A stretch of 64,000 nt of DNA from Cloacibacillus porcorum. Lineage in GTDB: Bacteria > Synergistota > Synergistia > Synergistales > Synergistaceae. Shown here in pieces: positions 1 to 64,000 of this stretch (its first letter is position 1; each line of letters opens with the position of its first letter). Below the pieces are notes generated by a model. The model was given only the letters and a program-made list of their open reading frames with translations, was not told the DNA's origin and did no database searches. The stretch spans positions 558,001-622,000 of the forward strand of contig NZ_CP016757.1 of NCBI RefSeq assembly GCF_001701045.1, read 5' to 3'. The translations under genes were made by a program, and so were the position numbers.

Positions 1-1197
1 TGGAGCGCGGCCTTCCGCGCCTACGGCGCCCCGCAGACATATTGGGGCTGCGAGACGGCGATGGACATGCTCGCCAACAAGTGCGGCATCGACCCGTTTG
101 ATTTCCGCGAGATGAACCTCCTTGAGTGGGAGCCGTTTACGGAGAATCCGCGCGGACAGTTCCCCTCGGGATACGCGCCTGAAGTGTTCCCGCTTCCCGA
201 GATGATGAAGAAGGCCCGCCCCTACTACGAAGAGATGAAGAAGAAGGCGGCGGAGCTCTCAACGGATGAAAAGAAGTACGGCGTAGGCGTATCGATCGGT
301 ATCTACAACTCAAACGACGACGGCGCCGACGAAGCGGCTAGCAACATCGAGCTTACGAAGGACGGCGTCATCCTCTACAACACCTGGGAAGACCACGGAC
401 AGGGCGCAGATATCGGCTGCGTGGGCACGGCGCATGAGGCGCTGAAGCCGCTTGGACTTGCTCCCGAGCAGATCAAGCTTGTCCTCTCAGACACCGCGAA
501 GGCTCCGAACAGCGGCGCCGCCGCCGCCAGCCGTTCACAGGTCATGGTCGGCAACGCGATCGTCGACAGCTGCAAGAAGCTTCTTGACGCGATGCGTAAG
601 GAAGACGGCACATACCGCACCTACGACGAGATGATCGCCGAGAATATCCCCGTATTCTACGAGGGCTACACGCAGGCGATGGTACTGCACGCCGACGGTT
701 CGACCGAGGTCTGCTCGGGCAACGATAAGGATACCGGACTCGGCAAACCCTTCGGCTTCCATATGTTCGCCGTCAACCTCGCGATGGTCTCCATCGATAT
801 GAAGACCTGCAAGGCCCACTGCGAGAAGTTCGTGCTTGTCGGAGACGTAGGCGTCATCAACAACTACCTCGTTGTCGACGGACAGCAGTACGGCGGTATC
901 GCGCAGGGTATCGGACTTGCCCTCACGGAGGATTTCCTTGACGAGAATAAGTACAACAACTTTGTCGTCATGGGTCTGCCCTACATTAAGGATATCCCCG
1001 ATGAACTCGAACTGGTCCACGTAGAGACACCGCGTCCGCTTGGCCCCTTCGGAGCTTCTGGAACCGGCGAGATGCCGCTCTCCGCGCCGCATATCGCGGT
1101 CTGCAACGCTATCCACGATGCCTGTGGCGTCCGTATCAAGGCTATCCCCGCAACCCCGGACAAGATCAAGGCGGGACTTGAGGAGCTTAAGAAGTAG
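1..1197 (+). CDS. Xanthine dehydrogenase-family Mo-binding subunit, 3' part
   Basis: The window opens inside this gene; the frame is open from base 1 and ends at TAG 1195-1197. The first codons read AFRAYGAPQT, matching the FRGFGxPQ molybdopterin-binding stretch of xanthine dehydrogenase/aldehyde oxidoreductase large subunits. Further on are the SGAAAASRSQ stretch and, near the C-terminus, ASGTGEMPLSAPH, whose Glu corresponds to the catalytic glutamate of the family. The protein would oxidise a purine, aldehyde or N-heterocycle by hydroxylation at a Mo centre. The substrate cannot be read from this C-terminal piece, and the FeS/FAD partners lie outside the window. An ATG at 61 is internal, not the start. 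Confidence 0.9.
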   Translation, partial: WSAAFRAYGAPQTYWGCETAMDMLANKCGIDPFDFREMNLLEWEPFTENPRGQFPSGYAPEVFPLPEMMKKARPYYEEMKKKAAELSTDEKKYGVGVSIGIYNSNDDGADEAASNIELTKDGVILYNTWEDHGQGADIGCVGTAHEALKPLGLAPEQIKLVLSDTAKAPNSGAAAASRSQVMVGNAIVDSCKKLLDAMRKEDGTYRTYDEMIAENIPVFYEGYTQAMVLHADGSTEVCSGNDKDTGLGKPFGFHMFAVNLAMVSIDMKTCKAHCEKFVLVGDVGVINNYLVVDGQQYGGIAQGIGLALTEDFLDENKYNNFVVMGLPYIKDIPDELELVHVETPRPLGPFGASGTGEMPLSAPHIAVCNAIHDACGVRIKAIPATPDKIKAGLEELKK

Positions 1198-1258
1198 GAT
1201 AGAGCGCTTTACGCTTGCGTGAGGCCCTCTCCCGCAGGCATAACGAATGACTCAGAGA

Positions 1259-1293
1259 GGCCGGCATGGAGTTTTTTCTGTGCCGGTCTTTTA
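1259..1293 (+). terminator. Terminator after the Mo hydroxylase gene
   Basis: CCGGCA (1261-1266) pairs with TGCCGG (1281-1286), followed by a T-rich run. It sits between the Mo hydroxylase stop and the cupin gene. Confidence 0.55.
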
Positions 1294-1391
1294 CTAATAA
1301 GATTTTTACGGTTCAGAGTACAGGCTTCGGCCGATTTATGCTAGACTGTTGCAGTAAGGAATCACCAGTTTATTTGTGTGGAGGGGATATT

Positions 1392-1823
1392 ATGAGCGAA
1401 AAAGAAAAAAATTATGGTTCGATATACGAGCTTCCGCTGCAGAACGCCTCGGCGCTTGCGCCGGAGATAGAGAAGAGGACGATATACGGCCCTGAGAACT
1501 GCTGGGACGATTATGTCATGCGCCATTTTATCCTGCCGGCGCACAGGGGTATTCCCGCGCACGAACATGAATGGGACCACCTGATGTTCACGCTGTCCGG
1601 CGACGGCGTCGTTGAGGTCGAGGAGGAGCCGGGCAAACGTGTTCCATATCTCATGAAGACCGGTTACTGGACGCGCGTTCCCGGAGGCCTTCTCCACGAA
1701 TATAAGAACGACAGCGACGTGCCGCTTGAGTTTTTCTGTATCGTCCCCACGCGCGGCGACCCGCACGCCAAGAAATTCTCAATGCGTGCCGAACGCGCGA
1801 AGCGTAAGGAAGAGGCGGAATAG
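1392..1823 (+). CDS. Small cupin-domain protein
   Basis: 143 residues from ATG 1392, which is preceded by GGAGGGG. The open frame continues upstream to 1266, but that part overlaps a terminator and lacks a ribosome site. The single cupin barrel has motif 1 around residues 53-70 (His57 and His59 as metal ligands; the usual motif Glu is replaced by an HxxF-like stretch with His63) and motif 2 at 91-106 (Gly91, Pro97, Gly98, His102, Asn106). Such proteins are metal-dependent isomerases, dioxygenases or ligand sensors; no substrate can be assigned. It is probably a single-gene transcript ended by the hairpin at 1867. Confidence 0.82.
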   Translation: MSEKEKNYGSIYELPLQNASALAPEIEKRTIYGPENCWDDYVMRHFILPAHRGIPAHEHEWDHLMFTLSGDGVVEVEEEPGKRVPYLMKTGYWTRVPGGLLHEYKNDSDVPLEFFCIVPTRGDPHAKKFSMRAERAKRKEEAE

Positions 1824-1866
1824 CTTAGGCAGGCCGCCGGTTTTCGGCGGATAGACGATAAATACG

Positions 1867-1907
1867 ACGCCGCGGCTCTTTTTACGGAGTCCGCGGCGTT
1901 GTGTTTT
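1867..1907 (+). terminator. Terminator after the cupin gene
   Basis: A 9-bp perfect stem, ACGCCGCGG (1867-1875) with CCGCGGCGT (1891-1899), is followed by a T-rich stretch. Confidence 0.75.
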
Positions 1908-2025
1908 TACAGAGAAAATATATTTAACGCTCAGGCGCGCCGGATACCCGCAGGTATTATGGGCGAACGGCGCGGACACCGGAACGTTTTTTATCTGAAC
2001 TGAATCGCTGTCTGTCGGACTGTCC

Positions 2026-2532
2026 CTATTTCTCCAGCTCCATATCGACGATGGGCGGGATGAAGGCCGTAGTCGGCGCGGTATCCCAGGGGAAGAGCAC
2101 CCAAGTATCCTGGCTGACCTCGGTGACGAAGGTGTCGACCATTGGGCGTCCCTCGGGTTTCGCGTAGACGGTGGCGAAATGGGCGGGGCCGAACATGGCG
2201 CGGACGATCTTCGCCGTTTTGCCGGTGTCAACGAGGTCGTCGATTATCAGCCATGTATCGTCGACCCCCGCGAGGTCGGGTCGCTTGAGGATGTTGGCCG
2301 CCGACTGGTCGCGCATTGTGTAGCTCGATATGCAGATGGTGTCCACCAGGCGAATGTTGAGCTCGCGCGCGATGATCGCCGCGGGGACCAGCCCTCCGCG
2401 CGCCACGGTTATGAGACGGCTCCAGTCGGAGCGGATGTCAAGCAGCTTCCAGGCAAGGGCGCGGCAGTCCCTCTGTACCTGTTCCCACGATACGGGATAA
2501 TTTTTGTGATATCTTGCGGTGGTTCCGGCCAT
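2026..2532 (-). CDS. gpt: Xanthine(-guanine) phosphoribosyltransferase
   Basis: 168 residues, cytoplasmic; transfers phosphoribose from PRPP to xanthine or guanine in purine salvage. The type I PRTase PRPP motif IIDDLVDTGKT is at residues 96-106 and the PPi loop ARGG at 44-47. The stretches RGGLVP, REL-I-LVDT-CISSY, FATVYAKPEGRP and QDTWVLFPWD track E. coli Gpt almost word for word; the protein is slightly longer at the N-terminus. The start ATG has AAGGGG upstream. It stands alone, convergent with the cupin gene. A role next to a molybdenum hydroxylase would fit purine use, but that link is only inferred. Confidence 0.92.
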   Translation of the reverse strand: MAGTTARYHKNYPVSWEQVQRDCRALAWKLLDIRSDWSRLITVARGGLVPAAIIARELNIRLVDTICISSYTMRDQSAANILKRPDLAGVDDTWLIIDDLVDTGKTAKIVRAMFGPAHFATVYAKPEGRPMVDTFVTEVSQDTWVLFPWDTAPTTAFIPPIVDMELEK

Positions 2533-2610
2533 TTATATTCCCCTTTTCATGAATTCGGATAAAAACCATTTTTAATTGTACTAACAGAGCCCGCGCTTGT
2601 CTATCGCCTC

Positions 2611-2835
2611 TCAGGGATTGTCTCCGAGTTCGTCCAGCAGGGAGTCGATCTCTTCCCGACAGCCGTTTTCGCAGCGCAGCACCGCCGTGATCTCCACTTG
2701 GCAGCCCTCTCGCGCGCCCGCCGGCAGCAGCGCCGCGGGAAACTCGAAGGCGGGGCCGTCCTTCGGCAGCAGCCGCGCTGTGCCCTCAGCCACCGCGTCG
2801 ATAAAGAGCAGGCTTTTTTTCTTACCGTCCCTCAT
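2611..2835 (-). CDS. DUF3006 family small protein
   Basis: 74 residues, no membrane segment. The opening KSLLFIDAVAEGTARLL and the later LLPAGAREGCQVEI match the small DUF3006 family (compare VDRIEGDxAVLL and LPxGxKEGDVL), commonly encoded right after ComEC-like MBL-fold hydrolases. That is the arrangement here: its ATG overlaps the stop of the MBL gene by 4 bases (ATGA), indicating translational coupling. Biochemical function is unknown; it is presumed to work with the neighbouring hydrolase. Confidence 0.78.
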   Translation of the reverse strand: MRDGKKKSLLFIDAVAEGTARLLPKDGPAFEFPAALLPAGAREGCQVEITAVLRCENGCREEIDSLLDELGDNP

Positions 2836-3687
2836 TTGACTACCCTCTTTCTCTCAAATGTGATGCCTTTGCCGTCCGTGCGCAGCTTGACGGTTCCGTC
2901 AGCGGTGTCGAAGCGGCGCACTCCCGCCTCCCTGATGGCTTTGACCACCTCTTTGTGCGGATGTCCGTAGCTGTTGCCCCGCGCGTAGCTGAGAATGATT
3001 ATCTCGGGGGAGAGCTCGCGCAGCATATTTCCGTCCGTCCCGTTGCGGCTGCCGTGGTGCGCCGCCTTGAGCACCGTCGCCTGCGGCAGCGGTTCTAAAG
3101 TCCTGCGTTCCTCCCTCTCCATGTCGCCGGTGATCAAGAAGGAGATGTCGCCGTAGGTGACGAGCAGAACGAGGCCGTTGTTATTGGCGTCGCTGTCGGT
3201 ATTTTTAAGCAGCTTCGCGGGGCCCAGCACATCGACTCTGACGTCGCCGAAATTCTCGGAGAAGCCGCGCTTCGGCCGCCCAAAGGCGATCTTTCCATCT
3301 TTGATGGCGCGGTAAAAGTCGCGCTGTACGCGGGAGCCGTGGTTATAGCCGGAGTCCCATATCTTGCCCACCGGAAAGGCCGAAAGCAGCTCCTTCATAC
3401 CGCCGATGTGGTCCTCGTGCGGGTGCGTCGCCACGAGCAGGTCTACCCTTTTCACGCCGCAGGATTTAAGATAACGCACCGTCTGTTTAAGCGTTTTTCT
3501 CGGGGCCCGCGTCGATCACGATATTTTGTCCGTTGGGAAGGATAAAGAGCGAACAGTCCCCCTGCCCGACGTCGACGGCGTAATAGCGCAGCTGCGCGGT
3601 TCTGGCCTGAGCACCGGAAAATACGGCGCAAAACAGCAGCAGCGCCATTAGTAATATTTGCAGTGGAATTTTTAATTTTGCCTTCAT
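2832..3687 (-). pseudogene. ComEC-like MBL-fold hydrolase with a one-base frameshift
   Basis: The gene starts at ATG 3687 with a signal peptide (hydrophobic run IPLQILLMALLLFCAVF, then AQA), continues with YYAVDVGQGDCSLFILPNG and IDAGPEKNA, then stops at about 3487. The rest of the MBL fold (VRYLKSCG, then the zinc motif ATHPHEDHIGG, later LITGD and KAAHHGS) continues in the next frame to 2832. Removing one A from the AAAAA run near 3495-3499 would join the parts as PEKTLKQTVRYLKSCG. It resembles secreted relatives of the C-terminal hydrolase domain of the DNA-uptake channel ComEC. It may be a recent pseudogene, a slippage-expressed gene or a sequencing error; the downstream DUF3006 gene is intact. 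Confidence 0.8.
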
Positions 3688-3770
3688 CTTATGCCGCCTT
3701 TCAAATATATATTAAATAAAACGATATGGTCTATAATAGTAACCTAGTTGAGACTGAAAGGGAGAACCGT

Positions 3771-4712
3771 ATGTTTGGATTTTTTCTAGTACTGCCCCTC
3801 GTCATCATAATTATAACGGGAAACCAGCTGCGTGCCCGCGGCTTTTATTCCGCCGACGACATTTCCGCCCTTATGAAGACCCTCTACTGGGTCATACTGC
3901 CTCCCCTTCTCTTCCGCACCACCTATATCGCCGGTACGGAGGTCTTAAAACAGCCCAATCTACTCATAGCCAGCACGCTATGTTATATCCTCACGATAAT
4001 CGTGGCCTATATCGGCTCCGTATGGTTTGCCCATAGGGGAAACGTGAAGCGGGTGGCCGTCTCGGTATTCTCCTCATTCCGCAGCAACAACATTTATCTT
4101 GGTTTTCCCGTCATTCAGATGGCGATGGGTGAGGCGGGGCTTCACGAGGCCTCCATATATGTGGCCGTTACGACCGTATCCTTCCAGCTTCTCTCTATCG
4201 CCGCGGGAGAGGCGGTCCTCTACGGACGGCCATCCGTAAGCGGCATTTTGAATATGCTGAAGAAGCTTGCCCTGAACCCGCTGATAATCTCCTGTGTGCT
4301 GGGCGTTATCGCCGCGTCCTTTGGCTTCTCGATCCATTTTGTCTTTGACGAGGCGATGAAGCTGATGAGCGGGGCTGCGACCGCTGTGGCGCTGCTGGCC
4401 CTCGGTGGTTCGCTCGACCTGTCGCGCATGGGCAAGATCGTTAAGATACTGAGCAGTACCTGGTTCGATACGCTGATAAAATTGGCGGTCAACCCCGCGA
4501 TAATGTGCGCGGTGCTGTTTCTCCTTCCCATCTCCAAGGAGCTCTTTCAGGTCACCGTGATGCTCAGCGCGATGCCGAACGCCGTAAACTGCTTCATCCT
4601 CGCGCGCGGCATGGGGATGGACAGCGAGTACGCCGCCGACCTCGTCGCCGCGACTACGCTGCTCGGCATCATCTCCATTCCCGCCTGGGCGTATATCCTC
4701 GGAATGGTCTAA
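3771..4712 (+). CDS. AEC-family transporter (auxin efflux carrier type)
   Basis: 313 residues with about ten hydrophobic segments in two halves, the size and pattern of bacterial AEC permeases, which move organic acids such as malate or malonate. The start is ATG 3771, preceded by AAGGGAG. The frame extends to 3726, but that stretch contains a TATAAT (3732-3737) better read as the -10 box. FRSNNIYLGFPV and the late SAMPNAVNCFILARGMG are family-like conserved loops. It precedes carbamate kinase on the same strand, but that gene has its own promoter. Substrate unknown. Confidence 0.87.
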   Translation: MFGFFLVLPLVIIIITGNQLRARGFYSADDISALMKTLYWVILPPLLFRTTYIAGTEVLKQPNLLIASTLCYILTIIVAYIGSVWFAHRGNVKRVAVSVFSSFRSNNIYLGFPVIQMAMGEAGLHEASIYVAVTTVSFQLLSIAAGEAVLYGRPSVSGILNMLKKLALNPLIISCVLGVIAASFGFSIHFVFDEAMKLMSGAATAVALLALGGSLDLSRMGKIVKILSSTWFDTLIKLAVNPAIMCAVLFLLPISKELFQVTVMLSAMPNAVNCFILARGMGMDSEYAADLVAATTLLGIISIPAWAYILGMV

Positions 4713-4809
4713 GTAAACTCAAGGTTTATAACAGGTTTAGAATGGATAGCGGTTATATGCTGCGCTGTGGTGAAATTGCGGAAAAATTCCCCTTTTTTAA
4801 ATTGGTATA

Positions 4810-4839
4810 TTGAACTTTTTAGTGGTTTGGGTTTATAAT
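4810..4839 (+). promoter_or_regulatory. Sigma-70-type promoter of carbamate kinase
   Basis: TTGAAC (4810-4815), an 18-bp spacer and TATAAT (4834-4839), about 65 bases before the chosen start codon. Confidence 0.7.
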
Positions 4840-4902
4840 ATAGAGACAAAAAATTATTTATCCAGACTAAAAATTTTTAATATGAAGGAGTGCTTGATAA
4901 CA

Positions 4903-5898
4903 ATGATTCCGCATTCGATCGCCACGAACGACAACCCCTCAAAAGCAACTAAGGTAGTAATTGCCCTTGGCGGCAATGCTCTTATGGAGGCAGGTACCCC
5001 GCCGACGGCGGAGGAGCAGCTCAAGGTCGTTAAAAAGACCTGTGAGAATCTCGCTGATATCAGCTGCAGCGGATATGAGATGGCGGTAGTTCACGGGAAC
5101 GGACCGCAGGTCGGTCGTCTTGTGCTCCAGCAGGAGATAGCGGCGGCCTCTCAGCCGGACCAGCTTCCCGCGATCCCCTTTGACTGCTGCGGCGCGATGA
5201 CCGAGGGTTACATCGGTTATCAGATCCAGCAGAGCCTTCGCGACGCTCTGCGCAACAGGAACCGCAACGTTCCCGTCGTGACGCTCGTCACGCAGGTCAT
5301 TGTGGATGAGAGCGACCCCGCCTTTGAAAAGCCGACGAAGCCGATCGGCCGCTTCTACAGCGCCGAAGAGGCCGAGAAGGTAGCCAAGGAAAAGGGCTGG
5401 ACGATGAAAGAGGACTCCGGCCGCGGCTGGCGCCGCGTCGTCCCCTCGCCGAAGCCGAAGCGGATCGTTGAACTTGATTCCGTCAAGCGCCTCTGGGATT
5501 CGACGATCGTCGTAACGGCGGGCGGCGGCGGTATTCCCGTGATCGAGAACATGGACGGCTCGCTCACCGGCGTGGCGGCGGTCATCGACAAGGATCTCGC
5601 GGCGGAGCGCCTGGCGGAGGATATGGAGACAGACATCCTTCTCATCCTCACCGAGGTCGAGAACGTCTACGTCAACTTCGGCAAGCCCGACCAGAAGGCG
5701 CTTTCCCACATCACCGTCGCCGAAGCGATAAAATATATGGAAGAGGGGCAGTTTGGCTCCGGCAGCATGGAACCGAAGGTCATGGCGGCGATCAAGTTCG
5801 CCCGCCGTTTCCCCGGCAAGAAGGCGATCATCACCTCGCTTGCGAAGGCTATCGACGCGTTGGAGAACGGAGCCGGTACGGTAATCACCATGGCGTAA
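4903..5898 (+). CDS. arcC: Carbamate kinase
   Basis: 331 residues from ATG 4903 (AAGGAG 12 bases upstream; an in-frame TTG at 4894 is the alternative). It transfers phosphate between carbamoyl phosphate and ADP, yielding ATP at the end of arginine, citrulline or purine fermentation. Family marks are VVIALGGNAL near the N-terminus, VVHGNGPQVG, the insert with RGWRRVVPSPKP, VVTAGGGGIPV, VIDKDLAAERLA, TEVENVYVNFGKP and GSMEPKVMAAIKF. A roughly 15-residue N-terminal extension is longer than usual. No arginine deiminase or ornithine carbamoyltransferase is adjacent, so the source of carbamoyl phosphate is encoded elsewhere. Confidence 0.95.
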   Translation: MIPHSIATNDNPSKATKVVIALGGNALMEAGTPPTAEEQLKVVKKTCENLADISCSGYEMAVVHGNGPQVGRLVLQQEIAAASQPDQLPAIPFDCCGAMTEGYIGYQIQQSLRDALRNRNRNVPVVTLVTQVIVDESDPAFEKPTKPIGRFYSAEEAEKVAKEKGWTMKEDSGRGWRRVVPSPKPKRIVELDSVKRLWDSTIVVTAGGGGIPVIENMDGSLTGVAAVIDKDLAAERLAEDMETDILLILTEVENVYVNFGKPDQKALSHITVAEAIKYMEEGQFGSGSMEPKVMAAIKFARRFPGKKAIITSLAKAIDALENGAGTVITMA

Positions 5899-5953
5899 AG
5901 GTCGTCGGGCCGACGGTCAAGGTAATCGTATCAAGTCTTTTGACGAACATTGA

Positions 5954-5984
5954 GCAGCCCGCGCTGCCGGGCTGCGGCATTTTT
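5954..5984 (+). terminator. Terminator after arcC
   Basis: GCAGCCCG (5954-5961) pairs with CGGGCTGC (5968-5975), followed by TTTTT. The 180 bases after it up to the tRNA promoter show no convincing gene. Confidence 0.75.
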
Positions 5985-6167
5985 CGCTTTCACATGGCAG
6001 TGGAAGGTTGCGATGAACATTTACAGGAGGGAAAATATATCATTTTTCTTAATATCCCTAAAGTAAATTACGGCGAACGTTGTGAAAGCGCTAAAAATGA
6101 CGCTGTCCGGCAGCATGGGCGCAGGCTGTCAGCTTATGCGTTTGCCCTGAGAACGAGGCTGTTCGGG

Positions 6168-6195
6168 TTGACAAAAGCGTGATATCCTGTAAAAT
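6168..6195 (+). promoter_or_regulatory. Promoter of tRNA-Tyr copy 1
   Basis: TTGACA (6168-6173), a 16-bp spacer and TAAAAT (6190-6195). The block is nearly repeated before the second tRNA-Tyr at 12035. Confidence 0.75.
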
Positions 6196-6233
6196 ATCTT
6201 TTCGTGACGCCGTGTTGACCGGCTTACTTTTGT

Positions 6234-6319
6234 GGTAGGATGGCCGAGTGGTCAAAGGCAACAGACTGTAAATCTGTCGGCGTGAGCCTACGCTAGTTCG
6301 AACCTAGCTCCTACCACCA
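6234..6319 (+). tRNA. tRNA-Tyr (anticodon GTA), copy 1
   Basis: 86 nt with encoded CCA. The acceptor stem GGTAGGA (6234-6240) pairs with TCCTACC (6309-6315). The anticodon stem CAGA/TCTG carries loop CTGTAAA with anticodon GTA. The long variable arm is the class II form usual for bacterial tRNA-Tyr. It is identical to the copy at 12101. Confidence 0.96.
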
Positions 6320-6333
6320 TCTTAAAAAAATCA

Positions 6334-6362
6334 AGGCCGCCCGCAGGGGCGGCCTGTTTTTT
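6334..6362 (+). terminator. Terminator after tRNA-Tyr copy 1
   Basis: AGGCCGCCC (6334-6342) with GGGCGGCCT (6347-6355), then TTTTTT. An A-run on the other side means it may also end the convergent membrane-protein gene. Confidence 0.85.
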
Positions 6363-6378
6363 CCTGCGCTGTCTCTTA

Positions 6379-7452
6379 TCATTTATCAGGTTCTTTGCCG
6401 TTATCTTTCGGCAGGCCCTGATATTTTTTTATATTCCAGATCTTTTCCGCCTTTGAGCCGAGAAACCAGAGGCTGCCGCCCAATATCAGGAAGAAAAGCC
6501 CCTTATCCATGCCGTTCCAGAAATTCTCAAAGTAGCGCGTATAGAGGTTTATCCCGAGAAAGGTCAGGCCGTAGCCGCGGAGCATGGCGTCGTCGCGCTT
6601 GATTCCCAGCCACAGCGAAACGCCTGCGGCGGCGGCGAAGAGGAGCGACCAGTGGAAAAGCTCCATCTGGCGTACGTCATACCATGAATTCATATCGCCG
6701 TAGTTGCCGAAGATAGACATTATCCACAGGCTTACAAAAAGAAACAACAGCCCGACGCTGAGCGTGCTTCGCGTGAACGGAGCAAGGCGTCCGTATCTTT
6801 CCATTCGCTGCGACAGCGCCGTGAGCAGGGCACCGTAGAGCGAGAAACGGGCCGGATAATTAAGTCCCAGCCAGTAGGCTCCCCAGCCAGATACATAGCC
6901 TGTTTCGGCTCCAAGCCAGCTGCCGAGGGAAAAGAGGGCGAAAATCCATACCAGAATGGAGTCCAGCGCGAGCGCTATCGTACCGTAGACGAGCGCCGCG
7001 AGTCCCAGGAGCAGCGAAAAGTGGCCGCTGCCGTTATCGAGTGCCTTGCCGAGCCATGCGATCGAGGCGGCCGTCGAAAGGACGCCGAGAAAAAGCATCG
7101 CCTCGTTGGTGAATACCTTTTCAGGAAAATGCCGTCTGCGTTTGCCGCTCCAAAGATAAAGGGCGGCGGCCACCACCGCGAAGAATATGCACTTTACGAT
7201 CGCTTTGCCTCCGAAGAGCCAGAGCATTAGATCGATCACCCATCGGGCCCTCGTCAGCGCCGCTATTCCCACAAAGATACAGCAAAGCGCCACCGCCAAT
7301 AGACAGCGTGCCGCCTTCTGCCAGTCAAAGGGCATAGGGGCGATGCCGTCTCTGAGCATTTTGGCCGTCTCCACGTCAAGCTCCCCGCCCTTCTCCCAGA
7401 GGTCAAGCATCTTTGAGACAGTATTATATTGCCGTTTAGGAAGTTCCCGCAT
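6379..7452 (-). CDS. Polytopic membrane protein, DUF2157-like
   Basis: 357 residues from ATG 7452, chosen because GGAG lies 8 bases upstream; the longer frame to 7536 has no ribosome site. A soluble N-terminus of about 45 residues (LWEKGGELDVETAKMLRDG) is followed by about eleven hydrophobic segments and a short charged tail. This build, a short helical head then a string of membrane spans, resembles DUF2157-type inner-membrane proteins of unknown function. It lies alone, convergent with tRNA-Tyr copy 1, inside the segment bracketed by the two tRNA-Tyr genes. Confidence 0.75.
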   Translation of the reverse strand: MRELPKRQYNTVSKMLDLWEKGGELDVETAKMLRDGIAPMPFDWQKAARCLLAVALCCIFVGIAALTRARWVIDLMLWLFGGKAIVKCIFFAVVAAALYLWSGKRRRHFPEKVFTNEAMLFLGVLSTAASIAWLGKALDNGSGHFSLLLGLAALVYGTIALALDSILVWIFALFSLGSWLGAETGYVSGWGAYWLGLNYPARFSLYGALLTALSQRMERYGRLAPFTRSTLSVGLLFLFVSLWIMSIFGNYGDMNSWYDVRQMELFHWSLLFAAAAGVSLWLGIKRDDAMLRGYGLTFLGINLYTRYFENFWNGMDKGLFFLILGGSLWFLGSKAEKIWNIKKYQGLPKDNGKEPDK

Positions 7453-8140
7453 CGTCATCACTCCGGCAGATGATTTAAAAACAGATATCCCCAGCCTAAC
7501 GGCCGCTTGAGATATACAAGACCCATTATAAACCATAAGGGTTTGATCGATATCCGCGCATGATTTCTGATATAAGGCATAACGGAAATATGCGCCGTTA
7601 AATGCCGTGTTAAAGGATTTGGACTTAATTATACAAATTGTTAAAATTCAACGGCTATTATATTACAATATTTCTGAAAATTGTGCGTGGCAAATAGGCT
7701 ACTTATACACTAAATAGCCGGCTGGCGCAAGGGTATTTTGCGATAAGACAGTCTCTCATTTCCTGCGTAAGTACACGAAGATTTGGCTTGTCAGATATGA
7801 TATATTTAGCGCCAAGTTTAAAAACGTTTTTGATTGAAGAAAAAAGTTCTTGGATATACGGACAGCCGCGGCAAACAACCTCCGCGGGAGAATTTTAGAA
7901 GTTATATCATCTGATATCCGCAGCAGCCCGGTTATATAGCTGGCGACAGCGTCCAGCGAACCTGCATGTAATTTGACGGAGGTACAGCGTTCCCCCGGCC
8001 GCTCTCTGCTCTTTTTGCCTCAAACTCCCCGTTGGGCTGTTTCAAATATGACAAAGTTTTCCACTGGTGCCGCTCCTGCCGGGAGGGGAGGGCGCGGTTT
8101 TGCCCTGCGCTCTTTTATAAAAATTTATGAATACGGTCTT
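7453..8140. other. AT-rich intergenic region before the autotransporter
   Basis: About 690 bases with lower GC than the surroundings from 7560 to 7860 and no convincing gene. It must hold the divergent promoters of the membrane protein and the autotransporter, but I could not pick one with confidence. A GC-rich GGGCGCGG/GCCCTGCGC partial hairpin lies at about 8088-8112, just before the autotransporter leader. Confidence 0.5.
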
Positions 8141-11100
8141 ATGAAGGTTACAGAAAGGAGAAGGATAACAGATGAAGACAAAAAATTAGGCGCGGCGGCG
8201 ATTGTCGGCACCTTCCTCGCCATCGCGGCGCATAGCCCTTCAATCGCGGCTGTCGAAACGGTCGATCACATCGAAGTCACCGCCGACAATAAAAGCCCAG
8301 GCTCTCTGGCCCAGGGCAGGGTGGCAAGTGACGATATGCTGACAGTGAAAAACGACGTCAGCGTAAGCGGCGTCAATTCCAGAGGCGTACGTACGGTCGG
8401 AGATAACGCGACGGTCGTGATAGAGGGCGATGTAAACGTCTCCGGAGCGCGTTCATACGGAGTTGTGACGCAGAGCACCAACGCGGACATCACCGTTGGC
8501 GGGAAGGTCAGCCTATCGGGCGAAATGGCCTATGGCCTCCACGCCTCAAACGGTTCAAACGTTAAAATCGGAGACGGCGTTACCGTCTCTTCCAACAGCG
8601 TTTTAGACGGCAGTACGGTGAGAATCCCCTACGGCGTCTCCCTGAACGGCGGCAGTGCCGGCAAAATATCGGGAGACATCTTAATTACCGGCGACGGGGC
8701 GCGCGGCGTCTACGTGACGTCGAGCACGCTTGAGCTGGAGGGCGGCGTATCCGTATCAGGCAACTACCGGGACGGCCTTGACTCCTCCTTCGGCGTTGTG
8801 CTGAGAAACGGTTCGTCCGCCGATATCACCGGGGACATCGACGCCTCCGGCGAAAGGGCCAGAGGCGTACAGCTGAACGCTCAGACCACCGCGGAATCGG
8901 CTAACAGTCTCAACTTTTCCGGCAACATCAGCGCCTCGGGTAAAGACGCCATCGGGCTGAACGCCGGCGCCGGCTCCTCCGTCAGGATAAACTCCGGCTA
9001 CATCATCGCTTCCGGCGACGGGGCGATCGGAGCGAACGGACTGCCCGATGCCAACAATATACAGCCCGGCCCTGATATCAAAGCCAACGTCGACGTGGTT
9101 GAGGCTTCGGGCATCGCCGCTCAGGGAATCGCCGTCAGAGGCGGATATCTGGAATACAGCGGTACTCAGGGGAGGGGCAGCGTGCTCGCCTCGGGAGAAA
9201 ATTCCTACGGGATATCACTGCGTAACGGCAGCAGCGCGGATATCGAGGCGGATATCGTCGCCTCCAACAACGGGGCTAAGGGCCTCTTCGTGACCGTTGG
9301 CAGCGACGTGAGGCTGAATGGTTCCGTAGAGGCGAACGCGGGCGGTGCGACCGGCGTCACAATGAGTGACAGTACGGGGGATATCCTGGGGAACCTGTAT
9401 GTCTCCGGAGCCGCCGCGGCTGCCGCGGGCGGCGGAGAGCTCCTCGCCTACGGCCTTTCGGCATCCAAAAGCGACGTTGTGATGAGCGGCGACATCTCGG
9501 TCTCCGGAAACGGCGCCAGAGGGGTCTCAATGGGAGAGGGAAAACTTGACCTTACGGGCAGCGTCTACGTCACAGGCGGTCGTTCCGACGGCGACCAGTC
9601 GGCCTACGGTATGACGATACGCAATGGAAGCCTCGTCGATATGAAGGGAGACCTGGTTGTCTCCGGCGACCATGGAATCGGAATCAACATGATCGCGCAA
9701 AGCGGCAGCGAGGCCGGCAGCGGCGTTAAATTAAGCGGCACGGCGGCGGCTCTCGGCGAAAACTCCCGCGGCTTCAACGCGGGAATCGGCAATGACATTG
9801 AAATGACGGAGGGCGGCCTGCTTGCCGCCGGAAAGGGTTCCTACGGCGCCTATATCACAGGCAGCAGCCTGAAACTTGACGGAGCCGTCTCCGCGAGCGG
9901 AGAGGGCGCCTACGGCGCGGCGCTCTTTGCCGGAAGCAGCGCCGATATAAGCGGCTCGGTGAGCGCCTCCGGCGCGGGTTCGCGCGGACTGCAGCTGAAG
10001 GCTAGCTCCGCCGGGCTCTCAGGCGATATCACGGCCTCCGACAGGGACGCCGCGGGCGTATATATACTCGATAACGGCGAACTTCGCCATACGGGACAGA
10101 TAGCCGCGAAAGACGGCGGTACGGGTATCCTCCTCGAATCCGGTACCTTTACCACGGACGGCCGGATATTCGCGCAGGATAACGGAACCGGTACGAGCAT
10201 CCTCGGAGGTACGGGGATCCTTAAAAATATTCACGTGGAGGGGGCGAACGCGGTTGGCGCCTCAGTCCGGGGAAGCGGCGTCATGAACGCGGCCGATGGC
10301 CGTATCACCGTCTCGGGGACCGATGCCGTGGGAATAGAACTCAACAACGGCGGTACCGCCAACCTGAGCGGCATGTATCTATCGGTATCCGGCAATAACC
10401 TCCTTGCCAGGAGCGATTCATCCGGCTCCCTGAACGTTTCGGGCGGCAGCTCCCTGCGTGGCGACATCCTGCATGAGGGAACAGATGCCGGTACCCTTGA
10501 CGTTCAGCTCTCCGGAGGCTCTTACTTGATCGGGACGGTCAATGCGCTTGGCGGCGGGGCCGTCGACGTCACCCTGAAAGGCGGCTCGGACCTGTGGGAG
10601 GTAACGGGCGATTCGCACATCAAGGGCAGACTGGAAAACCACGGAGTGATCGACCTGATAGGCGCGGACGCGGCCACGAGCTCCCACAAGATGCTTACCT
10701 TCGGCTCATATGAGGCCTCTGAGGGTGCGGTGATCCGGAAAAAGGCCGACCTTACCAATCAGGCGGGCGACTATACGCGTATCGAAGGCGAGGCGAAAGG
10801 GGTGACGAGCCTCTACGTCGCCAACACCTCGCAGGGGTCCACCTATAACGACAGAAGCCATATCCTCGTCACCGCCGCGGACTACGAGGCGCAGGGCAGC
10901 GACGCCGACTTTACCCTCGCCAACCCCGATCACTACGTAGACGTGGGCGGCAGGAAATACACGCTGGCAGACGAATACAGCGGAAGCGACAGAAACTGGT
11001 TCCTGCAGTCGGACGGGCTGGCCCCCTCCGGCAAGGCCTTAGCGGGCGTCTCCGTGATAATGCCTGAAATATGGTATCTGGAGGTCGATACCCTCTACAA

Positions 11101-11938
11101 ACGTATTGAGAGCTACGGCACTCCGGGCTACGAAGGCGGATTCTGGTTCAACGGCGCGGCAAAAAAGATCGAACATAACGCGCAGGGAAGCTTTGGCGAT
11201 CAGGAGCAAAAACTCTACACTATGTCCGTCGGCTGGGACACGAAAGACGAAACCTCTGACGGAGCCCTCTTCCGCGGCTTCATGACCGGCTACGGCTACG
11301 ATCAGCGGTCGTTCAGCAGCGGCAGGGGAGAGTCCGACATGCACTCTTTCCAGGCCAGCTTCTACGGCATAAAGCGCCGCACCGACGGCCTCTACTACGG
11401 AGGTCTCGTCAAATACAACCGTTACAACAGCTCGGCGAGCGCCGCCATCAACGGCACAAGCGAGAAGATCAAGAGTGACTTCGAGCAAAACGGCCTCGGA
11501 GCGTCGCTGATCGCCGGCAAAAGATTCAGCATGCGGAACGGATGGTACTGGGAGCCGACGGCGCAGCTCTCCTACCTTCGCGTATTCGGCAAAGACATCG
11601 TCACGACCTCAGGGCTGAGGGCGAGCATCGACGACGGGGACAGCCTTCGCGGAAAGCTGGGAGTTGTGCTTGGACGCAAATGGGTGATGCGCAATGGCCG
11701 CTCTCTGGATATCTTCTTCGACGCCTCCGTCGTGCATGAATTTGACGGAGAGACGAAGATCACGATGGAGAACGAGGACTTTACCTCCGATTACGGCGGA
11801 ACATGGGGCGTATTCGGCATCGGTACGGCCTGGCAGCTGTCGAAAAACAGCTGGCTCAACGCCCGCTTCTACTACGCGGACGGAGACAGCCGGCGCGAAC
11901 CGTGGGGCGTGCAGCTCGGCATGAGCATCGCCATGTAA
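8141..11938 (+). CDS. Large type V autotransporter with repeat-rich passenger
   Basis: As written, the uninterrupted frame can start at ATG 8141 (1265 residues), which has no good ribosome site and gives an acidic, arginine-rich lead unlike a signal peptide. The hydrophobic stretch LGAAAIVGTFLAIAAHSPSIAA then follows in frame. The passenger (to about residue 980) is built of many roughly 20-25-residue units with the theme GDI-ASG-GARGV and NGSSADI, typical of a right-handed beta-helix. The last 270 residues alternate like a 12-strand beta-barrel (autotransporter domain) and end in LGMSIAM, lacking the usual terminal aromatic residue. It is expected to be exported by Sec and displayed on the outer membrane, possibly as an adhesin. 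See the reading-frame problem at 8154-8185. Confidence 0.88.
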   Translation: MKVTERRRITDEDKKLGAAAIVGTFLAIAAHSPSIAAVETVDHIEVTADNKSPGSLAQGRVASDDMLTVKNDVSVSGVNSRGVRTVGDNATVVIEGDVNVSGARSYGVVTQSTNADITVGGKVSLSGEMAYGLHASNGSNVKIGDGVTVSSNSVLDGSTVRIPYGVSLNGGSAGKISGDILITGDGARGVYVTSSTLELEGGVSVSGNYRDGLDSSFGVVLRNGSSADITGDIDASGERARGVQLNAQTTAESANSLNFSGNISASGKDAIGLNAGAGSSVRINSGYIIASGDGAIGANGLPDANNIQPGPDIKANVDVVEASGIAAQGIAVRGGYLEYSGTQGRGSVLASGENSYGISLRNGSSADIEADIVASNNGAKGLFVTVGSDVRLNGSVEANAGGATGVTMSDSTGDILGNLYVSGAAAAAAGGGELLAYGLSASKSDVVMSGDISVSGNGARGVSMGEGKLDLTGSVYVTGGRSDGDQSAYGMTIRNGSLVDMKGDLVVSGDHGIGINMIAQSGSEAGSGVKLSGTAAALGENSRGFNAGIGNDIEMTEGGLLAAGKGSYGAYITGSSLKLDGAVSASGEGAYGAALFAGSSADISGSVSASGAGSRGLQLKASSAGLSGDITASDRDAAGVYILDNGELRHTGQIAAKDGGTGILLESGTFTTDGRIFAQDNGTGTSILGGTGILKNIHVEGANAVGASVRGSGVMNAADGRITVSGTDAVGIELNNGGTANLSGMYLSVSGNNLLARSDSSGSLNVSGGSSLRGDILHEGTDAGTLDVQLSGGSYLIGTVNALGGGAVDVTLKGGSDLWEVTGDSHIKGRLENHGVIDLIGADAATSSHKMLTFGSYEASEGAVIRKKADLTNQAGDYTRIEGEAKGVTSLYVANTSQGSTYNDRSHILVTAADYEAQGSDADFTLANPDHYVDVGGRKYTLADEYSGSDRNWFLQSDGLAPSGKALAGVSVIMPEIWYLEVDTLYKRIESYGTPGYEGGFWFNGAAKKIEHNAQGSFGDQEQKLYTMSVGWDTKDETSDGALFRGFMTGYGYDQRSFSSGRGESDMHSFQASFYGIKRRTDGLYYGGLVKYNRYNSSASAAINGTSEKIKSDFEQNGLGASLIAGKRFSMRNGWYWEPTAQLSYLRVFGKDIVTTSGLRASIDDGDSLRGKLGVVLGRKWVMRNGRSLDIFFDASVVHEFDGETKITMENEDFTSDYGGTWGVFGIGTAWQLSKNSWLNARFYYADGDSRREPWGVQLGMSIAM
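8154..8185 (+). promoter_or_regulatory. Strong RBS, out-of-frame ATG and A6 tract of the autotransporter
   Basis: AAAGGAGAAGGA (from 8154) precedes ATG 8172, which reads MKTKN then TAG. A run of six A (8180-8185) lies within it. With seven A the ATG would read MKTKKLGAAAIVGTFL, an ideal signal-peptide start continuing in the autotransporter frame. The site therefore looks like the true start put out of frame by one base. Confidence 0.7.
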
Positions 11939-11970
11939 CCGGCGGCGGGAAGTCCGGAAATATGTAAAGG

Positions 11971-12000
11971 GGAGGCGGCCGACTTTGGGGCCGCCTCCGT
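11971..12000 (+). terminator. Hairpin after the autotransporter
   Basis: A perfect 10-bp stem, GGAGGCGGCC (11971-11980) with GGCCGCCTCC (11989-11998). Only a weak T stretch follows. Confidence 0.6.
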
Positions 12001-12034
12001 CCTATATTTCCACCGCCAAGCCGTCTCATAAGTC

Positions 12035-12062
12035 TTGACAAACGTCTGATATCATGTAAAAT
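12035..12062 (+). promoter_or_regulatory. Promoter of tRNA-Tyr copy 2 and tRNA-Thr
   Basis: TTGACA (12035-12040), a 16-bp spacer and TAAAAT (12057-12062). It has the same layout and flanking TGATATC as the promoter at 6168. Confidence 0.75.
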
Positions 12063-12100
12063 ATCTCTCTGTAATGCCGCTATATGCGGCGTAGCTGAGT

Positions 12101-12186
12101 GGTAGGATGGCCGAGTGGTCAAAGGCAACAGACTGTAAATCTGTCGGCGTGAGCCTACGCTAGTTCGAACCTAGCTCCTACCACCA
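12101..12186 (+). tRNA. tRNA-Tyr (anticodon GTA), copy 2
   Basis: 86 nt with encoded CCA, base-for-base identical to 6234-6319. It is cotranscribed with tRNA-Thr 47 bases downstream. Confidence 0.96.
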
Positions 12187-12233
12187 TTTTTATGTAAAAA
12201 TGCCCTTACCGCATTAGAGTATGACCGTTGTAA

Positions 12234-12309
12234 GCCGACTTAGCTCAGTAGGTAGAGCACATCCATGGTAAGGATGGGGTCTCCGGTTCGAGTCCGGAAG
12301 TCGGCTCCA
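12234..12309 (+). tRNA. tRNA-Thr (anticodon GGT)
   Basis: 76 nt. The acceptor GCCGACT (12234-12240) pairs with AGTCGGC (12299-12305); then a T discriminator and encoded CCA. The anticodon stem CATCC/GGATG carries loop ATGGTAA, anticodon GGT. The D-loop AGCTCAGTAGGTAGAG and T-arm GGTTCGAGTCC are canonical. Confidence 0.95.
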
Positions 12310-12321
12310 CTGATACCAACG

Positions 12322-12353
12322 ATTCCCGAGATCTTAGATTTCGGGAATTTTTT
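12322..12353 (+). terminator. Terminator after the tRNA-Tyr/tRNA-Thr unit
   Basis: ATTCCCGA (12322-12329) with TCGGGAAT (12341-12348), followed by a T-run to 12353. Confidence 0.8.
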
Positions 12354-12421
12354 ATGCTGTATGTAAAGTGTATGAACGACCGTCAATCTTAATCATAGAA
12401 AAATTAGAGGCAAAAAATGTC

Positions 12422-12455
12422 ATAAAATTAACCCCGACATGTTTCTTGTCGGGGC
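12422..12455 (-). terminator. Terminator of the toxin-antitoxin operon
   Basis: CCCCGACA (12432-12439) pairs with TGTCGGGG (12447-12454). On the minus strand a TTAATTTTAT tail follows, just past the antitoxin stop. Confidence 0.75.
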
Positions 12456-12474
12456 TGTGCGTAGACCGTTGATT

Positions 12475-12765
12475 TCAATTCTTTGTTATCGGAACGATTG
12501 CCAACGTCTTTCCCAAAGGCGCCAATATCTTGATAAGTGTTGTCAATGATGGAACTGTAGCACCGCTTTCTATCCGCGCAATCGTAGATTGGGCAATCCC
12601 GGTCATTTCCTTCAAATCCCTTTGACTGACATTTTTCTCCTGTCGTGCCCTTATCAGCTCACACATAAGCTGTGCCTGAATATTATTTTCTTGTATCTCT
12701 TCCGATGTATACAGTTCGCGCTCAAATTCTTCGTCCCACACCCTGAACCCGTTTTTATAGACCAT
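12475..12765 (-). CDS. XRE-family antitoxin (HigA-like)
   Basis: 96 residues. The C-terminal two thirds hold a helix-turn-helix of the Cro/C1 type: LIRARQEKNVSQRDLKEMTG, then IAQSTIARIESGATVPSLTTL. It is the second gene of a two-gene operon, 2 bases after the toxin, the toxin-first order seen in HigBA-type systems. It should bind the toxin and repress the operon at the palindrome at 13160-13183. The AT-rich composition and position after a tRNA cluster suggest acquisition. Confidence 0.88.
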   Translation of the reverse strand: MVYKNGFRVWDEEFERELYTSEEIQENNIQAQLMCELIRARQEKNVSQRDLKEMTGIAQSTIARIESGATVPSLTTLIKILAPLGKTLAIVPITKN

Positions 12766-12767
12766 GG

Positions 12768-13136
12768 CTATTCCTCCCTGTTGCTGTTATATCTTGTCCT
12801 GAAATCCTCTAACTCTCTTTTTGCCTGCGCAATTTCTTCTGGCGGCGTTTTCTGTGACTGCTTCATGAATGAATGAAGCAAAATGAACGTCCCATCTACG
12901 AAACCGGCAAATAAAATGCGATCGCGGATTGGTCGTAACTCCCAGATTTCACCCTCCAGATGTCGCATGTACGGCATGCCGGCCATCGTTCCAACCTCTG
13001 ATAAAACCTTGATATACTGTGAAATCTTGTTATGCTTGACACGGTTGTCTTTTGTCTTGCTCTTTCCCAGCTCCTGCATATAGTCAGCTACAGGCTCCCT
13101 GCCGTTTTTGTCGCTGTAAAAGATTATTTCATACAA
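12768..13136 (-). CDS. RelE/HigB-type toxin (phage gp49-like family)
   Basis: 122 residues. MYEIIFYSDKNGREPVADYM, MPYMRHLEGEIWELRPI and RILFAGFVDGTFILLHSFMK are signatures of the HigB/gp49-like toxin family, whose members cleave mRNA at the ribosome. The KQSQKTPPEEI-A-RELEDF tail is typical. The start ATG follows an AGAGAGG ribosome site. It is encoded upstream of its antitoxin under a self-overlapping operator-promoter. Confidence 0.9.
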   Translation of the reverse strand: MYEIIFYSDKNGREPVADYMQELGKSKTKDNRVKHNKISQYIKVLSEVGTMAGMPYMRHLEGEIWELRPIRDRILFAGFVDGTFILLHSFMKQSQKTPPEEIAQAKRELEDFRTRYNSNREE

Positions 13137-13159
13137 AACGCCGCACCTCTCTTTATATT

Positions 13160-13189
13160 TATGATAGCATAAATGCTATCATATGTCAA
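13160..13189 (-). promoter_or_regulatory. Toxin-antitoxin promoter with embedded palindromic operator
   Basis: On the minus strand, TTGACA (13189-13184) is followed by a 17-bp spacer and TATCAT. The spacer and -10 form a perfect inverted repeat, ATGATAGCAT and ATGCTATCAT (13161-13182, 2-bp gap). A repressor bound there would exclude RNA polymerase, consistent with autoregulation by the antitoxin. Confidence 0.85.
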
Positions 13190-13384
13190 AAATTACTGTT
13201 TGCTCTCTCATATAAAAGGTATGGGCAAAACTACGGGCTTTTCTCTCCTGGTTTTTATCACTATTTAATCGTTATTTTTACTAACGCGGAAATTTTAATG
13301 CTTATTATACTGATTTATATATAAAAGCTGCAAAATAATATATAAAACGGCAGTGATGCCGTAATCAGAAGGAGCGTTATTGTT

Positions 13385-14815
13385 GTGAAGATATCTCCAA
13401 TCAAAGTTTTGTTGCTGTCGGTCATGGTTTCACTCTTCGCCTTCGGCGGGCAGGCCTTCGCTGCGGCGGGAGACGTGGTCCGCACCGCTGAACCGTTCAC
13501 CGGCAAGGTTCTGGTCGAAGGGCTGGACGGCCCCTGGGAGATGCTGTGGGGGCCAGATAATATGTTGTGGGTGACGGAGCGGCTTGGAAAGAGGATCGTA
13601 CGCGTCGATCCCGCAAACGGGACGGTGCGCGAGGCGGCCCGTATCGACAGGGCAAACGCCGCCGGCGGCCATGAGGGTATCCTCGGTCTGGCGCTGGCGC
13701 CTGATTTTCTCAAAAAAGGCGGCAAAAATTATGTCTATGTGGTCTATACGTATAAATCGTCGCCCAGCCAAAGCAAGTCGGATTTTAAGAGGATAGCCCG
13801 CTTTCGCTTTGACGCCAAAAGCGAAAAACTCGTCGATGAAAAGGTGATCCTCGACAAGATCCCCGCCGGAGACGATCATAACGCGGGACGTATCGTCTTT
13901 GGCCCGGACGGCAAACTTTATCTCTCTCTCGGCGAGCTCGGCCATAACCAGGGCGCCAATATGCTGCTGCCCAACGAGGCGCAGCGCCTTCCCTCAGCCG
14001 CGGAGGTGCGCAAATCCGACTGGAGCTCATATGTCGGAAAGGTGCTGAGGATCGAGCCGGACGGCTCCATCCCGCGCGACAACCCGGTGCTGGACGGCGT
14101 GAGAAGCCATATCTTTACCTATGGACACCGCAATTCGCAGGGACTGGTGTTTGTGGGGGAGAACCTCTTCTCCTGTGAGCACGGTCCCTCGACCGACGAC
14201 GAGATCAACCTGCTGGTGAGCGGCGGCAATTATGGCTGGCCGATAGTGGCGGGCTTCCGCGACAACCAGGCTTACACCTACGCCGACTGGTCGAAGGCCG
14301 ACAAGAGCGCGGTAGATAAGTACGACCCCAACCAGCCCAACATCATCCCCGAGGGCGTGCCTGTGATAAGGGAGCTGGACTGGAACGCGCCGAACTTCAA
14401 AGAGCCGCTGAAGACCTTCTACACGGTGCCCAACAGCTATAACTTCAAGGATTCCCGCTTTGAAAAACTGCCGTACCTCTTCTGGCCGACCGTGGCCCCG
14501 TCGAGCATCACCTATTACCCGGCGGACGGCGCGATCGAGGCGTGGAGAAATTCCCTTATCATCACGACGCTGAAAACCGGCGAATTGTACCGGATGAAGC
14601 TGAACGCGGACGGAAAGACGCTGCAGGGCGACGCGATACCGTACTTCCACACCGCAAACCGCTATCGTGCGGCGGTCGTCTCCCCTGATACGAAGAGCAT
14701 CTTCGTCATAACCGACAAGGGCGGCAATGTGCTGGACAGGAATTATATGCCGACCAGTCAGGTGGATAACTCGGGTGCGATAATCGTGTTTACATATGCA
14801 GGAGAGGGAAAATAA
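13385..14815 (+). CDS. PQQ-dependent sugar dehydrogenase (soluble GDH/YliI type)
   Basis: 476 residues from GTG 13385, with AGAAGGAG 10 bases upstream. A clear signal peptide (VLLLSVMVSLFAFGGQAFA) points to the periplasm. The rest is a six-bladed beta-propeller of the glucose/sorbosone dehydrogenase family: LDGPWEMLWGPDNMLWVTER, then GGHEGILGLALAPDF, DDHNAGRIVFGPDGKLYLS, FTYGHRNSQGL, EHGPSTDDEINLL and GGNYGWP. These are the PQQ and calcium pocket stretches of the family. No PQQ synthesis genes are in the window, so the cofactor may be scavenged, or the enzyme may bind something else. It is a single-gene unit ending at the long hairpin at 14877. Confidence 0.9.
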   Translation: MKISPIKVLLLSVMVSLFAFGGQAFAAAGDVVRTAEPFTGKVLVEGLDGPWEMLWGPDNMLWVTERLGKRIVRVDPANGTVREAARIDRANAAGGHEGILGLALAPDFLKKGGKNYVYVVYTYKSSPSQSKSDFKRIARFRFDAKSEKLVDEKVILDKIPAGDDHNAGRIVFGPDGKLYLSLGELGHNQGANMLLPNEAQRLPSAAEVRKSDWSSYVGKVLRIEPDGSIPRDNPVLDGVRSHIFTYGHRNSQGLVFVGENLFSCEHGPSTDDEINLLVSGGNYGWPIVAGFRDNQAYTYADWSKADKSAVDKYDPNQPNIIPEGVPVIRELDWNAPNFKEPLKTFYTVPNSYNFKDSRFEKLPYLFWPTVAPSSITYYPADGAIEAWRNSLIITTLKTGELYRMKLNADGKTLQGDAIPYFHTANRYRAAVVSPDTKSIFVITDKGGNVLDRNYMPTSQVDNSGAIIVFTYAGEGK

Positions 14816-14876
14816 TATATTCCTTGACTGAACGGTAAGATATTTTTAAGCGGCGGGGGCTGTCCCGCATGAGAAT

Positions 14877-14939
14877 GACAGATGCATGGCTTTCACACCG
14901 GCGGATGGGCCGAATGAAAGTCGTGCATCTGTCTTTTTT
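14877..14939 (+). terminator. Long-stem terminator after the sugar dehydrogenase
   Basis: GACAGATGCA (14877-14886) pairs with TGCATCTGTC (14924-14933), and an inner TTTCA/TGAAA extends the stem; TTTTTT follows. The 240 bases to the next promoter hold no gene I can support; a GCCGCC/GGCGGC hairpin lies at about 15030-15048. Confidence 0.85.
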
Positions 14940-15182
14940 GTCATTGTAATTTTTGCGCGGAGGGTTCTGCGAAAGTAAATAAAACAGAGGGGAGCTTCGC
15001 TGAGGGGCGGAGATTTTCCCGTCTGCCGCCGCTTCCGGCAGAGGCGGCCTGTTTGTGAGCTGTTTTTAGGAAAATATTATATTGTGGATAAAATACTTAC
15101 GAGAAGATGCCGGTGCGGAAAAACGCCCGTATTTTATAACGTAATTATTAGCATTACACATGTTTTATAATTTGAGGTTAGT

Positions 15183-15212
15183 TTGACATTCCCGTACGGC
15201 GCTCACTATAAT
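15183..15212 (+). promoter_or_regulatory. Consensus promoter of the BASS transporter
   Basis: TTGACA (15183-15188), an 18-bp spacer and a perfect TATAAT (15207-15212). This shows that translation must begin downstream, at 15280. Confidence 0.85.
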
Positions 15213-15279
15213 GCTTGCGCGCCGTTATTTTATAATGGTTTTATACAATAATATTTATGCAAAGAGGAGCGTTTCAATT

Positions 15280-16218
15280 ATGAAGTTTCTGGAGAAACTC
15301 AGTGATTTTGTGGGGAAGTATATGGCCTTTATCGTCGTCGTAGTCGCGGCGGCGGCGCTTTTTGTACCGACGGCCCTGATATGGATAAAGACGTCGTGGA
15401 TCACGACCCTGCTGATGATAGTAATGTTCGGGATGGGGCTGACGCTTAATCCCGTCGACTTCGCCGTAGTCTTTAGGCGTCCGAAGGACGTCATTCTCGG
15501 GTGCCTCGCGCAGTTTACGATCATGCCGCTTCTGGCCTTCGCGCTTGGTAAGGCCTTTGCCCTGGACGACGCGCTGCTGGTCGGCGTTATTCTTGTCGGG
15601 ACCTGCCCGGGCGGGACCTCGTCGAACGTCATCACCTATCTCAGCAAGGGCGACGTCGCCCTCTCCGTAGGTATGACCAGCGTCTCGACGCTGCTCGCCC
15701 CACTGCTTACGCCGGCGCTGACCTACCTTCTGCTGAGGCAGACCGTCTCCGTCGATATGGCGGCGATGTTCATGTCGATCGTTAAGGTGGTGATCCTGCC
15801 GATCGCCGCGGGCTTCGTCATCAATAAGTTTTTCAGCAGCACCACCCAGAAGGCGGTCAAGGTACTGCCGCTCGTATCGGTGACGGCCATCGTCATGATC
15901 GTCGCCGCGGTGGTCTCCGCCAACTCCGCGAAGATCATGACCACCGGCGTTCTCGTATTCTCGGTCGTCATCCTGCATAACATTCTCGGCTATGGACTCG
16001 GTTACGTGATCGCCGCGTTTTTAAAGGTCCCCCTTGCGAAGAAGAAGGCGATCTCGATAGAGGTCGGGATGCAGAATTCAGGGCTCGCCACCAGCCTCGC
16101 GGCGACCTCCTTCCCCTCCCTCGCGCTGGCCACGGTCCCGGGCGCGGTATTCAGCGTCTGGCACAACATATCGGGAGCCATTCTCGCGAATATATATTCG
16201 CAGATGAAGGAGAAATAG
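15280..16218 (+). CDS. Bile acid:sodium symporter (BASS/SBF) family transporter
   Basis: 312 residues from ATG 15280, after AAGAGGAG. A longer frame from 15211 overlaps the promoter. About nine to ten hydrophobic helices. Family stretches are MFGMGLTLNPVDF, the sodium-site-like VGTCPGGTSSNVITYLSKGDVALSV, and EVGMQNSGLATSLA. BASS proteins import anions (bile acids, pantoate, keto acids) with sodium. The substrate is unknown; an Ntn hydrolase of the bile-salt-hydrolase superfamily at 48524 invites but does not prove a bile link. Single-gene transcript. Confidence 0.92.
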   Translation: MKFLEKLSDFVGKYMAFIVVVVAAAALFVPTALIWIKTSWITTLLMIVMFGMGLTLNPVDFAVVFRRPKDVILGCLAQFTIMPLLAFALGKAFALDDALLVGVILVGTCPGGTSSNVITYLSKGDVALSVGMTSVSTLLAPLLTPALTYLLLRQTVSVDMAAMFMSIVKVVILPIAAGFVINKFFSSTTQKAVKVLPLVSVTAIVMIVAAVVSANSAKIMTTGVLVFSVVILHNILGYGLGYVIAAFLKVPLAKKKAISIEVGMQNSGLATSLAATSFPSLALATVPGAVFSVWHNISGAILANIYSQMKEK

Positions 16219-16251
16219 CCTCTTACAAATTACCTTTTGCCGACTGCCGGT

Positions 16252-16283
16252 CCCGTCCCTCTCAAAAGGGCGGGCCTTTTTTA
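16252..16283 (+). terminator. Terminator after the BASS transporter
   Basis: CCCGTCCCT (16252-16260) pairs with AGGGCGGG (16267-16274) with one bulge, then TTTTTT. Confidence 0.7.
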
Positions 16284-16391
16284 TATGCGCCACTTATCAT
16301 GGGGTTGGGGAGCGATTTTTTTTCGCTTGGCGGTATCCCCGCGTGCTAAAATATTATCGGCAAGCACCGCAAAAGTATCCAAACTGCCATA

Positions 16392-17312
16392 ATGCCAAAA
16401 GATTGGGATGATGAGCGGGTGAAGATAAACGAGATCGTCAAAAGATACTATCCGCGCGAGCTTTTGTCCTCAGAGGGCGCTTCCGTCCTCGACGGGGAGA
16501 GTGTGAGGGCGCTGCTCCGCCGATTTGTTGATGAGGCGAACGGCGACCTTGACCGTCTGGGCGACGAACGCCGCCTCTACCTTCTTGAGGATATCCAGAT
16601 CGACGAGCCGCGTTTCCAGTCGCGAAACGACATCAGCGGCGAGGCGGTGGAGACCTACGCGCAGAGCTACGAGAACGGCGCGGATATGCCGCCCGTTGAT
16701 ATCGCCCTGCTTGATGACGGCCGCCTCTATCTGATAGACGGCTTCCACCGCTGCCGGGCGAGGATGAGGATGGGCGCCGCGTGGGGTTTCATCGACGCCG
16801 TGCTGCACAAAAATCTCTCCGAGGCCGACGCGCGCTTTTTTTCCATAAAAGAGAACATGAAAAACGGTCTGCCGCTGCGCAGCAGGCGCGACAGAGAGAA
16901 GGCCTTCGCGATCTATGTCGAAACTGGACGCTGCCGCTATCCCAACGGGATGCTCAAAAGCTACCGCGAGATCGCGGAGGAGCTGACCTTCCTCGGCAAA
17001 GATACAGCGAGACGTTATATGAGCAGCCTTTTCCCCGAGATCGCGAGACAGCTCTCAAACCGTTACGGCGAGCCGGAGGCTGGGCCGCTGGAAGACAGCT
17101 CCTCCAAGACGGAGTTGCCGGAAAAAAGCACCGCGCCAGCGCTGCTGAAGAGCCTGAAGAGGACCGGAGAGCGGGCGGCGGCGATCGCCACCGACGAGAG
17201 CGCCCTCCTGTATGAGCGGCAGCTGCTGGCGCTGCTGAACGCCTCGCGCGCCAGGTGGCGGCGCGGCGTGATCGAAACGGCGGATTACGAGGGAATCTCG
17301 GGGGAGGATTAG
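16392..17312 (+). CDS. Orphan ParB/sulfiredoxin-like DNA-binding protein
   Basis: 306 residues from ATG 16392; no good ribosome site is visible, so the start is uncertain. After about 65 residues comes a ParB N-terminal-like domain (IQIDEPRFQSRNDIS, then VDIALLDDGRLYLIDGFHRC, where GFHR matches the GxHR/GERR nucleotide-binding turn). Next come a helical region resembling the ParB helix-turn-helix (ENMKNGLPLRSRRDREKAF and SYREIAEELTFLGKDTARRY) and a charged tail. No parA or phage genes are adjacent, so this is not the chromosome partition locus. It could be a nucleoid-associated or regulatory ParB relative. Confidence 0.72.
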   Translation: MPKDWDDERVKINEIVKRYYPRELLSSEGASVLDGESVRALLRRFVDEANGDLDRLGDERRLYLLEDIQIDEPRFQSRNDISGEAVETYAQSYENGADMPPVDIALLDDGRLYLIDGFHRCRARMRMGAAWGFIDAVLHKNLSEADARFFSIKENMKNGLPLRSRRDREKAFAIYVETGRCRYPNGMLKSYREIAEELTFLGKDTARRYMSSLFPEIARQLSNRYGEPEAGPLEDSSSKTELPEKSTAPALLKSLKRTGERAAAIATDESALLYERQLLALLNASRARWRRGVIETADYEGISGED

Positions 17313-17502
17313 GCGGCTCGGTTTTCAGGGGCCCTTAGAACAGGCAGAAAGTGGGTTCCGCGGTGTATGGGAGGCTGTTTCATTTATCCGCCTCTCCCGT
17401 TGTTATACTATTTTAAATTTCGCACCGCTGGTCACAATTACGCCGATGTTGTATAAATATATATGGGTAAATTAAATATCTTTTTGAAATGTGGTGTTAT
17501 TT

Positions 17503-19113
17503 ATGAAAATGGACGCTCTGAAATATAAATATCCCTCGCGCCGTACGCTTGTATACGGTTCGCGCGGCATGACCGCCACCACGCAGCCGCTGGCCGCGCA
17601 GGCAGGGCTTGAAATGCTCAGAAGGGGCGGAAACGCGGTGGACGCCGCGGTGGCGACCGCCGCCTGCCTTACGGTGGTGGAGCCGACCAGCAACGGGATC
17701 GGCGGAGACGCCTTCGCGCTCGTATGGACCGGGGGCAAGCTGCACGGCCTCAATTCCAGCGGACATGCGCCGTCGCTGGCCGATGCCGACGAACTCCTTA
17801 ACGGCGGCTGGGAAAAGATGCCGCTCTACGGGTGGAAGGCCGTCACCGTTCCCGGCGCTCCCGCCGCCTGGGCGGCGCTTAACGCGAAGTTTGGCCGCCT
17901 GCCGCTCGATGTGCTGCTTGAACCGGCGATCCACTACGCGCGCGGCGGCTTTCCCGTCTCGCCGACGGTGAGCCTGCTCTGGAAAAAGGCCTTCGCCGGT
18001 TTTGCCAAGAATCTCCACGGCGGCGAGTTCGCACACATCTTCGAGTGCTTCACGGCGGAGGGCAAAGCGCCCGCCGCGGGGCAGATCTGGCGCTGCGAGG
18101 CGCAGGCGCGCACGCTGGAAAAAATCGCGGAGACGAGCGCCGCCGCCTTCTATACGGGGGAACTCGCGGAGGCGATAGACCGCTTCTCGAAGGAGCATGA
18201 CGGCTGGCTGCGCGCCGAAGATCTCGCCGCGTTCGCTCCCGAGTGGGTCGAGCCGATAGGCGTGAATTACCGTGGCTACGACGTCTGGGAGATACCGCCG
18301 AACGGACAGGGCATTGTTGCGCTGATGGCGCTGAACATCCTGAAAAAATTCGAGCTGTCGGAGCGCGAATGCGCGCGCAGCTACCACCTGCAGATAGAGG
18401 CGATAAAACTGGCGTTTGCCGAGGCTCTCGCCGAGGTGGGCGACCCGCGCCATATGCGCCGTTCGGTGGCTGAGCTGCTTTCGGAGGAGTTCGCAGAACG
18501 CCGCGCTGCCCTCATCGACCCAGCCGTGGCCGGGCTTCCAACCTCCGAGCGCCAGACCTCCGGCGGCACGGTCTATCTGGCGGCGGCGGACGGCGAAGGG
18601 AACATGGTCTCGATGATACAGAGCAACTACCGCGGCTTTGGCTCCGGCCTCTGCGTGCCGGGAACGGGGATCACCCTGCATAACCGGGGGAATAATTTCT
18701 CGCTTGACCCAGCCTCGCCGAACTTCCTCGCGCCGGGCAAGAGGCCCTACCACACGATAATACCGGGCTTTATCACCAAGGACAACGAGGCTGTCGGCCC
18801 CTTTGGGGTGATGGGGGCTTTCATGCAGCCGCAGGGACACCTTCAGATGATCGCCAACATGGTGGACTTTGCCCTCAACCCGCAGGAGGCGCTCGACGCG
18901 CCGCGCTGGCAGTGGACGGAGGGAAAACGGGTCGGCCTCGAGCAGGGCGTGGAGAACCATATCATCAAAGAGCTCGCCGCGATGGGACATGAGGTCTATG
19001 TGGACTACGACCACAGCTCCTACGGGCGCGGACAGATGATACTGCGCGGCGAAGAGGGCGCTCTCATGGGGGCGACGGAGCCGCGGGCCGACGGTTACGT
19101 CGCCGTATATTAA
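17503..19113 (+). CDS. Gamma-glutamyltransferase family Ntn hydrolase
   Basis: 536 residues from ATG 17503 (GTG 17491 and ATG 17509 are alternatives; the ribosome site is weak). MTATTQPLAAQAGLEMLRRG, GGNAVDAAVATAACLTVVEP and the GIGGDAF loop are classic. The autocleavage nucleophile is expected at Thr356 in TSGGTVYLAAADGEGNMVS. No signal peptide is visible, so it probably acts in the cytoplasm, unlike E. coli Ggt. The family hydrolyses gamma-glutamyl amides or related acyl compounds. Single gene with its own terminator. Confidence 0.9.
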   Translation: MKMDALKYKYPSRRTLVYGSRGMTATTQPLAAQAGLEMLRRGGNAVDAAVATAACLTVVEPTSNGIGGDAFALVWTGGKLHGLNSSGHAPSLADADELLNGGWEKMPLYGWKAVTVPGAPAAWAALNAKFGRLPLDVLLEPAIHYARGGFPVSPTVSLLWKKAFAGFAKNLHGGEFAHIFECFTAEGKAPAAGQIWRCEAQARTLEKIAETSAAAFYTGELAEAIDRFSKEHDGWLRAEDLAAFAPEWVEPIGVNYRGYDVWEIPPNGQGIVALMALNILKKFELSERECARSYHLQIEAIKLAFAEALAEVGDPRHMRRSVAELLSEEFAERRAALIDPAVAGLPTSERQTSGGTVYLAAADGEGNMVSMIQSNYRGFGSGLCVPGTGITLHNRGNNFSLDPASPNFLAPGKRPYHTIIPGFITKDNEAVGPFGVMGAFMQPQGHLQMIANMVDFALNPQEALDAPRWQWTEGKRVGLEQGVENHIIKELAAMGHEVYVDYDHSSYGRGQMILRGEEGALMGATEPRADGYVAVY

Positions 19114-19184
19114 AGGACGGATGTCAAGGGAGCTTTCGCAGCGAAATATCCGCCCATACCATTTATAACAACAATATCCGCAGG

Positions 19185-19217
19185 GCAGCCGTTACCTTTA
19201 CCGACGGCTGCTTTTAT
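19185..19217 (+). terminator. Terminator after the GGT gene
   Basis: GCAGCCGT (19185-19192) with ACGGCTGC (19204-19211), then TTTTATT. Confidence 0.8.
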
Positions 19218-19272
19218 TATATATTTGCGGCGGCGGCGCGGCGGAATAATTTCAGAAAAAGCCTTTATATGC

Positions 19273-19300
19273 TTGACATTTTTTAGGATAGCTGTATGCT
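19273..19300 (+). promoter_or_regulatory. Promoter of the RclA-like reductase
   Basis: TTGACA (19273-19278), a 16-bp spacer and TATGCT (19295-19300), about 50 bases before the start. Confidence 0.6.
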
Positions 19301-19351
19301 CTTATTAATGTAATTAAAAAAGATACATTTAATTTCCGGAGGTGCGGGAAG

Positions 19352-20719
19352 ATGGAGAGATTCGACGTCATAGTAATCGGTTTTGGTAAGGGCAGCAAGG
19401 TTCTCACCAGCGCTCTGGCGGCTCAGGGCCGGCGCGTCGCGTTGGTGGAGAAGTCGGACAAGATGTACGGCGGGACCTGTCCCAATGTGGGCTGCGTACC
19501 GACGAAGTTCCTCGTCAACAGGGCCGAGATGGCGCGGATAAAGGGCTTCGCCAGCTTTGAGGAAAAGGCGGCCTTTTACGCGCAGTCCATCCGCGATAAA
19601 AAAGAGCTGCGGGAGAAGATCCTCAGCAAGATGTTCAATACGTTCGGCGGCAATCCGAATATCACGCTCTACACCGGCACGGCGAAGTTCGTCTCGCCGA
19701 AGGAGATAGAGATCAGCGGCAAAGACTTCACCGCCGCGATCACCGCGGATAAGATCGTCATAGATACCGGCTCCGTGCCGTTCATCCCGCCCATCGAGGG
19801 GCTTAAAGAGTGCCGATGCGCCTATGTCAGCGAGGGCATGCTCGACCTGGAACGGCTGCCGAAGCGGCTGGTGGTGATCGGCGGGGGAAATATCGGCCTT
19901 GAATTTGCCTCGTTCTACCGCCAGTTCGGTTCGGAGGTAACCGTGCTCCAGGACCTGCCGGAGTTTTTCCCGAACGAGGACGCCGATGTAGCGGCAGCGG
20001 TCAGGGAGACGCTGGCCGGGCAGGGAATAGAGCTCGTTGCCGGGGCTAAGGTGCTCTCGGTGAAGAACGAAGGCGAGGGCGCGGTCGTCAGGTATGCCGC
20101 CGGCGGAGAGGAAAAAGAGGCTAAATGCGACGCGGTGCTCGTGTCGACGGGGCGCGTCCCCAATACGCGCGAGCTGAACCTTGGAGCGGCGGGCGTGGAG
20201 ACGACTTCGCGCGGCACGATTGCCGTCGACGAAAGGATGCGCACGACGGCGTCCGGGATATGGGCTATCGGGGACGTCGCGGGCAGTCCGCAGTTCACCT
20301 ATATCTCACAGGACGACGCGCGTATCGTAATGGATGATTTCAAGGGCGGCGGCAGAACGAGCGCGGGCCGCAACGTTCCCTACAGCGTATTCCTCGCACC
20401 GCCGCTCTCCCGCGTCGGCCTCACGGAAAAGGCGGCGCTGGCAGAGGGATATAAGATAAAGACCGCCGTGATCCCCGTGACGGGGCTGCCGCGGTCACAC
20501 GTCCTCGGCAAGTATACGGGGATGCTGAAGGCCGTCGTCGACGCCGATAGCGGACTGATCCTCGGAGCCGCCCTCTACTGCGAGGAATCACACGAGATGA
20601 TAAATATCGTCACACTGGCGATGAACGAAAAGCTTTCCTACACGGTGCTGCGCGACATGATCTTCACGCACCCCGTGATGAGCGAAGCGCTTAACGATCT
20701 GTTCGCCGCGATAAAATAA
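19352..20719 (+). CDS. rclA: RclA-like flavoprotein disulfide reductase
   Basis: 455 residues; the start ATG follows GGAGGTG. FAD site VIVIGFGKGSK at the N-terminus, redox pair Cys43 and Cys48 in GGTCPNVGCVPTK, NAD(P) motif VVIGGGNIGLEFAS, second FAD motif IWAIGDVAGSPQFTYIS, and C-terminal His440 in IFTHPVMSEAL. The order and wording (IGFGK, MYGGTC, QFTYIS-DD-RIV, NVPYSVF-PPLSRVG, HEMINIV) follow E. coli RclA, which reduces hypothiocyanous acid and related oxidants made by host peroxidases. The inferred role is oxidant defence in an animal host. Mercuric reductase is unlikely because the metal-binding C-terminal cysteines are absent. Confidence 0.88.
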   Translation: MERFDVIVIGFGKGSKVLTSALAAQGRRVALVEKSDKMYGGTCPNVGCVPTKFLVNRAEMARIKGFASFEEKAAFYAQSIRDKKELREKILSKMFNTFGGNPNITLYTGTAKFVSPKEIEISGKDFTAAITADKIVIDTGSVPFIPPIEGLKECRCAYVSEGMLDLERLPKRLVVIGGGNIGLEFASFYRQFGSEVTVLQDLPEFFPNEDADVAAAVRETLAGQGIELVAGAKVLSVKNEGEGAVVRYAAGGEEKEAKCDAVLVSTGRVPNTRELNLGAAGVETTSRGTIAVDERMRTTASGIWAIGDVAGSPQFTYISQDDARIVMDDFKGGGRTSAGRNVPYSVFLAPPLSRVGLTEKAALAEGYKIKTAVIPVTGLPRSHVLGKYTGMLKAVVDADSGLILGAALYCEESHEMINIVTLAMNEKLSYTVLRDMIFTHPVMSEALNDLFAAIK

Positions 20720-20725
20720 GTCACC

Positions 20726-20855
20726 GGAAATCGGCGTTTATACGCGCCGTCTGCGTCATAACTTTGGGCCCTGGCATCCTCGCCGTATGAAGATACGGCT
20801 CCGGTACCAGGGCCCAAAGTTATTTAGCATCCAGCACGTCTAAACGCCGATTTCC
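20726..20855. repeat. 130-bp nested inverted repeat (possible rclA terminator)
   Basis: Outer arms GGAAATCGGCGTTTA (20726-20740) and its complement (20841-20855) enclose a second perfect 17-bp pair around CTTTGGGCCCTGG (20758-20774 with 20807-20823) and a third inner GCCGTAT/ATACGGC. The sequence between the arm blocks is also partly matching. It would form a long cruciform or a transcript hairpin just after rclA. A GCCGATTT-type copy reappears beyond the IS pair near 24030-24048. Confidence 0.8.
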
Positions 20856-20995
20856 TTCGGGTAGGGAATGAATAGATAAATGGCGGTTTACCAAAGATTT
20901 TGGCGCCCTCTCCTGAACAGCATCCCGAAAATCGGACATCCAAATAAAGCCCCTGGATTATAATAAAACTAAATACATATAAAGGGGGCTCTTCT

Positions 20996-21439
20996 ATGCG
21001 TAAACGTAAAACAGAAGAAAGAATAAAAGCAATTGAGATGCACAAACAGGGAATTCCACGAAGGCGGATTGCTGAAGAACTTGGTGTTAGTCCTGATTCT
21101 GTTAAAACATGGATATCTTTATATAAGAGCGGACAGAAGGACTTACTGGATGATACAAGGAAAAAAAGAACCTACAGCAAGGCTGTAAAACTTGAAGCTG
21201 TTTCGGCTCATTTAGAAGAGGGACGTACTATGGTAGATGTTACCTCGTCTTTTAACATTTCAAGTCCCTCTCTTTTAAGACGATGGTGTAAGGAATTTCT
21301 CGAACAAGGGGATATTTCTAGTTCAAAACGTGACTGTCCAGATAAGAAATTGGAAGTTACAAATAGCATAGAAAAGATCAAAGAGCTGGAAATGCAGGTT
21401 GACGTATTAAAAAAAGCCTTAGAGCTGCAAAGGTGGTGA
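20996..21439 (+). CDS. IS3-family OrfA (helix-turn-helix), copy A
   Basis: 147 residues; the start ATG follows AAGGGGG. Two HTH segments (RRRIAEELGVSPDSVKTWIS and MVDVTSSFNISSPSLLRRW) and a C-terminal leucine-zipper-like coil (IEKIKELEMQVDVLKKALEL) are typical of OrfA. It binds the IS ends and pairs with OrfB. A run of seven A followed by G (21409-21416) allows -1 frameshifting into orfB to make the OrfAB transposase. It differs from copy B at two residues (Lys vs Arg in ERIKAIEM; Val vs Ile in SPDSVKTW). Confidence 0.92.
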   Translation: MRKRKTEERIKAIEMHKQGIPRRRIAEELGVSPDSVKTWISLYKSGQKDLLDDTRKKRTYSKAVKLEAVSAHLEEGRTMVDVTSSFNISSPSLLRRWCKEFLEQGDISSSKRDCPDKKLEVTNSIEKIKELEMQVDVLKKALELQRW

Positions 21440-22305
21440 TAGAAAGAAATATTAAATACAGAATCATTTTTGAATTTTCAACAAAACATTCTGTCTGTGG
21501 AATGTGTAGATTTTTGTCCGTATCACGCTCTGCATACTACAGTTGGCTAAAGCGGCGTGGAATGGAAGATAAAGACGGTCCTCTCATAGAAGCAATAAGA
21601 ACGGGACAGGATATCAACAAAAACACTTATGGGTACAGGCGAATGACTCTGTGGCTCAACAACTTCATTGGCATTCATGTAAACAATAAGAGGGTAAGGC
21701 GTGTTATGAAAAAAGCGGGACTTCAAGCGGAAATAAGAAAAAAGAAAAAGTTTAAAGTGATGTCAGGAAATATCCACAGCTATGAGAATATCCTGAACAG
21801 AGAATTTCGTTCCGACAGACCAAACCAGAAACTGGTTACTGATATCACATATATACGAACAAAAAAGGGTAATATATTCCTCTCCATGATAAAAGATCTC
21901 TTTGATAATTCCATACAGGGATATCAAATCAGTCGTAATAATAATATTAAGTTAGTAACCGATACATTGAAGAAAGCATTTGAAAACAATAATAAGGTGG
22001 TCGCTGATGGACCAATCCTCCACAGCGACCAGGGGTTTCAATATACAAGCCATGCATATTTCAACCTGACACAAAGATACGGACTAAAGGTCTCGATGTC
22101 AAGGAAAGGAAATTGTTTGGATAATGCATGTGCAGAAAACTTCTTTAGTCACATTAAATCAGAGCTCGTCAACAGAGTAAAATGGGAGAACTATGAGGAG
22201 GCTAAAGATGCCATAGACGAATATATAAGGTATTATAATAACGACAGGATACAGATAAAATTGAAAAAGGCTCCGATGCAATATCGAAGTCTCTTTATTG
22301 AATAA
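21433..22305 (+). CDS. IS3-family transposase OrfB (DDE), copy A
   Basis: 290 residues in the -1 frame relative to orfA, overlapping it by 7 bases; the frame is open upstream through the A7 slippery run. An HTH_21 region (NTYGYRRMTLWLNN, RVRRVMKKAGL) is followed by the rve catalytic core with Asp137, Asp199 and Glu235; the 35-residue spacing between the last two is the DD(35)E signature. No stop or frame damage is seen, so the element looks competent. The encoded protein is identical to that of copy B. Confidence 0.95.
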   Translation: MVIERNIKYRIIFEFSTKHSVCGMCRFLSVSRSAYYSWLKRRGMEDKDGPLIEAIRTGQDINKNTYGYRRMTLWLNNFIGIHVNNKRVRRVMKKAGLQAEIRKKKKFKVMSGNIHSYENILNREFRSDRPNQKLVTDITYIRTKKGNIFLSMIKDLFDNSIQGYQISRNNNIKLVTDTLKKAFENNNKVVADGPILHSDQGFQYTSHAYFNLTQRYGLKVSMSRKGNCLDNACAENFFSHIKSELVNRVKWENYEEAKDAIDEYIRYYNNDRIQIKLKKAPMQYRSLFIE

Positions 22306-22362
22306 ATTTTTGATACCCTTGGGAGCTTTTATAGCGTTGTCCGGTTTGCGGGACTCTGTTCA

Positions 22363-22520
22363 TCCGAGGGAGCTCCCCGCGAAGCGGGGTGAGGGAGAGT
22401 TGACCTTCGGTTCTCCCGCGGCTTTTGCCGCGGGCTCTGTATGGCGCGATTTCCGCGCCATACAGAGCAACACTCCTTCCGTTAGCCGCCAAAAACAGGC
22501 GGCCGACACCTCCCTCAGAG
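22363..22520. repeat. Multi-hairpin GC-rich repeat between the two IS copies
   Basis: 158 bases made almost wholly of stem-loops: CCCCGC/GCGGGG (about 22375-22389), CCCGCGGC/GCCGCGGG (22415-22434), a 15-bp CTCTGTATGGCGCG-type stem (22435-22468) and GCCGCC/GGCGGC (22486-22503), enclosed by GAGGGAG (22366-22372) and CTCCCTC (22510-22516). It resembles a mosaic intergenic palindromic element. Two apparent reading frames across it are products of the symmetry, not genes. Confidence 0.8.
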
Positions 22521-22577
22521 TGAACAGAGTCCCGAAAACCGCACAGCGCTATAAAAGCTCCCAAGGGTATCAAAAAT

Positions 22578-23450
22578 TTATTCAATAAAGAGACTTCGAT
22601 ATTGCATCGGAGCCTTTTTCAATTTTATCTGTATCCTGTCGTTATTATAATACCTTATATATTCGTCTATAGCATCTTTAGCCTCCTCGTAGTTCTCCCA
22701 TTTTACTCGGTTGACGAGTTCTGATTTAATGTGACTAAAGAAGTTTTCTGCACAGGCATTATCCAAACAATTTCCTTTCCTTGACATCGAGACCTTGAGT
22801 CCGTATCTTTGTGTCAGGTTGAAATATGCATGGCTTGTATATTGAAACCCCTGGTCGCTGTGGAGGATTGGTCCATCAGCGACCACCTTATTATTGTTTT
22901 CAAATGCTTTCTTCAATGTATCGGTTACTAACTTAATATTATTATTACGACTGATTTGATATCCCTGTATGGAATTATCAAAGAGATCTTTTATCATGGA
23001 GAGGAATATATTACCCTTTTTTGTTCGTATATATGTGATATCAGTAACCAGTTTCTGGTTTGGTCTGTCGGAACGAAATTCTCTGTTCAGGATATTCTCA
23101 TAGCTGTGGATATTTCCTGACATCACTTTAAACTTTTTCTTTTTTCTTATTTCCGCTTGAAGTCCCGCTTTTTTCATAACACGCCTTACCCTCTTATTGT
23201 TTACATGAATGCCAATGAAGTTGTTGAGCCACAGAGTCATTCGCCTGTACCCATAAGTGTTTTTGTTGATATCCTGTCCCGTTCTTATTGCTTCTATGAG
23301 AGGACCGTCTTTATCTTCCATTCCACGCCGCTTTAGCCAACTGTAGTATGCAGAGCGTGATACGGACAAAAATCTACACATTCCACAGACAGAATGTTTT
23401 GTTGAAAATTCAAAAATGATTCTGTATTTAATATTTCTTTCTATCACCAC
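22578..23450 (-). CDS. IS3-family transposase OrfB (DDE), copy B
   Basis: 290 residues, identical in protein sequence to OrfB of copy A (Asp137, Asp199, Glu235). It is expressed by -1 frameshift from orfA at the A7 run in the overlap. The inward-facing 3' ends of the two orfB genes lie 272 bases apart across the central palindromic repeat. Confidence 0.95.
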   Translation of the reverse strand: MVIERNIKYRIIFEFSTKHSVCGMCRFLSVSRSAYYSWLKRRGMEDKDGPLIEAIRTGQDINKNTYGYRRMTLWLNNFIGIHVNNKRVRRVMKKAGLQAEIRKKKKFKVMSGNIHSYENILNREFRSDRPNQKLVTDITYIRTKKGNIFLSMIKDLFDNSIQGYQISRNNNIKLVTDTLKKAFENNNKVVADGPILHSDQGFQYTSHAYFNLTQRYGLKVSMSRKGNCLDNACAENFFSHIKSELVNRVKWENYEEAKDAIDEYIRYYNNDRIQIKLKKAPMQYRSLFIE

Positions 23451-23887
23451 CTTTGCAGCTCTAAGGCTTTTTTTAATACGTCAACCTGCATTTCCAGCTC
23501 TTTGATCTTTTCTATGCTATTTGTAACTTCCAATTTCTTATCTGGACAGTCACGTTTTGAACTAGAAATATCCCCTTGTTCGAGAAATTCCTTACACCAT
23601 CGTCTTAAAAGAGAGGGACTTGAAATGTTAAAAGACGAGGTAACATCTACCATAGTACGTCCCTCTTCTAAATGAGCCGAAACAGCTTCAAGTTTTACAG
23701 CCTTGCTGTAGGTTCTTTTTTTCCTTGTATCATCCAGTAAGTCCTTCTGTCCGCTCTTATATAAAGATATCCATGTTTTAATAGAATCAGGACTAACACC
23801 AAGTTCTTCAGCAATCCGCCTTCGTGGAATTCCCTGTTTGTGCATCTCAATTGCTCTTATTCTTTCTTCCGTTTTACGTTTACGCAT
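23444..23887 (-). CDS. IS3-family OrfA (helix-turn-helix), copy B
   Basis: 147 residues, two substitutions from copy A. It has the same HTH pair, coiled coil and slippery A7 site near its 3' end. The base before the start region also differs (GATC for GCTC), so the copies have begun to diverge. Confidence 0.92.
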   Translation of the reverse strand: MRKRKTEERIRAIEMHKQGIPRRRIAEELGVSPDSIKTWISLYKSGQKDLLDDTRKKRTYSKAVKLEAVSAHLEEGRTMVDVTSSFNISSPSLLRRWCKEFLEQGDISSSKRDCPDKKLEVTNSIEKIKELEMQVDVLKKALELQRW

Positions 23888-24042
23888 AGAAGATCCCCCT
23901 TTATATGTATTTAGTTTTATTATAATCCAGGGGCTTTATTTGGCTGTCCGATTTTCGGGATGCTGTTCAGAGAGGGAGGCTATAAGGGCAAAGTCAAAAG
24001 ATAAATCGCTATTTACCTCTTTCCCTCCCGATTTACGCCGAT

Positions 24043-25824
24043 TTATTTTACCTTTTTCCTTCTCATCAACCATAGCGGAGCCAGTGCCAGCAGCGCCAGT
24101 GCGCCTGTGCCCGCTGAGCAGCCGTTTCCGCCGCCGCCGTGGCGGGGGGTACTGGTGACGGTCACTGCTGCCTTTGCCTGGTGCTTTCCGTCCGCCGCCG
24201 TTACGGTGATTGTGGCGGTACCGGCGGCGATGGCCTTTACGCTGCCTTCGCTGTCGACCGCGGCGATCTTTTCATTGTCGCTGCTCCAGGTGAGCCCCTG
24301 GTCTGTGGCGTCTGAGGGCGATACCGTGGCGGTGAATTTGCCGCTTCCTCCCACCTTGAGCTCCATCTTCTCTGGGGCGATGGTGATCCCTGTTACCGGT
24401 ACGTCGCTGACCGTGATGTTAAAGGTGAAGGAGAGCGGAGTATCCTTGCCGGATGGGGCGAAGTTGTTTTTGAAGTCCGTCGGGTCGATGTCGGCCGAGA
24501 CGACGATGGAGGCCGTTCCTTCCTTGGTGCCGGTGAGCGTTATCGTGCCGTTTTCGTTGTTGACGTCGGCGGATATTATCTCAGTGTCAGACGGGGTTAC
24601 GGTGATCTTCTTCACGAAACCGCCGAATATATCGGGGCTTCCTGGCAGGGCGGAGAGGGTGATCTCCGTCGTCCCGCCGGTCATGACGGTGCGGTTAACA
24701 AGTTTGACTCTGAGCGCGACGGTGCTCTTGTCTATCCCGGTCTGGTCGATACTGACGGCTTCAGCGCCATCGTTACCAGTTCCTACACCTTTTTCGAGAT
24801 CTTTATTGACCGTCTCCGTTTTCAGCCAGCCGCAGTTTGATACATCTCCCTCGTTGCTTCCCGCGATGCCGCCGGTGTATTCGCCGCCGGAGACATCGCC
24901 GCCGTTGGCGCAGTCTGATATCTTGCTGTCCCCGTTGTTGAGCCCCGCGATGCCGCCGGTCTTTATCTTTCCTTTGCCGGAGGCGTCTTTGCCTGAGACC
25001 GTACCGAAGTTTACGCAGTTTGATATTGTGCAGTCATAGCTCTTGTAATTGGTTGCCCCTGCGATGCCGCCGATATATCCATCCTTTGCGTATTCACCCT
25101 GCACTTCGCCGTAGTTTGCACAGTTTAATATGACGCGGCGGCTCATTCCCGCGATGCCGCCGGCGTGTTGGGGGTTGGTGGCTTGGCTGCTGAGGTTTGA
25201 GGCGCCGCTGTAGTTGACGCAGTTTGATATGGCTCCTGAGTTGAGTCCAGTGATGCCGCCCACGTAGATAATGGAAGTATTTTTAGCGGCGTTGACTCTT
25301 ACGGTGCCTCTGTTGACGCAGTCTTCGACTGTGCCGTCGTCGTGGACTTGTCCCACGATACCGCCCGCATAGCAGGTCTTCGAGGCCTGTACGTCTATAT
25401 CGCCGCTGACGGTGAGCCCCCTTATCGTGGCGTATCCAATAGCGCCGAAGAATCCTATAGAAGATGTGGCCGTTGCTGGTTCTGTTATTGTGTAGCCACT
25501 GACGGTATGGCCCGCGCCGTCAAAGACGCCGACGTAGCGGAGTCTGTTGCCGATGGGCGTCCATTCAGTCGGTGTCCCGTCGGGCAGCGAGAGGTCGATG
25601 TCGGCGGTGAGGCGCGCGTCGCCGGAGGCGCCTAAGTTTACGCCGTCGCGGAAGACGATGAGATCCGCCGAGGTGGCGATGAGATAAACACCGTCTGCGT
25701 CTTGTGTCAGCGCGCAGGCGCAATGGGGCGAAACGAGGATGAAGAGAGTTAAAAGAGAGAGGACAAGCGGGAGTAAGAGTTTATTATGAACCTTAATGAA
25801 CTTAAACGGGGGGGGGTGTATCAA
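24043..25824 (-). CDS. GLUG/Ig-like surface protein with Synergist-CTERM tail
   Basis: 593 residues if read from TTG 25824, an unlikely start without a ribosome site. The order is: a signal peptide (LLLPLVLSLLTLFILVSPHCACA); a region with at least five GLUG-type units, each GGI-G plus NCVN-G (GGIVGQVHDDG, GGITGLNSG, GGIAGMSRR, GGIAGATNY, GGIAGLNNG, GGIAGSNEG); a linker with two beta-rich segments; a BIG2 Ig-like domain (VTGITIAPEKMELKVGGSGK to AAVTVTS); and a tail GGGGNGCSAGTGALALLALA plus basic RRKK. That tail matches the Synergist-CTERM sorting signal. The protein should be exported and processed at the envelope. The strong RBS and ATG upstream are one base out of frame; see 25808-25884. 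Confidence 0.85.
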   Translation of the reverse strand: MIHPPPFKFIKVHNKLLLPLVLSLLTLFILVSPHCACALTQDADGVYLIATSADLIVFRDGVNLGASGDARLTADIDLSLPDGTPTEWTPIGNRLRYVGVFDGAGHTVSGYTITEPATATSSIGFFGAIGYATIRGLTVSGDIDVQASKTCYAGGIVGQVHDDGTVEDCVNRGTVRVNAAKNTSIIYVGGITGLNSGAISNCVNYSGASNLSSQATNPQHAGGIAGMSRRVILNCANYGEVQGEYAKDGYIGGIAGATNYKSYDCTISNCVNFGTVSGKDASGKGKIKTGGIAGLNNGDSKISDCANGGDVSGGEYTGGIAGSNEGDVSNCGWLKTETVNKDLEKGVGTGNDGAEAVSIDQTGIDKSTVALRVKLVNRTVMTGGTTEITLSALPGSPDIFGGFVKKITVTPSDTEIISADVNNENGTITLTGTKEGTASIVVSADIDPTDFKNNFAPSGKDTPLSFTFNITVSDVPVTGITIAPEKMELKVGGSGKFTATVSPSDATDQGLTWSSDNEKIAAVDSEGSVKAIAAGTATITVTAADGKHQAKAAVTVTSTPRHGGGGNGCSAGTGALALLALAPLWLMRRKKVK

Positions 25825-25884
25825 AGTTAAATGTTATTGGGCGCAAATTACTGCTGTGCGGCGACATGGTGTATCGCCCTCCTT
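25808..25884 (-). promoter_or_regulatory. RBS, out-of-frame ATG and C9 tract of the surface protein
   Basis: On the minus strand AAGGAGGG (25884-25877) is followed 9 bases later by ATG (25867-25865). This frame reads MSPHSSNLRPITFNFDTPPP then V and TAA, because a run of nine C (25816-25808) throws it off. With eight (or eleven) C it would continue PPPFKFIKVHNK into the signal peptide of the surface protein. Confidence 0.72.
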
Positions 25885-25951
25885 TTTCAAAAATTTTTTT
25901 GCGGTACGTAAAATATGAAACAAATAACAGGTAAAATTGCTTAGTTATATA

Positions 25952-25981
25952 ACAATACAATTTACACTCTCTATTTGTCAA
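25952..25981 (-). promoter_or_regulatory. Probable promoter of the Synergist-CTERM protein
   Basis: Minus-strand TTGACA (25981-25976), an 18-bp spacer and TATTGT (25957-25952), about 85 bases before the out-of-frame ATG. The 230 bases from here to the gntP ribosome site hold no gene. Confidence 0.55.
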
Positions 25982-26213
25982 GCAATAATTTTTTATTTTG
26001 CCTCCTTCGCGGAGGCGCGGTGAAAGCCGCGGCGGCGGGGCCGTACCGGGAAATGGGGGCGGAGACGTTCGTATATCAAACCTTCGCCACGCGGCCGTGC
26101 ACAGAGGAAAATCACGCGGTAAAAATGATATAAATCGGGGTTTTCTTTAGTGAATAGGCGTGCTATCCTAGCGTTATTGAAGCATATCTAAAAATATACT
26201 TTAGGAGGCGGCT

Positions 26214-27566
26214 ATGATGACGGGTATTCCTTTAATTATTGTCTTTGTTCTGGCAATCATTGTGATGGTGGCGGCGATATCGAAGTATAAGATACATCCT
26301 TTCCTGTCGATAATGGCGGTGTCCCTGATCTTTGGCGTGATCGCCGGAATTCCGCTCAAGGACATCCCGGGAGTGATCGGTGCGGGATTTTCCGGAACAT
26401 TCACCAGTATCGGCATCGTGATAATCTTCGGCGCGCTTGTCGGGACCCTGCTTGAAAAGACGGGGGCGGCGCTCAAGATGGCCGATGTGGTGGTAACGCT
26501 GGTGGGGAAGAAGAACCCCGAGCTCGCGATCATCATAATGGGGTGGATCGTCTCAATACCGGTCTTCTGCGACAGCGGATTTGTCGTGCTCAACCCGATA
26601 AGAAAGGCGCTTGTAAAGAGGACGGGGGCCTCCAGCGTCGCGATGACGGTGGCTCTCTCAATGGGGCTTTACATATCCCACTGCTTCATACCGCCGACGC
26701 CCGGACCGATCGCCGCGGCCAACGCCCTTGGTATCGGCGATAACATCCTGCTGGTCATTGGGCTCGGCGCGCTGCTCTCCATTCCTCCGCTTATTGCAGG
26801 GTATCTCTTCGCGAAATATATTGGAAAACGTGTCTCGGCGCGCGACGATAACGCCGACATGGATCTGGTGAAGAGCTACGAGGAGCTTATCGCTGAATAT
26901 GGCAGGCTCCCGAGCGGCGTGATGTCGTTTGCCCCGATAATCGTTCCTATCTTCCTCATGGGACTGGCCTCGGCCTTCTCGATGGCGAAGGTGAGCATCT
27001 CCGCCATTATCTTCCTCGGTACCCCGATCATCGCGCTTGCGGTCGGCGTCATCCTCGGCGTAATCCTGCTGGTCCAGTCCGGCAAGGCGAAGGACTTCTA
27101 CGAGATCACTAACGACACCCTGAAGACCGTCGGCCCGATACTTTTCATTACCGCCGCCGGCGGCGTGCTCGGCAAGGTGATCAGCGTCTCGGGGATGGTG
27201 CAGTACATCACGGAAAATTCCTGCGTCCTTTCGACGATCGGCATATTCTTCCCCTTCGTGCTGGCCGCGATACTGAAAACGGCGCAGGGCTCCTCTACGG
27301 TGGCGATCACCACTACCGCGGGTATGCTCGCCCCCGTACTTCCCGCGCTGGGGCTCAACACACCGTCGCTCTCGGCCCTCTGCGTTATCGCGATCGGCGC
27401 GGGAGCGATGACGGTCTCGCACGCGAACGACTCCTATTTCTGGGTCGTCACGAATTTCGGTGAGATGGAGACGGAGCAGGGCTACAAGACCCAGACAATG
27501 GGTACCTTGATAATCGGCCTCGCCTCGATGGTCGGCGTATTCATCGCCTATCTGGTGCTGAAATAA
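26214..27566 (+). CDS. GntP-family permease
   Basis: 450 residues; ATG 26214 follows AGGAGG. About twelve hydrophobic segments. The stretch GWIVSIPVFCDSGFVVLNPI is the family hallmark, with ISHCFIPPTPGPIAAA and SHANDSYFWVVTNFGEM as further GntP signatures. The family imports gluconate and related sugar acids, D-serine, glycerate or short hydroxyacids with protons. No kinase or dehydratase is adjacent, so the substrate is open. It is convergent with the GntR regulator and separated from it by a terminator. Confidence 0.93.
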   Translation: MMTGIPLIIVFVLAIIVMVAAISKYKIHPFLSIMAVSLIFGVIAGIPLKDIPGVIGAGFSGTFTSIGIVIIFGALVGTLLEKTGAALKMADVVVTLVGKKNPELAIIIMGWIVSIPVFCDSGFVVLNPIRKALVKRTGASSVAMTVALSMGLYISHCFIPPTPGPIAAANALGIGDNILLVIGLGALLSIPPLIAGYLFAKYIGKRVSARDDNADMDLVKSYEELIAEYGRLPSGVMSFAPIIVPIFLMGLASAFSMAKVSISAIIFLGTPIIALAVGVILGVILLVQSGKAKDFYEITNDTLKTVGPILFITAAGGVLGKVISVSGMVQYITENSCVLSTIGIFFPFVLAAILKTAQGSSTVAITTTAGMLAPVLPALGLNTPSLSALCVIAIGAGAMTVSHANDSYFWVVTNFGEMETEQGYKTQTMGTLIIGLASMVGVFIAYLVLK

Positions 27567-27605
27567 CCGAAAAAATCGCCGCGTTAAGCGCGGCCTGATA
27601 AACCG

Positions 27606-27644
27606 GAGAGGGGCATGTCCGTTAAGGTCATGTCCCTCTCTTTG
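27606..27644 (+). terminator. Terminator between gntP-like and gntR-like genes
   Basis: GAGAGGGGCATG (27606-27617) pairs with CATGTCCCTCTC (27629-27640) with one mismatch, then TTT. A smaller CCGCG/CGCGG hairpin precedes it. Confidence 0.7.
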
Positions 27645-27673
27645 TGATAAGGTAGCGCGCGAAAACACCGCGC

Positions 27674-28411
27674 TTAGGGGTTATATATCTTCATTCCGGC
27701 CCGCTCCGCGGCGTTTTTCAGGTGCGTGAGAGCCGCCTCCTGCGCCGCCGCCGGGTCTTTCGCCATAATATATTTCACCACGCGGCGGTGCTCTTCGAGG
27801 ACGTTGTGCGCCCTCTCCGGCGAGGCCATCGTCATGATACGCAGCTCCTTAGCGAGGTCATGCAGCTTTCCCTGTAAAAAGAGGAGAAATTCTATCAACA
27901 CGGGGTTATGGCTCGCGCGCGCGATCGCCGCGTTGTAGCGGTCATGGGCCTCCGCACCAGGGGCATTTTCTTTGACGGCCTCTTCCATTCCTCTGAAAGA
28001 CTCCGTTATCTCCGCGATATCCTCCTGCGTGCGCCGCATCGCGGCGAGCCCCGCCGCCTCCGACTCAAGCAGCGCGCGCATTTCGTAAAAATAATTTACC
28101 TCGCCGATCGAGACGGTCTCGAATACATCGGAAAACCTGAACGCCTGGCGGCTGCGTGCGTTTTTCACGACAATGCCGCGTCCCTGTTTTGATTCGAGGA
28201 TATCTTCGTTTTTCAGGCTGGCGATGGCCTCGCGGAGGATGGTGCGGCTAACGCCGTATCTCTGGGCGAGCTCCGTCTCCGGCGGCAGTTTATCTCCCAC
28301 CGTGAGCTGCCCGGACTGTATCTCCGAGAGGATCAGCTTCGATATCTGTGAAGACAGCCTCTCCGCTTTGACCGGCATCGCCGGGGATATCTTTCTCTCC
28401 TGCGTATCCAT
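27674..28411 (-). CDS. FadR-subfamily GntR transcriptional regulator
   Basis: 245 residues from ATG 28411 (GAGGG upstream); an in-frame ATG at 28450 with AAAGG is an alternative. The N-terminal winged helix (ISKLILSEIQSGQLTVGDKL, ETELAQRYGVSRTILREAIA, LESKQGRGIVV) is of GntR type. The C-terminal all-helical FCD domain has the usual metal-site residues spread through FYEMRALLESEAAGLAA, DRYNAAIARASHN and LEEHRRVVKYI. FadR-type members sense carboxylic acids. It is divergent from the NicX-like/tctCBA operon and is its likely local regulator; the ligand would then be the carboxylate that operon handles. Confidence 0.92.
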   Translation of the reverse strand: MDTQERKISPAMPVKAERLSSQISKLILSEIQSGQLTVGDKLPPETELAQRYGVSRTILREAIASLKNEDILESKQGRGIVVKNARSRQAFRFSDVFETVSIGEVNYFYEMRALLESEAAGLAAMRRTQEDIAEITESFRGMEEAVKENAPGAEAHDRYNAAIARASHNPVLIEFLLFLQGKLHDLAKELRIMTMASPERAHNVLEEHRRVVKYIMAKDPAAAQEAALTHLKNAAERAGMKIYNP

Positions 28412-28596
28412 ATGGGAAACCCTCTTTCGGAACTGCTCTCTGATCATCATTGCCCGACCTTTCTATCTAGTTTATCACAAGCGCCGCCGCGAGTTAAACG
28501 TGGTATAGGCATAAATGCCAGCGGCAGCATAATAAACAGTATCGATTCAATTTTTTCAATGATACGAAAAAATGTTTAAAATAGCCTCCAAAGCTA

Positions 28597-28627
28597 TTGA
28601 CATATTTTTGTATGATTGTAGTATTAT
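28597..28627 (+). promoter_or_regulatory. Promoter of the NicX-like/tctCBA operon
   Basis: TTGACA (28597-28602) followed by an AT-rich -10 region; TAGTAT (16-bp spacer) or TATTAT (28622-28627, 19-bp) are candidates. It lies in the divergent gap beside the GntR gene, where the operator is expected. Confidence 0.55.
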
Positions 28628-28692
28628 ATTATAAAATTATTATTTAAGAAAAGCACCGGCAAGGTCACGTTATATCAAAAAGGAGTGGTTTT

Positions 28693-29667
28693 TTGAAGAT
28701 GAAAGAGGCACTTATGATGCAGGGAGCGAGGACGATAATGGATAACTGCGTCTCGCTCAAAGCGGGCGAGACGGTCCTGATCGTCACCGATATGGTGCAG
28801 GAGAACATCGCCAAGGTCCTGGCCGCGGCGGCGGTGGAGCGCGGCGCTGAGGTAGTGGTAAGCACGATGAAGCCCCGCCAGCGCGCGGGCGAGGAGCCGC
28901 CGAAGCTCATCGCCGAGAGCATGAAGTTCGCCGACGTCGTCCTCATTCCCGTGAGCTATTCCGTGACCCATACCTTCGCCGTGAAGGAGGCGGCGGAAAA
29001 CGGCGCGCGCCTGCTCGTCCTCACCGATTTTACGGAGGAGATGCTCATCTCCGGCGGCATAGAGGCCGATTTCAGGGCGATCAAGCCGGTCTGCAAAGGA
29101 GTGGCCGACGCCTTCGCAAAGGGCAGCAAGGTGCACGTTACCTCGCCGGGAGGCACGGACCTTTGGCTCGATATCACCGGCAGACGCGGCAACGCCCTCT
29201 ACTGCGTGGTGGAACCGGGGGAATTTTCCACGATCCCGACGGTCGAGGCCAACTCCTCGCCCGTTGAGGGGTCGGCGAACGGACGCATCGTTGCGGATGC
29301 CAGCGTTCCCTATCTGGGAATCGGCGTGCTGAACGAGCCCATCGTCGTGGACGTCAAAGACGGTTTTATCACCGATATCAGAGGCGGCAGGCAGGCTGAG
29401 GTATTGAAAAAAGACCTCGCGAGCCACAACGACCCGAACTGCTATAACATCGCGGAGCTCGGCGTCGGCCTCAACCCCAAGTGCAAGCTCTGCGGAATCA
29501 TGCTCGAGGACGAGGGCGTGATCCCCACGGCGCACATAGGGATAGGCACGAGCATAACCCTGGGCGGCACCGTCAAAGCCCCGACCCACTACGACCTTCT
29601 GATGTGGAACCCGAAGATAGAGGTCGACGGCAGAGTGCTCGTCGACGGGGATAAGGTCAATCTGTAG
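28693..29667 (+). CDS. M29/NicX-like metal-dependent hydrolase or dioxygenase
   Basis: 324 residues from TTG 28693 (AAGGAG 7 bases before; ATG 28699 is possible). The fold resembles M29 aminopeptidases and the Fe(II) 2,5-dihydroxypyridine dioxygenase NicX, which share a C-terminal metal site. Here the likely ligands are the His of PTAHIGIGTS and the His and Asp of PTHYDLLMWNP, the HxD pattern reported for NicX and M29 enzymes. GETVLIVTDMVQENIAKVLA is the conserved N-terminal stretch. It is the first gene of an operon with tctCBA, which favours a catabolic enzyme acting on an imported carboxylate over a peptidase. Exact substrate unknown. Confidence 0.72.
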   Translation: MKMKEALMMQGARTIMDNCVSLKAGETVLIVTDMVQENIAKVLAAAAVERGAEVVVSTMKPRQRAGEEPPKLIAESMKFADVVLIPVSYSVTHTFAVKEAAENGARLLVLTDFTEEMLISGGIEADFRAIKPVCKGVADAFAKGSKVHVTSPGGTDLWLDITGRRGNALYCVVEPGEFSTIPTVEANSSPVEGSANGRIVADASVPYLGIGVLNEPIVVDVKDGFITDIRGGRQAEVLKKDLASHNDPNCYNIAELGVGLNPKCKLCGIMLEDEGVIPTAHIGIGTSITLGGTVKAPTHYDLLMWNPKIEVDGRVLVDGDKVNL

Positions 29668-29718
29668 GGAAATAATTTTTCAGCTCCATAAAACAATATC
29701 ATAGAGGAGGATTCTCTT

Positions 29719-30684
29719 ATGAAAAAGGTTCTTAGGTCTTTGATTTTTGTTTTGGTACTTCTTACGGCGGTGTGCGCGGCTATTCCTGTCTTTGCCGCGT
29801 CATTCCCGACCAAGCCGGTTCTCGCGGTAGTGCCCTTTTCCCCCGGCGGCGGCAACGATATAGTGATAAGGCTCGTCGCCAAGTATATGACGCCGGCGCT
29901 CGGCCAGTCTCTCGTCGTTGAAAACAAGCCCGGCGCGGGCGGTCAGATTGGCTGGACGGCTTTAGCCAAGGCCCGCCCCGACGGATATACAATCGGCGCG
30001 ACAAGCCAGCCCTCGATGGTGCTTGTAAAGGTTCTGCGCCAGAATGTTCCCTTTGACCTCAATGATTTTAAATATATCTGCAACTTCCAGATAGACCCGC
30101 TCGTTTGGGTCGTCAATAAGGACAGTAAATTCAAAAAAGCCTCCGATGTGGTCGAATATGCGAAAAAGAATCCCGGAAAGCTCAACGTTGCCGGAGATGG
30201 GCCGCAGAGCAATGTGCAGCTTCAGCATCTCGTGAACTCGAAGGCCCTCAAAATGGAGAGCAACTTCGTCTCTTACAGCGGCTCAGGACCGGCGCTTACC
30301 GCTCTCATGGGCAATCAGGTCGATTTGGCCCTTACGACTCTGAGCTCAGCCGTTTCACATATTGAGGCTGGGAGAATAGTGCCGCTTGTGATGTTCTACG
30401 ATGATAAGATCGACGGCGTCGATATCAAGTCCTCGAAAGAGGTATTCAAGATGGATATCCCCTCTGCCGGAACGGCGATGCGCGGCGTCGCAGCACCCAA
30501 GAACACCAAACCGGAAGATATCGCCGTACTTGAAAAGGCCTTTGAAGAGGTTACAAAAAATCCCGAATTCAGGGAACAGGCGAAATCGCTTGGGCTTATC
30601 ATTAAGTTTATCGGCTCAAAGGAGTCTGGCAAGCTCGTAGAGGAATCTAAGAAGATCGTAGAAGAGTATAAGCCGCTTTTCTAA
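29719..30684 (+). CDS. tctC: Tripartite tricarboxylate transporter binding protein TctC
   Basis: 321 residues; AGAGGAGG precedes the ATG. Signal peptide VLRSLIFVLVLLTAVCAAIPVFA. The Bug-family body begins FPTKPVLAVVPFSPGGGNDI and continues LVVENKPGAGGQIGWTALAK, ARPDGYTIG and the later GSGPALTALMGNQVDLAL. This periplasmic receptor captures a carboxylate and hands it to TctAB. It is followed by a strong stem-loop that may set a high ratio of receptor to membrane subunits. Confidence 0.93.
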   Translation: MKKVLRSLIFVLVLLTAVCAAIPVFAASFPTKPVLAVVPFSPGGGNDIVIRLVAKYMTPALGQSLVVENKPGAGGQIGWTALAKARPDGYTIGATSQPSMVLVKVLRQNVPFDLNDFKYICNFQIDPLVWVVNKDSKFKKASDVVEYAKKNPGKLNVAGDGPQSNVQLQHLVNSKALKMESNFVSYSGSGPALTALMGNQVDLALTTLSSAVSHIEAGRIVPLVMFYDDKIDGVDIKSSKEVFKMDIPSAGTAMRGVAAPKNTKPEDIAVLEKAFEEVTKNPEFREQAKSLGLIIKFIGSKESGKLVEESKKIVEEYKPLF

Positions 30685-30701
30685 GCCGGCATTGACAGAG
30701 T

Positions 30702-30735
30702 GTACAGCCGTCATTATAGAAGATGACGGCTGTAC
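30702..30735 (+). promoter_or_regulatory. Intercistronic stem-loop between tctC and tctB
   Basis: A perfect 13-bp stem, GTACAGCCGTCAT (30702-30714) with its complement (30723-30735) and an 8-base loop. There is no T-run, so it is not a plain terminator; RNA stabilisation of tctC or partial attenuation is more likely. Confidence 0.75.
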
Positions 30736-30754
30736 CATAGGGAGAGTGAGCGGA

Positions 30755-31198
30755 TTGATTATAAATAAAGAATTGTTTTTTTCCATCGCGATATCGGTAA
30801 TATCGGTGCTGCTGACCCTGCAGTCATTTAATTATCCGCCGGAGTCATCGCAGTTCCCACGCTTTTTGTGCATTCTGATGCTTCTTTTTTCATTTTTGAT
30901 CCTGATAAGGACCTTGAAAAATAAAGAGGGAGAAAAGACCATGTCGACAGGAAGCGGCTTCATTTCGGCGGCTAAACTGCCGGTGACGGTATTTGCCTCC
31001 ACTGCTGCCTATCTGTTCTGTATAGGGTATGTCGGATATTTTGTCAGTACGGTCATTTATATGTTCGCATCGATGTTCTTTTTTGGAGAACGCCGTCCTT
31101 TGCCGATCGCGGCTGCCGTGCTGGTTTTTCTTGCCGTGATTTATGCGCTGTTTGTCTCCTTTCTCGGTCTGCGTTTGCCGGAAGGCATCCTCTTCTAA
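30755..31198 (+). CDS. tctB: Tripartite tricarboxylate transporter small subunit TctB
   Basis: 147 residues from TTG 30755 (GGGAG 10 bases upstream). The frame reaches back to 30692, but that would run through the stem-loop. Four hydrophobic segments, the family pattern: one near the N-terminus (LFFSIAISVISVLLTLQSF), one after a short loop (FLCILMLLFSFLILI) and a closely spaced pair near the C-terminus. It sits between tctC and tctA, as usual for the small membrane subunit. Confidence 0.85.
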   Translation: MIINKELFFSIAISVISVLLTLQSFNYPPESSQFPRFLCILMLLFSFLILIRTLKNKEGEKTMSTGSGFISAAKLPVTVFASTAAYLFCIGYVGYFVSTVIYMFASMFFFGERRPLPIAAAVLVFLAVIYALFVSFLGLRLPEGILF

Positions 31199-31214
31199 TT
31201 TTGGAAGGTGATAT

Positions 31215-32717
31215 ATGATGGAACAAATTTTTTCCAGTATGCTTGCCGGGCTTACCGCCCTTGCCGATCCGATGATTATTTTGCTCATATTCGCCGGTAC
31301 GGTGTTCGGCGTGGTAATTGGAGCTCTGCCCGGGCTTACGAGTACAATGGGGGTTGCATTGCTGGTTCCCGTGACCTTTGGCATGAGCCCGGCCGCCGGA
31401 CTCGCCCTTCTTGGAGCGATTTATTGTTCGTCGACGTATTCCGGCGCCATAAGTGCGATATTGCTCAACATTCCCGGAACGCCTGCGAACTGCTGTACTC
31501 TACTTGACGGCTACCCCATGACTAAAAGGGGCGAGTCGGGCCGCGCGATAGCTCTTGCCACCTCGGCTTCGGCGGCGGGAGGTTTTTTGAGTATCTTTGC
31601 CCTGCTCTTTCTCGCGCCTCCGCTTGCTGAATTTGCCCTGCGCTTCGGAGCCCAGGAGTATTTTTTACTTGCTATCTTTGGAGTGAGCGTTATCGCCTCG
31701 CTCTCTGAACGTAATATGCTTAAAGGGCTGTGGTCCGGTGTATTGGGGCTTTTCCTCAGCGTTATAGGCATGCACCCGCTTACGGGAGATATCCGTTTCA
31801 CTGGAGGCATTGCCGAACTTTATAATGGCCTTTCACTTGTCATTGCTCTGATCGGCCTTTATTCAATACCGGAGGTCATCGCCTCACTTAAATCGCTGGG
31901 AGGCGAAGTGGAACAGTCCCGCGCTGTCGGTAGGGGAATCGCGGGGCAGATGCTGGAGATATTTAAATATAATCTCCTGCTCGTTAAATCCACGGTAATC
32001 GGCATCATCGTTGGTATAATCCCCGGCGCGGGCAGCAGTATAGCCAGTTTTGTCGCCTATGACGAGGCGAAACGATCATCAAAAAATCCACAAATATTTG
32101 GTACCGGCTGCGCGGAAGGAATTATCGCCTCCGAAACGTCGAACAACGCCGTTGTTGGCGGTTCGCTGGTCCCGACACTTACGCTTGGTATTCCGGGAAA
32201 CGCCGTGTCTGCCGTTCTGCTTGGCGGGCTGATGGTCCATGGTCTTAAGCCGGGGCCGGCGCTGTTCACGGAAAACGCCTCCGTGGTATATACCTTTATA
32301 ATGAGCCTTTTCATCTCCAATCTTGTTTTTGTACCGGTGGGGCTCTTTATCGCCCGTTTTTGCGTGCGGCTTATAGAGATACCGGCGTCAATATTGGGAC
32401 CGCTGGTCATAGGACTTGCCGTGATAGGTTCCTATGCCATCAACATGTCGATGGTCGAGGTGGTAATAATGCTTGCCATTGGGCTCATCGGTTATCTTAT
32501 GAAGTTTTTCGACGTACCGCGCGAACCGCTTGTCCTTGGAATTGTGTTGGGAAGCATGGCGGAAGGAGAATTGGCGCGCGCCATGTCTCTTGTACACGGC
32601 AGTGTCTTTGCTCTGCTCCATAGTATGTTTACCAGTCCGCTCTCGCTTGTCATAATATTCTTCACCTTACTGTCTCTCTGGCAGGGTGTAAAAAAACAGC
32701 TTATAAAGGCTAAGTAG
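31215..32717 (+). CDS. tctA: Tripartite tricarboxylate transporter large subunit TctA
   Basis: 500 residues with about twelve membrane segments; GGAAGGTG precedes ATG 31215. Two family signatures are clear: GALPGLTSTMGVALLVPVTF near the start, and the related mid-protein repeat GIIPGAGSSIASFVAYDEAK. YSGAISAILLNIPGTPAN is also conserved. It forms the sodium- or proton-driven channel of the transporter. Last gene of the operon; the bidirectional hairpin at 32727 ends it. Confidence 0.94.
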   Translation: MMEQIFSSMLAGLTALADPMIILLIFAGTVFGVVIGALPGLTSTMGVALLVPVTFGMSPAAGLALLGAIYCSSTYSGAISAILLNIPGTPANCCTLLDGYPMTKRGESGRAIALATSASAAGGFLSIFALLFLAPPLAEFALRFGAQEYFLLAIFGVSVIASLSERNMLKGLWSGVLGLFLSVIGMHPLTGDIRFTGGIAELYNGLSLVIALIGLYSIPEVIASLKSLGGEVEQSRAVGRGIAGQMLEIFKYNLLLVKSTVIGIIVGIIPGAGSSIASFVAYDEAKRSSKNPQIFGTGCAEGIIASETSNNAVVGGSLVPTLTLGIPGNAVSAVLLGGLMVHGLKPGPALFTENASVVYTFIMSLFISNLVFVPVGLFIARFCVRLIEIPASILGPLVIGLAVIGSYAINMSMVEVVIMLAIGLIGYLMKFFDVPREPLVLGIVLGSMAEGELARAMSLVHGSVFALLHSMFTSPLSLVIIFFTLLSLWQGVKKQLIKAK

Positions 32718-32726
32718 TAAGTAAAT

Positions 32727-32757
32727 AAAAAAATGCCGCGGTTACCGCGGCATTTTT
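32727..32757. terminator. Bidirectional terminator between tctA and yaiI
   Basis: The near-perfect palindrome AATGCCGCGGT around 32742 with its complement, A6 on one side and T6 on the other, serves both convergent genes. The stop codon of the minus-strand gene lies in its T-run. Confidence 0.88.
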
Positions 32758-33203
32758 TATAGGTTTTTATCCCCCGCGCCGATCATCTCCGCGAGTTTTT
32801 CATAGAAGCGCCGGTCGTCTTTCGCGGTGCGTTTGGCCGGTCCCTTGGTCCGGCCGCCGGCGCGGCGGTATTTGGCTTTGAGCTCGCGTTCTTCGAGGCT
32901 GGATTCCATGCGCTCCTGAAGATATTCGAAGCCCGTCGGTCCGAGGGCGCGCGCCCCCTTCGCGAGCACCATCGCCGCGAGGCCGATATCCTGCGTCACA
33001 ACGATGTTTCCGGCGCGCGCGAGGTTTATTATTTTCAGATCGGCCTCCTGCGGGTCGCCGCCCACGGTGATGTGATGCTCCGATACGATCTCGTGGTTAA
33101 AATTCGCTACCGTCACAAGCTCCGCTCCGGCTATGCGCGCGAGCTTCGCCGCGGCCTCGAATGCGCCGCGCGGGCAGGCGTCGGCGTCAATGATTATCCG
33201 CAC
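32757..33203 (-). CDS. YaiI/YqxD (UPF0178) family protein
   Basis: 148 residues from GTG 33203; no strong ribosome site. MRIIIDADACPRGAFEAA, VVTQDIGLAAMVLAKGARAL and the basic stretch AGGRTKGPAKRTAKDDRRFYEKL are family hallmarks; acidic residues at the start and at QDIGLA suggest a PIN-like nuclease fold. Physiological role unknown. It ends at the bidirectional terminator shared with tctA. Confidence 0.9.
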   Translation of the reverse strand: MRIIIDADACPRGAFEAAAKLARIAGAELVTVANFNHEIVSEHHITVGGDPQEADLKIINLARAGNIVVTQDIGLAAMVLAKGARALGPTGFEYLQERMESSLEERELKAKYRRAGGRTKGPAKRTAKDDRRFYEKLAEMIGAGDKNL

Positions 33204-33258
33204 AGCCGCAGAGGCGAAGTTTAATTTCGCAGATCATCTGTTTGCCGTACCGTTTATC

Positions 33259-33624
33259 TCACTTCATGCAGCCGCAGATCTCGGTGTTGTCCCCCGAGGC
33301 AGGCTCGGCCTTGATCTCGGTTATCTTTATACGTCCCTCGCGGTGGAGCGTGAGGGCGAGCGAAATGATCGTCGCCGGTGTGACGCCGATGTTCCGCGCC
33401 AGTTCGTCGGGATATAGGGCGCCCTCTTTTTCGACGGAGCTGATGATCGTGTCGCTCAGGCAGGCCACCCACTGGGAGAAGAGCTGCTGCATCTCAGGGG
33501 TGTTTGAGGCCGCGAGCTGGCTTATTCTCACGACCGAGTCGAATATGCGCGCCGAAACAAGTTCCAGCGACTTTACAAGTTGTCTCATATCCTGGTCTTC
33601 AAGATTTTTTATATCGATATTCAT
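33259..33624 (-). CDS. Hypothetical protein with possible HTH and C-terminal CxC
   Basis: 121 residues from ATG 33624, set by a perfect AAGGAGG. A longer open frame upstream is only the shadow of the yfcE and GAF genes. The N-terminal half is helical (LVKSLELVSARIFDSVVRIS). The middle ELARNIGVTPATIISLALTL followed by HREGRIKITEI reads like a winged helix-turn-helix with its wing. The tail ends CGCMK, a possible metal or redox pair. I do not recognise a family. It is divergent from yfcE. Confidence 0.7.
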   Translation of the reverse strand: MNIDIKNLEDQDMRQLVKSLELVSARIFDSVVRISQLAASNTPEMQQLFSQWVACLSDTIISSVEKEGALYPDELARNIGVTPATIISLALTLHREGRIKITEIKAEPASGDNTEICGCMK

Positions 33625-33711
33625 AGAAATTACCTCCTTGACGGTATGTCTTTCATGCCACTGTGAATTATAATATAAATCAGCACTTTTGAGAGAAGGG
33701 ATGGAATCACA

Positions 33712-34284
33712 ATGTCCGTTATCACGATAGATGATGAAAAAATCGGTGTGCTGTCCGACACGCACGGAAGTTTCCCCGCATGGCGGAAGGCGCTCGCGCT
33801 CTTCGGCCCGGAGGTGAAGACGATCCTGCATGCCGGCGACGTGCTCTATCACGGCCCGCGCAACAGCGTCCCCGGAGGTTATACCCCCGCGGATCTTTTT
33901 GAGGCGATAAACGGTTTTCAGCGCGGTGGCGGCAGGGTGCTGATCGCCGAGGGAAACTGCGACGCCGCCGTCGACCGCATGGTGCTCGAACCGGAGATGG
34001 AGAAGTGCGTCTCTCTGGTATGGCGCGGCAAAAAGATCCTCATGATGCACGGGGACAACTTCTCGCTGCTGCGCGAGATGGCGCGCTACAATAAGGTGGA
34101 TCTTGCAATATCCGGCCACACGCATATTGGCTCGCTTGTGCGCGAGGGGGGAGTGATTTTCCTCAACCCCGGCTCGACGACGATACCGAAGGGGCGGGAC
34201 CCGGAGAGCGCCGCGATTCTTGACGGCGAGGGCATCAGGATAATGACTCTCGACGGAAGGGAACTTCACTTTGAAAAATGGTAA
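33712..34284 (+). CDS. YfcE-type metallophosphoesterase
   Basis: 190 residues. Calcineurin-like motifs in order: DTHG (Asp16, His18), GD (Asp43), GNCD (Asn82), MHGD (His113) and GHTH (His136, His138), the full two-metal set. YfcE/MJ0936 proteins hydrolyse phosphodiesters. A TATAAT at 33669 may be its -10 box. It heads a same-strand run with overlapping genes (14-base overlap with the next) reaching at least to amiC, so it is probably the first gene of a long operon. Confidence 0.9.
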   Translation: MSVITIDDEKIGVLSDTHGSFPAWRKALALFGPEVKTILHAGDVLYHGPRNSVPGGYTPADLFEAINGFQRGGGRVLIAEGNCDAAVDRMVLEPEMEKCVSLVWRGKKILMMHGDNFSLLREMARYNKVDLAISGHTHIGSLVREGGVIFLNPGSTTIPKGRDPESAAILDGEGIRIMTLDGRELHFEKW

Positions 34285-35089
34285 GAGCGGGGTGCCGCCG
34301 GTATTCAGACCGCGCAGGTTCTGGACCTCGGTGCTCTGGCTTGTATTTCTCGCGGCGGGGGCCGCGTTCAGCTGTATATTCGGCGTATTCGCCTTTTTCA
34401 CGGCGGTGCTGGTCGCCGTATTTATCGGGCTGAATGAGTTTGGCCGCTGGCCCTATAAGACGAACCTTGTTATCTGCGCCGGTACCGCCGTGGTGGTCGC
34501 GGTGGCGGGGATATTTACCTGGATGGAGATTACATCGCTCTTTGTGCTGTTCTTTACGATGAGCGCCTATATGTTCTATTTCAGAGACCGCACGAGCCGC
34601 CTGATACCGGCGCTTGAGACCTTCGCCGCCTCTCTCGCGAAGGCTCCCGATTTTGATTCGATAATTGAAAACGCCTGGCGCGGCATGCAGGAGATGGCTC
34701 CCGACGCCGCCGTCTTCGTCGTCCTTGCCGATATTGAAGGCTGTCTTTACATACCAGACCATTTCGGCCAGCCGGGGCGCGCTTTGAAGAGAAACGGCGG
34801 CACCCCCTGGAAGGTATTCGCCTCGGGACGTCCGATAAATATTCCCCGCGTCTCGACAGGGCGGGATCAGCCGCTCGACAGGGACGCTCTCTCGCTGATC
34901 TCCGCGCCGATCACCGCGCGGGCTGAGAAGCTCGGTGTGCTCCAGCTGGAGGCCGGTACGGCGGGAGCCTTCAGCGAGGAGGATGTGGCGAAGCTCTCGC
35001 TTGCGGCGATGATCATCGGCCAGGAGCTGTATATGTTCGAGGCTTCGGAGGCGGCCGAAGCAGAGGACGGCGTCGATGATCCTGATTGA
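34271..35089 (+). CDS. Membrane protein with GAF domain
   Basis: 272 residues from TTG 34271 (GGGA 8 bases upstream), overlapping yfcE by 14 bases. Three hydrophobic segments (about residues 17-105) are followed by a GAF-like region (PDFDSIIENAWRGMQEMAPD, then LISAPITARAEKLGVLQLEA and FSEEDVAKLSLAAMIIGQEL). No output domain follows, so it is a sensor or anchor of unknown signal. It overlaps the PHP phosphatase gene by 14 bases and is probably coupled with it. Confidence 0.75.
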   Translation: MKNGKSGVPPVFRPRRFWTSVLWLVFLAAGAAFSCIFGVFAFFTAVLVAVFIGLNEFGRWPYKTNLVICAGTAVVVAVAGIFTWMEITSLFVLFFTMSAYMFYFRDRTSRLIPALETFAASLAKAPDFDSIIENAWRGMQEMAPDAAVFVVLADIEGCLYIPDHFGQPGRALKRNGGTPWKVFASGRPINIPRVSTGRDQPLDRDALSLISAPITARAEKLGVLQLEAGTAGAFSEEDVAKLSLAAMIIGQELYMFEASEAAEAEDGVDDPD

Positions 35090-35900
35090 TATGCACGTGC
35101 ACAGCCGCTGTTCCGACGGTACCTTTACGCCTGAGGAGCTCGCGGCGGCGGCGCGGCGGCGCGGACTTTCGCTGCTGGCGCTGACGGACCATGATACGAC
35201 CGCCGGGCTTGCCCCCTTTATGAGGGCCTGCGCCAAAGACGGGGTCAAGGGGCTCTGCGGGATCGAACTTTCGGCGGAGGCTCCCTTTACGCTTCATATA
35301 TTGGGCTACCGGATATCGCCGGGAGCTGGCAGGCTGGAGGAGCGGCTGGACTATATCCGCGAAAGGCGCGACGTGCGCAACCTTCTGATCTGCGAAAAGC
35401 TGCGCGCGCTCGGGCTGGACGTCGCCATAGACGAAGTGCGCGAGATATCGGGCGGCGAGGTGGTAGCCCGTCCGCACATCGCGCGGCTCCTTATAAACAA
35501 AGGCTACGCCGGCAGCGTCACGGAGGCCTTCACAAAATATCTCGCGCGGGGGGCCGCGGCCTATGTGGCGCGCGAGAGGCTCTCTGCGGAGGAGTGTATA
35601 TCGCTTATCCGCGAGGCGGGCGGCGTGGCTGTACTGGCGCATCCTTTTCAGTGCCGTCTTGACGACGAAGGGCTGGAGGCGCTGCTTTCCAGGCTCAAGG
35701 GGGCCGGGCTGTGGGGGATGGAGGCCATCTACGGCGCAAACTCGCCGGAGACGACCTACCGCCATCTGAAGATGGCGGGGAAGTTTGGCCTCTACGCGAC
35801 CGCCGGTTCGGATTTTCACGGAGGCAACAGCCCAGGGACTGAGCTCGGCATGCCGGTCTGCGAAGATCTTCTTCCGTGGGCCAGGCTGGGTATAAGATAA
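35076..35900 (+). CDS. PHP-domain phosphoesterase (RNase AM/YciV-like)
   Basis: 274 residues. PHP motifs: HVHS (His7, His9), LTDHD (Asp38-His39-Asp40), ELSAE, the family insert with RPHIARLL, VLAHPF and GSDFHG. This is the order seen in 3',5'-nucleoside bisphosphate phosphatases/5'-3' oligoribonucleases of the YciV (RNase AM) type; a polymerase-linked PHP is excluded by size. Cytoplasmic. Confidence 0.87.
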   Translation: MILIDMHVHSRCSDGTFTPEELAAAARRRGLSLLALTDHDTTAGLAPFMRACAKDGVKGLCGIELSAEAPFTLHILGYRISPGAGRLEERLDYIRERRDVRNLLICEKLRALGLDVAIDEVREISGGEVVARPHIARLLINKGYAGSVTEAFTKYLARGAAAYVARERLSAEECISLIREAGGVAVLAHPFQCRLDDEGLEALLSRLKGAGLWGMEAIYGANSPETTYRHLKMAGKFGLYATAGSDFHGGNSPGTELGMPVCEDLLPWARLGIR

Positions 35901-35945
35901 AATAAGAGGATTATCTGGATAGATACCGCAGGAGGTAATAAGGAA

Positions 35946-36986
35946 ATGTATCATAAAATAATGGATTTCAGAAGCGATACAGTCACCAGGCCGTCGGAGG
36001 AGATGCGGCGCGTCATCGCGGCCGCCGAGGTGGGAGACGACATATACGGCGACGACCCGTCGTCGAACGCGCTCTGCAAGTATGCCGCGGAGATAACGGG
36101 TAAGGAGGCGGCGATCTTTGCCTGTTCTGGAACGATGGGCAACCTTCTCGCCTTTACGACGGCCGGCCGCCACGGAGAGAGTCTGCTGGCGGGCAAGCGC
36201 TCCCATGTGTGGTGCGCCGAGGTCGGTGGCTTTTCCGCCGTCGCCGGGCTCTGTCCCTATCCGCTGGTCGACGACGAGGGCGTTCCCGATCCCGCGGAGC
36301 TCGCCGTGGCCAGCAGAGCCGACAACGACGTCCATCATCCAGATACGACGATACTCGCGCTTGAAAACACCCATAATTACACGGGCGGCATCGCGGTGCC
36401 GCCGGAGCGCTTTGCGCAGACCGCGCGCGAGGGACGCCGCCTCGGCTTCCACGTCCATCTTGACGGCGCGCGTATCTTTAACGCCGCGGTCCGCCACGGC
36501 GTCGACGTGAGAAGGTACACCGACGAGGTGGATTCAGTGCAGTTCTGCCTCTCCAAGGGGCTTGGCGCGCCGCTCGGCTCGATGCTCTGCGGTTCGCATG
36601 AACTGATCGAGGGGGCGAAGAAGTGGCGCAAACGCCTTGGCGGCGCGCAGCGGCAGGTAGGGATCGCGGCTGCCGCGGGGCTTTACGCGCTGAAAAATAA
36701 CGTGGCGCGCCTCGCGGAGGATCACGCCAACGCCGCGCTGCTCGTCGATCTGCTAAAAAGGGGCGGCGTAGAGGTGGAAGAGCGTCCCAATATGACGAAT
36801 ATGGTATTTTTCCCCCTTAAAGAGGGACAGGTCGGCGACGCGGAATTTGAGGCTAGATGTCTTGAAAAGGGGCTGCTGGCGCACATGATCTCGCCGCGCC
36901 GCGCGCGCTTTGTGACGCATCTCGACGTGGACCGCGAAGACGTGGAGCGCGCCGCCGCGATAATCCTGGAGGTTCTTTCGGCGTGA
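35946..36986 (+). CDS. ltaE: Low-specificity L-threonine aldolase
   Basis: 346 residues; AGGAGG precedes the ATG. Fold type I PLP enzyme: FRSDTVTRPSEEM at the N-terminus, VGDDIYGDDPS, LENTHNYTGG, HLDGARIFNA, and the PLP lysine Lys204 in CLSKGLGAPLGS. It splits threonine or allo-threonine to glycine and acetaldehyde, fitting an amino-acid fermenter. It overlaps pmbA by 4 bases (GTGA). Confidence 0.95.
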   Translation: MYHKIMDFRSDTVTRPSEEMRRVIAAAEVGDDIYGDDPSSNALCKYAAEITGKEAAIFACSGTMGNLLAFTTAGRHGESLLAGKRSHVWCAEVGGFSAVAGLCPYPLVDDEGVPDPAELAVASRADNDVHHPDTTILALENTHNYTGGIAVPPERFAQTAREGRRLGFHVHLDGARIFNAAVRHGVDVRRYTDEVDSVQFCLSKGLGAPLGSMLCGSHELIEGAKKWRKRLGGAQRQVGIAAAAGLYALKNNVARLAEDHANAALLVDLLKRGGVEVEERPNMTNMVFFPLKEGQVGDAEFEARCLEKGLLAHMISPRRARFVTHLDVDREDVERAAAIILEVLSA

Positions 36987-38344
36987 TAAAATTTCTCCCC
37001 CACAATGAAATAGAGGCGCTTGCCGCCCACATGCTCGATCTCGCCTCGCGAAAGGGTGCCTGGGGCGCTGACCTTCTCTACAGCGAGGGCGGCGGCAGCG
37101 GTTTGACGCTCAAGGACGGCGAGACGGAGGAGTGTGTCTCCGGCTCCTCGGCAGGCATCGGCATCAGGACGATAATGTCCGACGGACGGCAGGGGATCGC
37201 CTACGGCAGCCGGCTCGACAGGGACTCCGTGGATTCGCTCGTCGAGTGGAGTCTCCATAACGCGCTGGCCTCGGAGCCGGAGGAGGGCATCACTCTCTAC
37301 GACGGGCCGCTGGTCCGCTGCGAGGAGCTTGAGGCGGAGGACCGGCGGATACGTGAGATCACCGCCGCCGACCGCATGAAATACTGTCTTGAAATGACGC
37401 GGGAGGCGCAGTCGCTCGACAGCCGCGTCGTCTCGGTGCGTTCCGCCTCCTGGCGTGACGGCTGGGGAGCCTCCTTCTTTGCGACGACGAAGGGGCTTTC
37501 GGGCTGGGAGGAGGGCTCAAGCGCCAACTGCGGCGTTATGGTGCTCGCGCAGTCCGGTGAGTTTACCGAGATGGGCGGTTATGGAATGGAGGCGCTGCGC
37601 CTGGACGAGCTCGACATTCTGAAGAGCGCGCGTACGGCGGTGGAACAGACCGTTGCCTCGCTGGGCGGCACGCAGCTCGACACCGGAAGCTATACCATAA
37701 TGATAGAGCCGGAGACGGCCGCCGCGCTTGTCGATGTCATCGGCGGCCTCTTCTGTGCCTCCGACGTGCACCGCGGGCGTTCGATGATGAAGGGACGTCT
37801 CGGGGAACTTGTCGCCTCCCCCTGTCTCAACCTCACGGATAACGGGCGTATTCCCTGGAAGCCGGGCAGCTCCTCTTGGGACTCCGAGGGCGTTCCCACC
37901 GGACGCACGGAGCTAATAAAAAACGGCGAGGCGAACGCCTTCCTCTATAACTTGCAGTACGCGATAAAGGACGGCGTCAGGTCCACCGGCAACTGCTCCC
38001 GCGGGATGTCCTCGCTGCCCGACGTGGGGACGACGAACCTCATCCTTGAGGCGGGGACGGAGAGCCCGGAGGCGCTGCGCTCCCGGATCGTCAGCGGAAT
38101 GTACGTAACGGAATTTATGGGGCTGCACACCATCGATCCGATCAGCGGCGATTTTTCGATCGGCGCCAAGGGACACCGGATAGAGAAGGGCGAGATCACG
38201 ACGCCGGTAAGCGGTGTCACGATGGCCTCTAATCTGTTAGAATTTATGAAGAATATCTCGGCGGCGGCCTCCGATCTGAAATACTCAGGTTCGGTGGCGG
38301 CGCCAACATTGGTGGTTGATAATGTTGTCATTGCAGGTAAATAA
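36983..38344 (+). CDS. pmbA: TldD/PmbA-family metalloprotease, PmbA-like
   Basis: 453 residues from GTG 36983. It follows the PmbA (TldE) pattern: early ADLLYSEGGGSGLTLKDG, then SSAGIGIRTIM, IEPETAAALVDVIGG, RTELIKNGEANAFLYNLQYA, and the C-terminal half-barrel (YVTEFMGLHTIDPISGDFSI, then GHRIEKGEITTPVSGVT). It lacks the HEXXXH motif of TldD, as PmbA subunits do. TldD-TldE pairs degrade or process peptides. No tldD lies in the window; the partner must be elsewhere. Confidence 0.9.
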   Translation: MIKFLPHNEIEALAAHMLDLASRKGAWGADLLYSEGGGSGLTLKDGETEECVSGSSAGIGIRTIMSDGRQGIAYGSRLDRDSVDSLVEWSLHNALASEPEEGITLYDGPLVRCEELEAEDRRIREITAADRMKYCLEMTREAQSLDSRVVSVRSASWRDGWGASFFATTKGLSGWEEGSSANCGVMVLAQSGEFTEMGGYGMEALRLDELDILKSARTAVEQTVASLGGTQLDTGSYTIMIEPETAAALVDVIGGLFCASDVHRGRSMMKGRLGELVASPCLNLTDNGRIPWKPGSSSWDSEGVPTGRTELIKNGEANAFLYNLQYAIKDGVRSTGNCSRGMSSLPDVGTTNLILEAGTESPEALRSRIVSGMYVTEFMGLHTIDPISGDFSIGAKGHRIEKGEITTPVSGVTMASNLLEFMKNISAAASDLKYSGSVAAPTLVVDNVVIAGK

Positions 38345-39644
38345 AAAAATATTCACAAGACTTATAACGGCGCTCCTCTCGCTCTTCATCCTCTCGGCCT
38401 CCTGCGCTTTCGCCGCGGAGAGCCTCTCCTTCTGGAACGGGGATGTCAAAAAGGGAGACGTTACGATGCGCCGTAACGGAACGATGCAGGAGGTCGCAGT
38501 CGACGAGGTCATCTCGTCGCTCGGCTTCATTCCCAAGAGCGACGCCTCCTCGATCATTGTGGTGCTGGAGGGAAAGAAGATCGAGTTCTGGAACGCCTCG
38601 AATGTCGTGCGCGCCGCCGGGAGTATCATCAGCTTCCCCCTGCCGGTGAGCAATGCGGACGGCCACTGGTGGGGCGAGGCCAAGTCGGTGGCCGAGGCCT
38701 TCGGTTACTTCTACGCCGCGATAGGCAAACCGGCCGCTTTCCGCTGGGGCGAACCCTCGGCCGCGCCTCAGCCTGCCGTACAGCCTAAGGCCGCGGTACC
38801 CGAGCCGAAGGCGGAGGTAAAACCCGCCGAGCCGGAAAAGAAACCGGCGGTAAAGATTCCGCCGGCGGAGCCCGCGCCGCAGCCGGCCGAACCGGAGGAA
38901 AAATATACCCCTGCCGCGCCGGCCGTAGCCTTTAGCGGCAAGGCGCGCCCGATCGTCGTCGTTGACGCGGGGCACGGGGGGCACGATCCGGGAGCCGCGG
39001 CAAACGGCGTGCGTGAGAAGGACGTAAATCTCAAGGCGGCGCTGCAGCTCGGCGAGATACTGCGCCAGTACGGAATCGACGCGAGGCTGACGCGCAGGAC
39101 GGACGTCTACCTGAAACTTGCGGAACGTACCGCCTTCGCAAACAAAAACGAAGCTGACGTCTTTATAAGCCTCCACTGCAATGCAATGCCCAAGGGGCGA
39201 TCGAACGTCGCGGGGCTTGAATACTACATCATGGCCCTTCCCTCGGACAAGGACGCGATGAATCTGGCCATCGCGGAAAACAAAGAAATTTCCGCCGGCG
39301 TGGACAGTGCCGCCGAGGCGCAGCGCGCCGACAAAAAGACTCAGCTGCTGCTCAAAATATTGGGGGACATGCAGCAAAATGATAAAATAAGCGAGAGCAC
39401 GGCGCTGGCCGAGGTGATGCACAAGGAGGCGAAGTCCGGCTCCATGCCGATGCGGAAGGTGGCGCAGGCTCCTTTCTTCGTTCTGCGCGGAGCGGGGATG
39501 CCGGCCGTACTCGTTGAAATGGGATATCTCACCAACGCTGCGGAGGCGAAAAAACTCAATTCCGCCTCCTACCGGGAGTCGCTCTGCCGCAGCATTGCGC
39601 AGGGGGTCGTGCAGTATATCAAGGCGCACCCTACGCAGAGATAG
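38322..39644 (+). CDS. N-acetylmuramoyl-L-alanine amidase (AmiC-like)
   Basis: 440 residues from ATG 38322, starting inside the 3' end of pmbA (TTG 38316 is an alternative). Signal peptide LITALLSLFILSASCAFA; an N-terminal beta-rich region (residues 30-145); a Pro/Ala/Glu-rich linker (PAEPEKKPAVKIPPAEPAPQ); then the Amidase_3 domain with zinc motifs VDAGHGGHDPGA, REKDVNL (Glu), SLHCNA (His) and the catalytic VEMGYLTN. It cleaves the peptide stem from peptidoglycan in the periplasm during cell separation. Confidence 0.93.
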   Translation: MLSLQVNKKIFTRLITALLSLFILSASCAFAAESLSFWNGDVKKGDVTMRRNGTMQEVAVDEVISSLGFIPKSDASSIIVVLEGKKIEFWNASNVVRAAGSIISFPLPVSNADGHWWGEAKSVAEAFGYFYAAIGKPAAFRWGEPSAAPQPAVQPKAAVPEPKAEVKPAEPEKKPAVKIPPAEPAPQPAEPEEKYTPAAPAVAFSGKARPIVVVDAGHGGHDPGAAANGVREKDVNLKAALQLGEILRQYGIDARLTRRTDVYLKLAERTAFANKNEADVFISLHCNAMPKGRSNVAGLEYYIMALPSDKDAMNLAIAENKEISAGVDSAAEAQRADKKTQLLLKILGDMQQNDKISESTALAEVMHKEAKSGSMPMRKVAQAPFFVLRGAGMPAVLVEMGYLTNAAEAKKLNSASYRESLCRSIAQGVVQYIKAHPTQR

Positions 39645-39848
39645 GCAACAGCGATTGAATATGGCGGCCTGCGCTCCGGCCACCGGCCCGCGCCGGGAGG
39701 GACCGCCAGTCCGTCCGGGCGCGGGCGGAAAACCAAGCCTGACTGCGAAAGCCGTCGTTTTCCCGTCCGCAGCCGAGCGGACGAAAATATTTGACCGGTG
39801 TTTTGCTGGCGATTATGATACGGAGAGATAGATGGGGGAGGACTGTTA

Positions 39849-40718
39849 ATGAGGGATTCAGAGGGAAGACAGCGGCACTTTGTGATACAGGATAAAAAGG
39901 ACGAAAGCTACGACTCTCCGTCCGTGCGCCGCCGCGGGATCATAAAGGGGCGCGAAGAAGAGGTCGAAGAGGTTCTCGAAGAGCCGCGCGCGCCGCGTCC
40001 CCGTAAATCGCTGCGCGAACGTGAGATGGAGGAAGAGGAAGAGTCCCGCACCCTGCGCCGCGGCCGCGGCAAAAAGCGCCTGAAAGAGGAAGAGGACTAC
40101 GATTACGAGGAAGAGGACGAAGAAAATTATGGCTCCAAAGCCCCTAAAATCGTCCGTATCTTTGCCTGGGTAGCGCTGATGATCATCCTCTTTGCCTGCG
40201 GCTACCTCGCCACCAACTACTTCTTCAGCTGGTCCGACAAAAAGGGCGGCGAGCGTATAGGCAGCGTCTACGGCACGGGCTCCGAGGTCAAAGAATCAGC
40301 GGCGACGGAGGAGACTGCCGCCTCCAATACGAAATATACCCTCTATCTGCCCGACGGAGAGGGCTTCCAGAGCCGCGGCATCGATATAACCGGCGGCGGC
40401 ACGAGGGAAGAAGACATCGCGAAGGTGATGTCGATGTACGTTGACAGCCTTAAAGAGACGAAGGCGCTCGACCCGGCGGTCTCCATAAACGAAATATTCC
40501 AGAGCGGCGACTGGCTCTATCTCAACATGACGCCCACCTTCCAGAGCTCGCTCAAGAGCCTCGGTAAGGCCAAGGCGGAGAAGCTGCTCAGTGGCTTTAC
40601 CAAGACGGTACAGGAAAACTTCCCGCCGCTGAAAAAGGTAAAATTCTACGTGAACTCCAAGGAGATCACCGACAAAAATCCCGTGGACCTCACCCAGCCC
40701 TGGGAAAGGACCAATTAA
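39849..40718 (+). CDS. GerMN-domain membrane protein
   Basis: 289 residues; GGGGAGG precedes the ATG. The N-terminal 98 residues are extremely charged (runs of Glu/Arg such as LREREMEEEEESRTLRRGRG), followed by one membrane helix (IFAWVALMIILFACGYLA) and a periplasmic GerMN domain (YTLYLPDGEGFQSRGIDI, SINEIFQSGDWLYLNMTPTF, KKVKFYVNSKEI). GerMN proteins of non-sporulators often sit beside amidase and rph genes, as here, and are thought to act at the cell wall. It is separated from rph by a single base. Confidence 0.82.
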   Translation: MRDSEGRQRHFVIQDKKDESYDSPSVRRRGIIKGREEEVEEVLEEPRAPRPRKSLREREMEEEEESRTLRRGRGKKRLKEEEDYDYEEEDEENYGSKAPKIVRIFAWVALMIILFACGYLATNYFFSWSDKKGGERIGSVYGTGSEVKESAATEETAASNTKYTLYLPDGEGFQSRGIDITGGGTREEDIAKVMSMYVDSLKETKALDPAVSINEIFQSGDWLYLNMTPTFQSSLKSLGKAKAEKLLSGFTKTVQENFPPLKKVKFYVNSKEITDKNPVDLTQPWERTN

Positions 40719-40719
40719 A

Positions 40720-41484
40720 ATGACAGAATTGATCCGCATAGACGGGCGCGGCGTGGAGACGCTGCGCCCGATAACCTTTGAGCGCGGCGTCAGCCGTTAC
40801 GCCGAGGGGTCGGCGCTTGTAAGATGGGGCAACACCCATGTTCTCTGCACCGCCTCCGTCGATGAAAAGGTTCCCCCTTTCATGCGCGGCTCCGGCAGCG
40901 GCTGGATAACCGCGGAATACTCTATGCTCCCGCGTGCGACGCACCAGCGCAGCCCGCGCGACATCAGCAGGGGAAAACAGAACGCGCGCGGCAGCGAAAT
41001 ACAACGGCTCATCGGCCGCTCTCTGCGCGCGGCGGTGGATATGACGAAGCTTGGCGAGCGGACGGTCACCATTGACTGCGACGTGCTCCAGGCCGACGGC
41101 GGCACACGCACCGCCTCCATTACGGCGGGCTTCATCGCCCTATTTGACGCGCTGCGCTGGCTTCGCGCGAACGAGAGGATAGCCGCCATCCCGATGAAAA
41201 ACCAGATTGCCGCCGTCAGCGTCGGAAAGGTCGCCGGAACGCCGATGCTCGATCTTTGCTACGAGGAGGACTCCACGGCGGAGGTCGACGCCAACCTCGT
41301 TATGACCGGCTCGGGAGACTTCATCGAGCTGCAGGGTACGGGAGAGGGCGGTACCTTTTCTTACTCGGAGCTTGCGCAGATAATCGACCTCGGCTGGAGC
41401 GGCATCTCGGAGATACACCAGAAACAGCGCGAAATACTCGCGCTCAGTGAAGAAGAGAGAGAGCTGTTTGAAAAATGCAGATGA
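40720..41484 (+). CDS. rph: Ribonuclease PH
   Basis: 254 residues. Phosphorolytic 3'-end trimming of tRNA. IRIDGRGVETLRPITFERGV, EGSALVRWGNTHVLCTASVD, GWITAEYSMLPRATHQRSPR and DCDVLQADGGTRTASITAGF are textbook RNase PH stretches, including the phosphate-binding RTAS. It overlaps rdgB by 10 bases, the widespread rph-rdgB pairing. Confidence 0.97.
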   Translation: MTELIRIDGRGVETLRPITFERGVSRYAEGSALVRWGNTHVLCTASVDEKVPPFMRGSGSGWITAEYSMLPRATHQRSPRDISRGKQNARGSEIQRLIGRSLRAAVDMTKLGERTVTIDCDVLQADGGTRTASITAGFIALFDALRWLRANERIAAIPMKNQIAAVSVGKVAGTPMLDLCYEEDSTAEVDANLVMTGSGDFIELQGTGEGGTFSYSELAQIIDLGWSGISEIHQKQREILALSEEERELFEKCR

Positions 41485-42080
41485 TCCTTGCTAGCACAAA
41501 CAGGGGAAAATACCGCGAGATGAAGGCGCAGCTGGAACCGCTGAACATAGAGCTTCTCTTCGGCGGCGACTTTGAAAGGCCGCTTGAAGTTGACGAGACG
41601 GGAGAGAGCTACGCAGAAAACGCTCTGCTCAAAGCGCGGGCCTGGGCCGAGGCCATCGGCCTGCCGGCGCTTGCCGACGACAGCGGCCTGGAGGCGGAGG
41701 CCCTCGGAGGAATCCCCGGGATACATTCGGCGCGCATCATTGCGGGCAGCGACCGGGACCGGATGTACTGGCTGCTCGGAGAGATGAAAGATAAAGAGGA
41801 CCGCCGCGGACGCTTTGCCTGCGCCATCGCGGTAGTTTTTCCGGATAAAAAAGAACCGCTTACGGTCACAAAATATTGTCCGGGGCATATAACGCGTGAA
41901 CCGGCGGGCGAATCCGGCTTCGGCTACGACCCGATATTCGTCCCCGACGGCTTTGACAGGACCTTTGCCGAACTGGGCGACGAAATAAAAAATAAAATTT
42001 CCCACCGCGCAATGGCTGTAAAAGGTATAGCCGAAAAGCTCATACCTGTGGTACAATCATACGCTGTACGTGGTATGTAA
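41475..42080 (+). CDS. rdgB: XTP/dITP diphosphatase (non-canonical purine NTPase)
   Basis: 201 residues. It removes ITP, dITP and XTP from the nucleotide pool. MQMILASTNRGKYREMKAQL, DETGESYAENALLKARAWAE, LPALADDSGLEAEALGGIPG and ESGFGYDPIFVPDG are the Ham1/RdgB signatures. ATG 41481 is a possible alternative start. Confidence 0.96.
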   Translation: MQMILASTNRGKYREMKAQLEPLNIELLFGGDFERPLEVDETGESYAENALLKARAWAEAIGLPALADDSGLEAEALGGIPGIHSARIIAGSDRDRMYWLLGEMKDKEDRRGRFACAIAVVFPDKKEPLTVTKYCPGHITREPAGESGFGYDPIFVPDGFDRTFAELGDEIKNKISHRAMAVKGIAEKLIPVVQSYAVRGM

Positions 42081-42140
42081 AATACTCGGGCAAAGCTGTG
42101 GCTTTGTCTCTTTATCTAGAAAATTTTGGAGGTGTGGTTT

Positions 42141-42368
42141 GTGAAAATTCTTCTTGGAATAATTCACATCCTTGTTTGTCTGGCTCTCATCGCTGTCGTA
42201 ATGATGCAGCACAGGAAATCCGGCGGCTTCACCGGCGCGTTCGGCGGCGGCGGAACGCAGGCAGATATGAGCGGCACCTGGCAGCGCATGTCCGGCCTCA
42301 CGAAGGTCACCGCGGTGCTCATGGGGGCCTTCATGGTCATCTCAATACTTCAGGTTGTAATCAGGTAA
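42141..42368 (+). CDS. secG: Preprotein translocase subunit SecG
   Basis: 75 residues from GTG 42141, with GGAGGTG 6 bases before (the longer frame from TTG 42126 begins within that site). Two hydrophobic helices, IHILVCLALIAVVMMQ and VTAVLMGAFMVISILQVVI, flank the Gly-rich GGFTGAFGGGG loop typical of SecG. It is part of SecYEG in the inner membrane. Confidence 0.93.
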   Translation: MKILLGIIHILVCLALIAVVMMQHRKSGGFTGAFGGGGTQADMSGTWQRMSGLTKVTAVLMGAFMVISILQVVIR

Positions 42369-42381
42369 GCAGGACGACGAT

Positions 42382-43425
42382 ATGACCGTAAAACCTCTGG
42401 ACGGCCAGAAAGATATCGCCTCTTATGAACATGTCGGCGGACGGCTCTTTTCCGCGACACACGAGGAGATACTCACGGGTTGGACGACAGATATCTATTT
42501 TCTTAAAACACGCGACGTACTGAGATCGGCGGGACTTCTTGAGACCCCGGTGGTTGCCGAAGTGTTCACGCGCAAAAGGGGAACCTTCGCCGGCTCGGAA
42601 GAGGTCCTGAATCTCTTCCGCAAACTCCCGAACCCTCCCCAGGTGGAGGCGCTTGCCGAAGGCGAAAGCTTCGAGGCGAAAGAGGTGCTGATGCGTATCA
42701 GCGGCACCTATGAATCGTTCGGCCTCTATGAGACGGTGCTCCTCGGGATGCTCGCCTCATCGACCGGCTGGGCCACGGCTGCCAAAGAATGCGTTGAGGC
42801 GGCGGAGGGCAGAAGCGTCCTCTGTTTCGGCGCGCGTCACGTCCATCCGGCTATCGCGCCGGTGATGGAGCGCGCGGCGAAGATCGCCGGGTGCAGCGCA
42901 ATGAGCTGTATCCTGGCCGCGAAGCTCTGCGGCGAGGAGCCGAAGGGTACGGTGCCTCACGCGGCGATACTGATGGTCGGCGACACTGTTAAATTGGCCA
43001 AGCTCTACGACGCGCAGGTCCCCGAAGAAGAGCCGCGCATCGTCCTCGTCGATACCTTCAAAGACGAGGCGGAAGAGACGATGCGGGTCGCCGAAGCTCT
43101 CGGCGATAAGCTCGCCGGCATACGGCTCGACACCCCCGGAGAGCGCGGCGGCGTCACCCCGGAGCTGGTGCGCGAGATTCGCTGGCGGCTTAATATGGCG
43201 GGCTTCGACAAAGTGCAGATAATCGCGACGGGCGGCTTGACCCCCGAACGCATAAAGGTCATGAACGAAGCGGGCGCGGACGTATACGGCGTAGGCAGCT
43301 ACATCACGAGCGGCGCGCAGCGCGATATGACGATGGATATAAAAATGGTAAACGGCAAACCGGTCGCAAAGAGGGGCCGTCTGCCGGGAATAATACCGAA
43401 CCCTAAGCTTAAACGCGTGCTCTAG
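42382..43425 (+). CDS. Nicotinate phosphoribosyltransferase
   Basis: 347 residues. A type II PRTase of NAD salvage: LFSATHEEILTGWTTDIYF near the N-terminus, SGTYESFGLYETVLLGMLAS, the RHVHPAIAPVMERAA substrate loop, VDTFKDEAEETMRVAE and IIATGGLTPERI. The shorter length and FGARHVHP wording match the bacterial/archaeal short nicotinate PRTase form. It directly follows secG (13 bases) and ends the run; the ribosomal genes downstream start a new unit. Confidence 0.92.
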   Translation: MTVKPLDGQKDIASYEHVGGRLFSATHEEILTGWTTDIYFLKTRDVLRSAGLLETPVVAEVFTRKRGTFAGSEEVLNLFRKLPNPPQVEALAEGESFEAKEVLMRISGTYESFGLYETVLLGMLASSTGWATAAKECVEAAEGRSVLCFGARHVHPAIAPVMERAAKIAGCSAMSCILAAKLCGEEPKGTVPHAAILMVGDTVKLAKLYDAQVPEEEPRIVLVDTFKDEAEETMRVAEALGDKLAGIRLDTPGERGGVTPELVREIRWRLNMAGFDKVQIIATGGLTPERIKVMNEAGADVYGVGSYITSGAQRDMTMDIKMVNGKPVAKRGRLPGIIPNPKLKRVL

Positions 43426-43596
43426 TCCCGCTGCCCGGCTCTCCCCCACGACAGCCGGGAGTGTCTCCCATGCCGGCCTCCGAAGTTACGTAAGGAGGCG
43501 TATGCCACGGCAGAAGGGAGTCGGTAGAAAACGCTTTGAGACATAAAACGAAAAATAAAACAAAGAATTGACTCTCTTTCTTAAGGAGGAAGATCC

Positions 43597-44031
43597 ATGA
43601 TAGGCACACGTTCCTTCATGGCCAAAGGTGAAGAAGTAGAGCGCAAATGGTACATCATCGACGCTGAAAACAAGCCCCTTGGCCGTCTCGCAGTACAGGT
43701 AGCCCGCATACTCTCCGGCAAGCACAAACCCACCTACACCCCCCACGTGGACACAGGTGATTTTGTGGTCGTCATCAACGCCGAGAAAGTAGGCCTCACC
43801 GGCAATAAACTTACCCAGTCCACCATCTCAAAGCACTCCGGACACCCCGGCGGACTTAAAGTGCTCACATACAAACAGATTCTTGAGCGCCGCCCCGAAC
43901 GCCTCGTAGAGCGCGTGGTATGGGGAATGCTCCCGAAGACGAAGCTTGGCCGCGACATGTACCGCAAACTTAAGGTATATGCCGGAGCGGCACATCCGCA
44001 CGCGGCCCAGAAGCCCGAGCAGATAGACTAA
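43597..44031 (+). CDS. rplM: 50S ribosomal protein L13
   Basis: 144 residues; AAGGAGGAAGATCC precedes [39 protein letters not shown] and [20 protein letters not shown] are L13 signatures. The 170-base leader contains a CCCGGCT/AGCCGGG hairpin (about 43434-43459) that may end the NAPRTase transcript. Cotranscribed with rpsI 18 bases later, the universal pairing. Confidence 0.98.
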
Positions 44032-44049
44032 GGATAGAGGTGGAATAAA

Positions 44050-44445
44050 ATGGCAGACAAAAAATTCCTTTGGGGAACAGGCAGAAGAAAGAACGCTATC
44101 GCCCGTGTACGCATCTGCGAAGGCACCGGCCAGTTCCTCATCAACAACCGTGAAGTAAAAGACTACCTCCCCCGTTTCTACTGGGCCTCGCAGGCCGTTG
44201 AGCCCCTCGCGGCGGCAGGTGTCGAAGGTAAAATAGACGTCTTTGTGAACGCCCACGGCGGCGGCCTCACCGGACAGGCCGGAGCCATCCGCCTCGGCGT
44301 GGCGAGAGCGCTGCTCAAGATGTATCCCAATGTACGTCCCGTGCTTAAAAAGGCCGGACTCCTCACGCGCGACTCACGTATGGTCGAGCGCAAGAAGGTC
44401 GGACTCAAGGGCGCGCGCGCGAACAAGCAGTTCTCAAAGCGTTAA
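44050..44445 (+). CDS. rpsI: 30S ribosomal protein S9
   Basis: 131 residues, preceded by AGAGGTGG. WGTGRRKNAIARVRICEGTG, NAHGGGLTGQAGAIRLGVAR and the basic tail with LLTRDSRMVERKKVGLKGAR and final FSKR are diagnostic; the C-terminal tail reaches the P-site tRNA in the ribosome. Confidence 0.98.
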   Translation: MADKKFLWGTGRRKNAIARVRICEGTGQFLINNREVKDYLPRFYWASQAVEPLAAAGVEGKIDVFVNAHGGGLTGQAGAIRLGVARALLKMYPNVRPVLKKAGLLTRDSRMVERKKVGLKGARANKQFSKR

Positions 44446-44529
44446 TCGCGCGGGAGCCGCTTACTGTTCAAAAAGTAAAGGCCGTCCAATTTTGGCGGCG
44501 ATTGTCAAACAAGATACGATCACTTTCAG

Positions 44530-44561
44530 AAAACGGCGCTGCTTCGGCAGCGCCGTTTTTT
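44530..44561 (+). terminator. Terminator after rplM-rpsI
   Basis: A 13-bp stem AAAACGGCGCTGC (44530-44542) with a TTCG tetraloop and a complementary arm, then T6; very strong. The 214 bases from here to the TetR promoter hold no gene I can support. Confidence 0.93.
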
Positions 44562-44775
44562 CGTCTTTCAATCCGTTTAACGAAGGACGCGGGCCATACC
44601 TCTACGGGAACATAAAAAATATCGATCCACAGCTGCCTCAGGGCGGAGCCGCAAATATACAAACAGAAACATTGAACGGCCGGGGCCGTGGGGCGGCGGG
44701 TGATCTATGCGCCACCCCGGAAGCCGACACAGTCCGTTTGGCCTGTCGAATGGCAGATTCATAAATTTTGCCGTC

Positions 44776-44825
44776 TTGACAGGTAAACGGGCGTTTACTA
44801 TAATATCCAGTAAACGCTCGTTTAC
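44776..44825 (+). promoter_or_regulatory. TetR promoter with two palindromic operators
   Basis: TTGACA (44776-44781), a 17-bp spacer and TATAAT (44799-44804), all consensus. Two 16-bp palindromes, GTAAACGGGCGTTTAC (44783-44798) filling the spacer and GTAAACGCTCGTTTAC (44810-44825) downstream, lie 27 bp apart. This is the classic layout for tight autorepression. Confidence 0.9.
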
Positions 44826-44845
44826 TTATGGGGAGGCGTAAGAAA

Positions 44846-45502
44846 ATGGGGACAAAGGAAAAAATCCTCATAACAGCCCTTCGGCTGTTTGCGCAGGATG
44901 GATATGAGGCGGTCTCTGTGAGCCGGATCGCGGGAGAATTGGGCATGACGAAGGGCGCGCTCTATAAGCACTACAAAAATAAGCGCGACATCTATGACAG
45001 CATCGTGGCGCATATCTTTCAGCTGGATGCGGAACGGGCGAAAACATCAAAAGTTCCCGAGAAAACCTTTGATGAAACGCCCCTGCCCTTTCGTTATACC
45101 ACCGTGGAGGGGCTAAAGACATTTATGGAGGCGCAGTTTCGTTATTGGTCGGAGGATGAGACCGCCTGTAATTTTCGCAGGATGCTGACGCTGGAACAAT
45201 ATCGAAATCCGGAATTGACGGAGCTGTATCACCGGGCCTTTACAAGCGGGCCGCTCGGTTATACGGAAGATTTATTCCGTGAGATGATGGGGCGGGGGCT
45301 TTGGCATAAGGGAAATCCCCGGCAAATGGCGGTGGAATTTTACGCGCCCTTTTACCTGCTGCTGAGTATCTCCGACGCCGCCTCAAGTGAGCCCGAAAAG
45401 AGAGCGACGGAGGAGCTTTTTACAGCGCATGTTGAAGGGTTCATAGAAAAATATGCCTCGGAGGGCGAAGAAGCGGCCAACGGCGGGGATCATAAAGGCT
45501 GA
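44846..45502 (+). CDS. TetR/AcrR-family repressor
   Basis: 218 residues from ATG 44846 with GGGGAGG upstream; the frame to 44828 lacks a ribosome site. N-terminal HTH: ILITALRLFAQDGYEAVSVS, RIAGELGMTKGALYKHYKNK. The C-terminal ligand domain is rich in aromatics (FRYWSEDETACNFRRMLTLE). It should bind the paired operators in its own promoter and regulate the following acetyltransferase gene (88 bases downstream). Inducer unknown. Confidence 0.92.
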   Translation: MGTKEKILITALRLFAQDGYEAVSVSRIAGELGMTKGALYKHYKNKRDIYDSIVAHIFQLDAERAKTSKVPEKTFDETPLPFRYTTVEGLKTFMEAQFRYWSEDETACNFRRMLTLEQYRNPELTELYHRAFTSGPLGYTEDLFREMMGRGLWHKGNPRQMAVEFYAPFYLLLSISDAASSEPEKRATEELFTAHVEGFIEKYASEGEEAANGGDHKG

Positions 45503-45590
45503 ATGGCGCCGCGCCGGGCACGCGGAGATAAGGGATGCCCGCGTTCGTTAAAGGCAGTATTAATAAGATAAGAAATGAGGAGAATTAGCA

Positions 45591-46226
45591 GTGATAAAGA
45601 TAAGAAACGAAAGAGAAACAGATTACAAAACAGTAGAGGATATCACCAGGAAAGCCTTTTATAACCTCTATGTTCCCGGGTGCGCGGAACATTATTTAGT
45701 TCATATCATGCGCGGGCATGAGGATTTTATCGCGGAGCTGGATTTTGTGATCGAACTTGACGGGCAGGTAATCGGAAATATCATGTACACGAAAGCGAAG
45801 CTGATCGACGAGGCGGGGACGAAAAAAGAGACACTCACCTTTGGCCCCGTCTGCATCGCCCCTGAACATCAGAGAAAGGGCTATGGAAAGATGCTCATGG
45901 AGCATTCATTTCAAGAGGCGCTGGCGCTCGGCTACGACGCCGTCGTTATATTCGGCAGTCCGGTAAACTATGTGAGCGGCGGTTTCAAGAGCTGCAAAAA
46001 ATACAACGTCTGTCTGGAAAATAATAAATTCCCCGCGGCGATGATGGTAAAGGAACTCGCCCCCAATGTCTTTGACGGCAGAAAATGGACCTACTACGAC
46101 AGCCCGGTGATGGCGATCTCAGAGCAGGCGGCCCGGGAGTATGACGATGCTCTGGAAAAAATGGAAAAGAGGTATCAGCCCAGCCAGGATGAATTTTATA
46201 TTATGAGCCGTTCTTTCGTCGAATGA
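45591..46226 (+). CDS. GNAT-family N-acetyltransferase
   Basis: 211 residues from GTG 45591 (GAGGAGAA upstream). The acetyl-CoA site is FGPVCIAPEHQRKGYGKMLM (the Q/RxxGxG/A loop), followed by YDAVVIFGSPVNYVSGGFKS; the latter wording is seen in a common group of uncharacterised predicted acetyltransferases. It probably shares the TetR promoter at 44776. Substrate unknown; a detoxification role would fit its regulator. Confidence 0.88.
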   Translation: MIKIRNERETDYKTVEDITRKAFYNLYVPGCAEHYLVHIMRGHEDFIAELDFVIELDGQVIGNIMYTKAKLIDEAGTKKETLTFGPVCIAPEHQRKGYGKMLMEHSFQEALALGYDAVVIFGSPVNYVSGGFKSCKKYNVCLENNKFPAAMMVKELAPNVFDGRKWTYYDSPVMAISEQAAREYDDALEKMEKRYQPSQDEFYIMSRSFVE

Positions 46227-46521
46227 GGCGCACCTGCCGGATAAGGTTTTTGAATAAAAATCAGCCATAAGGTCACGTTGATAAAAGGGAATAATCGCCT
46301 CGGGCCGTGGGTCCGAGGCACATAAAATCCACGTCGTTCAGACGGCGGCCAAATTTTTATCCCCCTCCATAGACAGATACTTTATTGAAGAACACGCCGC
46401 GCCGGTATACGGCCCGCGCGCGCCGGAGCTTTAACAAATTTTAATTAAGATATATACTTCAAGAGATATGCAAGCGGAACGTTCCCGCTAAATTGGGTAC
46501 GAAAGAAGATGAGTTGAGCCA

Positions 46522-47319
46522 ATGACTGGTGATAAATTACTGGAAATAGAGGATCTGCATGTCTCCGTGGAGGGGCGCGCGGTCTTAAAGGGAGTCTCGC
46601 TTTCGGTCGGAGAGGGCGAGATACACGCGCTTTTCGGCCCCAACGGCTCTGGCAAGACGACGCTGCTCAATACCGTGATCGGCTTTTCACGCTATAAGAT
46701 AACGCGCGGCGCGATATATTTTAAGGGACGGGATATCACCGGCGCGACAATCGACGAGCGCGCGCGGCTGGGGGTAGGCATCTCCTTCCAGCGGCCGCCG
46801 ACGATAAAGGGAGTGACGCTGCGTTCGCTGATCTCCTTCGGCAGCCCTAACCTCTCGCGGGAGGAGATCGAGAAGACGGCGGCAAAGCTCGACGCCGAAG
46901 AATTCCTCGACCGCGAGATAAACGCCGGGCTCTCCGGCGGAGAGATGAAGCGCACGGAGATGCTTCAGATAATTCTCCAGTCGCCGGAGCTCGTCTGTCT
47001 CGACGAGCCGGAATCGGGCGTCGACCTGGAGAATATGGCACTGATCGGCAAGGCCGCGCGCATTGCCCTCGGGCGCGACAGTTTTGACGGCGCGGCCTGC
47101 CGCCGCTCGATCAAGAGCCGCCGCGCGGATTACAAATCCGGTCTCATCATCACGCATACGGGGCAGATAATGGATCATCTCTATGTCGATAAGGGACATG
47201 TGCTGATGAACGGCGAGATAGTCTGCTCGGGCAACGCCCTGGAACTGCTCGGTGAGATAAGGAGCCACGGCTATACCGAATGCTTCCGCTGCGCGGGCTG
47301 CGAAAGGAGTGAGGGCTGA
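46522..47319 (+). CDS. sufC: SufC-type Fe-S assembly ATPase (SmsC-like)
   Basis: 265 residues. Walker A GPNGSGKTT (39-47), Q-loop FQRPP, ABC signature LSGGE (137-141), Walker B LDEPESG (160-166), H-loop His212. FSRYKITRGAIYFKGRDITG and LDEPESGVDLEN are SufC-like. Between the D-loop and the H-loop there is an insertion of about 20-25 residues (RDSFDGAACRRSIKSRRADY region) absent from E. coli SufC. It is followed directly by a single sufB-like gene, with no sufA, sufD, sufS, sufU or sufE: the minimal SufBC (Sms) arrangement of anaerobes. Confidence 0.92.
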   Translation: MTGDKLLEIEDLHVSVEGRAVLKGVSLSVGEGEIHALFGPNGSGKTTLLNTVIGFSRYKITRGAIYFKGRDITGATIDERARLGVGISFQRPPTIKGVTLRSLISFGSPNLSREEIEKTAAKLDAEEFLDREINAGLSGGEMKRTEMLQIILQSPELVCLDEPESGVDLENMALIGKAARIALGRDSFDGAACRRSIKSRRADYKSGLIITHTGQIMDHLYVDKGHVLMNGEIVCSGNALELLGEIRSHGYTECFRCAGCERSEG

Positions 47320-48494
47320 TGAAAGAAGAATTCCGTGTGGACGAACATCTGGACGATTTCAGAGCCGACGCTCCCGTCCATGACGAGATAAAAAATATCG
47401 CCGAACTTCCCGCCGGTGATCGTGAAAGGCTTCTGCGGGCCGGTATCGACGACGAGGAGAAGGCGGCGGGGACCTTTGTCCACGCCGACCATAACACCGT
47501 CTACTGCAACGCGAACCTCAAGGGCGTGGAGCTGATGCCCATCTCCTACGCGCTCTTTAAGTATGACGGGCTCAAAGACTACTGCTGGAAGATCATCGAG
47601 AAAGAAAAAGACCCCTTCACCGAATTGGCGGCGAAGCGTTCCGAGGGCGGATACTTCATCCGCACCGAAAAGGGCGCGAAGGTCGACTATCCCGTCCAGG
47701 CCTGCATGTACATTGAGACGGACGCGCTGGCGCAGGACGTGCACAATATCGTCATCGCGGAGGAGGGTTCGGAACTCAACATCATCTCCGGCTGCGCCTC
47801 GGGGCCCAACGTGCGCTCCGGCCTCCATGTCGGCGTCTCCGAGATGTATGTCAAGAAGGGGGCGACGCTCTCCTTCACGATGGTCCACGACTGGGCCGAG
47901 GAGATGTCGGTGCGCCCGCGTACCGTCGTCGTCGTCGAAGAGGGGGGCCGCTACATCTCCAACTACATTTGCCTCAAACCGGCAAAAGACCTGCAGATGT
48001 ACCCGACTGTCTATCTCAACGGCGAGGACTCCGTCGCCACATTCAACACCGTGCTGATGGCGGGCCCCGGCTCAAAGATGGACACCGGCTCGCGCGTCTA
48101 TCTGCGCGGGAGGGGGAGCCGCGCGGAGATCGTCTCACGCACCGTCTCCACCGGAGGGGACATCTACGCGCGCGGCCACCTTATCGGCGAAGAGGCGGGC
48201 GTCAAGGCGCACCTGGAATGCAACGGCCTGCTGCTCTCAAACCAGGGCAAGATCCACGCAATACCGGAGCTTGAGGCGCGCCATAAAGACCTAGAGATGT
48301 CGCACGAGGCGGCGGTCGGCAAGATAAACCAGGAGGAGACGGAATATCTCATGGCGCGCGGCCTCTCCGAGACCGAGGCGCAGTCGTTGATCATCAAAGG
48401 CTTCCTCTCGCTCGACATCCTCGGCCTGCCGGAGTCGCTGCGCAAAGACGTGGAGCGGACGATCGAGGAATCGACGGCCGCCGGGGCGATGTGA
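47319..48494 (+). CDS. sufB: SufB-type Fe-S scaffold protein (SmsB-like)
   Basis: 391 residues; the ATG shares one base with the sufC stop (TGATG), with GAAAGGAG upstream. It lacks the long N-terminal region of canonical SufB. The right-handed beta-helix core includes VHNIVIAEEGSELNIISGCA, HVGVSEMYVKKGATLSFTMV and VSTGGDIYARGHLIGEEAGV. The C-terminal helical part contains HLECNGLLLSNQGKIHAIPE, MSHEAAVGKINQEETEYLMA and RGLSETEAQSLIIKGFL, as in SufB. It builds Fe-S clusters with SufC in the cytoplasm; it presumably forms a homodimer in place of SufB-SufD. Confidence 0.92.
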   Translation: MKEEFRVDEHLDDFRADAPVHDEIKNIAELPAGDRERLLRAGIDDEEKAAGTFVHADHNTVYCNANLKGVELMPISYALFKYDGLKDYCWKIIEKEKDPFTELAAKRSEGGYFIRTEKGAKVDYPVQACMYIETDALAQDVHNIVIAEEGSELNIISGCASGPNVRSGLHVGVSEMYVKKGATLSFTMVHDWAEEMSVRPRTVVVVEEGGRYISNYICLKPAKDLQMYPTVYLNGEDSVATFNTVLMAGPGSKMDTGSRVYLRGRGSRAEIVSRTVSTGGDIYARGHLIGEEAGVKAHLECNGLLLSNQGKIHAIPELEARHKDLEMSHEAAVGKINQEETEYLMARGLSETEAQSLIIKGFLSLDILGLPESLRKDVERTIEESTAAGAM

Positions 48495-48523
48495 CGGCCG
48501 AAATATAGATTGGAGGCAACATT

Positions 48524-49624
48524 GTGAAAAATAAAGTACTTACCGCGTTGCTCCTGCTGCTCTGCCTGCAGGCGCTGCCTTTCGCCGCCTTTGGCGGCGA
48601 AAAAGCCGTGAAACCGGGGAACCCCGCCGCCTATCTGACCACAAAGGCTCAGCGCCTGTCTCTTGCGACTCTGCATGACATAGACGACGGGAAACTCTAC
48701 ACGATTGATTACACCGCGGACTACAGGCTGGACAAAATGCTGAAGTCAAACGTTGACGGCGTGCGCTCCTGCATATCATTCGTTGAGAAACATCTGCTTA
48801 AAGAGGGTGCGAAGGCGGATATAAAGGCCGGCGGCGGGTGCAGCGCCTTCGCCGTCAGAGCCGGGGACGGCAAAGTCATATACGGACGTAATTTTGACTA
48901 TAAAATGGATATGACGGCGGTCCTGATCCGCACGGCTCCCAAGGGCGGCTATGTCTCGATCGGCCTCGCCGACGCGGGCTGGGTCGGCTATGGAATCGGC
49001 AGCCTCGGCGACGGCGTCAGCGACATTTCAATGGCGGTAGGGCTGCCCTATCTGATAATGGACGGTATGAACGAAAAGGGGCTTGCCGTCAGCGTCTTCT
49101 ACCTTGACGGAGAGCCGGCGCGGCAGAATACGGGGAAGCCGAAGATTATGACCACGGTAGCCATGCGGCTGATGCTGGACCGCGCCGCCAACGTTGACGA
49201 GGCTCTTGCGCTGGTGGGGCAATACGACATGCAATCTGCGATGCCGGACGCCAACTTTCACTTCCTTATCTCGGACGCCTCCGGACGCAGCGTTGTTCTG
49301 GAATACTGCGGTAATAAAATGTCCGTCCTCGACGAACACTATGTCACTAACTTCTACCTTGACCCCTCGATGGAGGGATTGGGGCACGGCAAAGACAGAT
49401 ATGAAATATTGAAGTCCGTGCTGGCCTTCAAAAAGGATGTCCTGAGCGAAAAAGAGGCGATGTCGCTGCTTGAAATGGTGAGCCAGCCGGAGACCGAGGC
49501 CTCGACGAGCATGACGCAGTGGTCGGTGGTCTATAACCTCACAGATTTGAACGCGACGGTTGCCATCCGCCGGGAATACGAAAAGCTCTTCCGCTTCTCG
49601 ATTAGCGACATCAGCGGTAAATAG
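48524..49624 (+). CDS. Secreted Ntn hydrolase, choloylglycine/C45 superfamily
   Basis: 366 residues from GTG 48524 (TTGGAGG upstream). Signal peptide VLTALLLLLCLQALPFAAFG. A pro-region of about 80 residues leads to Cys106 in GGGCSAFAV, the expected nucleophile after autocleavage, followed by GRNFDYKMD with Arg122, the arrangement of linear amide C-N hydrolases (penicillin V acylase, bile salt hydrolase, acid ceramidase-like). MDGMNEKGLAVSVFYLDGEP and DASGRSVVLEYCGNKMSVL are superfamily-like. The substrate class (bile amide, N-acyl amino acid, peptide) cannot be told. Confidence 0.83.
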   Translation: MKNKVLTALLLLLCLQALPFAAFGGEKAVKPGNPAAYLTTKAQRLSLATLHDIDDGKLYTIDYTADYRLDKMLKSNVDGVRSCISFVEKHLLKEGAKADIKAGGGCSAFAVRAGDGKVIYGRNFDYKMDMTAVLIRTAPKGGYVSIGLADAGWVGYGIGSLGDGVSDISMAVGLPYLIMDGMNEKGLAVSVFYLDGEPARQNTGKPKIMTTVAMRLMLDRAANVDEALALVGQYDMQSAMPDANFHFLISDASGRSVVLEYCGNKMSVLDEHYVTNFYLDPSMEGLGHGKDRYEILKSVLAFKKDVLSEKEAMSLLEMVSQPETEASTSMTQWSVVYNLTDLNATVAIRREYEKLFRFSISDISGK

Positions 49625-49793
49625 CGGGCGATGCGCCAGCCCTCCGGTCGGCGCGTATCGCTGTGTGGCCGCGCGGGGCATACGATATACCGTATCCTCC
49701 GCGTGGCCGCTGCTTACATAATGCGTAACGACATGGCTATATTGATGAAACAGGTGGAGATGCCGAAAAAAAGCGGCCCATAGTGATTCAAAG

Positions 49794-49884
49794 AAAAAAG
49801 CAGGTGTTGTGTCACCACACAAACCTGCTTCAGATCACCCCTGGCGGGGCAGATCTACAAATATGACTGCCAAGGATGATACCA
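49794..49884 (-). ncRNA. Candidate small RNA with intrinsic terminator
   Basis: On the minus strand an extended -10 (TGG then TATCAT, 49884-49876) precedes about 75 bases with two stem-loops: one pairing 49832-49841 with 49846-49856, and a terminator stem AAGCAGGT/ACCTGCTT (49823-49830 with 49798-49805) followed by T6 (49799-49794). No coding frame is evident and no minus-strand gene lies upstream to need this terminator. The -35 is weak. The rest of the 540-base gap, apart from the corA promoter and leader, shows nothing I recognise. Confidence 0.4.
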
Positions 49885-49966
49885 TAATTCAAAGGAATAG
49901 TGACATTTTCTTTGACCATTTGGGGAGACTTTTTCTCTGGCTATTGACACGCTGCTTAATTGTTAC

Positions 49967-49995
49967 TTGACCTCAATCATCTGAAAGACTAAAAT
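49967..49995 (+). promoter_or_regulatory. Promoter of corA
   Basis: TTGACC (49967-49972), a 17-bp spacer and TAAAAT (49990-49995). It implies a transcript leader of about 160 bases before the corA start. Confidence 0.65.
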
Positions 49996-50119
49996 TTATT
50001 AGTTGACGCTATGGAAAATCGGGCACCATGCCTGAGAAGGGAGAACTCTTTTTTATGGACGCAAGCGGCCCCAGTCCTGAACCTGTGGGACAATCTCTTT
50101 TAATTTTCATCTAGCAGAC

Positions 50120-50159
50120 CCCGGGCCGTTTCGTACCCGGGCGATGCGGGTACGGAGGG
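50120..50159 (+). promoter_or_regulatory. corA leader with two mutually exclusive hairpins
   Basis: CCCGGG at 50120-50125 can pair with CCCGGG at 50136-50141. Alternatively GTACCCG (50133-50139) pairs with CGGGTAC (50147-50153), abutting the GGAGGG ribosome site at 50154-50159. The two share 50136-50139 and cannot coexist. Confidence 0.5.
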
Positions 50160-50165
50160 AATTTT

Positions 50166-51122
50166 ATGTTAAAGATCACCAAGACCACCGAGTCGCAGCT
50201 CATCGAGCTGACGCCCGACCGGATAGAGGTCGGCGCGTGGATAAACCTTGTACGCCCGTCGGCGGACGAACTCAACGCGGTAGAGGCGATAACGGAGGCG
50301 CCGCAGGACTTCATCAGGTCCGCGCTTGACCCCGAGGAGTCGTCTCGTATTGAGATAGAGGATAACCATATCCTTGTCCTTATAAATGTTCCGATAAATC
50401 ATGACTCGCATGTCTATGAATACGACACGATACCGCTCGGCATTATCATCACCCCTGATTACATCGTCACCATCTGCCAGGAATACAACGACGTCATCCA
50501 GAATTTTTCCGAGACGCGCTTCCGTTATTTCAGCACCTTCAAGCGTACGCGGCTTTTATTCCAGATACTGTACCGTTCGGCGATGCTCTTCCTGAAAGAC
50601 CTGCGCCAGATGACGCGCCGTTCCGACCAGATAGAGCAGGATCTGCGCAAGTCGATGAAGAATGAGGAGCTCTTCCAGCTGCTCGACCTGCAAAAGGGGC
50701 TCACCTACTATTCGATGTCCCTGCGCTCCAACAAGGTCGTCGTGGAAAGGCTGCTGCGTCTCTGTTCCAACCCGCAGGTCAGCCACATCATCAAATTCCG
50801 CGAGGAGGACGAAGAGCTGCTCGACGACGTCCGTGTCGAATACGACCAGGCGATCGAGATGGCGCAGATACAGACCGACGTCCTCGCGGGGATGATGGAC
50901 GCCTTCGCCTCCGTCATCTCCAACAACCTGAACATCGTGATGAAATTCCTCGCCTCGATAACCATCGTCATGGCTATCCCGACGATGGTGGCCAGCTTCT
51001 TCGGCATGAACGTCCCCGTCCCCTGGGAGGGCGATCCGATGGGATTCGTCATCGTCAGCATCGTCGCGCTGGGGCTGACGATCGTCTCTATCTGGGTGCT
51101 CTGGAAGAAGCGGCTCTTCTAA
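50166..51122 (+). CDS. corA: CorA-family divalent cation transporter
   Basis: 318 residues, the usual CorA length. A large cytoplasmic N-terminal domain with long helices, then two C-terminal membrane helices separated by the loop with the signature GMN (280-282) in ASFFGMNVPVPWEG. The final KKRLF basic tail is typical. Pentameric magnesium (or cobalt/nickel) channel. Single gene with its own promoter and an unusual structured leader, and a terminator at 51155. Confidence 0.94.
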   Translation: MLKITKTTESQLIELTPDRIEVGAWINLVRPSADELNAVEAITEAPQDFIRSALDPEESSRIEIEDNHILVLINVPINHDSHVYEYDTIPLGIIITPDYIVTICQEYNDVIQNFSETRFRYFSTFKRTRLLFQILYRSAMLFLKDLRQMTRRSDQIEQDLRKSMKNEELFQLLDLQKGLTYYSMSLRSNKVVVERLLRLCSNPQVSHIIKFREEDEELLDDVRVEYDQAIEMAQIQTDVLAGMMDAFASVISNNLNIVMKFLASITIVMAIPTMVASFFGMNVPVPWEGDPMGFVIVSIVALGLTIVSIWVLWKKRLF

Positions 51123-51154
51123 AAATCCGCGTGAAAAGTTATAGAAATTATAGA

Positions 51155-51192
51155 AAGGGAGGGCGCCCGCAGCACGGGGCCCTCCCTCTTTG
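51155..51192 (+). terminator. Terminator after corA
   Basis: AAGGGAGGGC (from 51156) pairs with GCCCTCCCTCTT (from 51179), ending in TTT. It may also serve the convergent TetR gene. Confidence 0.8.
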
Positions 51193-51211
51193 TTGTTTCG
51201 TACGCCGGTAT

Positions 51212-51787
51212 TTACTTCACTATGGCCCGCAGAATATCTATCGTCTCCAGAGCCCGCGCGTTTTTTCCCTCCGCGAGGTACTGCGTGGAAACTCCGAGGA
51301 CGAAGGCGATGATGAAATTCGCGGTCTGTACGGGGGTGTGCGTCTTCATTATCTCAAGGTTCGAGGCATAGCGGGCGACATAGGAGGCGACGACCTCTGT
51401 TAGCTCTCCGACGAGCACGCTGAACTCCGCCCTGAAGGGCTCCGAGCTCATGGCCAGATTGGAAAACTCAAGCCGCAGGCGGTGGATGTCCGAATCCTTG
51501 ACGATGCTCTCCTTTGAATATTCGCAGATAAAGTCGATAAAGCCGTCCGAGGAGGATATACCCTCCATCTTCTCCCTGATGTCGCCGACAAACGACTCCT
51601 TGAGCTGACGGATGAGGGCGATAAAGAGCCCCTCTTTATTTTTATAGTGATAGGATATCTGGCTGATGGCGACGCCAGCCTCCTGGGCGATATCGCGCAT
51701 GGAAACCTGAGCGTAACCATTCTGTGAAATGAGGTTAAGCGCGGCCTCCAATATCCTTTTTGACGTATCCTTCTCTTCGGTATGCAA
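51212..51787 (-). CDS. TetR/AcrR-family regulator of the efflux operon
   Basis: 191 residues from TTG 51787 (AAGGG about 11 bases upstream). HTH: ILEAALNLISQNGYAQVSMR, DIAQEAGVAISQISYHYKNK. The helical C-terminal ligand domain has LAMSSEPFRAEFSVLVGELT. It is divergent from the hlyD/ABC/tolC operon; the palindrome at 51939 in the shared gap is its likely operator. It probably responds to a substrate of the exporter. Confidence 0.9.
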   Translation of the reverse strand: MHTEEKDTSKRILEAALNLISQNGYAQVSMRDIAQEAGVAISQISYHYKNKEGLFIALIRQLKESFVGDIREKMEGISSSDGFIDFICEYSKESIVKDSDIHRLRLEFSNLAMSSEPFRAEFSVLVGELTEVVASYVARYASNLEIMKTHTPVQTANFIIAFVLGVSTQYLAEGKNARALETIDILRAIVK

Positions 51788-51910
51788 GGCGGCATATCCC
51801 TTCTCTCGCGGCGGTAAACATTTTCTTCAAGGATAAATATATCACATTTTTCACCCGCGGGGCCGCGGCGGGGCGGTTTCCATAATAATACTGAAAATAC
51901 CGGATTTTGA

Positions 51911-51950
51911 TTGACTTATCTATCGTGATTGTTATAATACGAACGTTCGT
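51911..51950 (+). promoter_or_regulatory. Efflux-operon promoter with palindromic operator
   Basis: TTGACT (51911-51916), a 16-bp spacer and TATAAT (51933-51938), followed at once by the perfect 12-bp palindrome ACGAACGTTCGT (51939-51950). A repressor there would block initiation. The leader to hlyD is about 115 bases. Confidence 0.82.
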
Positions 51951-52065
51951 TCTAATACTGATATTAAAAAAGTTTTAGGCTACGTCGTTTGCGCTTTGAC
52001 TTTTGCCGGTGTGGAACGGATAATAAAAAAGTTATTTGAAATGTATCTCGAAGGGAGCAGCATAG

Positions 52066-53061
52066 ATGAAGGTTTCGGAGTTCTTTACCGGTAAGAGGAT
52101 ACTTCTGACGATTCTCGCAGTGTTGATAATCGGTTCTTCCATCGCCATCTATTTTAAGGAAAAGCCCAAAGAAAAGTATGTCAAGGCCTCGGGAACGGTC
52201 GAGGTGACGCAGGTGCAGCTCGCGCCGCTCGCTGGCGGCCGCATAGAGGAGCTCGCGATAGACGAATCGGACCATGTGAAAAAGGGGCAGTTCATCGCCC
52301 GTCTTTCGCTGGACGGCGCGGACGACGAGGTGAAGATGGCGGAGGCCGCGCTCGCCGCCGCGAAGGCGCAGCTTGAAGAGCTCAGAAACGGCTTCCGTAA
52401 GGAGGACGTCTCAAAGGCTAAGGCCGAACTCGCCGCGCGCAAAGTTCAGTATGAACAGGCCCTGCGGGATGAAAAGCGTTTCGCGGCGCTCGCGGCGGAC
52501 GGAGTGGTGGCGGCGCGCGACGCGGAGCTCTACGCCGAAGCGTCAAAGGCCTCCTACAACGCGATGCTGGCGGCCTCCGACCAGGTGCGGCTGCTGGAAA
52601 ACGGCATGCGTCCCGAGCAGATATCGGCGGCGGAGGCGAATGTCGCGCGCGCCGAATCGGCCTATCAGAGGGCCAAGACCCTTATCGGCTACAAAGAACT
52701 ATACTCGCCCGCTGACGGCGTTGTTTTGACGAAAAATTACCAGGTAGGCGACGTTGTGAACGCGGGCGCCGCCATCGCCACCCTCGGCGATATGGACGAC
52801 TGCTGGGTCAAGCTCTACATCCCTTCGACACAGCTGGGGCTCATCAAGCTCGGCGCGAAGTGCAGCGTCTATGTGGACCCCTTCCCCAAACGCGCCTTCG
52901 AGGCCACCGTCACCGAGGTCAACCAGCAGGCCGAGTATAACCCGCGCATGTCGCTGACGCAGAACGAACGCGCGAACATGGTCTTCTGGATAAAGATCTC
53001 CATCAAGGATACGGAGGGCGTCATCAAGCCCGGAATGCCGGCGGACGTCACGATACTATGA
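52066..53061 (+). CDS. HlyD/YbhG-type periplasmic adaptor
   Basis: 331 residues. One N-terminal membrane helix (ILLTILAVLIIGSSIAIYF), the lipoyl half VEVTQVQLAPLAGGRIEELA, a long alpha-hairpin (about residues 85-200, rich in Ala/Glu/Lys, with LRNGFRKEDVSKAKAEL and LLENGMRPEQISAAEANVAR), the second lipoyl half YKELYSPADGVVLTKNYQVG, and a beta-barrel. It resembles E. coli YbhG. It links the inner-membrane ABC pump to the TolC channel. Its stop overlaps the next start (ATGA). Confidence 0.92.
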   Translation: MKVSEFFTGKRILLTILAVLIIGSSIAIYFKEKPKEKYVKASGTVEVTQVQLAPLAGGRIEELAIDESDHVKKGQFIARLSLDGADDEVKMAEAALAAAKAQLEELRNGFRKEDVSKAKAELAARKVQYEQALRDEKRFAALAADGVVAARDAELYAEASKASYNAMLAASDQVRLLENGMRPEQISAAEANVARAESAYQRAKTLIGYKELYSPADGVVLTKNYQVGDVVNAGAAIATLGDMDDCWVKLYIPSTQLGLIKLGAKCSVYVDPFPKRAFEATVTEVNQQAEYNPRMSLTQNERANMVFWIKISIKDTEGVIKPGMPADVTIL

Positions 53062-53984
53062 TGGAGGCCGCGCCGGAGCGCATCCTCTCATACCGCAGCG
53101 TCACAAAAGATTTCGGCGCGCTGCGTGCCCTGGACGGCGTCGACCTGGAGATAAAGAGGGGAGAAATATTTGGCTTCATCGGCCCCGACGGGGCGGGGAA
53201 GACGACGATGATGCGCATCGCGATGGGTATCATCAACCCCGACGGCGGAGAATGTTCGCTGCTCGGCTCGACCGACAGGCGCAAAGCCCGCGTCATGGCG
53301 GGTTATGTGCCGCAGCTCTTCAGCCTCTACCTGAACATGAGCGTTATGGAGAACATCAGCCTCTTTGGCTCGCTCTACGGCAAACCGGCGGGCGAAGTCG
53401 AGCAGCGCGCGGAATACATACTTTCGCGCGTCGGCCTCTGGGGCTTCCGCGACCGTTTTGCGGGGAATCTTTCGGGAGGCATGAAGCAGAAGCTGGCCCT
53501 CGCGATCGGACTGCTCAACACGCCGGAGATACTGCTGCTCGACGAACCGACGACCGGCGTCGACCCGGTGGCGCGCCGCGAATTCTGGGCCCTTCTCTAC
53601 CAGTTCAACCACGAGGGGCTCACGATCGTCGTCAGTACCCCATACATGGACGAGGCGGAGCTCTGCACGCGGAAATTGTTCCTCAACAACGGAAAGATAC
53701 TCGACATCGGCACCACGGGCGAGCTGCTCTCGCGTTATCCGTACAAGCTGCTCAGCCTTGGCAGCGGCGGACGTGAGATCCGCGGCTGGCTTGAGGGCCG
53801 TCCGCACATTGTGGACGCCAATATGTTCGGCTCAAAATACCACATTGTGACGGACGACGCGGAGAGCGCGCGAAGCTGTATCGAGACGGTCTTTAAAGAA
53901 CACGGCAGCCCGCTGCCGGAGATCCGCGGCATCGAACCGGGACTTGAAGACCTCTTCGTCGCCTTTGCGGGAAAGGAGAACTGA
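53058..53984 (+). CDS. ABC exporter ATPase 1 (YbhF N-half-like)
   Basis: 308 residues. Walker A GPDGAGKTT (Asp in place of the usual Asn), signature LSGGMKQK, Walker B LLLLDEPTTGVDP, and a C-terminal extension of about 80 residues ending GIEPGLEDLFVAFAG. It corresponds to the first ATPase of YbhF-type drug exporters, which are one fused polypeptide in E. coli; here the two halves are separate genes. Confidence 0.92.
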   Translation: MMEAAPERILSYRSVTKDFGALRALDGVDLEIKRGEIFGFIGPDGAGKTTMMRIAMGIINPDGGECSLLGSTDRRKARVMAGYVPQLFSLYLNMSVMENISLFGSLYGKPAGEVEQRAEYILSRVGLWGFRDRFAGNLSGGMKQKLALAIGLLNTPEILLLDEPTTGVDPVARREFWALLYQFNHEGLTIVVSTPYMDEAELCTRKLFLNNGKILDIGTTGELLSRYPYKLLSLGSGGREIRGWLEGRPHIVDANMFGSKYHIVTDDAESARSCIETVFKEHGSPLPEIRGIEPGLEDLFVAFAGKEN

Positions 53985-53985
53985 C

Positions 53986-54984
53986 ATGCCCCCCGTAGTG
54001 GTGCGCACTGAACACCTGACGAAAAAATTCGGCAGCTTCACCGCCGTCGACGACATAAATATGTCCATTGAGGAGGGGGAGGTCTACGGCTTCCTAGGTC
54101 CAAACGGCGCGGGGAAATCGACGACCATCCGCATGCTCTGTGGCCTGCTCGCGCCCACCTCGGGCAAGGGGCTCGTTCTTGGCCTCGACCTGGCCTCCAA
54201 CGGACAGAAACTGAAAGAAAAAATCGGCTACATGTCGCAGAAATTCTCGCTCTACCCGGAGCTCTCCGTCCTGGAAAACCTCAACCTCTACTCTGGACTC
54301 TACGGGCTTAAGGGCGCGGAGAAAAAGAGGCGTATCGACGAAATGATCGAGCTCGCGGGACTTGTGGGGCGTGAGAACGAACCCACCTCGTCGCTCTCGG
54401 GCGGCTGGCGGCAGAGGCTCGCCCTCGGCTGCGCCATCCTCCACAAGCCGAAGATACTCTTTCTCGACGAGGCGACGAGCGGCGTCGACCCCAAGGCGCG
54501 CCTGCTCTTCTGGGACATCATCTACGACCTCGCCGCGGAGGGCACCACCGTTATGGTCACCACCCACTTCATGGACGAGGCGGAACACTGCAACAAGGTT
54601 GCCTTCATCTACTACGGGCGGCTGATTGCCGACGACTCACCGGACAACCTGAAGAAAAAGATCCCCGGCAAACTCTACGAGGTGACGGCGGCGGACCCGA
54701 TGGCGCTGCTTGCCAAGGTGCAGGCCGGAGAGGGCGGCCCGATGATCGACTCCTACTTCTTCGGCGACAAGGTGCACCTGCTCGTCGCGCAGGACCGGGA
54801 GATAACGGCGGAGGGCATCTTCGCGGAGAGCAAAATCGAACGCATCGAACAATCGATGGAAGACGTCTTTGTCTATCTCGTCAAATCCCATGCGGGCGAC
54901 GACCTGGGAGACGGACGAATATCGGGGATCGGCAATATCACTGCGAATCAGGCCCAAGAGGCGAAAAAAGAGGGGACAAAATGA
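53986..54984 (+). CDS. ABC exporter ATPase 2 (YbhF C-half-like)
   Basis: 332 residues from ATG 53986, set by AAAGGAG 7 bases before; the frame to 53944 overlaps ATPase 1. Walker A GPNGAGKST, signature LSGGWRQR, Walker B ILFLDEATSGVDP, H-loop TTHFMDEAEHC, and the C-terminal SMEDVFVYLVKS. It pairs with ATPase 1 as a heterodimer. Its stop overlaps the permease start (ATGA). Confidence 0.93.
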   Translation: MPPVVVRTEHLTKKFGSFTAVDDINMSIEEGEVYGFLGPNGAGKSTTIRMLCGLLAPTSGKGLVLGLDLASNGQKLKEKIGYMSQKFSLYPELSVLENLNLYSGLYGLKGAEKKRRIDEMIELAGLVGRENEPTSSLSGGWRQRLALGCAILHKPKILFLDEATSGVDPKARLLFWDIIYDLAAEGTTVMVTTHFMDEAEHCNKVAFIYYGRLIADDSPDNLKKKIPGKLYEVTAADPMALLAKVQAGEGGPMIDSYFFGDKVHLLVAQDREITAEGIFAESKIERIEQSMEDVFVYLVKSHAGDDLGDGRISGIGNITANQAQEAKKEGTK

Positions 54985-56114
54985 ACTGGGAACGGATGCA
55001 CGCACTGATAGTAAAAGAATTCATACAGCTTATGCGCGACCGCATCACGCTGGCGATAGTCGTATTCATGCCGCTGGCGCAGCTGCTTATCTTCGGCTTT
55101 GCTATCAACACCGACATAAAACACCTGCGCACCGTGGTCTTTGACCAGTCGCGTACGCAGGAGAGCCGCGAAATGATAAACAGCCTCACCTCCAGCAACT
55201 ACTTCGACGTCATAAAATACGCCGGAAGCGTCAAAGAGGTCGACCAGACGGTAGAATCGGGGCGCGCGAAGGTGGGCATCGTATTCCCGCCGGATTACGC
55301 GAGCCGGATAAAGGGCGGCCGTCAGACCTCCGTGCAGGTGATTATCGACGCGACGGACAACCTGAGCGCCTCCTCGGCGCTCGCCGCGGCGCAGACCATC
55401 GGCATGCTTAAATCACAGGAGATCCTTGCGGAAAAATTCTCGCGCCTCGGCATGAAGATACCGGGACAGGCGGTGGATATGAGGATACGGTTATGGTACA
55501 ACCCCGACTTCATCACCTCGTGGTACATCGTGCCGGGCATCATGGGGCTGCTGCTGACGCTGACGCTCATCTCAATGATGTCGATGGCCATCGTCCGTGA
55601 GAGCGAGCAGGGGACGCTTGAGCAGCTGCTCGTCACGCCGATGAAGATATGGGAGCTGCTCTTCTCTAAGATAATCCCCTACATCGTCGTCGGCTACGTG
55701 CAGGTATTTATCTCCATCGTCGTCGGCATCTTCGTCTTCAATATGCCCTTCCTCGGGAGCCTCACCCTATTCTATTTCCTTACCTTCTTCTACGTGGTGG
55801 CGAGCCTCTCGCTGGGCATCATGATCTCCTGCTTCGCGCAGAACCAGACGCAGGCGCTCCAGATGTCTGTATTCATCATCCTGCCCAGCGTGCTCCTTTC
55901 GGGCTTCGTATTCCCGCTCGAATCGATGCCCGCGGGCTTCCGCTACCTTGGCGAGTGTTTCCCGATAACATATTACATCAGCCTCTCGCGCCAGATAATC
56001 CTCAAGGGCGGCGGCCTCGCCTACGTCTGGCAGGACACCCTCGCGCTCGTCGCCTACATCGCGGTGATGTTTACGGCGTCGATACTGATGTTCAAACGCC
56101 GCTTCGTTCCGTAA
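54981..56114 (+). CDS. ABC-2 type permease of the efflux system
   Basis: 377 residues. N-terminal cytoplasmic elbow MHALIVKEFIQLMRDRITLA, first helix, a periplasmic domain of about 140 residues, then five C-terminal helices with the ABC-2 wording ESEQGTLEQLLVTPMKIWEL and PLESMPAGFRYLGECFPITY. It is YbhR/YbhS-like, but only one permease gene is present, so it would have to homodimerise between two different ATPases. Confidence 0.92.
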   Translation: MNWERMHALIVKEFIQLMRDRITLAIVVFMPLAQLLIFGFAINTDIKHLRTVVFDQSRTQESREMINSLTSSNYFDVIKYAGSVKEVDQTVESGRAKVGIVFPPDYASRIKGGRQTSVQVIIDATDNLSASSALAAAQTIGMLKSQEILAEKFSRLGMKIPGQAVDMRIRLWYNPDFITSWYIVPGIMGLLLTLTLISMMSMAIVRESEQGTLEQLLVTPMKIWELLFSKIIPYIVVGYVQVFISIVVGIFVFNMPFLGSLTLFYFLTFFYVVASLSLGIMISCFAQNQTQALQMSVFIILPSVLLSGFVFPLESMPAGFRYLGECFPITYYISLSRQIILKGGGLAYVWQDTLALVAYIAVMFTASILMFKRRFVP

Positions 56115-56181
56115 ACGGCGGCGTTTCCTGATGATCTTTCAAATTCCTAGAGGCATAAACGTGGGAAAGGACAGATAAAAA

Positions 56182-57555
56182 ATGTTCACGAAAAAAATTG
56201 TCATGGCATTTCTGATAATATCACTCACGGCGGGAGCGGCGGCCGCTTCGCAGAGACCGGCTGCGGAGGATGGCGCGCCGCAGACGCCGCCGGTAACGGT
56301 TCCCGCCGTAGACGACGCGCTGCTTGCGGCGCTGCTGACGACGGCCTACTCAAATAATCCGCAGATCGCGGCGGCGGCGCAGAAGAGGGCTGCCGCGGAG
56401 GCGCAGATCGCCCAGGCGCAGTCCAAAATGGGACCGCGGGCCTCGGCGGGCATGGCGGCTCTCTGGCAGCGCGACGGCATATCAACGAACGTCGATATCC
56501 TCGGGCGTTCGATGAATGTGCCGATCCTCGGATCGCACACCTACGCGGCGGCGGTCGGGCTCACACAGGTCATCTACGCCGGCGGCTCTCTGACGGCGAA
56601 TAAACAGGCGGCGCAGCTTGCGCGCGATGCTGTTGAAGCGCAGGAGCGGCGCACGCGGCAGGGCGTGGAAAACGCCGTCTGCCGCGCCTACTACGCGCTG
56701 CGCTGCGCGCAGGCCAAAGAGCTGGTGGCCGCGGAGGCTGTAGAGCTCTCCAAGAGCCACATGGCGCAGGCGGAAAAACTCTTCAAAGCCGGAGTGGTGG
56801 CGAAAAACGACGTCCTGCGCAGCAAAGTGGCGGTAGCCTCGGCGGAGCTGGACCTCATCCGCGCGCAGAATGGCAGCGCCGTCGCGCTCACGGCCCTGCG
56901 CCGTGCCGTGGGGACCGACCTTCCCGACGGCCTCGCGGAGACGCGCCCGCTCGATAAAATATTTCCCACGGCGAAAGAGATGACACCGCTCGTCCTCTCC
57001 GGAGACGCCGTACAGACCGCCTTCGCGGAGCGCGAAGAGCTCAAAGTCTACGCGCTTCTCAGCGGACAGGCGGAAAAACTGGCGCGCGCCGCGCAGGGGC
57101 AGCTGCTGCCGCAGATACTCGGCGCGGTCGGCTACGTAGCGGCGGACGATAAATTTTTCCCCAGCGAACAGAGCGAACCGGTGGCGGCGGTCGGACTCTA
57201 TTGGAATTTCTACGACAGCGGCGAGATGCACGCCAAGACGACGGAGGCCAAAGCTAAGGCCAAAGAACTGCTGTTCATGCTCGACGACATGAAAAATACC
57301 ATCCGCATGGAGGTTACGCAGGCCGAACTCAACCTGAAATCGGCGGAGAGCCGCCTCGTTGTCGCCACCAGGCAGTCAAACGAGGCGCGCGAGGACTACC
57401 GGATCGCCACACGCCGCTACACCGAGAGCGTCGGCACCAACCTCGACACCCTCGACGCACGCCTCGCGCTGACAAACAGCCTCACGGAGCTGGCCACCGC
57501 GATGTACGACATCAAATCCGCCGAGGCCGACCTGCGCTACGCGATAGGCGAATAA
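56182..57555 (+). CDS. TolC-family outer-membrane efflux channel
   Basis: 457 residues; AAAGGA upstream. Signal peptide VMAFLIISLTAGAAAA. Two repeated OEP domains: the first with ALLTTAYSNNPQIAAAAQKR and TQVIYAGGSLTANKQAAQLA; the second from about residue 270, with AVGLYWNFYDSGEMHAKTTE and TRRYTESVGTNLDTLDARLA. Trimeric channel completing the export path from ABC pump through the adaptor. Last gene of the operon. Confidence 0.93.
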   Translation: MFTKKIVMAFLIISLTAGAAAASQRPAAEDGAPQTPPVTVPAVDDALLAALLTTAYSNNPQIAAAAQKRAAAEAQIAQAQSKMGPRASAGMAALWQRDGISTNVDILGRSMNVPILGSHTYAAAVGLTQVIYAGGSLTANKQAAQLARDAVEAQERRTRQGVENAVCRAYYALRCAQAKELVAAEAVELSKSHMAQAEKLFKAGVVAKNDVLRSKVAVASAELDLIRAQNGSAVALTALRRAVGTDLPDGLAETRPLDKIFPTAKEMTPLVLSGDAVQTAFAEREELKVYALLSGQAEKLARAAQGQLLPQILGAVGYVAADDKFFPSEQSEPVAAVGLYWNFYDSGEMHAKTTEAKAKAKELLFMLDDMKNTIRMEVTQAELNLKSAESRLVVATRQSNEAREDYRIATRRYTESVGTNLDTLDARLALTNSLTELATAMYDIKSAEADLRYAIGE

Positions 57556-57588
57556 AAAGAGACATACGGTAAAGGATCAATAAATCAA

Positions 57589-57650
57589 CGCGCCCCCAAT
57601 TCGCCACACCAGCCCTCGGGCAGGAGTGACGGATTGGGGGCGCGCTTTTT
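57589..57650 (+). terminator. Terminator of the efflux operon
   Basis: CGCGCCCCCAAT (57589-57600) pairs with ATTGGGGGCGCG (57633-57644), then TTTTT. The loop is about 32 bases. Confidence 0.82.
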
Positions 57651-57789
57651 GTACGTTGAAATGATACCCATAGAGACTCCGTACTCCAAAGTGACGGCGG
57701 CTACTCTTGCTATCCGTCTGTGATTGATTTTGATGGTTTTGTTCTAAACGGCAGCTGTAAAAACCGATACAATGTACGGTTCAGATTTG

Positions 57790-58689
57790 TTACGGCTGCT
57801 GCCGTTTCTGTTGGTTTTGCTTTCTTACCGCCGGGATCACCTCTACGGAGAGGACTCCCGCGAGGATGAGCGCCGAGGCGATGAAGATGCGCCAGGTCAT
57901 CGGTTCGCCGATAAAGATCACGCCGATGGCGCTGCCGAAGATGCCTGAGGTGGAGAGCAGGATCGCGACGTGCGTGGAGGTGGTGTATTTCTGCGCGGTG
58001 GTCTGGAGGACGAGGGTCAGCGCGAAGCCGATGGTGCCAGCGTAGACGATCGCCGCCCACGCCGCGCCGCTGAGATGCGCCGGTATCGGTTCAAAGGCGA
58101 GGGCCGCGGCCACGGCGAGGATCATGCCGCCGAAGGCCTGCCAGCAGGCGAGGCCGCAGGGATCGGCGCCGTCGACAAATTTCTGCACAAGCAGGATGTA
58201 GGCGGTGACGAAGAGCATCGCGCCCGCGGACAGCAGGTCGCCGATGTTTACCGAGAGGTTTCCGTCAAGGACGAGTCCCGCCATGCCCGCGGTGCAGAGG
58301 GCGACGGCGGTGACGACGTGCCAGCCGGGAAATTTTCTCGTGAAGAGCCATACGGAGAGCGGCACGAAGACGACGGACATGGAGATGATGAACGACTGGT
58401 TGCCGGCGGTGGTGTAGAGCAGGCCCACCGCCCCCGCGAGGTAGGCGCAGATAAAGACCATGCCGGTGAAGGTACCCGCGGCCTTCGCGCGGCGCTCCAT
58501 CGCCATCGCCCTTTTGCCGAATATGAGCATGACGGCGCCCCAGGCGATGATGAAACGCAGCGCGCAGAACCAGAAGGGGGTTATCCCGTCCAGAGCGTCT
58601 CGGATGACGACGTTCGTCGCCCCCCATATCAGGGCTACGAGGAGGACGGCGAGGTCTCCGATTATCATTTGTCTGCGCTTCGCTTCCAT
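57790..58689 (-). CDS. EamA/DMT-family transporter
   Basis: 299 residues with ten hydrophobic helices in two EamA repeats. The first begins LAVLLVALIWGATNVVIRDA and contains TPFWFCALRFIIAW; the second ends with STHVAILLSTSGIFGSAIGV and FIGEPMTWRIFIASALILAG. AAGAGG precedes the ATG. Drug/metabolite exporter of unknown substrate. Single gene. Confidence 0.92.
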   Translation of the reverse strand: MEAKRRQMIIGDLAVLLVALIWGATNVVIRDALDGITPFWFCALRFIIAWGAVMLIFGKRAMAMERRAKAAGTFTGMVFICAYLAGAVGLLYTTAGNQSFIISMSVVFVPLSVWLFTRKFPGWHVVTAVALCTAGMAGLVLDGNLSVNIGDLLSAGAMLFVTAYILLVQKFVDGADPCGLACWQAFGGMILAVAAALAFEPIPAHLSGAAWAAIVYAGTIGFALTLVLQTTAQKYTTSTHVAILLSTSGIFGSAIGVIFIGEPMTWRIFIASALILAGVLSVEVIPAVRKQNQQKRQQP

Positions 58690-58955
58690 GGCAATAAAAC
58701 CTCTTTTTCCGCGGTATATTTTTTACGAACATCGTTATATTATATCATTTAGTAAAATAACGGTAAAAAGATAGAATAATTTTCTCTAGTGGTTTCTCTT
58801 CGCCTGCGTTCTTTACAGATTTATTTTTTGTCTCCGGCTTATAATCGAGACGCCCGGCTGACTGTTAGCGTTCCGCCCCTGCGGCTGTATTTCGTGGGAG
58901 AGATTTTTTTGTTTTTTGTTCAGCCGGCGTTTTGCAGCTTCACCGAAAGGGGCCG

Positions 58956-59279
58956 ATGATGGAGAATACTGGAAATAACGCGAAGAGGTTATGGAAACGG
59001 ATTTTGTGGGTACCGACCCTGATCACGTTCGCTGCCTGCGCCAGTATCGCGGCCTTCAGCGTAAGCACGGTGCGGGCGGCAGATTTCTGTGCTGCTTTTG
59101 AGCAGGGATGCCGCGCCTGCTCGCTCCGCGCACACGTCTCCGTCAGCGTAGGGATCGCCGTCACCGTCGGCTGGCAGAAGAGCTTTGACGAGCTGTACCG
59201 CGAGGCCGACGCCGCGCTTTACCGCGTTAAAGCGGAGGGAAAGAACGACTACCACATTTATAACGACGGTGTAGCGTAA
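58956..59279 (+). pseudogene. Internally deleted dCache-GGDEF remnant
   Basis: 107 residues from ATG 58956 (AAAGGGG upstream; ATG 58959 also possible). The N-terminus has one membrane helix like that of the diguanylate cyclase at 59718. It then jumps directly to the extreme C-terminus of a GGDEF domain: SVSVGIAVTVGWQKSFDELY and READAALYRVKAEGKNDYHI closely match the end of the 59718 protein. The sensor, PAS and GGDEF catalytic motif are missing, yet the joint is in frame and RBS and terminator are kept. It is most simply the remnant of a tandem paralogue; a small membrane protein role is possible but unsupported. Confidence 0.75.
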
Positions 59280-59280
59280 G

Positions 59281-59316
59281 CCGGGCTGCAGCGCTGGTCA
59301 CGCAGCCGGTGTTTTT
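59281..59316 (+). terminator. Terminator after the GGDEF remnant
   Basis: CCGGGCTGC (59281-59289) pairs with GCAGCCGG (59302-59309) with one bulge, then GTTTTT. Confidence 0.65.
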
Positions 59317-59717
59317 GGAAACTTTTCACGTTATTTATTTTTAAGGATGGTTACTTCATGATAATTTTAAGAACTATGGTGATATAAAAATTAATATACC
59401 TTTTTTAATAATTGACCTTATCCCGTAGCTGCTCATATAGCTAACGCGCCGCCACTTTTGCTTCTCCATTTTTAACTGAGATATTTCGCAGTCAGCGCCG
59501 TCCGCCGGCAGTGGCATTTACGGCGGTATTTCATACGCCTGCCATGAGTGATTATTTGGATATTTACAATTTTGAATTGAAAAGAGTATAATTATAAAAT
59601 ATTCTGTAATAATTAATGAACTTTAATGGTCATAAATGTAAATTAAGGTTATAAAAACCTGATAAAGCCATACCCTCTGACATTATCCGGCCTGTCATCA
59701 ATTGGAAGGAGATATTT
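59317..59717. other. AT-rich gap before the diguanylate cyclase
   Basis: About 400 bases of AT-rich sequence. I see no gene or recognisable RNA. The promoter of the cyclase must lie here; AT-rich TATAAT-like stretches around 59590-59600 are candidates only. Confidence 0.4.
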
Positions 59718-61598
59718 ATGGTAAATTTGAAAAAATACGCGGCAAGGGATATTTGCCGTATTATCGGCGTCCCCTCCGTCATTGCGCTGGCGGCCTTTGT
59801 CAGTATGCTTATATTCAGCGTCGAAGTTACGCACCAGACTGAGGAAAATACGTTTTCCATGCTGATGGATTCCGCGAAGCAGCAGGTCATGCTATTCGAC
59901 GTGTCGATAGAGGGGCAGGTCAACATGCTTTCGACTCTTGCCGACAGTATCGCCAAGCCGGTGGGTGAGGGGCGTGATCTCAGGGAATTTATACCGCGGC
60001 TGGAGGTGATGAAATATTCCTCCAACTTTACAAATGTGGGGATCACGGGCAAGGACGGAGAGGGATATATCTCAAGCGGCCATCATATCGATATTGCGGA
60101 CAGAGGTTATTTTCAGAAGAGTATGCTCTTTCAGACCGTCGTCGAGAAGGTAAAATTAGGCAAGGTCATTAAAACGCCAATTTTTATCATATCGGTGCCG
60201 ATAGTAGATAATGACCGCGTGGTGGGTATTCTTTTCGGAAGCTATGATTTTTCCCAGTTCAAGTCGATTGCGAAGATAGATGCCTTTAAGGGCAGCAGCT
60301 ATTGTTTTATCGTCGACAGCGACGGCGATATCGTGATCGGCACGGATAAGCGTCATTTCTTTACGGACGGCAAGTTAGCGGAGGAGTCGCTGTATAGCGT
60401 TAATTTTCTGGATGAACTGAAGAACGGCACTATCGACAGAAGAGATTCTTTTGATAAGTTCATGAATAATTTTAAATCTGAAAGAGGCGGGATGTTCGGT
60501 TACTCTTTCGGCGGGAGCAGACGTTATGCCGTTTATCAGCCGCTTGGTATCAACGGCTGGGTCCTGTTCAATATGATAGACGCCTCTTCGGTCGACGCGC
60601 GGAAGAATAAGATACTGTATTCCGCCTTCGTCGTCATCGGGATCGTCGCCCTCTGTTCGCTGTTTTTAGTCTTCTGTATATACAGACTGAACGCCGAGAA
60701 GAACAGAGAGCTTCGTGAGAGCGAGGAGCTCTATCGCGTCGTTGAAAATTTTACCAATATGGTGATTTTTGACATGAGTATAAAGAACGACACGATCAGA
60801 TATAACGAAAATTTTGAGGAGATGTTCGGTTATAAGCCGAGGTTCTTTAAGTTCTCCGAACTTGTGGAAAATTATGCTGCTATAGTATACGAGGATGATC
60901 TGCCGATGATCGACAAGATGCTGAACGCCATCCCCGTCGCCGAGTGCGGCTCGGTGGAATTTCGCTGTATCTCTCCCTTCGGTTATTGTATTTGGATGAG
61001 GATCGAGTATAACAAGCTGCACGGCGAGGACGGACAGGTCCAGCGCATCGTCGGACGGCTGACGAATATCGACGACGAGAAGAAGAAGTTTCAGAGGCTG
61101 CGTTTGGCGGCGGAGCGCGATTCTCTTACGGGGCTGCTGAACCGCAAGACGGCGGAGGGACAGATAAGGGCCGCCCTTGCGGGAGGTGGCGGCGGGCTGC
61201 ATGCCCTTTTCATCATCGATGTGGATGATTTCAAGTCGATCAACGACGGCTTTGGGCATATTGAGGGAGACCGGGTGCTCATGGTGATCGCGAAGGCGAT
61301 GGAGGAATTTTTCCGCGGCTCCGATATTATCGGGAGGCTCGGCGGCGATGAATTTGTTGTGTTGTTGAAGGATATTCCCTCGATCGATGTCTTGAAGACG
61401 CGGGCCGCGGGCTTACGCGCCCTTTTTTCAAAGATAGGCGGCTCCTGTTCACTTCCTGGGCATATCTCCGCGAGCTTCGGCGTCTCAGTCGCCTCCGGCG
61501 GCCGGAAGAGTTTTGAGGAGCTTTATCGGGAGGCTGACGAGGCGCTGTACAGGGCCAAGGCCGAGGGGAAAAACGGTTATCATATTTACGGCGGTTAA
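59718..61598 (+). CDS. Membrane dCache-PAS-GGDEF diguanylate cyclase
   Basis: 626 residues; GGAAGGAG precedes the ATG. Membrane helix at 16-37, a periplasmic double-Cache sensor (40-290, with TGKDGEGYISSG, IADRGYFQ and ISVPIVDNDRVVGILFGSYD), a second helix (about 300-322), a PAS domain (335-460) and a GGDEF domain. The active site RLGGDEF has GGDEF at 542-546. The inhibitory I-site RGSD is at 533-536, exactly five residues before it, so product feedback is expected. It makes c-di-GMP from GTP in response to an extracellular small ligand, likely an amino or organic acid. Confidence 0.93.
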   Translation: MVNLKKYAARDICRIIGVPSVIALAAFVSMLIFSVEVTHQTEENTFSMLMDSAKQQVMLFDVSIEGQVNMLSTLADSIAKPVGEGRDLREFIPRLEVMKYSSNFTNVGITGKDGEGYISSGHHIDIADRGYFQKSMLFQTVVEKVKLGKVIKTPIFIISVPIVDNDRVVGILFGSYDFSQFKSIAKIDAFKGSSYCFIVDSDGDIVIGTDKRHFFTDGKLAEESLYSVNFLDELKNGTIDRRDSFDKFMNNFKSERGGMFGYSFGGSRRYAVYQPLGINGWVLFNMIDASSVDARKNKILYSAFVVIGIVALCSLFLVFCIYRLNAEKNRELRESEELYRVVENFTNMVIFDMSIKNDTIRYNENFEEMFGYKPRFFKFSELVENYAAIVYEDDLPMIDKMLNAIPVAECGSVEFRCISPFGYCIWMRIEYNKLHGEDGQVQRIVGRLTNIDDEKKKFQRLRLAAERDSLTGLLNRKTAEGQIRAALAGGGGGLHALFIIDVDDFKSINDGFGHIEGDRVLMVIAKAMEEFFRGSDIIGRLGGDEFVVLLKDIPSIDVLKTRAAGLRALFSKIGGSCSLPGHISASFGVSVASGGRKSFEELYREADEALYRAKAEGKNGYHIYGG

Positions 61599-61695
61599 AG
61601 CCCGGATGCCGGTTTGGTCATGTTTGCAGATAAGAGGAAGAGAACTTATAATTTAGCCCATGTATGAATCAGTGAAGTTTGACGGAGGGATTTTT

Positions 61696-62283
61696 ATGGG
61701 CAATTGTATCACCAGAGAGGCGGCCCTTGAGCTGCTTAGAAAATATAACAAAGAGGAGTTCCATCTGCTTCATGCTCTGACGGTGGAGGGCGTGATGCGC
61801 TGGTACGCGAACGATCTCGGTTACGGTGATGAGGCCGATTACTGGGCGGCGATAGGGCTGCTTCACGATATAGACTTTGAGCTCTATCCCGATGAGCATT
61901 GTAAAAAGGCTCCCGAGCTGCTGGCGGAGGGCGGCGTGGACGAGGCGATGATACGCTCCGTATGCAGCCACGGCTACGGCCTCTGCTCGGACATCAAGCC
62001 GGAGCATCTGATGGAAAAGGTATTATTTGCTTCCGACGAACTGACCGGTCTTATCGGAGCGGCAGCACTGATGCGCCCTTCAAAGAGCGTGCAGGATATG
62101 GAGCTCAAGAGCCTTAAAAAGAAGTATAAGGACAAGAAGTTCGCCGCCGGCTGTTCTCGCGAGGTGATCGCGCAGGGTGCGGAGATTCTTGGATGGGAGC
62201 TGGACACGCTGCTTGAAAAGACGCTTGAGGCGATGCGCTCCTGCGAAGCGGGCGTCGCCGCCGAGCTGGAAAGTATAAAATAG
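61696..62283 (+). CDS. HD-domain hydrolase
   Basis: 195 residues from ATG 61696 with GGAGGG upstream; the frame back to 61660 lacks a ribosome site. HD motifs: an early His in HLLHALTVEGVMRWYA, then AAIGLLHDIDFELYPDEH with the His-Asp pair, and a later Asp in LFASDELTGLIGAAALM. The small HDIG-type domain alone suggests a nucleotide or phosphate-ester hydrolase. It is immediately followed by mnmA with no gap (stop 62281-62283, start 62284). Confidence 0.88.
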   Translation: MGNCITREAALELLRKYNKEEFHLLHALTVEGVMRWYANDLGYGDEADYWAAIGLLHDIDFELYPDEHCKKAPELLAEGGVDEAMIRSVCSHGYGLCSDIKPEHLMEKVLFASDELTGLIGAAALMRPSKSVQDMELKSLKKKYKDKKFAAGCSREVIAQGAEILGWELDTLLEKTLEAMRSCEAGVAAELESIK

Positions 62284-63360
62284 TTGAACGGCAAAAGGGC
62301 GCTGATCGCGATGAGCGGCGGAGTTGACAGCTCCGTCGCCGCCTTTTTGACGAAGGAGGAGGGCTTCGACTGCGCCGGCGCGACGATGAAGCTCTTCTCG
62401 AACGAGGATATCGGCGTCGAGGGCGAGAGCCGCTGCTGCTCTCTTGACGATGTGGAGGATGCGCGCAGCGTCGCTAACCGGCTCGGTATCCCCTTCTTCG
62501 TCTTTAACTTTTCCGATAATTTCCGCCGCGAGGTGATAGAGCGCTTTATCGCCGCCTATAAGAGCGGCGCGACGCCCAATCCCTGCATCGACTGCAACCG
62601 TTTTCTGAAGTTTGACAAATTTTTCTCCCGCGCGAAGGAGCTTGATATCGGTCACATCGTGACCGGGCACTACGCCGCCGTCTATTATGACACGGCCTCG
62701 CGGCGCTGGGGGCTGAAAAAGGGGACGGACGAGAGCAAGGATCAGAGCTATGTCCTCTATTCGCTGACGCAGGAGCAGCTCGCGCACACGCTGCTGCCGC
62801 TCGGCGGCATGTCGAAGACCGAGGTGCGGGAGATCGCGCGGGATAACGGCTTTATCAACGCGAAGAAGCGGGAGAGCCAGGATATCTGCTTCGTCCCCGA
62901 CGGCGATTACGCCGCCTTTATCGAACGCTATACGGGGGAGCCGAACCGCCCCGGCAATTTCGTCGACGGCGAGGGGCGGGTACTAGGCCGCCACCGCGGC
63001 TTTGTCCGCTATACGATCGGCCAGCGGCGCGGCCTTGGACTCTCGCTGCGCGAACCCCTCTATGTCTGCGCGAAACGCGCGGCGGACAACACGGTGATAT
63101 TGGGCCGCGGCGAGGAGCTTTTCTCGAAGAGCCTCACCGCCTCGGGGATAAACCTCATCGCCTGTGAGAGGATATCGTCTCCGCTCCGTCTGCGGGCGAA
63201 GGTCCGCTATAAGCAGCGCGAGCAGTGGGCGACGGTGGAACAGACGGCGGAGGACCGTCTCCGCGTCGACTTCGACGAGCCGCAGCGCGCGGTGACCCCT
63301 GGGCAGGCGGTGGTGTTCTACGATGGCAGCTGCGTGGTCGGCGGCGGCACGATAGAGTAA
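62284..63360 (+). CDS. mnmA: tRNA-specific 2-thiouridylase MnmA
   Basis: 358 residues from TTG 62284, directly after the HD gene stop. PP-loop SGGVDSS (11-17); catalytic cysteines Cys101 in NPCIDCNRFLKF and Cys202 in SQDICFVPDG; GHYAAVYYD, DQSYVLYSLTQEQL and RYTIGQRRGLG are all diagnostic. It inserts sulfur at U34 of tRNA-Lys, -Glu and -Gln. The sulfur relay partner is not in the window. Confidence 0.97.
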   Translation: MNGKRALIAMSGGVDSSVAAFLTKEEGFDCAGATMKLFSNEDIGVEGESRCCSLDDVEDARSVANRLGIPFFVFNFSDNFRREVIERFIAAYKSGATPNPCIDCNRFLKFDKFFSRAKELDIGHIVTGHYAAVYYDTASRRWGLKKGTDESKDQSYVLYSLTQEQLAHTLLPLGGMSKTEVREIARDNGFINAKKRESQDICFVPDGDYAAFIERYTGEPNRPGNFVDGEGRVLGRHRGFVRYTIGQRRGLGLSLREPLYVCAKRAADNTVILGRGEELFSKSLTASGINLIACERISSPLRLRAKVRYKQREQWATVEQTAEDRLRVDFDEPQRAVTPGQAVVFYDGSCVVGGGTIE

Positions 63361-63388
63361 ATTTATGGACGCGGCTGGCGGCGGGTTA

Positions 63389-64000
63389 CTAAACCTGCGT
63401 GTTTTTACCGTCTGAATCCGCCGGACGCCGGTGGTCAATATAATCCAGAAAACGCCTCACAGCCAGCGGCACGCTCCCCTTGTCCCGAAAAGCCAGCCCA
63501 ATCTCACGGTAGGCCTGCACCTCCAATTTTTTTGTAATTATGCGGTATGGGATGCGCTGCAAGATGAGCTGTGGCAGGATGCTGATGCCGAGTCCGCTCT
63601 CCACCATCGACATTATGGCGTAATCGTCCCAGGTGGTGAAACGGACTTTAGGCGAGATGCCGCAGCGTTCAAATATCTCCGAAACTTCGGCCTTCGCCCC
63701 CTTTTCCAACAGCATGAAAGGATAGTCGCAGAGCGCCGCGACGGGAAAGTATCCGACGCCCGCTAGGGGATGGTCCTCCGGCATAACTACGAGGAGATGA
63801 TCCCGTTCAAGAAAGATCGTCTCAAATTCCGGAAGAGTGGGAAGGCGGATGAATCCGAAGTCGACGCGCCCCTCCGCGATCCAGCGTTCAATTTCCGTGT
63901 AGTCTCCCAACAACAGCTCGTAATCTATATTGGGATAGTCCTTCTGGAATTCTTTGATGATATTCGGCAGCCAGTGCGTAGCTACGCTTGAGAAGGTGCC
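63389..64000 (-). CDS. LysR-family regulator, C-terminal part (partial)
   Basis: The frame runs off the end of the window; the visible 203 residues begin GTFSSVATHWLPNIIKEFQK and continue as a LysR substrate-binding domain (LLGDYTEIERWIAEGRVDFG, LLVVMPEDHPLA, LCDYPFMLLEKGAKAEV, MVESGLGISILPQLIL). The DNA-binding HTH lies beyond 64000. It is convergent with mnmA. Target genes unknown. Confidence 0.92.
   Translation of the reverse strand, partial: GTFSSVATHWLPNIIKEFQKDYPNIDYELLLGDYTEIERWIAEGRVDFGFIRLPTLPEFETIFLERDHLLVVMPEDHPLAGVGYFPVAALCDYPFMLLEKGAKAEVSEIFERCGISPKVRFTTWDDYAIMSMVESGLGISILPQLILQRIPYRIITKKLEVQAYREIGLAFRDKGSVPLAVRRFLDYIDHRRPADSDGKNTQV

Follow-up and report, generated by a model that had tools for sequence, protein, structure and literature searches.

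A C9 tract between start codon and signal peptide of a Synergist-CTERM protein in Cloacibacillus porcorum: a probable translational switch within a family of tract-bearing genes

Introduction

The window analysed here is a 64-kb stretch of the Cloacibacillus porcorum genome (G000) and carries, on the minus strand, a gene for a predicted surface protein whose signal peptide is out of frame with the ATG that has a ribosome binding site. Nine consecutive C lie between the two. The locus raises the question of whether the gene is decayed, miscounted in the assembly, translated from another start, or switched by changes in the length of the tract. The first-pass annotation, made from the letters of the window, read the arrangement as slipped-strand phase variation. 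This reading was supported mostly by evidence from outside the window: a family of eleven genes in the same genome, similar genes in other genera, and a mixture of reading frames among them.

Results

Anatomy of the window gene

The features of the gene are collected in Table 1. The Shine-Dalgarno sequence (SD) and ATG named in the first-pass annotation were both found in the sequence, and its count of nine C is exact in the assembled sequence, which is one assembly. The predicted promoter elements, TTGACA and TATTGT, are spaced 18 nt apart and score 10/12.

Table 1. Features of the window gene. Positions are those of the window; the end of the signal peptide was placed by eye.
Feature	Position	Strand	Remarks
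-35 element TTGACA	25976..25981	-	in 4 of 5 aligned paralogues
-10 element TATTGT	25952..25957	-	in 3 of 5 aligned paralogues
Shine-Dalgarno AAGGAGGG	25877..25884	-	AAGGAG invariant in five aligned leaders
ATG, predicted true start	25865..25867	-	ATGTCG invariant in five aligned leaders
17-codon leader MSPHSSNLRPITFNFDT, upstream of tract	25817..25867	-	40-55 nt counterparts in ten other CTERM genes of the same genome
TTG, sole in-frame start at C9, without SD	25822..25824	-	absent from G020 leaders
C9 homopolymer, predicted slippage switch	25808..25816	-	
TAA closing the ATG frame at C9 (OFF)	25802..25804	-	
Signal peptide FKFIKVHNKLLLPLVLSLLTLFILVSPHCACA	25711..25806	-	hydrophobic core; no start codon before or within
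Surface-protein body and stop codon	24043..25710	-	profile matches
GLUG	about 25300-25374	-	above Pfam cut-off
Big_2	24163-24399	-	above Pfam cut-off
Synergist_CTERM (TIGR04564)	24052-24132	-	30.8 bits against a cut-off of 22.5

The product of the ATG frame was recomputed for tract lengths from 6 to 12. Full-length proteins resulted at C8 (607 aa) and C11 (608 aa), and all other lengths gave 20-39 aa, the frame running for 21 codons at C9 and 39 at C10. Hence the proposals that the frame closes after 21 codons at a TAA, and that one C fewer or two more would fuse it to the protein behind, proved correct, as did the assignment of this copy to the OFF state by frame. The repeat lies between the start codon and the body, and a change of one unit shifts the frame of the body, which is the arrangement of a translational SSR. 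The only in-frame start at C9 is, as had been stated, a TTG without a ribosome site (TTG 25824); weak expression may arise from it at C9, and this codon is not conserved across the family.

At C9 the 593-aa frame of the surface protein is unbroken, with its GLUG, Big_2 and CTERM parts complete. The earlier description as a Synergist-CTERM protein with GLUG and Ig-like domains agrees with the profile scores, since the C-terminal 27-residue domain exceeds the curated cut-off of TIGR04564. The protein is predicted to be located at the surface, as judged purely from motifs (signal peptide, GLUG, Big_2 and Synergist_CTERM). Directly downstream of the gene are two 1450-nt IS3-type copies (20913-22362 and 22521-23970 of the window), 99% identical, inverted and 158 nt apart; such a pair may cause the intervening sequence to be inverted or deleted.

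Distribution of C and G runs

Taken by itself the C9 tract is unremarkable, as shuffling the bases gave an expectation of 0.67 such tracts per window. The window is very poor in runs of at least C7: the tract of this gene is the only one present, against about 11 matching positions in shuffles. The whole genome (3.585 Mb) contains 18 C/G runs of at least 9 and 7 of exactly 8, and nine of these 25 occur no more than 80 nt into a Synergist-CTERM gene, against an expectation of 0.026 (Poisson P about 1e-20). The 80-nt limit was picked after the pattern had been seen; the enrichment is robust to this choice, as no reasonable alternative abolishes it. Chance base composition was rejected as the source of the C9 because of this concentration in CTERM leaders. 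About 13 of the 18 runs of at least 9 lie in leader, signal-peptide, promoter or similar switch-like settings, and inspection of the five at 1420.4, 2314.8, 2334.3, 2585.0 and 3186.0 kb gave no explanation.

A family of tract genes in the same genome

The genome has 46 matches to Synergist-CTERM, 41 of them over the cut-off. A tract of C7-C10 or G9 in the 5' leader was found in 11 of the 46, and no leader tract was found in the remaining matches. All 11 genes follow a common plan of SD, start codon (ATG, but TTG in two), an open leader of 40-55 nt (13-18 codons), tract and signal peptide, with no usable start between the tract and the hydrophobic core of the signal peptide. In the five aligned GLUG-type leaders a TTGACA region lies upstream in most. 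The bodies of the scanned tract genes vary, being GLUG plus Big_2, DUF6273 plus Big_2, cadherin-like, or large Big_2.

States were assigned by reading frame as assembled. The genes at 1191.3 kb (C7, 838 aa) and 1531.5 kb (C9, 633 aa) are ON and full-length, and the copy at 46.7 kb (C9) is ON by frame and truncated downstream (249 aa). The genes at 489.1 kb (C9), 525.1 kb (C8), 583.8 kb (C9, the window gene), 1194.2 kb (C8), 1429.3 kb (C9), 1896.8 kb (C7, interrupted), 2838.8 kb (G9) and 3251.1 kb (C10) are OFF. In most of the OFF genes the frame stays open for some 490 to more than 1900 codons. The paralogues have diverged to dS values of 0.1-0.7 and the frames behind most tracts are still open; dN/dS values, mostly 0.6-0.8 within a range of 0.29-1.26, are as expected of surface proteins that evolve fast and are also compatible with some relaxation of constraint.

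At the interrupted tract (L152:761, 1896.8 kb) the leader is followed by CCCCCCCACATAAA, and the paralogue L133 reads CCCCCCCATAAA; the interrupted tract may be locked OFF. An IS end (TTTACCCCCTATATGTACAGGATTAGTTTAGCAGTGCA) is located directly upstream of several tracts (L182:1887 at 1632.9 kb, L230, L233, L176 and L173), and a tract gene at L182 apparently lost its SD and start to it.

Tract genes in other genera

The same plan was also seen in genes of two to three other genera. In G020, which belongs to another genus of the same family, the leader of ten genes reads MLEEKTESYDN, MFMEKEICNDA or nearly so, and a tract of C9, C10 or C12 separates it from the signal peptide. Among the copies with identical tract-adjacent bases three read C10 (OFF) and two read C12 (ON); two more read C9T. 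Tract length therefore varies between near-identical sequences, the comparison being one of paralogues rather than strains, and it was in this form that the comparison of tracts across related genomes, suggested in the first-pass annotation, was carried out. The C10 and C12 copies are the most direct evidence for a change of length with unchanged flanks.

Five pairs of G020 genes aligned with about 92-100% identity from about -200 to +100 around the tract. In the same pairs identity drops to chance upstream and is mostly 55-95% farther downstream. The stretch running from the promoter through the signal peptide, about 300 nt, forms a cassette that is nearly identical despite unrelated flanks and diverged bodies. 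Duplication together with gene conversion is the likely cause of this uniformity.

In G014 two GLUG genes carry C9 and C11 at the 5' end, both OFF, and in G021 one GLUG gene with a CTERM tail at the C-terminus carries G11 at the 5' end and is OFF. G001, of the same genus as G000, has a C12 leader akin to the type at 489.1 and 3251.1 kb with only a short frame behind it. A search of genome contigs for a second strain gave distant Big_2 proteins from other bacteria only, and a search of viral contigs gave no match.

Other homopolymer tracts

Several further tracts were observed outside the CTERM family. In G000 an autotransporter (PF03797, 1002 aa, L228:1649, 544.4 kb) has G9 inside its signal peptide and is OFF as written; in G020 the signal peptide of a TonB-dependent receptor contains C10. 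Small ORFs of 61-64 aa at L179:2050-2460 (3157.4 kb of G000) and at L204, L208 and L212 (G014) consist of SD-ATG, 43-50 nt and C9-C11, share the C-terminus MQYxxxxDD(G/S), and in L179 and L204 are followed by an OmpH/Skp-like gene. They are possibly a family of phase-variable leader peptides. Repeated elements in G014 (L205, L206, L213, L214) and G001 (L216, L220) have SD-ATG, 22-31 nt and G9-G11, often with CGCTCCT or similar, and frames of 14-53 aa. In G035, from another family of the order, runs of G10-G14 are found inside long frames or opening them (L244-L252), splitting some, in the style of Campylobacter.

Discussion

The C9 tract of the window gene is very probably the switch of a contingency locus, within a repertoire of about eleven switchable Synergist-CTERM genes. 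Gain or loss of C through slipped-strand mispairing during replication would bring the signal peptide and the surface protein behind it into register with the conserved SD and ATG, or out of it. A complete pre-protein would result from C8 or C11, to be exported and taken by its Synergist-CTERM tail to the sorting route; at C9 or C10 translation would end after the short leader frame. If the roughly eleven genes of G000 switch independently, cells could display different combinations of surface proteins. We infer replication slippage as the cause, together with switching within a clone and its rate; the variation may serve to alter antigens, adhesins or phage receptors.

Nine C is at the short end for fast slippage, and tracts in the family that are C7, C8 or interrupted may be slow or locked. 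Proteins with MutS domains are present in the genome; these would lower the rate of slippage, so that switching rates may be moderate. Counted against switching were the excess of OFF over ON genes in the 11-gene family and the raised dN/dS, which possibly reflects some loss of constraint. Neither chance nor simple decay nor a single error of assembly is sufficient as an explanation, because the plan recurs in eleven genes and in other genera, the frames are mixed, and tract lengths differ beside identical bases.

The alternative to which we give some weight, while considering it unlikely, is that the protein is made at C9 anyway, either from TTG 25824 or because the ribosome or the RNA polymerase slips on the C run, so that the tract only tunes expression. 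At C9 the TTG reads in frame through a complete signal peptide, some paralogues offer an ATG or GTG immediately ahead of their tract, and multi-start phase variation is known in other systems. These near-tract starts, however, are all without an SD and are missing from the G020 leaders, and each gene has a strong SD-ATG or SD-TTG further upstream, at the distance of one leader. The programmed form of transcriptional slippage is known mainly from A/T runs (PMC3711429), which was counted against slippage on a run of C.

It is quite improbable that the tract is real but invariant, with a true length of C8 (ON) and an error in the base count. Homopolymer counts are error-prone and the count of nine comes from a single assembly, but miscounting cannot put poly-C at the same place in eleven genes and in several more from independently assembled genera, and all loci could be ON only if errors had occurred simultaneously in many of them. 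We consider it more improbable still that the gene is a decaying pseudogene with a frameshift in a chance C run close to IS elements. Two IS copies do lie directly downstream, the family includes broken members (the copy at 46.7 kb, and that at 1632.9 kb truncated by an IS end), and dN/dS among the paralogues is raised. Against this, the window gene keeps an unbroken frame with complete domains, tract position and promoter are conserved among the paralogues, and ON copies exist. The long intact frames led to the rejection of simple pseudogene decay.

Beyond the switch of the single gene, we lean towards the presence in the Synergistaceae of a multi-locus phase-variable set, in which a ~300-nt cassette homogenised by recombination stands before dispersed and diversifying Synergist-CTERM bodies, giving many surface combinations per strain in an Opa-like manner. 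In such a repertoire a single class of sorted surface proteins would be governed by about eleven frame switches acting independently, and this in a phylum where phase variation has received little study. If this is true, a single genome, proteome or antibody captures one of many possible surfaces of these bacteria, and automatic annotation misplaces the starts of tract genes or labels them pseudogenes.

In the library searched, no paper joined Cloacibacillus with phase variation or Synergistaceae with slipped-strand mispairing, and on CTERM sorting proteases the search returned only the MYXO-CTERM/myxosortase and GlyGly-CTERM analogues. The mechanism is a classic one; the phylum (Synergistota), the protein class and the multi-locus scale appear to be new. 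Inactivation of inlA by poly-A and other 5' tracts (PMC2831843) resembles the present case in that a tract near the start codon leads by frameshift to a peptide of few residues, but the tracts of that survey are mostly poly-A/T, whereas here a dedicated poly-C/G leader occurs in a paralogue family. The promoter poly-C of Neisseria Opc (PMC3960869) differs in type, the window gene being translational. The Opc tract resembles those of two other, paralogous surface genes of G000, with G10 (L138:3118, 3085.9 kb) and G9 (L233:3215, 3033.7 kb) between TTGAC(A/T) and TAAAAT, which are like promoter-type phase variation; at L233 an IS element lies between promoter and gene.

Helicobacter (H. canadensis, PMC2823697) and Campylobacter (PMC8355987, PMC6321876) likewise have many homopolymers at 5' coding ends or in promoters and a mixture of ON and OFF genes per genome. 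They belong to another phylum and have other protein classes, and length variation was seen there at the level of reads, here in assembled sequence only; membership in families of that type was rejected and the analogy kept. Close parallels are also seen with Neisseria Opa, in which CTCTT repeats occur in the leader-peptide region (PMC3960869). Both are unlinked families of surface proteins, each gene with its own 5' repeat before or within the signal sequence and with ON and OFF set by frame, and both combine a common 5' region with varied bodies. The present repeats, however, are poly-C or poly-G in a separate leader of 13-18 codons ahead of the signal peptide, and the bodies are GLUG/Ig-like with a Synergist-CTERM tail in place of the outer-membrane barrels of Opa. 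With a mono-C repeat instead of the CTCTT pentamer, and GLUG and Ig-like domains instead of a barrel, membership in the Opa type is ruled out, and Opa is kept as an analogy.
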